Shown: one piece after another, positions 1 to 42,698 of the stretch
Layout of the letters: each line of letters starts with the position of its first letter
How positions within the stretch are numbered: the stretch's first letter is position 1
Assembly (NCBI GenBank): GCA_000310025.1
Contig: FN649754.1
Span: 739,825 to 782,522 of the forward strand
Source of the DNA: Ectocarpus siliculosus
Taxonomy: Eukaryota; Sar; Phaeophyceae; Ectocarpales; Ectocarpaceae
Direction: 5' to 3'
DNA length: 42,698 bases
Program-made: the position numbers and the translations under genes
Notes under the pieces: generated by a model
The model's database searches: none
The model's input: only the letters and a program-made list of their open reading frames with translations
What the model was told of the DNA's origin: nothing

Positions 1-171
1 CACGGAAATGGGTGGTAGTCTGTAGTTCCTCTCCGCCCTTTCCCGTTTCTTGCGATTTCCCGATTACGGCTAAACATCTCGTATCCCGGATGTGCCGTCG
101 ATGACGACTGCGCATATTTGTTACTCCTCGTGTCTCTGCTGCTGCTGCTGCTGCTGCTGCTGTTACCGAAG
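1..171 (+). other. Intron end with CTG repeat before the first visible TPC exon
   Basis: No coding island is visible. A (CTG)n tract at about 137-163 serves as the pyrimidine-rich stretch before the acceptor at 170-171. Confidence 0.5.
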
Positions 172-301
172 GCATGGCTCTAGCCTGCTGTCGGACCTGG
201 ACCTGTTCGACCAGCCGGCATCGTCGGCGCTGACGTTTCTGCGAATTTTCACCGCGAGGTCCTTCATGCTGGACGTCGAGGAGATCTACGGTGGCAGACC
301 T
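172..301 (+). other. TPC exon: domain I pore helix and filter region
   Basis: The acceptor AG is at 170-171 directly after a CTG-repeat tract. The donor is GTGAGA at 302, and the phase-0 end joins the exon at 1667. The peptide runs from HGSSLLSDLDLF through TFLRIFTARSFMLDVEE to GGRP. Its position just before S6 and its pattern (hydrophobic helix, then a T-containing turn) fit the first TPC pore loop. The usual T-x-N filter signature is not evident. Confidence 0.7.
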
Positions 302-3300
302 GTGAGACCACATGCTAGGAAATATACCCGTAGGAGGCGGACATATACTATGGCAACTCCCCTGGACCGACCGACGTTCAAAGCTCGCTTTCTCCACAAC
401 CATGATTGTCTGTACCGTACCGTATACCGTACCGTGGTATTACCGTAAGAGGCGGAGAGATCCTCCCCCCCCCCTTGACAGACTTTCAAAGCTCGATTGT
501 TCCACAGCCAAGGGGGTGCGGCAAGAGCCCGACAATTCAACGGAAATCCCACGACGAGATGTTTCCAGACCCACAGCTTTTGGTGTTGGCATCATCTTGG
601 TTGTGGAGCAGTCGAGCCTTGAAAATCGGTCTAGGGGGGGTGCCATCTCTCCGCCTCTTACGGAATACCACGGTACGGACAGACAAGCTTGGTTGTGGAG
701 CAGTCGGGCTTTGAATATCAGGCTCGCACTTTCCTTTTCTTGCCGTGACGGTAGGCACGTTCAACGGCTTGTTGTACGGGAAGAGAGCTCTTGTTCGCGC
801 TCTGCTTCGCTTGCACTCACTTTCTGTACATGTTATAGATAACTGCTACGGTGTCATGTGTTCCATGTGTATACATGTAGGTTTTTTGCTGAACAGAAAA
901 TGGGGCGTTCATGCCATCAACACAAACTATTTTCGGCGTAACGGGAGCGGCAGACATTCGACGCTCCTTGTCCACCTGTCGCTGCAAGCAGCGTCGCCTG
1001 TGAGACACCCGCCCCTGCTGTCATTGTTGTTGTTGTCTTCACATTAACAACCGTTCCGTTCTCTCTGCCCAGTACCTTCTTCTGCCCGTACTAGTCGATT
1101 CCCGTGGTTGCAGGCTAACTTACCCAAAAAAGGTATCCGGAAATAAAATAGACCCGTCATTGGTCGACGAATAAACACCTGCTCTTGCCACCGCCGTCGA
1201 TGGTTCCAACGCTTTGAGCCAAGAATCCACATTTGTTCAACTTCTGTTGCTCAACGGCCGAAAAAGCTGTGCTCCTCCTGTCCCCCGCCGCCCCCTTCTT
1301 TTTAGAATCTATACATGCAATCACGGAAGGGAATTGATCCGTTTGAGATACAACCACAGTCGAAGGGGATGAGTTGAATGAAGTCTTTACAGGGAGTGAA
1401 CGGGATAAACCCCGGCTGGATTCTGGGCTTGTTTCGAGTCGACGTTCGCCTATGCACTGTTTTTTAAATTTTTTTCTTGTTCGACTTATGCTCGGCGAAA
1501 TGCGTTGCCGGCAACCAGCGTGTTTGTACTGAATGGAAAAAAAACGGCTGGATACCGGGCTTTTTTCGAGTCTATTTTCGCCTAAACACTTACGAGTAGT
1601 TCTTAACTCCTTTCCTTCTTTGACTTTGTGTTTGGCGAACGGTGCTGCCGACGACAACGCAACCAGGACGTCGAACTGATGGTGCTCTCGTATGGAGTGA
1701 TCATGTTCATCTTCCTGCTCGCCCTGGTCCCTGCCGTGGCCACGCACAACTTCAACAGCCAGTCCAAGAAGAGGCAAGCGAGAGAGTGATGACGTCATGA
1801 CGCGCTATTTAGCTAACAAATCTACGACTTTGCGTCGTCCTTGAGGGTTGTAAATTCAAAATGTTGTCAATTTGTGACACATTTCAACACATTTGTTAGT
1901 CATGTTCGTTTTTGGTCAATTTGTGACACGTTGTAGCGCGTTCGTTATTGATGTTCGCTTTATTCATATGTTGGCGAGTTTCTTACAGGGAGATTGGAAC
2001 GCGGTGCGCTCACGTGCCACCATATGCATTGCGTGCGTGATCTCTGTTTGGGGTACTTCGAACGCCGTATGATTTTTTCCTGCGTGGCAATGCACGATGT
2101 GGTCAACAACGATCGTGTGTGTGTGTGTGTCTCTCTCTCTTCGTCGTTCATTGGTGTGTGAATGATTTGGCTCCTTCTGCAGGTGTATGGGCGAAAGAGT
2201 TAGAGGTACAATTTTTTCCAGTTTCCAAACTATTTTTTCTATTATTTGTCTAGTGTTCTTTTCTCTTTGATTTGCTTCTCGTTTCACCCGTACCCAGCCT
2301 CTTTTAGCCCCCCCCCCAGCATATCCCCCCCCCGGTGTTTGCCATCGGGATTGGGTTTTCGTCGCTTAGCGACGACGTTGTAAAACAAGCCAATTCGCTT
2401 CGTGAACTCGGCATCCAGGTTACCGTTTTCTTTTTTACCTCTGTTTTTTTTTTTTTGCGGTAACCATGATGGTGGTCGAGTAGATCATGTTGTGCGGGGT
2501 GGAGAACCCTCACTCCGCGCAAGGGGGATGATCGCACCACGTTGTGTTAAAATGGTCAAGCATCCTCGAGGCAGCTACACAGCGCTTACAACTGTCTCTG
2601 GAAGTGAAAGCACCAGAAAATAAAATTAACTCATTCATCCGTACGCAAGGAAGTAAGCACAATATGCCGAACACCCTTAGCAGGATGCAGCGCACCCTTC
2701 ATGCGACTCGCCGAATACCTCACGGCGCTTCGCGCTTGGTGATGTGAGAGCCTGGTCCGGTCAGAACCCGGCGTGCTCCGTCCCGGCTTTGTAGGGATGC
2801 GAGGTCAATGGTCTAACGACTACGGCATGCACGACTATGAGTACTACGAGTACAACCCCCCCCCCAGCAAATCGTTTGTTCCACCAATTGCAAACTGGCA
2901 AATTTGGAAGGAACGATTGGCCATCGGTGGTCGGTCCAGTGGGAAATTTGGTCCGTCCTCTCGAGGACGCCTGGTCTAACCGCTACGGCATGCAAAACAT
3001 GAGTATACCCCCCCCCCCGGGTTAACCGCAACATAAGGCATGAAAAACATGAGAGTAACCCCCCCCCCTGGCAAACCTGTTTCCTGACCCCCTAAAACTT
3101 TGCCAACAGTTACTACTGGGTGAAGGAGCAGCGGAAGCTGGCCTTGACTCGAGCGTACATGCTGCTGAGACACCGCGACGGGACCCTGCCAAGAGATGAC
3201 TACGTGCAGCTCATGATGTGCCTGCGTCCGGACTGCGACAAGGATCACGTGAGTTGGTTGCTGAACAATAATCCTCTCAACAACCGTGTGACGTTCGTTC

Positions 3301-6300
3301 TGAGGGCCCGGGTCTTGGTAACCCCTTAAGTGTCAGGAGATAACGTCGTCGCTATTCGGGGCCGGGTGGCTATGATAGCGGCCATCACTGTAGTGGGGTT
3401 GACTGTAGCGGGGGTGCAGTGGTGCCACGCCATGATTCTGTGGTCGCTACATGCAGGGGCATGCCTCTAAACAGGGGGTCGCTCAACTGGGCCTACAACC
3501 GTAGATAGTTCTAGGAAGATTTGCTGCTGTGGGCACAAACCAGGGGCCACCCACGTCACCCGGGCGTCAAGATTTTTTTTTATTATTTTGTTGCGTGGTG
3601 GAGGTTCAAGTGGAGAGGCGGCTGGATCATCGGCGTGATGCATGTAGCTGGGATTGAGTTTTCAACGGCCAGATGAAAGGCGTGGTGGGCACCGTGCATT
3701 CCGTCCGTGATGACACCGCACTGCTGTTTACGGTGCATTGGTGGCGTGTCCATCTATGTTGCCCGGGATGCCGCTACGTAGCCCATGTCGCCCAACTCAT
3801 GGCGTGCCTACCTCGAGACTGCCACAAACCGGGAGCACACGATACGCATCCAAAAACGAACCGGAGATAGCCCGCATGTTCACAGTGTGTATCGTCTAAA
3901 TAATTTCTTGTGGACGCCGGGTTGTTTTAGACCTGTTCGGTACCACATTTCTGGTTGTGTCAGCCAGGGTTGCTTGCACGCGGGAGAAAGGTTGCACGGC
4001 AGTGTTGCTTGCTGTTTTGTTCAAACTATCTTCCTTCTGCGGTGCTTTGCTCATTTCTTTTCGCGAGAAGGATTCAACGAGCGCCCCTTCGGTCCACAGC
4101 AGTAACGTCCACTATACACCCCACGAGCGTAAAGTCATACGAATATCATTTTTGCCGTTCTCTGGTCGCCTCGATTCCCATCATCGTGCATCCGTACAAC
4201 CGCCGGAAGATGAATCCAGCAAAGTTCCACCATACACGCAAGACGTATTTTTTTCAAAAATGATGTAACGTTGTCGTACGCCCTCTGGATGGCCACGAAC
4301 AGACTTCGGCACTGTTCAGCGCGGCCAAGAAGGCGGAAGAACAGCAATCGAACTCCGTCGCCGCCGTCGAAGACGATCGCAACCTTCTATCCAAGACTGG
4401 CTTCTTCATGCTCTGTGCCCTTGGCACGGCCGACATATCACGGGTATGCCTACTTTCCCGTGCTACATATCAGCTCTTACTGCACAGGATCCTACTGAAC
4501 ACGTTTGAAACGCTTGGTTAACGTTGGCATTGTCCTTCGAAATTAGAATGATTCGGAATAATTGTTATCTCACGGGTATGCCTGCTTTCCCGTGCTACAT
4601 TTAGGCTTTTTTCTGAATTGGATCCTACACGTTTGAAATTCTTGGATAACGTTGATATTGTCTTTCGAAATTAGAGTGATTCGGAGTAATTGTTACGCAG
4701 TGTTATCTTCTCTCGAATACATGTTGTAGTTGACCATGTGGATTGTCAGGAGTGATTTTCTGATGGTTTACTCTATTGAATCTACTCACAGAGTACTGTA
4801 CGGTGCTGGTATTGTTCTCTTTGCTTGCTCTCTTGCAAAATTTCTCATATTTGACCTGCAAAGTTACCGTAGGTTGTAGGAGTTCAAACCAGCCAGACGA
4901 TCGTCTACGATCCCTCCTCTCGACGAAGCTCGACCCTCAGGCTTTCTTGATTGATTTCACGGCTATTTTGCTTCGGTTTCGTTGTTTAGGTTTCCCTACC
5001 CCTTTGCACTTAAGATACATGGGCGCACCTTGTTTGGCTGCTACGCCGTGCTTCGCTTGCCCTTGCGATCGTCCCTGGCGATAACTGCATATTCACTACT
5101 GTCATGCCAACCATATGCCTTCATTTGTTGAGCCTCTTGCCGTTGGTTCACCAGTTCCACAGTTTGCAGAGTTCGATTTGTCGTGTCCGAGCTGTCCCAG
5201 GGTCCCAGGTATACGTCATCTGCGTTGTTTTATTCAATCCGATGCTGTGCTTTCGAAGAGGCCAAATGAACGCTCGTAGTGTATCTGCTCGTTCGATGCA
5301 TTCCACTTCTTTTGCTATACCTGACCTTATTCCGTCATGGACCTTGTGCACGTCCAATGTCACGCTTTCGAAGAGACAGCACGAACACATGAAACGCATC
5401 GGCTCGTCCCAAAGTATCTGCTTTGCCTTTTTCAGTAATTCTGACCTTGCGCGCTTCCTCTGCCGTGCCCCCGAAGACGCAAAACGAACGCATGAAAATG
5501 TACCGCCGGAGCCGCCGGAGAAAGTCCGGAAGGAAGTGGGCGCGAGCTCGAGCTCGACTCGATGGTCAGTTTTTTGTTTTTTTTCCGCGTGCCAAGCGTG
5601 ATCGTATTCCGTTTTGGGTTTGCTTTAGCTTACAATTTGACGGTGCCAGGGTATTTAGTGGTGGCGCGTTCTGTTGTCGCCGTTGGGTTGTCCATGCAGC
5701 CTGAATTTCTGAACTGCCAGATTTTCAAGTGCAGCAGGCGCGTTCTGCAATTATCTGTCCCACGGACGAAAGCAACGAACGAAGCGAGTCTCAGACGAAA
5801 TAATAAGAGGTTTCTTGAGAGCGGGTTTCTTCCGCACAACAGCAGGGGAGGATAAACATCCATTCCGTTCGATTGCTCGGCACCGCTCTTCCTTAGCGAA
5901 GATGATGCTCATTCCCCTCGATTCTCTGTAACCGGGTGGGTGCCAGACTGAACGGTATGCCGTGCATCGTTTGGAATGCAGTCTGGTATCAAAAATCGGG
6001 TGTACTCTGTATGTGGTAGCTGTCTTTGGTTCGGCCGCCTTTTGTTGCAGACCGAAAATCAGCGATCAAGGTAACCCCGGTGGGGCTTTCGCCGCCCCTT
6101 CGCGGCACTTGCGGTCGTACTCAAGTAATTGTGGTTGTTGTTGTTGTTAATTGTCTTGGCATTCCAATCCATTCTGGTCTCTGCTCTGTACCCTTTAACA
6201 TCCGTATCAGTCCAACTTTCGCCATGTCTTCCGTAATCACAGGGGATAGATATCAGGAGAACGTTTACTTGTTGCCGCTTTTCTTGTCATGTCTGCGTTA

Positions 6301-7280
6301 AGACCGTTTCCGAGATCGAAGTTAATCTTGCACTACTCTCGTCGTTACCTATGCGAAAGACATGGGGCAGAATATTACGTTCTGATTCTACACGCTCGGG
6401 CGGTCTCTGTTTGTCCCGCCCTGCTGACGCATCTGCTGCCACTGGTCCTGCTGCCGTCGTTGTTGCGATGGCGGTGCGATATCTTTGGCGTCGTCCACTG
6501 CCCCTTCGCGTGCTTTCGTCGCCAGCCGCGTTGTCCTGGAGCTGGCCAGGCAGCAACTTGCCTTTGAGCCAGCAGGTGCTAAACGTGGCCCTATTGATCC
6601 AAGGTATGTTTTTGCTTTTCTGGTGATAACCGCAGGGAATCACCAGCAAAGGCCCTCTAGAGTTGGCTGTATTTTTTCTTCTGCTGGGCGAGAGGTCCGT
6701 TGTCGTATGCCTGGGAATGAGGATAAACCGTGATTTTTTCAACAAGAGCAAGTGAGCCCGCACTTTCCTTCACTAACAATCCTCGTGACTTGAAGGCAGG
6801 CAACACCCCGCCAAGTGGGCGAGAGCTCGACGGGTATACCAAACATTGTAGAGAAAGGCATGGCGCTGTTGACGGCACATCGCATGCCCGGCCGTGTCAA
6901 TAGGACGAAACGGCTCAGGAAAACCGCGCACCTGCTCCTCCCTCCTCCCTAATAAAGTATTTCCTAACCTACCCCCCTTTCTCGCCGTTTGCCAGGGTAT
7001 CAGATTGTGCGAGCGGGAGACAATCCCGAGGGAAGGCCGGCTTGGGCATACCCCCTCGGGGCCGTCCTGATTTTTTACTTCTGCCTCCAGGCGGCCTTGA
7101 GGATGATCGCTGGTGGGGTTCGTCCGTACTTCTTGGAGTGGCGGTGAGAGAGGGCCTCTCTTTCTCTCTCCTCTCTCTCTGTCTCTCTGTCTCTCTGTCT
7201 CTTTCTCTCTGTCTGTCTGTCTCGTTCTCTCTCCTCTCTCTCTGTCTCTCTGTCTCTCTTTCTCTCTGTCTTTCTCTCTC

Positions 7281-7321
<41 letters not shown>

Positions 7322-10300
7322 TGCTGTCTCTGTCTCTATCTCAGGATGTCTCATGCCGTCTCAAGATATCTCATACTGTCTCAAGAGTTCGTGGATTATT
7401 TCCAACCTCGAGGAGACACGAGACGTCTTGTCTTCTTTCTGCCATGCTCGCCGGTTCCGATTATTGTTGGCGTCCTCTCCTCACGATCGATGCTAGGGGT
7501 GTTCGGCCGCTCTTCTTGTCGTGGCGATTAGAAGGCTAGGCTAAACCTATCACACCGCCGCCGTATTCTTATTGAGAAATGTAAAACCTCCGGCCCCCTT
7601 GTACACTTGCTCCGTTTGTGACGTGTTGTGCTACGCAATCATGGCATTCTCAGTACCCGCAATCGCATTTTCGCAGTGAACGTCTGACCATGTTTCGGTG
7701 CATGACCACGCGATGAGGAGCTACGAGTGGAACCTGGCGATTCTTGGGGTTGGTTCTTTTCCGGCGCTATCGTTTGCATGTTACGCCCTTTTCATTGTTG
7801 TTGTGTTGCTGATTGCTGCTTCTTTGTTGTGTTCTCGCCGTCATGCTGCGCTCTGTTCTTGTGTATGTTGCTGACTTTTGCTGCTTTGGTTGTCTTCCCC
7901 GCCGTGTTGCCGTACCGTCTTCGATACCGACACCGTGGTTTGCCTGAACGCCTGGGCCCTGCCGAACCAAAAAACGAAATTTCTATCGAAGGAATATCCT
8001 CGAGATGTCGCTCAATATGGTCGGAATCGCGTACTACGCCCAACTTTGGCCACGAGGGCAGGCGTTTCATAGCTTCTATCAAATACTCCAGGTGAGTGGC
8101 GATGCGGGGGAACTACTGGAAATGTCTGCATGTTTGGTCCCTTTTTCCACGTTTGGAAACGCGATATCTCAGAAACTGAGGCCATCTCGGAGAATGGGTG
8201 CTGGGCGAGGGGTTGGTGCTTGGCGTTTTGGCCAATCTGCACGAGGTGAACCCAATTTTGACCACACCTTGCTAGAACGTGGGGGACGGACGAACGCAAC
8301 ACCGAGGTTGCGAAGACACCGAGGCAGCATCTATATCATCCGCATCACATTCTCAACCTCAATGGCCACACAGAAACCACCCTGCCCAACCGAATAGGGG
8401 CAGGCTTGTTGAGGTCGAAGGCAACAAAACTGATGTGTATTGAAATAATTGGATTCTGCCGTGGAGTTTGTATTGGGGTACACGGGAACGTATTGCATGC
8501 TGCGGCCCCCCTCAAGTCGACTTTAGCAGCACAGGGCACGTTGGTTGAGCATGCCTGGAGTGTGCTGGTGCTGATGGCTAGACGCAGAAGACAGGCACCG
8601 TCAGGTATCACCCTGAGGTGTCCGGCTAGGTATCGTGTCGTTTTAGGCTGTATACAGCAAGATGACGCGATAGTCATGTGATTCTCCAACCGGTTCCCCT
8701 GTTTATCCTGCAGGCATTAAGACTCGAGCTCTTGTGGATCAACCTTCACCTTCTAGGACCTACCAGCTCAGGTGAGATAACGTCCGTGAACACCGAAGAG
8801 TGTAAGATGGGGCAAAGTGTAATTCGTGTGGTGCAGCGGGACAACTAGAGACGCTTCAAGACAAATGGAGATGAGAGGAAGGGCGGTGGAGTTCCAGAAG
8901 AGTTTTCATGGCGCCTCCATCACGGGCTCTCAAGCTTGAAACCCTTCGTCCCACGTGTACATACTTTTTCTCGGCAGCGTTGTTGATGGGTGACCCCGCG
9001 TGAACAGCTTGGTGCTATATAGTGGCCACTCCTTTTGACTTGCCCCTGTCTTACCCTCCTATCTGTCCCCCGCGTCCTCCGTCCTCTGGACACATGATCA
9101 ATGTTCTAGCAACAATGGCATGCGAAACAGTAGAGTACCCCCCCCACACACACACACACGCGCGCCACCGCCTAATGCCGACGCAGACGTCGCGACCCGA
9201 CTCGAGTTTGTCTTTCCGGCTGTAATACGGGCATCCTTCGTGCTCTTCGCCCTCACCTACACCTACGCGGTCGTCGCGTACGCCATGTACTGCTCGACAC
9301 CACTGGGAGGGGAACCCATCGGGGACTTGAAAGACGACAGCATGGTCAAGAGGTGAGCGGGCGATGGGAAGCCCTGCCGTTTGTGGGGCCATGGCGGTGA
9401 ACCCGGCAGCGTGGTCAATGTAGTAGCAACATCGTACGTCTCTCTATGCCGATATGGATTGATATGCGTCATATAAGTACATTTTTCGCTCGAGAGACAC
9501 TGAAAATCGTTCTTTATGGCGCCTGTTGGTTGATGTCAGTATGAAATGGTTTTGCAGAGGTGTGTGAGACCGCTTGGAAGCATGTATCACATGTTGTGTA
9601 CATCATATTTCAGATAGCTTAGTGGTTCAGGACAGCTCGTTCAGTGATGAGAATCGCGTTGACAGGCCGTATCGTCTGTTGTCATTGACGGGTCACGGGG
9701 TTATAGCACGATGCAGGGATGGGAACTCGGGACAATGGTGCCATAGGCTCTTTCGTTGTCTCTCGTCGTTGTTGTGTAGGTATGTAAACGGCTGACGATA
9801 ACACGGTGCAGGGATGATACCTAGGCACAATGGTGCCATAGGCTCTTTCGTTGTCTGTTGTCGTTGTCGTGTACCAGGTAGGTAATAGACGGCGGACGGC
9901 AACACCCTCCCTGGCAGCACATGGTGTTTCGTGCTCAACTTCGGTACCGTCCTTTTTCGCCACAATGAAACGGTTAAACCCACGGAACGCCCATCTACCC
10001 AGCACACTTACGGAACAACGAAGTGCTGAATGCATGACCCCCGCCTACACAAAACCAATGCCCTAAATAAACACTTAATGGTTAAGTGCCTCCTCGAATC
10101 CCACGTGTCCGAATGACAGGTTTGCAGCCGTGAAGGAAGTCGCGAACTTCGCCACCTTGCCGCGGTCCTACGCGTCCATGATGTACGTCGTGATGTTCAG
10201 CAACTGGCCCATGTTCATGGACGCGGCCGGAGTGGTGGGCAACTTGGTGGTGGCCAAGGTGTTCTTCTACTCATTCAAAGCCATCGGCTTCTACTTCGTC

Positions 10301-13244
10301 ATGCCGGTGAGCCCGGGAGCGTCAAAGCCACTCGTTGCAAATCTCCAGCCACACGCGCTTGTTGCTTTTGTTGTTGTTGTTGTTGCTGCTGCACTCATGT
10401 TGTGCGGTTACATTTTGTGCGGTTACAGGTTGAATACTCTGTGAATAGACGCTCGATTGGTTCATTTTACTGGAAACGTTGCTGGGGGGTTTCCATCACG
10501 TGTCGTGACGTTCTTCTGTTCCAGTTGCTGCTCGCGTTGTTGCGACGTTCGCAGATGAAATCAATGCGTTGCGCGCGCTGCACGGGTCAGCCGTGGCAGG
10601 ACGACGCCTGAACCCCCCCAGACCGTTCCATTCGATCTGTGCCAAGTTCTACATTACTCGTATCAGCACCTCTCCTTCACTAGATATCATTTTGGAGACG
10701 TGACGGAGGCAAGTATTCTCGCAGAATCGCTCCCGGCATGAGAATAACATCGGCCCCGCGAGAGGCCTTCGCTGCGCGTTGCTGTGGTACATGCTACCGA
10801 GTTGCAGTGACAATAGCTTGATCGGCTCATTTCGTCCCAGGTACTCCTCGGGTTTATCGTCACGAGCTACATGAACGCCCACGTGCCCACCGTCGAAGAC
10901 CCCCCCAAACCACCGGCGGCGGCGAGGAAATCGCTCCCCCCACGGCAAGCAAGCAGCAGCCGCAGCCCTCTCATCGGCAGCAAGGGGACCCCACCGAATC
11001 GTGGAGCAGGAGGCGGGCGGGGGGGGGCGGCTGGCGACGAGGAGAAGGCTTCTCCTTTGGTGCGATTTCGCAAGGGCCTTCAGAGGCGGTCTAGCTTCGG
11101 CGACGAGCCCACTAGGTAGGGGTGCAAGCGGTGAAGATGTGTCTTTCATCGATCGAAGCGAAGAGACTCTCTTTTGCTCGGTGCTTGAAGGCGGGGTAAT
11201 ACCGAAGAAATTGAGTCCAATTTTTTTTCCGAAATGTTGGGCAGAAAATTTCACGTCCTTTTCTCAACACGACCAACATTACATGCCCAGATAATACACC
11301 TGCCGTGCCGAAAATGCTATGTCTGTGCCCTTAAGTAGATCGAAGGACCGCGGCAAGTTTGGCTACTCGACCCTGGCCGACGGCGCGCACACGGAGATCG
11401 ACGTGGCCGCCTTAGCGGTGCCGAGGGGGAGCCAAGAAGCTCTGGCAGAGCTCGGGCAAGGCGAGGGCGACTACGACGAGGTCGAAGACGAAGACCCGTC
11501 GGCCGAAGGTCGGGACAGGGAGGATCAAGAGGACGAAAACAGCGGTGGCGGCGATGGCGACGATGAGGTCGAAGACGACGTTGCTACCGAGCTCTGGGAT
11601 GCGGGCAAGCGCAGAGGTAGAGAGCGAGCTTACTCCGTCGACTCTTCCACCGAGGAGGAGGAGGAGGACCATCACGCCCCCGTGAGTGGACCGCGAGGGG
11701 ATCGCCCATGTTACTTCAAGCGTGGGAGCTTGGAGGGGGGGGGGGGGGGCGTGATAAAGGCCCCCAGAAAGTAGCAGTCAGGACACCGCCGTCGCTTGCT
11801 GGTAGTTGGTGGGTGTGCTCCGCACTGGCAGGGGTCTGCATCTGCTTCGAAATTTAGCGGCCCCGCCCTTTCAGCTCAATGTGTGCACCGGCCCTTCGAA
11901 AACCTCGCGACTCAGACAGTGCATGTCAAACGCGCATGTCTGCCTTGAATCTCTCCCCAACCTTTGGACTTTAATGTTCTGCTCTCCGTGTGTTGTCGAG
12001 CGCATGCTCGGGTGCGCTTTCTGATCTGAATCTTTTGGGATACTTGGTCCCGTCGTTTTTCTGTGCTTCAATATCTTGAGCCTGTCCTTCTTCGTGTGAT
12101 GTGTTCTTATCGAACACGACCAACCTATTCGCTACCCGTCACCTTTCTGCGATTTCATTCTTCCTTTCAATGCGCGTCGTCGTGGCCTGCTCTAATCAGC
12201 CTGATGTTCCCAATATTTTCCGGTCGTGCGCTCTCACTCTCTCCCGCTCTAAATTTCGTAAAAGCCGTTTTTCAGGCCATGATCCTACACACTCACTGCC
12301 TTGGCGTCAACAACTCCAAACGCGCACTTCCGATCATCAGGTCATGGTTGCGTCTCGAGCGCGGTCCTTGTCTCAGACGTTCTGGGGGGTACACCAGGCA
12401 AGGGACGGCGGTGCTGCCAACACGACCGTTATGCAAGGGGCTCTCGCTCGACTCGAGAACGAGCTAGCCAACCTGAGGGCCGAAAACGAAAGGTGCGCAG
12501 TACTGCTGAGTGCGTTGGGTACACCTCGTCATGAATCCATCCCGGTGTCTATTGAGAATATTTCATATGCTAAGTGCGGAGAGATATCGCAATGAATGGT
12601 GATGGTACCCGCCAGGATAGGCTGGACCTAATTTTTCGGCTTACTGCAATGAGACGACAGGGTTCTCGGTCCTACGTTGCTCGACTTGTACGTACTAGGC
12701 ACGGGCACGCACGCAGCAAGAGTTAATTGTGCCCCTTTGATGTTTGTTTCGTTGTCGTGTTTGGTGCTTCTCGTCGCTGGTTGGTGGCCAGCCTCCGAGC
12801 TGATTTAGGCCCTCGGGAGGTGAGCACGAGGCTGCACGTCGCTGAAATGCTTAAGGAGGTGCAGACGCCGATGCAAGACGGTGCTTCCACTTCTGCTGGA
12901 CAGGTAAGCGAAAGAGGTTGTTGACTCTCCCCCAAGCAGAAACACAGTTTGTAGCTGTCGCCTACCAGTCTTGTAGCTGTTGCCTAACCGTCTTGTACGT
13001 TGAACTCGGGGTCGGTACATGTGCTTCCAGCTCGATCGGAATTGTTTTCTACTGTGAAGTACAGTACCATGCTTTTTCTGTCGAAGGTCGGCGTGCACAC
13101 GGGTGCCCACGGGACGCACGCGGTGGCCGGACTGCTGTGCCGTCGTTGGAGCCACGTTTGCAACGACAACAACAACAACAACAACAACAACAACACTACC
13201 ACCAACAACATCCACGTAGTGACAAACCTCGCACGCTCTCTGTC

Positions 13245-13296
<52 letters not shown>

Positions 13297-13512
13297 CGTG
13301 TTCATCGACAGAAGCCGTATCGGCAGCCCAGCGTCGGCGTCGGCGCAGCCAATGCCGCCGCTGGGGAAACGGAGAGCCCCTTGCCCAGCACATCTCCGGA
13401 AGGGGACGGTTCTCTGCGCTCGCGGGTGGTTGGCTCGTCAAATACGATATGGGGGATGCAAGCCATCTTGGAGACCGAGGACGGCGAAGAAACAGGCCAA
13501 GATCTCGTCTGA
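172..13512 (+). CDS. Two-pore calcium channel (TPC)-like cation channel, 5' end outside window
   Basis: Exons with matching phases: 172-301, 1667-1785, 3110-3248, 4303-4443, one unresolved step, 6526(or 6360)-6603, 6996-7143, 7992-8091, 8714-8771, 9187-9352, 10120-10306, 10841-11115, 11336/11339-11681, 12398-12492, 12792-12903, 13312-13512 (TGA). Content in order: domain I pore region (FDQPASSALTFLRIFTARSF), domain I S6 (VIMFIFLLALVPAV, then SQSKKRQ), an EF-hand-like linker (RHRDGTLPRDDYVQLMMCLR), IIS1 (LSQQVLNVALLIQGYQIV), IIS2 (LIFYFCLQAALRMIAGG), IIS3, IIS4 (ALRLELLWINLHLL), IIS5 (FALTYTYAVVAYAMY), the pore (YVVMFSNWPMFMDAAG) and IIS6 (VLLGFIVTSYMNAHV). The two-domain plan with a cytosolic EF-like linker and the N-W in the second pore is typical of TPCs, which conduct Ca2+/Na+ across vacuolar or endolysosomal membranes. 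The tail adds a basic Pro-rich stretch, an acidic stretch and a short coiled coil. Voltage-gated Ca-channel relatives are an alternative, but the EF linker favours TPC. The exon before IIS1 is the weakest step. Confidence 0.85.
373..718. mobile_element. Nested inverted-repeat (MITE-like) element in TPC intron
   Basis: The arms are imperfect reverse complements over more than 100 bp. The left arm contains TTCAAAGCTCGCTTTCTCCAC, then ACCGTGGTATTACCGTAAGA and a C run; the right arm reads back the same order with a G run. The inner pair starts near 425 and ends near 678, which suggests one element within another of the same family. It shares TTCAAAGCTCG..CTCCAC and the TGGACCGA ends with the elements at 17367 and 24358. 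Confidence 0.7.
2320..2862 (+). repeat. Dispersed repeat, forward copy
   Basis: About 540 bp bounded by C runs on both sides. It begins GTGTTTGCCATCGGGATTGG and ends GGCATGCACGACTATGAGTA. It contains a near-perfect hairpin around CGTCGCTTAGCGACG and an inverted GGTTACC..GGTAACC pair around a T run. Two reverse copies lie at 36.2-37.4 kb. No long terminal inverted repeats are seen, so its class is open. Confidence 0.75.
3110..4443 (+). other. TPC EF-hand-like linker exons
   Basis: Exon 3110-3248 encodes a helix-loop-helix with HRDGTLPRDDYVQLMMCLRP, followed by DCDKDH and a GTGAGT donor. Exon 4303-4443 continues in phase 0 with TSALFSAAKKAEEQQ and ends KTGFFMLCALGTADISR before a GTATGC donor. 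The first loop has D-x-D/G spacing like an EF-hand but lacks the full set of acidic ligands. In plant TPC1 this linker binds Ca2+; here binding can only be guessed. Confidence 0.75.
4438..4699 (+). repeat. Tandem duplication at the donor end of a TPC exon
   Basis: Unit one starts in the last bases of exon 4303-4443 (TCACGG) and runs about 130 bp. Unit two starts at 4571 with the same TCACGGGTATGCC and keeps the order: TTTCCCGTGCTACAT, GGATCCTAC, CACGTTTGAAA, then CGAAATTAGA.TGATTCGGA. The copy carries an intact-looking GTATGC donor. Confidence 0.8.
7150..7342 (+). repeat. Pyrimidine microsatellite (CT)n/(CTGT)n
   Basis: About 190 bp of CTCTCTGTCT-type repeats beginning a few bases after the donor at 7144. 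It produces false Leu/Ser and Arg/Glu open frames on the two strands. Confidence 0.95.
9704..9890 (+). repeat. Tandem duplication of about 95 bp in TPC intron
   Basis: ATGCAGGGATGGGAACTCGG and GTGCAGGGATGATACCTAGG each lead into ACAATGGTGCCATAGGCTCT and TTCGTTGTCT, then GTAGGTA or CAGGTAGGTA. Confidence 0.8.
11333..11338 (+). promoter_or_regulatory. NAGNAG tandem splice acceptor (AAGTAG)
   Basis: AAG (11333-11335) and TAG (11336-11338) both give phase-compatible joins to the exon ending at 11115. The two products differ by one Ser codon. Confidence 0.5.
11339..13512 (+). other. TPC C-terminal cytoplasmic tail exons
   Basis: After IIS6 the reading frame runs through a Gly/Pro-rich basic exon ending at 11115, then an exon rich in Asp/Glu (11339-11681) ending in a Glu run and DHHAP at a GTGAGT donor. 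Exon 12398-12492 follows with a leucine-spaced coiled coil (MQGALARLENELANLRAENE), then 12792-12903 (RLHVAEMLKEVQTPMQ), then the last exon 13312-13512 ending ETEDGEETGQDLV. All joins keep phase. If 11681 is not spliced, the frame reads through a poly-G stretch to a stop at 11772-11774, giving a shorter tail; the coiled-coil exon and perfect phase favour splicing. Confidence 0.72.
13166..13293 (+). repeat. AAC repeat followed by TCTG/CT repeat before the last TPC exon
   Basis: (AAC)n at about 13166-13193, then (CTGT)n and (CT)n at about 13238-13292, directly upstream of the acceptor at 13310-13311. Confidence 0.9.
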
Positions 13513-16500
13513 TTCTTTCTGCTGAACTATACTATCGTGGGAACTTGGACGATTTTGTTTCTGTTTTCTACACTGTTCGCTCTCTGCCTCGTGCGAAGTA
13601 TCAGATATTCGGTTGTCAAATGTGTTGGAGTTGCTTATTTTCTGATCTCCACTCTAAAGCTCAAAAGGCATGGTCTGTGATCAACCAATTGGAATTCCGA
13701 AACATTCCGTATTCGTGCGTGGAGGTAGATTGGTCGAATTGTACCGGTAATGGCGGTTTAGTACATCGTAGATGGGAACCTTGAGGGACATGCTAGGAGA
13801 GACTTTGGGATACGAGTTGAGGTCCCCCCTTCGACTGGTTTTGGCCTGGCACTCCTCCTTTCTCCTCCTTTCTCCTGCTCGTCCTCTCTGATGTCGCCCC
13901 TACGATCTGTTACATGCCGTTAACAACACTCTTTTGACTCTGGAGCTCACACATCATAGGCATATATGAACAAGCCGAACCCCGCTCTTTGAGGCATTTG
14001 TAGTGTGATTATTTGCTTATTTTTCGTCCGGGTAGGGGCCACGTTTTGCACACATGTGATTGGTATCGTCCTACAGGCAGTGTGATGGACGTCATCCGAC
14101 TGGTCGGGTGCGCTAATCGCGCACGACTGTCGACGTGTCCGTCTTGGTTGCGTACGTTATCCTTGTCGTTGGGTCCTGGGGTTCACAGTCGGCCTTGGAT
14201 AGCTGGTGAGTGCTTTGAGTCCTCCTGGCGTTTTTGGTCCATTGATGCCGAAGGTTTCGGTGCGGATCCGAAAATTAGATTCATGTTTGATTCATTCGAG
14301 GTTGTAGTGTGTTCTCGGTTATGTTTTACGGTTTGTTTTTTGTATGAGTTGCCTTTTGTTTATGTGCGAAAATAAGAGTAGCGACGCTCAATCAACCCTC
14401 GGCTTGTAGTAGCTGGCCGTTTTCTCCTCACAACGAAGATCATGCGAGGGAATGACAAGGCGCGTCGGGAACCGAGGACAAAAGACCGGCGAGATCGCGT
14501 CAGTGTTCGCCATTTAGCTGTTACAGCAGCTGCGGTCTCCCCATGAAGTTTTTTTTGTTACCCCATGACCGGCCCATGCGTGTGAATTTATCTACCTTGT
14601 ACGCGTTATCCCCATTCCCAGATTTGTTAAAGGGTCACGTTGTTTTTTGTGTGGATTGGTTGGGGTGTTGTTCCACTGCTGACGTTTTGCTCTTGATATG
14701 TTCGTTTGCCGTCGGTATTGTTTGTTTGATGTTGGTGTAAACGCCGCTTTCTAGAGTGTCACCAAACAGATATTAACACAGATCACAACAGCAGCATTCG
14801 GTTGAACTTCGTTTGAGGGTTCGTATAGCCTGCAGTCTAGTCTTCTACCGCTGTTTGTGTGCATGAAGAAGAGCAGAATATGCATGGGAACAATCGGTTC
14901 GCCGAAGCTCGCGCTGGTAGATACTTGATACAGACACATTTCCCAGAGAAGTTGCAGAATACGAGAGGTCTTCTGCATGTCCTGCATGCAGTAACGCCTG
15001 TCTTGATGCCGGTTGTTGATAGAGGCACATCGATCTTCACGGCGAAAGAAAAATGAACCAACACTCGTCATTATGTGAACCGAGGGAATCGTCCTCGACG
15101 GATGGATGTTGGGAAGATGGATGTGGAAACGTGACTTCCTCTCAGTAACTATCTACCATGTGTTTTTAGTGTACATGATGTACACCCCCCGTTTAAGAGC
15201 CGCTTTTTTTCTCTTGTTCGCAAGGCAAGATGAAAGTCTCCGTTCTGGTAAAACCCCATCGCCCCCACATGCATGCATGCGCGTACGCCGAAACCCAGTG
15301 CATGTTGTCAGTCAAAGGTGACGAAACGACGATGACATTCCACGAACGAAAAGATTTACCACCCCCGGGGTTGCAAGACATGTTTTTATTTCTTTTCACC
15401 AAGTATCATACCACCACCAATACGCGGAGCACCCACAGCGGCCGCTTTCATAGAGGGACGGGCCGTTATTCCTCGGCAACTCCAGCTGTAGTGGCGGTCC
15501 TCAACTTTGGCCAACCCTGAAGAGCAACCCCACGCAAGTCTCTACATCTTGGCCCCAACTGTAATTTGAACTGAATTGTACTTTGGCGGATGTACGGCAG
15601 GCAGTAGATTGAACATTCAATGTATAAAACTTGAGAGAGAGGTGTTCTGCACTATTCCCATGCTAAATGAGAGGTACTGCTCGCGGTCGATATGCACGTG
15701 CGTACACAGAGCGCGTTTTCTCGAGATAGTACATGTAAGCCATCATATTATGCATTTGTAGACTACTTGTGGCCTACATACATACATAGTGCTGTACTGC
15801 AGAGCTGATTTATTTGAAGTGAAGACAAAAAAATAAGAAATAAAAAATACAGTAAGAAGTGTTTGGTAAGCATCCACGCGCCTTGATCCCTGGTCTATAT
15901 ATTGGCCGAGAGCGCCTTGTCATCAAGAATGGCGCGGTTTTTGCATTTGGACGTCGTGGTCCTCGTCCATCTTTTCAGGAAAGGGACGGTGTCCTAGATT
16001 TCACGAGGGGTAGTATGCATGCAGCATGGGTCTCTACAGCAGAAGCAGTATAGAATAGTATAATAGTTGATTGCGAGCGTCGCGAGCGTGCCGCCGGGGC
16101 AATAACAAAATGGGGAGAAGGACGGCCCGCCGATGGCATTTACAGTATGATCTACGAACAGATTGGTTGGAAACAGGGGGAAAGAAGAAAACACAAAGAT
16201 TGCCGCGTTGGTTTACAGTCGAGAGCAACCGCACCGACCCCTTGCAGGCTCATGATCACATGCATTGTGTGTGTAGGCGATCAGCCCCACGGTCGGGGCA
16301 GGCAGAACTTTTCCTTTGTGTCTGTGTTGCGCGTTTACTGGTTTCGCACAGGCGATGTCAACCGAGAAGGTTTCGTTTCATCCCTGGACGTACCTTCACT
16401 CGCCCTTGTTGCGAATGGATGAATGGATCCTGCCGGCTGCTGAGACGGTACATTACAACATGTCAACATGATTTCATGGGGGGTGGAATTCTTATTCGTG

Positions 16501-16609
16501 TGCCCCCTTTTGGCAACGTCTTGCAACGCGCGTTGAGACAGAGAGCACTTTGGCACAGACAGAAGGGAGGCGCGGACAAAGAGGCAGAAAGGAAACGAGG
16601 TGGAAGACA
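13513..16609. other. Intergenic stretch between TPC and carboxypeptidase
   Basis: It should hold the TPC 3' UTR and the carboxypeptidase promoter. Open frames here (for example 14013-14375) have no family features and no supporting splice pattern. A/T-rich sequence at 15780-15860 follows a CATA repeat. No further feature is recognised. Confidence 0.5.
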
Positions 16610-16685
16610 ATGACGATTTTCAAAGCATTGGGCCTGTTGGCTTGCTCAGTCGCTGGCTTATCCTGCCTGCAGGTGGTTGTGGGAG
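16610..16685 (+). other. Carboxypeptidase first exon: start codon and signal peptide
   Basis: ATG at 16610 opens 25 codons with a Lys, then a hydrophobic core ([15 protein letters not shown]), and a strong GTGAGTG donor at 16686. Phase 1 matches the exon at 19516. No nearer ATG in frame exists upstream of 19516, because the frame there is closed by a TGA and begins with an acceptor tract. Confidence 0.65.
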
Positions 16686-19600
16686 GTGAGTGTCTCGGTT
16701 GACGCACTAATCAAGAGCGCCACCTTCCTCAACTTCTTCAACACCGTCGGTGCTACTTGTGTTGTAGGTACTGGTGGTGACCGTGGGACGCTCTTCACGA
16801 CTTGCGCCCGTCCTAAAGAAGCGATTGGTACGGGACACCGTCACGTGTATACCACTGCCGCAACTTGTCCGCCAAAGCGAGGCAGAGCGGCGGGATGAGT
16901 AGTCTTCGAAGGATGCAGAGCGGAGCATCACAGAATCACCCCGCTCCCGATTGAGCTCAACAGCAGCAAGCAGTGTTTTGCCCCACGGGGACTTCCTTGC
17001 CTTGCCTCTGTTCGTGTCCTTTGCTAGGCGGCGTGTCGCCTCGATCTTGGGATGGGTCCCTTTGCTATTTACCTCTCTGTGTGGGTGTGCGTGCTGCTGT
17101 GTGTATGTCCTCCGTCGGTCGTCGTTTGGCGGCGAGGCGCCGCCCCCGTCCCGTCCGGACCGGCGTGCGTACACCAGCACGGGGGACTTGGTTGCGTACA
17201 CCAGCTCAACAAGAGTGTTGTGTTGTAGTTGGAGGTGGACACGAAACAAAAATAACTAGGCATTCACAAGGCCTTGTAACCGAACCCTGACCCCCATCCC
17301 TACAGTCTAACCCAACTCCCAATGGATTCAATACTCCTCTGGAATCAGTTTGTATGTGAACTGGATGGTGACGTAAGATATCACCCCCCCCCCCTGGACC
17401 GATTTTTCGATGTTTCAAAACTCGTTCTCTCTCCACAGCAAGCAGAAAATAATGGCGGTGCCGCATGGGGACGTTGGACCCGTCTCGTTTGAGAGCTTTC
17501 CGAAACGCATCGGTTCGTTCATGCATCCCCTCGGCGTGGAGTAGTCGAGCTTTGAAATTCGGTCCAGGGGGGGGGTGGTATCTTGCGTCACCTATGGTCT
17601 GCGTACCTGTCCATTTGCATCGACATGGCGTGCGGCTCAGTTGCGAATTCTCTGGAAAGTGGTGGGTTGATGTGTATAACGAGCGTGCTCGCGCTTTCTG
17701 TCTCGCCGTGTACGGGATGGCCGGGTTGCTCAAGAAGTTGCTGCTGTAGGATGCATACCGCTGTCTAGTTGATAAAATAGGTGCGAGCGCGGGGGGCCTA
17801 CAGATGGGACCAGCAGTTCAGAAACGACATTTCCTAAGTGGGTTTCTAAAAACATTTATTTTCAACACCGTTGAGCACAAGCACTGCTTGTATCAATAAC
17901 TCAGGAAAGAGATTGGGATCCAATTCTCAACGTCATTCCTTCCAAAATTCATAATTTGTTCGCGGTGCAAATCTGACAAGTAACAAGAAACGGGTAACCC
18001 GGTTGGTGTATCGCCATTAAAGGTACACTTAGAAATCAACACGCATGCGTCCCCAGGTGCAATAGCCAGCGGCATTCAAGGCCGTCCAGTGCAACCTATG
18101 TGGCACTGGTGTACGCGGAAGGGGTCGGTTTTGTACCCAGAAATGGTCATGCCATCCCGGCGCCTGACGACTCTTAAAACCCGCAGAAAACACCGTGTAC
18201 CTTACATACCCACACAGCGCACCATGCACCGCTCTCCACAGAGGGTCGAGCTTGCTCCATGCGCAAGTTAGCTCACTGTGGTGCTCATAAGTAAGCACAG
18301 AGAGGCACAGAGAGACCAAACGGGCACGACCTGCCTCGCTTCCGAGGCACAGGACACGGCGGTTTGGTTTCGCGGTTCGGTCTCGCCGCTACCTTCGGAG
18401 GAGGATGTCGGAGATTGGTATCCTCTGGAGGCAGTGCCCATCAACGAGCATTTTTGCGGGTACATGGTTGTGCGGGCATGTGCGGCACAAGTTTTTTTCT
18501 GCGGGTTTAGAGTCGTCGGGCGCCGGGATTATATGACCTTTTCTGGGTACCCCATCGACCCCTTCCGGTACACCAGTATCCAGCATCGATTCCACTCGAG
18601 GGTCAAGATCCCAGTGGGAGTTGTACGTGATGGAGGTTTCTCCAAAAGCGGGTGCGATGGCGTTTTGGCCAATCAGCTGGCTGCCTGGGAGTGCAATGCG
18701 TGTTGATTTTTTAGTGTACCCTAAAACGGTGATAGACCACCCGGGTATACCCGTCTCTGGTTACTGATCAAATCTGAACCTATTTCGTTTTTCGGGTGTG
18801 CATACCGGAAACCGAGTTATTCTCATTTTCCGACCCCATGTGGTGTGTCGATCCGCCCTGTCCCCCTTTAAGTGTGGGAAGGGGTAGTTGGCGCAAGTTC
18901 AGAGAGCCGTAGATATTATGGGCGTATTCGCATTGTCACATGATCACCTGTTCAAGTTTTCGTCAGGCTTGGGAACTGCTGTGGTTTGTCAAGTAGTGTG
19001 TAGCGGGGGTGTGGATGGATGTGCCTGTGGAAAAACATGATGAATAATATATTAAAGACTACACTGTGGAAAAACACGATGAAAAATAAATTAAAGACTA
19101 CACGTGTATGGGTTGTGGTATGGATTCGAGATCGAGCATGTACAGGAACCGCTGATACCAGCAACCAGAATCTTTCGCAGTGGTTGTGTCTCGATGATTG
19201 CTGTACTTGTTCGCTCTCGACTCTATCCCACAACCACGATTTTATTTTTTTCATCGTGTTGCTCCACAGGCACATCCATCCACACCCCCGCTACACACTG
19301 CAGGTTATGTCCACGCCTTTCTTTTCTTGCGCAACAGCCTCGTCCCGCTCTCACCGGAGGAACGGGCGGAGACGTCAGTTTACAAATCTGCACACAGTTT
19401 CACGACACAACGCGGCGTGTTTTTTTTGTGGTCTTGTCCCCTCGGCGCCCGTGAACCCTCCGCCGCTGGATTTTCTTTCTTCTTTCCTTTGTTTATGGTC
19501 CTTGCGCCGACGCAGACTACACGCCCGAGGCGCTGGCTGACAAAGTTGATTGGTCGACTCTTCCCGGGGCGGAGAACCTCGAGGTCAAAGACGGTTTCAA

Positions 19601-20075
19601 CATGTTTTCCGGTTACATCAATGTGGACGCGGAGAACGGCCGCAACATTTTCTACTGGTTCATGGAGGCCCAGGAGAACACGGAAGACGCACCCGTGGTC
19701 AGTGTTTTGTTTTGGGGGGGGTTCTGAACGCGTAGTCATTTTTGTTCGTGGTTATGGGCGTGGCCGTCACGGAGGTGATCCCACGGTAGTTTCCTCGTGC
19801 ACGCCATTGCTTCAATGTTGTTGTGCGGCGCATTAGGATTTGCAGTAGTCGATGTCCATGCCCGTTCGTTACTTGGTGCTCACGGTGTCCGTCTCGCGTT
19901 TTTTTTTGTTTCTTGTTTTATCACTTTTCATCAGCGCTCACAGCTCACAGCGCTTGTGCTGAGTACGAGCTCCAATCCGTGATCACATGGTACAAGATTT
20001 CCTCTCCGCGAGGCCCCCTGTCCACCCCTCCCTCCTGCGGTGCTTGTCTTCGATTTATAATACCTTTTTTCGCCG

Positions 20076-20140
<65 letters not shown>

Positions 20141-23100
20141 AGATCCTTTGGACGAACGGAGGGCCGGGATGCAGCGGCATGCTTGGCCTCTTGACTGAAC
20201 ACGGACCTTTCCAGGTGAGCCCGCGAAAATTCAGAGTATTCAGAGTAGTATCTGTATGTCTTCGATATGTCTTCCAACAGATGGAAACCCCACGTCTTCA
20301 CTGATGCTTGCTGCTAGCGACTGTTTTCTTTTTTTTTTTTCGATTCGAGCTTTTTTCCGCGTCCTCCGATTGCACGCCTTCCAAGGGATTAAAACCCCAC
20401 AACTGCACAAACTTTTACCGATAATGATTTTGTTTTTCGGGGCAAGCCTTGTCATTTTCTTCGCTAAGTCACGCACTCCCATGTGTTGTGAGAGCCTTTT
20501 TGTTTTTGCTAGCCAGTTGGGCTGACTTGAATTTTCGAATGTGTTGATTTTGATTTTTGATGTTTCAACTTTATTTTTTCCTTTTCACACACCGTTGATA
20601 CTCGGCCGGCGTTCAGCTTGGTGTCGTTCGTGCTTTTCCCAACGAACAAAATAAGCCTGGTGTCGTCTTGCATTCATGTGCGTGACGGGGGCAGGACAGC
20701 AGTTTGCCCAAGCAGCCTCCTATCCTTCGAGTTTGCCCAACAAAACCGATGTTGTCTTCGATGCGTGACCGGGCGGGGTAGGGCAGTTTGCCCAGGAAGG
20801 TTAGAATCCTTTGTGTTTCGCCGAAAACGGACCGAAATCGATGTTTTCGTACGTACGTACAGGTGCGTGACGGGGGCAAGACCCTGGTGGACAACGACTA
20901 CTCTTGGAACAAGGTCGCCAACATGCTCTACGTGGAGATCCCCAGCGGCGTGGGCTTCAGCTACAGCGACACCGTGACAGACTACCAGGTGATGACCTGG
21001 CGCTCTCTGTAGTTGGATTTTGGTTTTGGTTCTCGCATCAAGCGCTGTTCGGCTCAATGTGGAACTGCTGTTAAGGACGACCTGTCCCTCTCTGCCGGTG
21101 CGTGTCTTTTTACTAGCATCGACCGCGCAAAGCAGCTGACCAATGAAAAGACGCCAGTCTCATAGTGCGCGGCTAAAATCGGAGTACGCTCGTAAAGGCC
21201 ATGATCTGGGACCTCGTCGGGGGAGGTCGTCATGGAGGAAGCTAGGCTATTTACAGTACTTGTGCGTGTTATCACAACCCCGTGTTAGCGTTTTTCTACA
21301 GCGTATTTCTCCACAACCAGGGAGGTATCACCTCCGAAAAGGGTAGTTTTGGAAGTTTTGGAACCATCTCGTCGAGGGGTTTCCGGAGAGGTATCGGTTG
21401 GGTGTTCGCACCCTTCTAGTTGTGGAGAAATACGCTACAGCAAAAAGCTAACACGGGGGTGCGATAACACGCGCAATTACGGTATTCCATGAGTGTGCGA
21501 GGCCCATATTCTGGCCCCCGTCTACAGTACACACCTGTCGGCGTACGTGTCAGACGTATCAGCCGAGGGCACGCACATGAGGGAGGTAGTGCAGTTCTAA
21601 ACGTGGTTCATGTGTACAGGTACCTCTTTTTGACGATCGTCCGCCGATTGTGTAGACGTGCCTTGCTTCCAAATCAGATCCAGCTTTTTGGAAGGTAATA
21701 ATACATCGACATGAAACCGAATTTGTACCGATTTACTGAAACTATGGGAAGGGAAGAGCGTTGCTGTGGATTTCTCAACGGCAGCGAACCGTCTTTGGTT
21801 GCGCCGCTCCTCGCTCCTCACGCGCGTTCAGACCGGGGACGACAAGACCGCCGTGGACAACTACTGGCTCGTGCAGGGCTGGCTAGACCGCTTCCCTCAG
21901 TACCGAAGGTACAGGCTTCTTGTTTTTGTTTGTCGGCCATTTATGCGTACGCTTGTGCACGAAATATGCCGGCCTGATTCGCATTCGTATCTCTAAACAC
22001 AAGTGAGAAAAGCACTGACTAAACGAAAAATATACAAAAACGGAATAAAATTGCATATGACTCTGCGTCGGGGTGGAAGTGGACTCCGTTGTGTCACCCA
22101 GACGGTGGGAGAATTAGCCGAGACGTCAAGGTATCACCTTTAACGACATGCTTGCGTAGTTTGCGCCAGACATAACCAATACCAACCGCCAGAACCACGG
22201 GAACGAGGGACAGATTCACACCAGGGACGGGGCCCTGCAGTCTGTAGCTCATCCATACCCAGGAGGCCAGAGGCCCCGGCATTCCATGTCTATAGATCGA
22301 ATGCATCCCAAGTTGTGTTTGGAAAACTTGCTCTTGCAGGGCTGACTCGCTAGACCGCTTCCCTCCTAAAGATACACTTATTTTTTCGTTCTCTTAAGGC
22401 ATGAATACAGCGCTTGCTCACGAACTTAGTAGAAAAGTACCCAGCAACTCAAGAATCAACGATAAAGAATACGAAGTAGTAATATGAAAACACACAATGT
22501 TGTCGTAGTAGACGAACACATGGTACGTGACATAATATTGATAGCATGGTCTTCGAGTAACATGTTCAGAAGATCTCTGCTGTTCTTCACTTGCCAATCC
22601 TCGACTTCTCGAAATGCCATGTCACCTAGCCTCGTAAACAAACATCACCGCGGCTAAACCGTACACCAACAACGCCTGTTGTGATTGAGGTTCAGGCGAG
22701 AATGCTGCTGTGCTTGCCTTACACGGGATTATCCACACACGCAGGTTATTGCCTGTACAAGCGTTTTCCGTTGCTCATTGGTAAGCCAGTCAAGGTTGTC
22801 ACTTGATGTTGCTTGTCCGCTCTCTTGCAGCAACGACTTCCACGTCTCGTGTGTTTTCGTCTCGTTCTAAGGCTATCGCTCCTTTGCATGGGTAACCCAA
22901 TGCACGTGTCCGTCCGTACCACAGACGTCTGAAAGAACCACACATATATATATGGAGTATAACTTTTGATGTTGATCATCCCCTTTGCCTTGCGCCTCTC
23001 TTGCAGCAACAGCTTCCACATATTTGTGTGTTTTTATCCCGCTTTCAGGCTGGGATCTTGGCGTATGTATCCAAATCAGCGCTATCCGTGCCAAAGAGAC

Positions 23101-26100
23101 AGGTCTAAAAGGACCTCACACAACACCACTTTTGATGCGGCTCATCCCCTTGCCTTGCGCCTCTCTTGCGGCTACGACTTCCATATACTGGTGTGTTGTT
23201 GTCCCGCTGTGAGACTGGGATCTTTCTGCATGTGTGTCCAAACCAGCGCTGTCCGTGCCACAGAGAGAGGTCTAAAAAGAAGCTTATACAAGGCATGACT
23301 TTTCATACTGCTCATCGCCCTCTCTTGCAGCAACGACTTCCACATCTCTTCCGAGTCGTACGGCGGTCACTACATGCCCCAGCTTGCCGAGGAGATCCTC
23401 AAGAGGAACGAGAAGGTCAAGGTGGATGGGTCAGCCCCGGTCATCAAATTCTCAGGCTTCCTCGTGGGAAACCCCTACACGGATGCGCGCTCCAACCAGG
23501 TATGTACTACGCAAGGCGGCTCCGTGTTTGCACCGTGTAGTGCTTATCCATTCCGTCACGCGGACTCCGGCTTCCTTGTGGGAAACCCCTACACGGATGC
23601 GCGCTCCAACCAGGTATGCACTACGCAAGGCGGCTCCGTGTTTGTAACGTGTAGTGTTTATCTATTCCGTCACGGGGACTCCGGCTTCCTTGTGGGAAAC
23701 CCCTACACGGATGCGCGCTCGAACCAGGTACTATACAAGGCGGCTCCGTGTTTATGCGTGTAGTACTAACCCATTCCGTCACGCGGACTCCGGCTTCCTT
23801 GTGGGAAACACCTACACGGACGCCAGATCCAACGAGGTACTATTCAAGGCGGCTCCGTGTTTGCAGCCATATTCGTGTACAGTAGTATAGTACTTTCTGT
23901 CATCCCGTCACGAGGACTCCGGCTTTCTTGCGATAAACCTCTACACGTACGCATAAGCGCGATCTACATCAGGTGCACAGAGGCCTCTGTGTTGGTCGGG
24001 TTCCTCACTTGGTAGTACTGTATGTACGGCCTTTCCGACACTACGAGGACAAGGCAGGCGCCTAACCGTGTCTAAATCGTCTTGACTTTCGACCGCAGTG
24101 CCTGTCGTGCGTGTCGTCCTGAATTATACCGTACAATTTCACGCCCCCCGGCTGCTTACTTGCCTCAAAATAGGTGGCGCAGTACGCCAAGTACTGGGGC
24201 GACCAGCTGCTGCCCAAGTTCGTGTACGATGACTGGCGAAAGATGTGCGTGGACGAAGACGGAGGCTATCTCTCCGGAGCCAGCAGGAGCGATGCTTGCG
24301 AGGGGTTGGAAGAGACCATGGACGGATACATTGGTGGGTGGGTGTGCCGAGGAAGAAGTTACCGTAGGATGCGCAAGATACCGCATCCCCTGGACCGATT
24401 TTCGAAGCTCGATTTCTCGGCAGGAAAGTGGTGACGTCGCCGAAAATTGAAAATTGCAGCGTTGGACCCGTCTCGTCGAGAGCTTTCCAAATATCGCTTG
24501 ATATCGACATCTTCTTCGTGGAGAATCCGAACTTTTGAAAATCGGTCCAGGGGGTGTGATATCTTGTGCAACGTACGGTAACCTAGAGAAGCGATACCGG
24601 GATTGGATATTGTGCCCCCTCCATGTCCGACTCTTGATTATTTTGTTCTGTTTTTTTCTTCCAACCTTGACCATAATCGTTCTTCAACACAAATTGCGCA
24701 CTCCAACGCATGCATGTAAAGTGACATGTTTTATGCTGCACTGCTTGTCAAGCTTGCATGCATTGGAGCTTTGAAACTCGGTCCGTGGGTGTGGTACATT
24801 AGGCATTCTATTCCCTTTTGTGCACATTGCTATTCTATAATTAGTCGTCGCCGTGGACGGTGTTTTTTAGGCCTTTGTGACCCTAACATCGCAAAACCCT
24901 TCCATCATTTGCGCAGCCCCACCTCAACACCAATCTTATATTCCAAACCGAGCCCCGTGGGCACGCGAAGGCTAGCTCAGCACGTTGTTCCGCTTGCTAT
25001 TGCCCTTCCAGGCAACGTGAACCCGTATGCTCTGGACTACCCCATGTGCACCGGGGAGAGCGGCACTACAGTGGCGCACGCACAGCGCCTGGCCATGCGA
25101 GACCACCACCTTGTCGCCTGGATGCAGCAGCGGCAGACTGAGGAGGCTGAGGGTCGCGTGGGTTACACTCGTCCCGTTGTGGAAAGGGCTGCACCGTACG
25201 AGCCGTGCGCCGAGGACTACACCATCCCGTGAGTTGGATCTCTTGTCTTGCCATTTTTTTTTTCTCGCGTAATTGCGATTGTTTCACTCCTAGTCATGAG
25301 TGCGGAAGGGGTAAATTTTGACGCATTTGGGAGGTTCGAAGGAAAGTCGGATCGAATGTACTGGGCGGTGAGCCGGTTGTGTGTCTTGTTGATGTCGTAG
25401 TCGTCGTCGTTGCTGATCTTCTGTTCTTGTTTATGTTGTGTGGTGGTGGTTGTTGCTGTTGGTATTCATCGTCTTCATCTCATGCTCGTTCTCTTTCCGG
25501 CTTTTTCTGCTTCTCTTGAGACCTTTGCAAATGCCAAATGTTCTCTCGATAATCGTTTGTGCAACACGCCATTGCCGTGAGCTAGCAATTCCGACGCGCT
25601 TGATATCCACCACATCTACGGCTTCTGCTCCACGTCCGCCACAGGTACCTCAACCGCCCCGATGTGCAGCAGGCGTTACGCGTGAGGGAGGGGACGGTGT
25701 GGGAGCAGTGCTCGACGCAAGTGCAGTACAAGACGTCCCATATGCTGCGGCCCATGATGCCCTACTACAAGAGGCTACTGAACGACTACGATGTCTCCGT
25801 CCTCGTCTTCTCGGGGGTGAGGTTTTGGACTTTTGGAGGCGGCTTGTATGCGTCCGTGTGTTGTGTGCGTAAGTGACGTCACGCTGTTCATGGAGTTTGG
25901 TTGGTATTAGGAAAACTAAATACACACAGAAAGACTACCCGTTGGAGATATACCTACATTAGTATGTTTGACTGGTTTGGTTTAGCGAGAGAAGGGATTT
26001 TGCTCTGGATCAAGCGCAGGGAGTCCTGAGTGTCTTCGCTGTCGGAGGCTGCGACGGGAGGTTCCATCAAGTGGCGGTTTTTGTTTTCGGAAACAGGGCT

Positions 26101-27042
26101 AGCGATGCGATTAGGTAGTGGCGTGGATATTTTGTGGGTCATCGCCTGACTCACCTTTCCTTGCCTATATGTTTCCCAGGATGACGATGCGGTGTGCGCA
26201 ACTGAGGGCACCCAGTGGTGGATCTACGACCTCGGCTATGCCGTGGACAAGGACTGCACGTGGAAGACATGGGAGGAGGGGGGACAGGTGAGCGTTGTTG
26301 CCCTCCTTAAAGGCGTCTGTTGTTGTTTCTGTTGCCGATGGTGGTATTGACAATGGGGCGTACTCGTTGTGGTTGTCGTATTTTCGGCTATCGTTCACGT
26401 GTGTGGTTGTCGCCGTCGTTGTCATCATTGCTGTTGTTGGTGTTGCCGCAAGTTTAGGTAGCGTGTGTTGATTGTATCCATCGGCCTGCAATGATACCCA
26501 CAAACGGATCTATCTGTCTGTCCCTGTCGAGTCAGGCTGAACTACAATACTTCTTTTTGCGATCCACCAGCCTGCTACGGTCGTATGCCACTCTCTTCAT
26601 TCAGAGCGTAGGAGGCGCAATCCTACGGCATGGTATACATTGGAGTGCAAGATTGAAGACAACAAGTAGTACAACACCCGTGCTCCCACTCTTTCCCAGA
26701 AACAACTAACACGGAAAGACCCAGCATATTTGGCATCATCCCCACCCTCAACCTCCCTCCGAACGTCCAAATTGCGCGTATATAATCTCCCGCCCGTCCC
26801 CCCATGGCATACGCTCGGCACCTGCACCGCAGGTGGCCGGCTACCACACGCGCTTCCAAGGCGCCAAGCTTTCCTTCGTCACGGTGCACTACGCGGGCCA
26901 CGAGGTTCCCGCCTACCAGCCCGCGAGAGCGCTCATGCTCCTCCGGCGGTATCTAGACGGGTCGTGGTGGGGGGGGGACGCGGAGGTCGAGGGGGGGGGT
27001 ACCGGTGGTGTTGCCACCCACTCGCAATTGACATCCGCGTAG
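16610..27042 (+). CDS. Serine carboxypeptidase, family S10, secretory/vacuolar
   Basis: Exons: 16610-16685, 19516-19697, 20143-20214, 20863-20988, 21832-21908, 23331-23499, 24174-24333, 25012-25228, 25645-25816, 26180-26287, 26833-27042 (TAG). Every junction keeps phase, giving 522 aa, a normal length for S10 enzymes, which remove C-terminal residues from peptides in vacuole, lysosome or secretory space. Residues 1-25 form a signal peptide ([20 protein letters not shown]). Then come the SGY segment, the oxyanion loop [10 protein letters not shown] (89-98), [16 protein letters not shown], the nucleophile motif SESYGGHY with Ser187, [11 protein letters not shown], catalytic Asp418 in FSGDDDAV and His476 in [11 protein letters not shown]. 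The nucleophile motif has Ser where GESYAGHY normally has Gly. The first exon is 2.8 kb from the second; its phase (G plus AC giving Asp) fits, but it is the least certain. Several exon edges are duplicated in the introns (see repeats). Confidence 0.93.
17367..17592. mobile_element. MITE-like element, about 226 bp, in carboxypeptidase intron 1
   Basis: Ends are inverted: GGTGACGTAAGATATCACC on the left and, read back, GGTGACGCAAGATACCACC on the right, each followed by a C run and TGGACCGA, then a TTTCAAAGCTCG-like motif. The core carries GACCCGTCTCGTTTGAGAGC and TTTCCGAAACGCATCG. No transposase. Confidence 0.82.
18995..19299. mobile_element. MITE with 37-bp perfect terminal inverted repeats
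   Basis: Left end 18995-19031 (AGTGTGTAGCGGGGGTGTGG...) is an exact reverse complement of 19263-19299. Inside, AAAACACGATGAAAAATAAA on the left pairs with TTTTATTTTTTTCATCGTGT on the right, and a short left-side unit (TGTGGAAAAACA..ATTAAAGACTACAC) is duplicated. No clear target duplication. It lies in carboxypeptidase intron 1. Confidence 0.9.
20080..20136 (+). repeat. (CT)n microsatellite before carboxypeptidase exon 3
   Basis: About 28 CT units run straight into TTCTCAG, forming the polypyrimidine tract of the acceptor at 20141-20142. Confidence 0.95.
20678..20880 (+). repeat. Copies of the exon 4 start upstream of exon 4
   Basis: The first bases of exon 4 (GTGCGTGACGGGGGCAAG at 20863) occur twice more upstream: GTGCGTGACGGGGGCAGG at 20678 and ATGCGTGACCGGGCGGGG at 20761. 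Each is followed by AGTTTGCCCA and a shared spacer (ATCCTT.G.GTTT.GCC..AACA). Neither copy keeps an AG directly before it, so they are unlikely to be used. Confidence 0.75.
21251..21482. mobile_element. MITE-like element, about 230 bp, in carboxypeptidase intron 4
   Basis: About 60-bp inverted ends: GCGTGTTATCACAACCCCGT..GTTAGC..TTTTT..ACAGCGTATTTCTCCACAAC on the left is read back on the right with few changes. The core contains ATCTCGTCGAGGGGTTTCCG, related to the core of the 17367 family. Confidence 0.85.
22330..22430 (+). repeat. Degenerate copy of the exon 5 end and donor side
   Basis: GCAGGGCTGACTCGCTAGACCGCTTCCCTC at 22337 onward repeats the exon 5 end (GCAGGGCTGGCTAGACCGCTTCCCTC near 21874), and is followed by TTTTTTCGTT and GCGCTTGCTCACGAA matching the start of intron 5. 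The donor itself is lost. Confidence 0.7.
22811..23345 (+). repeat. Tandem copies of the exon 6 acceptor region
   Basis: CTCTCTTGCAGCAACGACTT, the acceptor and start of exon 6 (23319-23338), recurs at about 22819 (intact), 22995 (intact AG, one base changed in the exon part) and 23161 (AG lost to GG). Spacing is about 176, 164 and 160 bp. The spacers share CATCCC..TTGCCTTGCG, GCTGGGATCTT and AGGTCTAAAA. Confidence 0.88.
23331..23499 (+). other. Carboxypeptidase exon 6, carrying the catalytic serine
   Basis: Acceptor TTGCAG at 23325-23330 and donor GTATGT at 23500. It encodes [20 protein letters not shown], then an amphipathic helix, then [17 protein letters not shown]. The nucleophile Ser187 sits here. 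Both edges of this exon are repeated in the flanking introns. Confidence 0.9.
23455..23970 (+). repeat. Tandem copies of the exon 6 donor region
   Basis: The end of exon 6 (GGCTTCCTCGTGGGAAACCC...AACCAG, then GTATGT) starts at 23455 and is repeated at 23569, 23683, 23792 and, degenerate, at 23921. The spacing is 114, 114, 109 and 129 bp. The first two copies are almost exact with donors GTATGC and GTACTA. The intervening sequence (CAAGGCGGCTCCGTGTTTG..CCGTCACG.GGACTCC) is repeated too. Confidence 0.93.
24358..24582. mobile_element. MITE-like element, about 225 bp, 24 bp after the exon 7 donor
   Basis: Ends GTTACCGTAGGATGCGCAAG and, read back, GTTACCGTACGTTGCACAAG, each followed by ATA.C.C and CCCCTGGACCGATTTTC. 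Core GTTGGACCCGTCTCGTCGAG and AGCTTTCCAAA. Same family and size as 17367. Confidence 0.85.
24745..24810. repeat. Solo end of the 225-bp MITE family
   Basis: GGAGCTTTGAAACTCGGTCC and GTGGGTGTGGTACATTAG match one arm of the 24358 element; no partner arm is seen nearby. Confidence 0.5.
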
Positions 27043-30000
27043 TAGGCATATGCGGAGGAACAAAAGTGTAGATAGTATTCTCCGTCAACCATGGAATGAA
27101 CGACATGCTTCAGGGATCGCACGTTGGGCTGGCTGGAGGTTGAAGTGGCGGAGTAAGGTGGGGGAAGACCCTGATTCCCGGAATATGCTTTGGCCTTGTT
27201 GGCCTGTTGAGTTGCGTTCCCCCATATCGCTGGTGTCTTCTTCTCCCAGCGGCATGTGTCTGTTAATTTTTTGTTCATTGCCGTTCGCTGTGCGTAGCTT
27301 AGTTGTCGCGAACAGCTGAACGTAGTTGGTTATCCCTTGAGCATGGCGTCAGTGGGCGTGCTTGGTGACTTCCGTAGAGATGTCGAGCCAACGTGAGCAT
27401 AGTGTCCTCAATCTTCAACGACTTGGTGCGCTTGCGCATGCGGGTAGATCTGAACCGCTTGTTGTCCGTTCGTGTTCGCGCTGACTGGTGTGTCAGTTCT
27501 TCAGGAGCTGGGTTGCCTCTTGAGTTGGTCGCTGCAAGCGGGTTTTGTTCAAGGATTTTGGTGCAGAGGCGTTTTGTAGTCATGTATTTCCCGGCGTATC
27601 CACGGGGGGTATCGATGCGAGTTTACTTGGGCCGTTGTCGGTCGGTGATCTTTTTCAAAGTGTACATAAGGTCATTGCCTTGATTCGGTTGATGACATCG
27701 AAATTGTGAGCGGGTATCGAAACGCAAGGATGTCACAACGACTGGTGATACATGTGGTGCAAGGGACGTGAAACCTCTGGCGTGAGTGTCGCGGCCGAAA
27801 ATATGTTTTAGCGAGACGCTCGTGCCACTGCTCGTGACAGCTGGGTACACCCCCAGGAGGATATCGTGCTGTTGGACTGTGGCCTATATGTTTGACAGTT
27901 TTAGCGAAGGTTGATGCCGAGGTGCGTCTTTCCAGGAGTGGTGCCTTGTGGTTTGATGCCTTATGGACGCATCAGCCTAGGGTGGCAAAGGAGGAAGAAA
28001 GGCCGTATTTGTGTTTGTAAGGTAGGTAACACAAGGAGGTTTCAAGTGTTTTGTTTTGTATCGGTGTCCCACGTTTCCTCCTGGGGTGCTTGCCATATTC
28101 GGGTTAAGCCGTCTCTTTCCCTCTTCGACCGTCAAGGCGAAGTATGCATACTCACAATTCCACTGCAAATTATTGGTTAAGAGATCCCTCGTGTGAGAGG
28201 ATCGAAACCACAACCTGCTACTAGTAGGCTTGCGAGGTTAACCACTAGCGCGCACCAGGGCGACAACTTGGTGTAAATCGATGTCAGTACCATGCCTGAC
28301 TGTTCCCGTCGGGTTTCGAGACTTTGCCTGGTCAAGTGTGGTGCGTTAGATCTGCGAACTCTGCCCGAAAAAAATGCATCGCACCGTCTCTCAACAAATG
28401 TTGCCACGCCATACTGACACAAGTCCGTAATACTGCGTGCGCTTTGTTGGCGCGACTAAGTCCATACCACGTGGGCCTCAGACAAAGCGTGCGCCTGGCA
28501 TGACTACGGTGGATGCACTACAGCTGAATAGCACATCGCTATTGTACGGTGTTCAGCTGATGACTAAGAACTAGCTCCTTACGTGCACCAACCCTTCGAC
28601 CCACACCATGTCCGCCCCATCTCAGCTCTACGACAAGCTCTGCCGTGCGACCGAGCTGCGCAAAAGCGCGAACAACGCCAGCCACCTCTACTCAAGTGTG
28701 CGCTAGATGAACTTGGCGTGTACCCCCCGAACCGAACCGCGTTCTAGTGTTTCCCTTGTGACAAGAAATGATTCATCTCCGAAGACTAAAACAAATCTCA
28801 GCAATATTCCTCGCACAAAATCGCGTTCTATTGTACTCTAAGTGTGGATGGACACAAAACATGATTTATCTCAGAGGTAGCATGAAACTCCACAAACTCC
28901 GAAGACTAAGAATACAACTCAGCATATTTCCCCGCACCTGGCTGATGCGTCCAAACCATCCCCAGATTAAAGTTGATGGAAACGCCCAACTTCACCCCCC
29001 CCGTCTTGGGAAAGAACTGGTAACAATACTCAGCTCAGACCGGCCGAATCAAGGGCGGTGCAAGAAAAACTACGGTAATACCTGAAGGGGAGCACAAGCC
29101 ATACCTCAACCCTTGGAAGCCGACAACACGCGACACAATCAAACAAAACACAAAAACACTCCACGATGAGCGCAAAACCAAATCATCCCGGCCGGCAGAG
29201 ACATATGGATGTATCTCGGGCCACCCGTTCACGTACATACGAAGCCAATAATTCTTTGTTCCATCGCCGTTGCTTCCCACCAAACATACCACCACCTCCG
29301 TTCTATCTTGCACGAGAGTGGACCCATGGACCTTTACCTAACAAACGAAGAGATCATAAACCCCTGACGCCCCGGTCACATCTGTCTGCCCTCCACGCAC
29401 CACCCATGCTCTCTTGCTCGAGAGCTCCGCCGCATGATCAGGGTTTTCACCTCCTGCCACAGATGAACCAACGCCCAGTGATGTCAGGGTTCGTTGGGCG
29501 AGGGTAGTCGGTGGTCAGGCGAAACAGACGGCCTTCCTCATGACACTAGTGTACTGTGCTCCGACCTTGTCAACAATAGCAACACAACATCCGTCCCTGA
29601 GTTGCCAACCTCGCTGGAAAAAGGCAGAAGTCACCCTCTGCATGCCATTTTTCGTGTTAAGGGCAATCGTCTAAGCATCGACAACGTCTTTCAGCTTCTC
29701 CACGAGGCAAAGACTTGAACCACCAAAAATCTTCAGCTACTACATTCTTTTGTTTACATGCTTACACCCTAGGAACCGCAGAAGGAAGGCGGAGAAAAAA
29801 CACCCGGCTGGTGCGTCCATAATTTTACCGGGAGGTGTACGGACTGACGTCCAAACAAAATGGGACGAAAAAAAAATGAAGGAATTTTCCGGTCGGCGGG
29901 CATGACTGTCCTTTAAAACTTGCAGACGCCCGTGTGCGTCACAGAAATTCCTGGTGGATTGAGACTGCATGCACTAACATGACGATAAATTTTACAGCAC

Positions 30001-30256
30001 GCGAAAGACACCTGAAACTTCCTGCCATTTAACATATAGATTAGGCCGGCTCGCTCGAAAGCCACATATTTTTCGAGCAAGAACCAATAAAAGCCTTCCG
30101 TAGTCTGAACGATTGAGCAAAGTCTAGTGCCTAGCTGACCCCAACAATCCAACTGAGATAGTTCAGTACACATAGTTTCGCGAAAAAATTGAATCGATGG
30201 TCGATTTCTTGTAGGGATGTTGCCAAAACCGGATCTGCTGTGTACGGCGCGACCTC
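27043..30256. other. Convergent intergenic stretch
   Basis: It lies between the two stop codons and so contains both 3' UTRs. Minus-strand frames at 27299-27583 and 27623-27850, and plus-strand frames at 29166-29507 and 29494-29718, read like broken coding remnants but match no family I can name. A 33-codon frame at 28608-28706 starts MSAPSQLYDKLCRATELRKS. No gene is claimed. Confidence 0.5.
28185..28265 (-). repeat. Degenerate tRNA-like sequence (possible SINE head)
   Basis: On the minus strand GCGCGCTAGTGGTTAACCTC resembles a D-arm/A box, and about 35 bases on GTTGTGGTTTCGATCCTCTC resembles a T-arm/B box with an extra T. The T stem does not pair fully and no acceptor stem closes it, so it is not a functional tRNA gene. 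Confidence 0.35.
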
Positions 30257-31928
30257 TCAACGGTTGGTGAAGTAGACGCGCGCGTTCTTTCCCATGTCGG
30301 ACCGTACGCGGAACAGCGACTTGTCATCAGCGATTGGAGCAGCAGCACCATCAAACCTAGCAGCACCCCCGTCACCACCGCCACCAGCCGCCGTAGCAGC
30401 AGCATCGGCAACGGCAGGAGAAGAGGCAGAAGAAGCGTTCCACCACTTCCGGGTGGGCGCTTGGGGCTTGAGAGGAACGTGAGGGTCCTCCTCTTCCTCC
30501 TCGCCTTCCTCCTCCTCCTCCTCCTCTGACAATTTCGACTCGGACCCCTCCGAGATGGTGGCCTGCCGCTGCTGGTGCAGTTGCCACGGAGCCGCCGAAG
30601 TCTCGTCAGAGGACGACGAGGGCGACGGCGCTCCTTGCCCTCGCCGCCGTCGCCGCCGGTGCTGGTGGTGCCCAGAGGTAGCTGCGGGTGTTTGATGCCG
30701 CTGCTGTTTGGAATAAGGCGCCGTCGCCGCCATCGTCATCACGGAGGAGGTCGAAGAAGGGGACTTCTTGGCGGAGAGCAGCGGCCAGCTGTTGGTCCGC
30801 GTGTCGAGGTCTTGGTCGGGGTCTTGATAACCCACCTCTTCCCCCGACGTCTGTCCGCCCATTTCAGGAGTTCCGAAGAATCAAACAGAGGCTCTTAGGG
30901 GGGGTGTTGGGATGACCGAGAATGCCTGAGTTACCCGTGCGGAGTAAGTTGGTTCGTTTGTTCGTTTTGTTGGTTTTGCAGCGAAGGTGGGGGCTGATTG
31001 GCAGAAATTCTGTGGCTTTGGTATGACTCATCTGTGTAACTCTGCCGTTTCGCGTACAAATAATCATTAGCACCGTGGTTGTGAAGACACGAGACCGCAT
31101 TTCGTGAAAACACGACAGTTCCAAGGAAAGGGACTAAAAACCTGCAACAGGTTCTCTCGTGCCCCCACGAAGGCCGTCTTGGACCAATAAACATCGGCAG
31201 GTTTCAGTCAGACAATACACTCTGATGCACTCTGGTTGACAATTGCGTCGTTCTACTTAGTTCGCAGGTCCACAATGGTAGGTCTTTCGTGCTCATGCGA
31301 ACATACCGCACAATGCAGAAACACGAAAGAACAGTGTAGTTCCGGAGGTGAGCGGCGGCGTCGGAACCGCGTGCGATGTACACACATTCCGGGCCATCTG
31401 GGGCACACATGATATGTTTTTTGAAATTGCCTCTGCTCGTACACTCAGACATGTCTCCAGCATCAATGGCGTTCTTCGTGCTATCAGCAGACGTGAACGT
31501 CAAAACGTCGCCAGTGTCTGGCATCGGAGTAGTACGAAATCTCAAGCCCACCTTCGCGTTGTTGAGCGACTGTCGCCACTCCTTCTGCTCAACGCGGTAC
31601 GCCGACCACTTCTTCTTGGCCTGGAACGACTTGCGGAACACCCACACCACCAGGGACGCCGCGACGAACATCGTGAGGATTAGAAAAACGCCCGCCAGGT
31701 CCACCAGCTTAAGGTTCTGGGACGTCGAGCTCGCGTCCTCGTAGTCCTCTAGGTAGGCACACCGGGACGTATCGAAGTACGGCTCGGCAATGTCTGCCAG
31801 CGTTCCCTCCTCTTCCAGCTCTAGCAAGGCCTGGAGGAGATGGGGACCGCGGGTGATCGTAGTGATAAGTAGGCCCATGGAGGTAGTATAGGGGAAGGTG
31901 GTTGTTCCATAGATGGGGCCCTCACCAC
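30257..31928 (-). other. Receptor S2 end, M4 and acidic C-terminal tail
   Basis: Exon 31928-31552 runs from CGEGPIYGTTTFPYTTSMG through M4 to KEWRQSLNNAK before GTGGGC. The frame stays open to 31204, so the true donor could lie lower or the protein could end there. A separate open frame, 30850-30257, starts after a CAG acceptor in phase 0. It encodes a Ser/His/Arg-rich stretch, a run of Glu and an Ala/Gly-rich end with VRSDMGKNARVYFTNR. The acidic composition suits a cytoplasmic tail. Assigning it to this gene is inference. Confidence 0.55.
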
Positions 31929-34669
31929 CTAACACGAACTCAAAGCGTGCGGGCTACTCTTACCTTTGTCGTTGGAGTCAAATGTCTCTGTCGAATTATG
32001 GACGGGTATGTCGAGCGTCAAAGGCATCTGTTGATCGTTGGACAAGGCGAACCTACTAGTGTAGCTATGTCAGCGCTGACTGGGCCCGCTAGATGGGCTG
32101 GTATCACCGGCTAGGAGACGTGCAACATAGGCAGAGATCGATCGCCGCCGAGAGAAACACGGGTATGTTGAGCCCCACTGGTATCGTCGTTGCGCTAGAT
32201 AGGCCAACTCACAATGTCAGCGCTGACTGTAGGATTTGGGGTCGGGGGGGAGTCGATACTGGATATTTCGGGCCTGCCGGGGGAGGGCTCTTGATCGTGC
32301 ATTTCCTCGCCGAGAGAACCTGGCTATGCGCCCAAGTTGTGAAATTGACGCTTCCTACAGAGCGTCTCCACCAAGAGACACGTCCCAGCGTGCTGCCCAC
32401 TAGAATGAGAGATCACGTTCCCCGAGCGTCCGTCCCAGAACTAGTGCACGTTGTAGGTTTTGCTGTAGGCGCGGCACAGATATTGTTGGCATCCTCAGCT
32501 CACTGCCGGTGCTTTCCTGTGCTTTCGAGCAGATTTTCCGTTGAACTGAGTGACGGCATCCAATCCTAACCCCAACTAATATTTACCTACATTCTTGCCC
32601 ATGGCCACCCAAATCCAGGCTCTTACTAATAGTCGTGAGTGTTAAGCATCTCACGGGGAGGTCTTGATGCAGCCCATGCCCACTCAACACCCTCCTTGTT
32701 GTGGCGTACAGAATGCGCGGCCGCCAACAACCAATGTGACGTATGTGCGCAACCCTCGCTCCAAAGCTCAAATGCGAGGAGGAACCCCAACCGGGAATAT
32801 TTGGTTTCTACTAGATACTGTGGGGAACGCAATTTTCACAGTTTGTGCTTCCGAACCACTCTTCCGCATCCACGCCAAAGGAATGAAATATGTGTGTGTG
32901 GGGGGGGGGGGGGGGGGGGGGTTACCCATGAAAACGCATGCAGTAGTCGTTAGACAATAGACCTCGTGTCCCAACAATTCCGGGACGGAGCGATATGGAG
33001 GGTTTTCGCCGGCCCAGGCTTCGTTTCACAAGCATGAACCAGACGCTGGTCATCATCTTTGCGTTTGCAGTGCCAATCCAGTTATGGGGTGATTGGGCAT
33101 CCCGCCTAACCAGACGTTTCACATTGGGAAGGCACGACAATATTTCTTGGGAGTACCGCAAGGGACTTGGATCTTGGCGCGCTTGCGCACAACAGGCGTG
33201 ACACATACTACGAACACGTCGCTCCGTGTGTGATACGCTTCCAGTATTATCTGCACAACACGCGGGCGGAAAACTTCCAGATGGAGTAGAAGTAGTTCAT
33301 AAGATTTGTAATCTATATAGAGCGTCCCAAGCATCCAGTGTTCATCGGATATCCTATGAGGTGTGGGCTGTAGGGCCAGGACCCCACGCTCAGAGGATAT
33401 ATACTACATGAACAACCTCCATGCCCGAATAATATGGGGATTGGTGAACTTCGTTGTGAATACCAATTGTTGGTAAAGGCAGGGCATGTTTATACATGGT
33501 GGCACGTTCTCAGTTAAACGGGAGGCGCGGTTCTCTCACTCACCAATTCAAACTCGCCGAGGTAAGGCGAGTCCTTCTCCAGAACCAGTCCAACTTTCGG
33601 AGAGGGAACGGTGACAAGTGAAACGGATCACGACAGTCCAGGGAGGGAGATGGCGCCCCAACGTTTGTCGCCGGGAAAGGCAGGTTGGTAGCGGTGACAG
33701 GCTGAACAGATAACGACAGTCTGGGTGGGGGGCGGAGTTTGCAAGTAACACGCCCCATGCAATCGGTGTTTGGGCCAAAACATGAACCGCAATCCTAGCC
33801 ATAAGGGGTTCCGCAGTATGGTTTGGCTGGTGCGAACACACTAACCCACTCAGAGCTTTGAGAAAGCGCACGTCACAGAAAGAACGTACACGACACTAAA
33901 AACATAGTCTACGTTTTGGATAAATGCGGAAAACACAAATAATTTATTTGTCTATCCTACCAGACAAAAAAGAGTGACGTACAACAAACATCTTGCAAAG
34001 TCGGCGAGGGTACTCATTTGTCAACTCCACTCACAGTGCTCTTTGTTGAAGGTGTCGGATAGGATGTCCAGGCCGCAGTACTCGTCGGCCACTCGGTACG
34101 CAGCGGTGACGGAGTCCACGAGGGTCACCTTGACGGTCTCGTTGTCCACCTATCGTGCGGACGGACACCGGAAGCGGCATTCAACTTTCACCGTTCGGAC
34201 TTCCCACCGAGAACGGGCGGGACACGCGCGGCTTAAGATGCGAGGATCGGCGGCAACCGAACGGCATGGTCACGTAAGAACCGACGCATCGAAAAATGGC
34301 CTGACGTCCGTGAATCGCTTATTTCTCTCCCTTTTGCATGATATCGGTTCCAGTGTGCACGACGGGGGAACGTCTGCGGCGACAATGCAACGAATGGGAT
34401 CAAAACGGTTACGAAACGATGCTCTGATTTGCCCCCTTGTTTCACCACTGTCGTAGCCGTGGCAGAGAAACAAATGCTTCATTTTTCCATCCGTGGGCAA
34501 GACTCTCACCAGGCCATAATCCGTCGATACCATGGTGAAATGGAATCAACCGCAAAAAAAAGATGTCTCGAACCTGTTACACACCACTCAAGTCAGTTGA
34601 GATATGCCAGGAGACGCGTGGTCAGGCCCAATACCTAGCAAAACAGTCGTTCAGGTAGCCAACAACATC

Positions 34670-34701
<32 letters not shown>

Positions 34702-37700
34702 GCAACAATAAGCAGCAGCGGCAGCAGGAGTCAATGGTCCCCACTCACCAACTCAAAGCATTCCTCGATCGTGTAGCACGTGACCGGAAAGTTTTCGTCT
34801 TCGCCTGAAACCCGGAGAGAACGGTAGGTCGTGGATAGTGACGTGCACTCGAGAAAACGTCGGAAAAACCGGAGAAGGAAGTAACACCTTCACCCGCTTC
34901 AAGTTTTCAAGATATACATACCCGAAAATCCGTACTTGTACCTTCATCTCAAAACATCAGGAAACGTATGGTGTGATGCAAGGACTCCCAATGCATGCGC
35001 CCAAGGATCGACATGAAAGACGTTGGTAAGTGACTACGAGGACTCTAACGCATGTACTGAGAAGCCTGACCAAGTTCACGGGAGGCTGCCGAACAAGCTA
35101 GTTCAGTCAGCCTCCGTGAAAACGACATCCTTCCGCGAAACAGAACCAATTCCACGGCATACCTCCGTAGCATTCCGCTGCCCCGTAGCAACCCATGATC
35201 TCCTCCTCGTAGAACGCTTGCAGGCCGTCCTCCTGCCGCACCGCCACCTGACAGTTTCGCCAAATTCGAAAACTGTTCTCGAAACATATCTCGCCCGTCC
35301 TCCTCTACTGCACCTTGTTCGTCTTCGCAGAAGCGAAAATCTCCGAACGAGCACCAGCCAGAACAACCACCGTTTTCGGTTTTAAACAAGCCCGGCATGA
35401 CCGTGAAAAGTGACAGTACGATATCAAAATCTTCAACGCTAAACGGCGGGGATATCCGTCCCACCGCAGAAGGCGAGGGGAGCATATTCTATAGTGGTGT
35501 CGTTTTCGTTTTCGGCCGCTTGATGGCTCACCTGAGTATGTGGCACTGCTCCATTCTTTAGATCGTCCACCCCGAAAGACTGGGTAGTACGAAGAGAAAA
35601 ATATCGAAACAGACAGACAGACAGACAGACAGATAAAACGACACCAACGCTCAGGGTCAATGAAAACGAGTGTCATCCTATTTGCGAAGCGGCGGACAGC
35701 AAGACCAGGTGGCTTCAATATATGATATAACTTCTATTGCTACAAGGTGAAAGCTACAACTAGAGCAAGACCCCGTCTCGAAATAATAGCATCGCATGAA
35801 TCGACAGGGAATGCAGCAGAGCATAACGCGACGCATGCACGATGTGAGACAAAAAAGAATGTAACTCGTTGCACGAGCTCTACAAAAATGACAAAAGGAG
35901 TGACAGGACCGCCGCCGCCGCCGCACCAGGGCCTCCTCCTTTTCTGCAGCAAGGAATGACGCCAGCTCGGCGGTGAAGGACGCCCCGAGGATAAAGCACG
36001 CGAACATCCACCCCGACGTCAGGATATAGCTCTCGACGGTGTAGGGCTCGTGGGCCATCTGTCCCATCAGCAGGGCCCCCGTCACGTACGACGACATCGC
36101 CATGCCCTGGTTGGGTCGTCGCGAAGAACGTCGGAAAAGAGGGGGGGGGGGGGTAGTCATAGTCGTGCATGCCGTAGTTGTTAGACCATTGATCTCGCAT
36201 CGCTACAAAGCCGGGACGGGGGTGGGGGGGGGCGTGGGTACTCATAGTCGTGCATGCCGTCGTCGTTAGACCACCTCGCATCCCTACAAAGCCGGGACGG
36301 AGCACGCCGGGTTCTGACCGGACTAGGCTCACATCACCAAGCGCGAAGCACCGTGAGTTATTCGGCGAGTCGCATGAAGGGTGCGCTGCATCCTGCTAAG
36401 GGTGTTCGGCATCTTGTGCTTACTTCCTTGCCTACGGATGACAGCCGCGTATGACTTATTTTATTTTCTGATGCTTTCACTTCCATAGACAGTTATGCGT
36501 TGTGTAACTGCCTCCAGGATGCTTGGCCATTTTAACACAACGTGGTGCGATCCTCCCCCTTGCGCGGAGTGAGGTTTCTCGACCCCGCACAACACGATCT
36601 AGTCGACCACCATTCATGGTTACCGCCAAAAAAAAAAACGGAGGTAAAAAAAAAAGCGGTAACCTGGTTGCCGAGTTCACGAAGCGAATTGGCTTGTTTT
36701 ACAACGTCGTTGCCAAGCGACGAAAACCCAACCCCGATGGCAAACACCGGAGGGAGGAGGGGGGGGAGGGGGTGTACTCATAGTCGTGCATGCCGCAGTC
36801 GTTAGACCATTGACCTCGCATCCCTACAAAGCCGGGACGGGGGTGGGGGTACTCATAGTCGTGCATGCCGTCGTCGTTAGACCATTGACCTCGCATCCCT
36901 ACAAAACCGGGACAGAGCACGCCGGGTTCTCACCGGACCAGGCTCTCACATCACCAAGCGCGAAGCGCCGTGAGGTATTCGGCGAGTCGCATGAAGGGTG
37001 TGCTGCATCCTGCTAAGGGTGTTCGGCATCTTGTGCTTACTTCCTTGCCTACGGATGACAGCTACGTATGACTTAATTTATTTTCTGGTGCTTTCACTTC
37101 CATAGACAGTTATAAGCGCCGTGTAACTGCCTCGAGGTTGCTTGACCAATTTTAACACAACGTGCGATTATCCCCTTTGCGCGGAGTGAGGGTTCTCGAC
37201 CCCGCACAACACGATCTAGTCGACCACCATTCATGGTTACCGCAGAAAAAAACCGAAGGCAAACAAAAAAGCGGTAACCTGGTTGCCGAGCTCACGAAGT
37301 GATCGGCTTGTTTTACAACATCGCTGCCAAGTGACGAAAATCCAACCCCGATGGCAAACACCGGGGGGGGCGGCTTGTTTTACAACGTCGTTGCCAAGCG
37401 ACGAAAACCCAACCGCGATGGCAAACATCGGGGAGGGGGGGGGGGGGTTCAATGTGGGCGTGTGGGGGAATGATGGGGGTTTGAGTATGTGTTTTCTTTG
37501 CAGTGGCCCCACATGGCAAGAAATGGTGTATCGAATATGATACTATCTCTCAAAGCTATGGACGATTATGTGCCTGGTTTTCGGGCGGCTTGCGCGGGAG
37601 AGAGGAGTAGAGAGCACCGGAAAAGGCAGGACAGCACAATAGGATTGTTGAAAGGACAAACTAGATCTAGAGGAGATCCTGGTACAGTGGGGGTCCCTCT

Positions 37701-40700
37701 ATAGTGCGGGTTATATAGTGCGGGTGCCCGCTATAGTGCGGGTGCCCGCTATAGTGCGGGTGAAATCGCTTGGCACAAATTGGGTCCTCTATAGTGCGGG
37801 TGCCGCACTATTCGGGGCACCCCTCTATAGTGCGGGTTTTTTCGCGTGTCACATACCCGCACTATAGAGGGACCTCCACTGTATACCGAACGCGCCCCCA
37901 CTTAATAAAACTCTCGGTGATTCGTTCGAGGCACGGACTGTATTCCCTGTGTGGGATACCCCAGCATTGTAGCATCGTTATCTAAGCATCTGAGAACATT
38001 CATAATTTATCTATATACTTCAAGAATTTGCACTACAAACTACTCCACGTTGTCCCGCAACTCTTACCGATGAGAGCCGGCGTTTGCTGCCCGTCGCCGT
38101 GGGCACCCCGTCCGTGAAAAGCTCGTTCTGCAGGACCCCAAAAATTCGGTGTGCAGTAGAAAGGTTTCAAAGGGTTTCCACATGATCCATCGGTGAGGCA
38201 TACAATGAGCAACTCCCACGATTTTCCGCAACAAGAGTGAAATGGCCTTTATCAAGAGCTCCGGAAATCAGAACGAACGTCAGGTTCGTCCCGTCGTCGG
38301 AAAAACTTGATTGCTGCCTAGTTGCTTGCACGCCTGACACGAACTAGCAACGCGCGAGAAACCGCGTTTGTCTGAGCGCGGAAGGTGGGCGTGATTCCAT
38401 ACGCAACCTGACACACTTTCGACGTTTTGAGCGGACCAAGATAGCGACAAAACGCTACGTCGACAGGGGTTACCGTGACATGAGAATCCGACACGAGGTA
38501 GGCCAAAACGGGCTGGCTTGACGCATGGAGAATGTCAGACGCTGGTGAAGGTTAGCAAGAATTGCTCCCAAATGTGAACTTTCCCCATCGAAGAAACAGA
38601 GAAAGTTTGTTTCGAATACTCGGTTCAGATTTCCGCTTTCCAAAGATGATGCCATGCCGAGAAGTCTCGTACCCGCCGCGTCTGTGCTAACCTACCGTGC
38701 TCACCTTCTGCATAGGAAATCAACCCCCCCAATCGGTCTTCCTTCCTTTGTGACCCCGGCTAATGCTTCCACAAAAATGTTCCGAAAGGCGTAAAAACTG
38801 CCGCCCAGAGTAAACGGGACGATAGACGTGCGTGTATTTTTACTTTTATGAAGTTCTTCTTGAAACTCCTTCCAGTCTGCCCGCACCTTTGCGCCATCGA
38901 AGAGCCAGAGTAGCGCGAACATTACCACCGTTGTCCCGATAATGAGCATCCAGAGCGGTCGCTCGAACGGTTGGAACATTTTCCACCAGTTTACCTGAAA
39001 TACGATGGAGACGTTTGCACCACACGGCGAGTTTGTGACATGTCCAAGAGAAATAGCCCGGGGCTACACTAGCCAACGGAGCTGACGTTATTCGGGCCTT
39101 AAATCGCGGGGATAATTGAGACACGCATTGTACCGCATGTTGCACAAGATATCATACGACCGGGACGGTCGTCAATGCTCGGTTAACTCTGCAGGTAACG
39201 GGGCCAAAACTTGCGGCATCGGAACCCTCTCATCGAGAGCTTTCGGAAACGAATCATTTGATTTTAGCATCCCGTTCGTCGTCGAGTCATTCATCATTCA
39301 AAACCGGCCCATGAGGTGTGATATCGTTATATCTGACTCGGAAGCAGCACGGCAAATAAGTTGCAGGAGGATCGGCTTGGAAGAAGTGTCGGCTTCGCAC
39401 CTTGTCAAGAACCTCCGGTCGGTAGACGAAGGACAGCCCCGTCGCCATGAAAGGGTATGAAAACGACACAGTGTCCAGTCGGCGCTCGTTGATGGTCACC
39501 TGGAGTAAGGCAGATGATTAGTCTAGTCCAAGAACTTGAAACTTGATTGTCTGTGGCGGTAAAAAACCAAGCTCTTTCGAGTTCTGCGGTGTTGGGATAC
39601 GGTTGATGTTGCTGTTGACAACAACCGGAATCATTCTTTGTCAGGTGCCTGAATACGGGCTAAGGTTAGTCGAGACTAGATACGTTGCTTGTTCACGCGA
39701 ACAGACACGTTATGTGGGTGGCGGTGTCGACCCAGTCCGCCGACCACTATGATTGCTGTGGACAACAAGTTATCGACCAGTTAAAGGGATTGTTTTGGTT
39801 GTCATGTGCCCAAGTTTAGTCAAATCTTGTTGAGGTAGACAGCCGCCTTGACGACCCAAGCAGGAGAACATTCTGAAGAACGTTCCCACGGCCGGTAGCA
39901 CGTCTACACAGCTGCTGCTCGCCCCTGTAGCTGGTAGCTCGCACGGCGACGTTGTCTGAATGTACTCCTGCCAATGAGAGTAGTCGCCGTCGCCATACTT
40001 GATTCGATCTACAGAGAACTTTTCAGGAGGAGCATATCTTTAGAGTGTACTACTGCTGTACCAAGATCGTGTGTGGTACAACAAAGTACGGGGGCCTCAC
40101 CCACGACGCCACCATGTCGTAGGTCCCGTTCGAGACGTAGCCTATGACCTCGTCGGTGGAGATGGAAGCATTCGCCACGGATATGTTGTACGTGAAACCG
40201 AGCCGGCCAGAAAGAACCTGACGTTGTCGTCGTCGTCATTGTTGTTGTTGTTGATGGTTTCATCATCGACGCGCATCGTTGACCATTATTCCGCGAGGCC
40301 GAAAGAAGGAAACAAAGGCCGAAGGAGATTATTACAACAGCAGACATGAGATGCAAAGCGGCAAGGGGTCGGGGTGCTTTCTCCGGGCTGCGGTTTCAGA
40401 GAGGGTGGGGACAAAAACAATCACTGTCCCATAAACCGTACAATGAAGTATTTTTGTCTCATAAATGTGTAGCCGAGATTAGCCACACTTTCTTCCTTAA
40501 ACCCGTGTGCTTTCTCCTTGCAAAATCTCTCGTAAACCGTAGCCGCTACGTTACGGCAACGGAAGTCAGCTTCTGACACTAGCCATGGTTTAGGTAGACA
40601 TTGATAAGAAAGGGGTCGGAGGGAGTGAGCCGGAGGAGCCGGGAGGTGGTTTTCCGGCTGGAGATGGAACTCGATGTCGAGAGGATCAGTTGCATGGGCA

Positions 40701-42559
40701 TCACAAAGAATGACAACAACAACAACAACAACAATAACAACAACAACAACGCAACACACAAAGCTAACGAATCACACAAGCACACACACCTCGAGCAAAT
40801 CCAGGGCTATTCCTGTGTAGTCTCCCGTTTGATTTTCTCGCCCAGTGATGACCGCGAATGGAACCGCGGCCTCTTCGGTGATGACCTATACATTTACATG
40901 GGAATACCCATGGGGAAAAATTGACGACAATCTGAAACCGCCTACCGCATTAGCAGTACTTAGTGGAAAAGTCGAGCAGGTGCGAGACAATCATGTTGAA
41001 TAATTCAAGAGAACCCAAAGGCGACGTGCTCCGGGAAACAATCACGCTACTCAGACAAACATGTCGCCCTACTCAGCATAACCACGCCCTGGCAGAGAAT
41101 TGCTGTCATACACAGGCAAAGAAGAGTCATGATGAAACTGATGCTGGTTAGAACAAGGGAACACATGCAACGTGCCGGGAGACCCGATGCCTTCGAAACA
41201 AATTGACGTCTCACTCGAACTGTTGACGGATAATGGTGAGAAACACGCGTCCAACATGCCCGTAGGAACTCACGTGTTGTGGATGCATAGCAGGAGCTTA
41301 CCTCCAAGTCAGTGGTTCAAGATAATGAGGAAAACCCTGACGTTTTTGAACATGCCCAGAACTTGGCAAACACAAAACGTCTATAGGAAGCCCCCTTTAC
41401 CTCGAATACTGGGGGTCAAACCCACCTTGAAATCGATGTTAGGCTCACCTTGAAGTGCTGACGGCTTAAGGTGGGCCTATCGAATGGATATACGTCGCTC
41501 CCTGCGGGGAAGGTCTGGTTCTTCTGATACGGACTGATGTTCTGTCGGAGGCATGCAAAAGCGGAGGAGAACGTGCAACAGCAGTCGGGTGGAGGAACAA
41601 TTCCAAAAATACTCCGGTGCATTTTCATCATCGTCAACGACAAATAAAAACATATTACAACACGAACAACACACCAGCAGCGGCCGCTGCAGCAGCAACC
41701 ATGACCAAATCACAACCGCCAACGACATCGACAGCAGCAGCAGCAACAACAACAACAACCGATGCCAACATATCCCACCAAGCAATACAACTTGTTCGCA
41801 TCTCAGCAACCCCGCATACCCTAACACCGCGCGCAAGATACCTCATCCTGTGCACCCGTGTGCGCGACTCGATCTCTCCACATGGAGGTTGACAATACCG
41901 ACAGATGCGTCTCGGAAGATGATCAGAACAATCGGAAGGTTTCAGTGACGGCCCATTGGCGGTGCCCTGCACACTGCGCAGAAATCTTAGGCTGCGAAAA
42001 CCGATCCAAGCGCATAGCTAATGTGGATGCAGGCGGTCGTCGTCCATACAGACGCTCGGGGATGTTCCACCTCCCCCCCGGTAAAGACAAGATTGAATTT
42101 TTCAGACCCGGGGTGCTCCGTGATTTAAAAGACGTTGGAGTGGAGGCGCGAACCGTTGAACAAGCCCCCGTGCGCGAAGCATGTCTTTGAATATTCTTCG
42201 CATTACAACAAGGGATACGTGTGGGAGGAGGCCAGTCCGCGAGGGCGATTACGGCGTATGAACAGGGCACCTCGAACGTGGCAAGCGTCCCGTTGGAGTC
42301 GACGAAGGTCTCCGGCTTCCAGAGCATGGTCGTCGCGAAGGTCGCGCCGAGGGAGGCGTGCGCCTGCAGGTTCAGCGCGCAGAACTCGGTGCCGTTGGTC
42401 CGCCGCCACCCGGACCCCGCCGTCCCGGCGCCGCTCGTGACGGCCGAGGTCGACTCCCGGAAGGCCACCGGGCCGGTGACCCCGACGATCTCGGTCCCGA
42501 GCGCGGCCTCCCTGATGAAGGCCCCGTCCTGCCAGAGCCCCGCCGACCTGAAGGGGCAG
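30257..42559 (-). CDS. Ionotropic glutamate receptor-like ligand-gated channel, 5' end outside window
   Basis: Minus-strand exons, 5' to 3': 42559-42271, 41541-41449, 40885-40790, 40217-40101, 39499-39401, 38994-38705, possible 38127-38068, 36106-35927, 35579-35532, 35247-35163, 34804-34749, 34149-34035, 31928-31552, 30850-30257 (TGA). Content: end of the amino-terminal domain (EIVGVTGPVAFRE, FPAGSDVYPFDRP), S1 (VPFAVITGRE, DYTGIALDLLE, SNGTYDMVASW, INERRLDTVSFSYPF), M1 (LWMLIIGTTVVMFALLWLF), M2-M3 (GWMFACFILGASFTAELASF), S2 (FGVDDLKNGAV, KVTLVDSVTAAYRVADEYC, LLELEEEGTLADIAEPYF), M4 (LAGVFLILTMFVAASLVVWV) and an acidic tail. SFTAELASF replaces the animal SYTANLAAF. The S1 Arg that holds the ligand carboxylate is present, and Asp in TLVDSV replaces the AMPA-type Glu, as in NMDA receptors. 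An amino acid-gated cation channel of the plasma membrane is expected; the ligand is not predictable. The M1-to-M2 junction and the last splice are uncertain. Confidence 0.88.
31929..34034. other. Large receptor intron (about 2.1 kb)
   Basis: No convincing exon. It contains TGTCAGCGCTGACTG as a direct repeat (about 32068 and 32215), a G run of about 21 at 32900-32921 next to a degenerate head unit of the dispersed repeat (to about 33000), and an imperfect tandem repeat around ACGACAGTC at 33627 and 33711. The flanking phases match without further exons. Confidence 0.55.
34035..36106 (-). other. Receptor M2/M3 pore and S2 exons
   Basis: Exon 36106-35927 (60 codons) carries the M2-like stretch YVTGALLMGQMAHEP and M3. 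Small exons 35579-35532, 35247-35163 and 34804-34749 add a Cys-rich S2 lobe (IMGCYGAAECYGG, VTCYTIEECFEL). Exon 34149-34035 gives VDNETVKVTLVDSVTAAY. All five are joined with matching phases. The donor after M3 is the weaker GTGCGG. Confidence 0.82.
34670..34696. repeat. (CAG)n repeat in receptor intron
   Basis: Nine or so CAG units at 34670-34696, then interrupted CAG/CAA to about 34727. Confidence 0.9.
36150..36766 (-). repeat. Dispersed repeat, first reverse copy with short head units
   Basis: Reads on the minus strand as the element at 2320: CCATCGGGGTTGGGTTTTCG near 36740, the GGTTACC/GGTAACC inverted pair around an A/T run near 36620-36665, and the head CCGTCCCGGCTTTGTAG near 36290. 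Two head units of about 80 bp (36160 and 36241) stand in tandem next to G runs. It lies in the receptor intron just beyond the pore exon. Confidence 0.75.
36777..37450 (-). repeat. Dispersed repeat, second reverse copy plus end fragment
   Basis: A second near-identical copy follows directly, again with two tandem head units (36780, 36850). A third partial copy of the tail (about 37372-37432, from GGCTTGTTTTACAACGTCGT) follows after a G run. The copies differ by small indels, mainly in homopolymers. Confidence 0.75.
37685..37881. mobile_element. pogo/mariner-type MITE with TA target duplication
   Basis: Left end CAGTGGGGGTCCCTCTATAG, right end read back CAGTGGAGGTCCCTCTATAG, each continuing TGCGGGT, and TA on both sides (37683-37684 and 37882-37883). 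Inside, CTATAGTGCGGGTGCC units repeat several times. CAGTGG-type ends with TA duplication are typical of pogo-like Tc1/mariner elements. No transposase; length 197 bp. Confidence 0.88.
38068..38127 (-). other. Possible small receptor exon between M1 and M2
   Basis: Sixty bases with a CTGCAG acceptor and a strong GTAAGA donor encode NELFTDGVPTATGSKRRLSS in phase 0-0, which matches the start of the next exon at 36106. It does not match the phase-2 end of the M1 exon at 38705, so either M1 uses a weaker phase-0 donor or another exon intervenes. Confidence 0.4.
39131..39340. mobile_element. Degenerate copy of the 225-bp MITE family
   Basis: TACCGCATGTTGCACAAGAT with ATCAT on the left and GGTGTGATATCGTTATATC on the right match the family ends. 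The core AACCCTCTCATCGAGAGCTT and TCGGAAACGAATC matches the core at 17367. The C/G runs are gone, so this is an older copy. Confidence 0.7.
40708..40752. repeat. (AAC)n microsatellite in receptor intron
   Basis: GACAACAACAACAACAACAATAACAAC-type tract of about 45 bp. It creates a false poly-Val frame on the minus strand. Confidence 0.9.
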
Positions 42560-42698
42560 CTGGATAGGATCGAAGGGGGGGGGGGGGAGGGCGTGCTCCT
42601 GTTTAACATGCTTTCCCTGGATATCGTTGGCCGCGCATCCCCTAGAGGACAGAGCGGGGGGGGGGGGGGGGGGGGTTTCCACAGTCGGGGTGGCCGAG
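42560..42698. other. Receptor intron at the window edge with G runs
   Basis: Upstream (minus-strand sense) of the first visible receptor exon. Contains G runs at about 42576-42588 and 42656-42675. No further exon is visible. Confidence 0.5.

Follow-up and report, generated by a model that had tools for sequence, protein, structure and literature searches.

The S10 gene and its catalytic-serine exon

The window, being the complete 42,698-nt stretch of DNA that was analysed, contains an intact gene for an S10 serine carboxypeptidase on the + strand, at around 19.5-27 kb. The gene was recognized in a Pfam profile search, in which the open reading frame at 23299-23763 matched PF00450 (56.8 bits, cut-off 21.9, E 3.3e-15) and other exons matched as well, and serine carboxypeptidases were likewise recovered in a comparison with the PDB. 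The amino acid sequences ESYGGHY, FSG/DDDAVC and HYAGHEVP (a slash marks a border throughout) are all present in open exons, and we take them to be the motifs of the catalytic serine, aspartate and histidine, respectively. The catalytic-serine exon (23331..23499, +; acceptor 7.86 bits, donor 8.61 bits) is the source of arrays on both of its sides. It joins in phase 0 to the exon that was read in the sequence at 24174..24337 (+). The start of the latter offers two candidate in-frame acceptors, 24174 and 24183, which lie 9 nt apart (AATAG/GTGGCGCAG/TAC) and score 3.46 and 3.15 bits.

The genome that contains the window (189 Mb, 492 contigs), eukaryotic as judged from the spliced genes, has two S10 paralogues. 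These match at only 43-48% in the catalytic-serine exon and are therefore too distant for the dating of codons. A search for relatives in viral_contigs yielded none, and the search in genome_contigs a single match (48% over 29 residues), in a bacterial bin.

The donor-side array

The initial annotation described five tandem copies of the end of this exon together with its donor, the first two spacings being 114 bp, and both points hold. There are five in-register copies, the starts of which are 114, 114, 109 and 129 nt apart, and the donors, read directly at 23500, 23614, 23728, 23837 and 23973, are spaced by 114, 114, 109 and 136 nt. The repeat was recovered by TRF (23451-23863, period 114, 3.7 copies, score 586) and by self-blastn (23451-23823 versus 23565-23952, 84% over 393 columns, E 1e-116). 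The repeated piece had been described as the last ~45 coding bases plus the donor; the copying is real, but it involves a whole unit of 114 nt that begins at 23451 and comprises the last 49 coding nt of the exon and the first 65 nt of the intron.

Unit 1 (23451..23564, +), with the real exon end, donor CAG/GTATGT at 23500 and 65 intron nt, is followed on the same strand by copy 2 (23565..23678; CAG/GTATGC at 23614) and copy 3 (23679..23787; CAG/GTACTA at 23728), both of which have their donor in frame. Copy 4 (23788..23916, +; GAG/GTACTA at 23837) is shifted in frame and has a 4-nt deletion within the intron part in common with copy 3. Of copy 5 (23917..24030, +, ends approximate) the exon part has decayed, and CAG/GTGCAC is found at 23973. 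The GT is kept in all four copies of donor 23500.

The exon parts of copies 2, 3, 4 and 5 differ from the real exon at 2, 3, 8 and 21 of 49 positions, respectively. Copies 2-4 depart from the exon in eight distinct codons, six of them synonymously; with random placement of the same substitutions, at most two replacements arose with P 0.0021. Such a bias is what one would expect of an exon that remains coding and of copies that retain older codons, in which case the array would also record the order of duplication. At TCC and CTT the exon stands alone against copies 2-5. Copies 4 and 5 share a state that is absent from both the exon and copies 2-3 at the third position of an Asp codon and at a site near an Arg codon. 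If copy 5 is taken as outgroup, the changes on the side of the exon would appear to be synonymous, as polarised by eye on a copy that aligns poorly; this is the pattern anticipated for a coding exon that gives off dead copies.

Copy 3 differs from copy 2 at 1 of 49 positions in the exon part and at 10 of 49 in the intron part (Fisher 0.008), and the latter in addition has the deletion shared with copy 4. On this pattern copy 3 is a mosaic, its exon part being apparently young and its intron part older. The conserved exon parts of copies 2 and 3 were considered as a sign of function and set aside, as exchange between copies, to which the shared 4-nt deletion points, fits them equally well.

Other border arrays in the gene

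The initial annotation missed the array on the acceptor side of the catalytic-serine exon and two more border arrays, and the gene thus has four: at acceptor 20863, donor 21909, acceptor 23331 and donor 23500. The acceptor-side array of the catalytic-serine exon (22820..23348, +) consists of copies of CTCTCTTGCAG/CAACGACTTCCAC, with the first exon-like base at 22831, 23007 and 23172 (AG lost) and the real one at 23331. It is the copy lying farthest away, 22831, that resembles the real exon start most closely (29 nt at 97%), and the order seen in the donor array is absent here.

The preceding exon end (21863..21908, +; ...RFPQYR), with donor 21909, is the source of one border copy, which is found in decayed form 463 nt downstream (22326..22365, +) and in which the GT at the border reads AT. 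The scored part of this match is wholly exon-side; weaker similarity continues across the border. At exon start 20863 (GTGCGTGACGGGGGCA) the acceptor-side array (20675..20882, +) has copies at ~20676 and ~20763, both without AG, and just 3 intron-side nt are included in the scored match. Straddling is for these reasons less certain at 20863 and 21909, whereas the duplicate does cross the exon-intron border in the arrays at donor 23500 and acceptor 23331. GT or AG is lost in four of the ten intron copies (1/5 donor copies, 3/5 acceptor copies). Per copy, 46 and 49 exon nt are carried on the donor side and 18 and 20 on the acceptor side. No purely intronic arrays were found when these were sought in the S10 gene.

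Splice-site strength and reading frame

Donors were scored with a model for which 115 exon ends, themselves picked by a model from outside the window, served as the training set; the percentiles refer to these ends. Donors 1-5 score 8.61, 6.81, 3.96, 3.39 and 6.48 bits, i.e. the 69th, 43rd, 14th, 10th and 39th percentile; the outermost donor, 23500, is the strongest of the array and the strength drops after copy 2. The acceptor copies at 22831, 23007 and 23172 score 6.97, 9.37 and 0.95 bits, and the second of these outscores the real acceptor 23331 (7.86 bits). Given the usable strength of donor 2 and the score of acceptor copy 23007, some use of the copies is quite possible. Use of any of the three acceptor copies ahead of the catalytic-serine exon results in stops.

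On the donor side, the frame was said to remain open from the exon through the third copy, and indeed the stop comes only after 23763. Use of donor 2 or donor 3 would, as had been proposed, add 38 or 76 residues, lengths that agree with the translation; donors 4 and 5 give a frame shift and then stops. As 47% of the intronic positions of the gene are open over 66 nt and 20% over 132 nt, the open frame of the array is unremarkable. We found no coding constraint in the insert frame when the intron parts of units 1 and 2 were compared, five out of six codon changes being replacements.

Origin of the arrays

Taken together, the arrays are probably the leftovers of recurrent tandem duplications that straddled exon borders, with copies that are spliced out with the intron and are near neutral; we put the probability of this reading at about 0.74. 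A duplication that begins within the exon and extends into the intron would leave the original border outermost. We infer that the spliceosome keeps using only the outermost donor 23500 or acceptor 23331; everything behind would then be removed with the intron, which would make the event close to neutral. Additional rounds of duplication, together with unequal exchange, would produce longer introns and mosaic copies, with older copies decaying. The exon-edge sequence repeated at four borders of one gene, between flanking exons that are open, fits such a course, as do the graded decay on the donor side and the position of the strongest donor. The same holds for the mosaic copy 3, the loss of GT or AG in part of the copies, the stops behind the acceptor copies and the contrast between largely synonymous exon-copy differences and freely changing intron parts. 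Several observations fit less well. Donor 2 lies near the middle of the range of donors, one acceptor copy is stronger than the real acceptor and every copy of donor 23500 still has its GT. Nor does growth from the exon side apply throughout, given the position of acceptor copy 22831, and two of the four arrays are less certain to straddle their border. Finally, neutral placement alone would seldom bring every one of the four arrays to a border (product of fractions 0.006, calculated post hoc), and something may therefore favour borders.

The initial annotation had offered, as one of two readings, a set of competing 5' splice sites, in which donors 23614 and 23728 would both see functional use and give variants of the carboxypeptidase that are longer by 38 or 76 residues. 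Part of this stands: donor 2 is of reasonable strength, and both donors are in frame behind an open sequence. On the other hand, donors 3 and 4 are weak, the insert is unconstrained, open frames of this length are common in the introns of the gene, and the insert would repeat a segment adjoining the active-site exon of a conserved fold. We consider functional use of this kind unlikely, and the sequence gives no sign that the copies serve new protein variants; low-level use of donor 2, adding 38 residues, is possible.

Borders as possible preferred sites of duplication

Next to neutral duplication as such, the borders of the S10 gene could be preferred sites of repeated tandem duplication, with the copies stamped out, perhaps, by some process linked to splice sites or to transcribed borders. 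Borders were searched with 70-nt probes against at most 1.4 kb of adjoining sequence, and scores were judged against a cross-gene null (99th percentile 26, maximum 33), the border positions being picked by a motif model and not from RNA. In the S10 gene 5 of 18 borders exceeded the 99th percentile; one of these is a TC tract and the remaining four all exceeded the null maximum. At loci outside the window this percentile was exceeded by 7 of 213 borders, including three above the maximum of 33. The latter were rejected as border copies, since the match at L065 is intron-side only and those at L064 and L018 are GGC/GCC repeats, and thus a non-simple exon-edge copy above the null maximum was found at 0 of 213 borders elsewhere in the genome. 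Among the matches between the two thresholds, that at L057 crosses the border within a CAG repeat and those at L058 (1612) and L074 are intron-side. This leaves donor 3901 of L058 (exon-bearing strand) as the sole, weak candidate for a border copy outside the S10 gene: 15 exon and 5 intron nt recur ~330 nt downstream with 18 of 20 nt identical and a score of 30, below the null maximum.

With border copies defined as matches above the null maximum that include at least 15 exon nt and no simple repeat, a definition set after the hits were seen, the difference between the S10 gene and the other loci (4/18 versus 1/213, L058 counted) gave a Fisher P of 1.3e-4. Without L058 the value was 2.6e-5, and without both L058 and the donor originally reported 3.4e-4; as the S10 gene was picked because of the finding, all these values make the contrast look stronger than it is. 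The control exons belong to conserved families (kinases, mitochondrial carriers, DEAD helicases and the two S10 paralogues), and some matches share one open frame. The excess of border copies, the lack of purely intronic arrays in the gene and the similar exon reach per side speak for a preference for borders, but they all come from one gene, and we regard such a preference as quite improbable. If borders are truly favoured, this would point to mutation by a process linked to the ends of exons, and introns would hold a dated series of past exon codons, along with splice sites that new exons could take up as they are.

Possible use of the copies in splicing

Two further possibilities involve the splicing machinery itself, and we judge both to be very unlikely. 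In the first, each CAG/GTA would act as acceptor as well as donor, and the intron would be removed recursively in steps of 114 nt. Copies 2 and 3 do read CAG/GTA, with 6.81 and 3.96 bits as donors and 5.45 and 5.13 bits as acceptors (31st and 26th percentile), and the length of the unit is divisible by three. There is also a precedent in human UBC, for which tandem dual-specific AGGT splice sites, whole coding monomers repeated at 228 nt and measured isoforms have been described (PMC10809524). The S10 array resembles UBC in having AG/GT at regular in-frame spacing, but its unit is an exon end plus intron (49 + 65 nt) instead of a whole coding module, and its use in splicing is putative. Moreover, the bases ahead of the CAG are exon-derived and without a clear pyrimidine tract, and copy 4 as an acceptor ranks at the 2nd percentile.

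In the second, the copies would form a decoy or enhancer array that binds U1 or U2 without being spliced and tunes the inclusion of the catalytic-serine exon. The presence of extra donor copies behind and acceptor copies ahead of one and the same exon would suit this, and a splice-site decoy array had been the other proposal of the initial annotation. No excess of strong sites was found, however. With a cut-off of 6.4 bits the array intron has 2 donor-like sites, and 116 control stretches of similar length, which start 40 nt downstream of a domain match, average 2.16 (61% of them hold at least 2). In the preceding intron 3 acceptor-like sites reach 6.9 bits, where 111 control stretches average 3.98. 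The array copies are thus unremarkable against the ordinary load of donor-like sites, and the decoy proposal finds no support in these counts.

An assembly artefact is hardly credible, for although tandem repeats are prone to misassembly, the copies differ with graded divergence and form four separate arrays with different periods.

Relation to known systems

The nearest case found is that of potato RdRp, in which a tandem duplicate across an intron-exon boundary gave a new intron, confirmed by RNA reads (PMC4974935). Tandem duplication across such a border is in this sense already known, and the S10 duplicate likewise straddles an exon-intron border and carries splice signals. Compared with the potato case, the S10 arrays differ in that they contain up to five units, occupy four borders of one gene and show neither a new intron nor a new exon. 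The arrays also share with tandem alternative splice sites the presence of several donors or acceptors at one border. The sites in PMC8055015 are in 'close tandem arrangement', while those of the S10 gene lie 109-176 nt apart and stem from duplicated DNA. Multi-border arrays of the S10 type were not found described in the literature searched, a statement that holds for that literature only.

The S10 arrays would provide a clear natural case of introns that lengthen at their ends without the gene being broken, and of spare splice sites that arise before any exon uses them.

Other arrays in the window and at control loci

Local arrays of any kind are more frequent in the window (11 in 42.7 kb) than in 258 kb of gene loci (13; P 1.6e-5). 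Of these 13, 11 lie at least 94 nt from any domain match, 12 arrays having been placed by sequence and the one at L054 by coordinates. The array at L054 falls within two exons of a mitochondrial carrier, and we took it as internal homology of that family; the array at L065 shares 30 nt with a domain match, where the sequence is a simple tract rich in TGG. Those at L013 and L064 are one dispersed repeat. A repeat with a unit of ~67 nt (...TTTGCCATCGGGGTTGGGTTTTCGTCGCTTGGCAACGACGTTGTAAAACAAGCC...) occurs at 36141-37445 of the window, at 2448-2650 of L013 and at 4558-4759 of L064, and given these three places it looks like a dispersed element.

Two more two-copy arrays in the window, each with a period of ~132, are possibly border arrays as well, the exons concerned being without homology support. 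The one at 4435-4695 begins with CACGG/GTATGC directly after an open frame (...KTGFFMLCALGTADI), and its donor-like site is repeated in the copy, both scoring 5.30 bits; the one at 1413-1650, possibly on the acceptor side, ends with CAACCAG/GACGTC ahead of the open frame DVELMVLSYGVIMFIFLLALVP... Finally, an exon of a ligand-gated ion channel (PF00060, 31.7 bits) was found on the - strand at 35678-36202.
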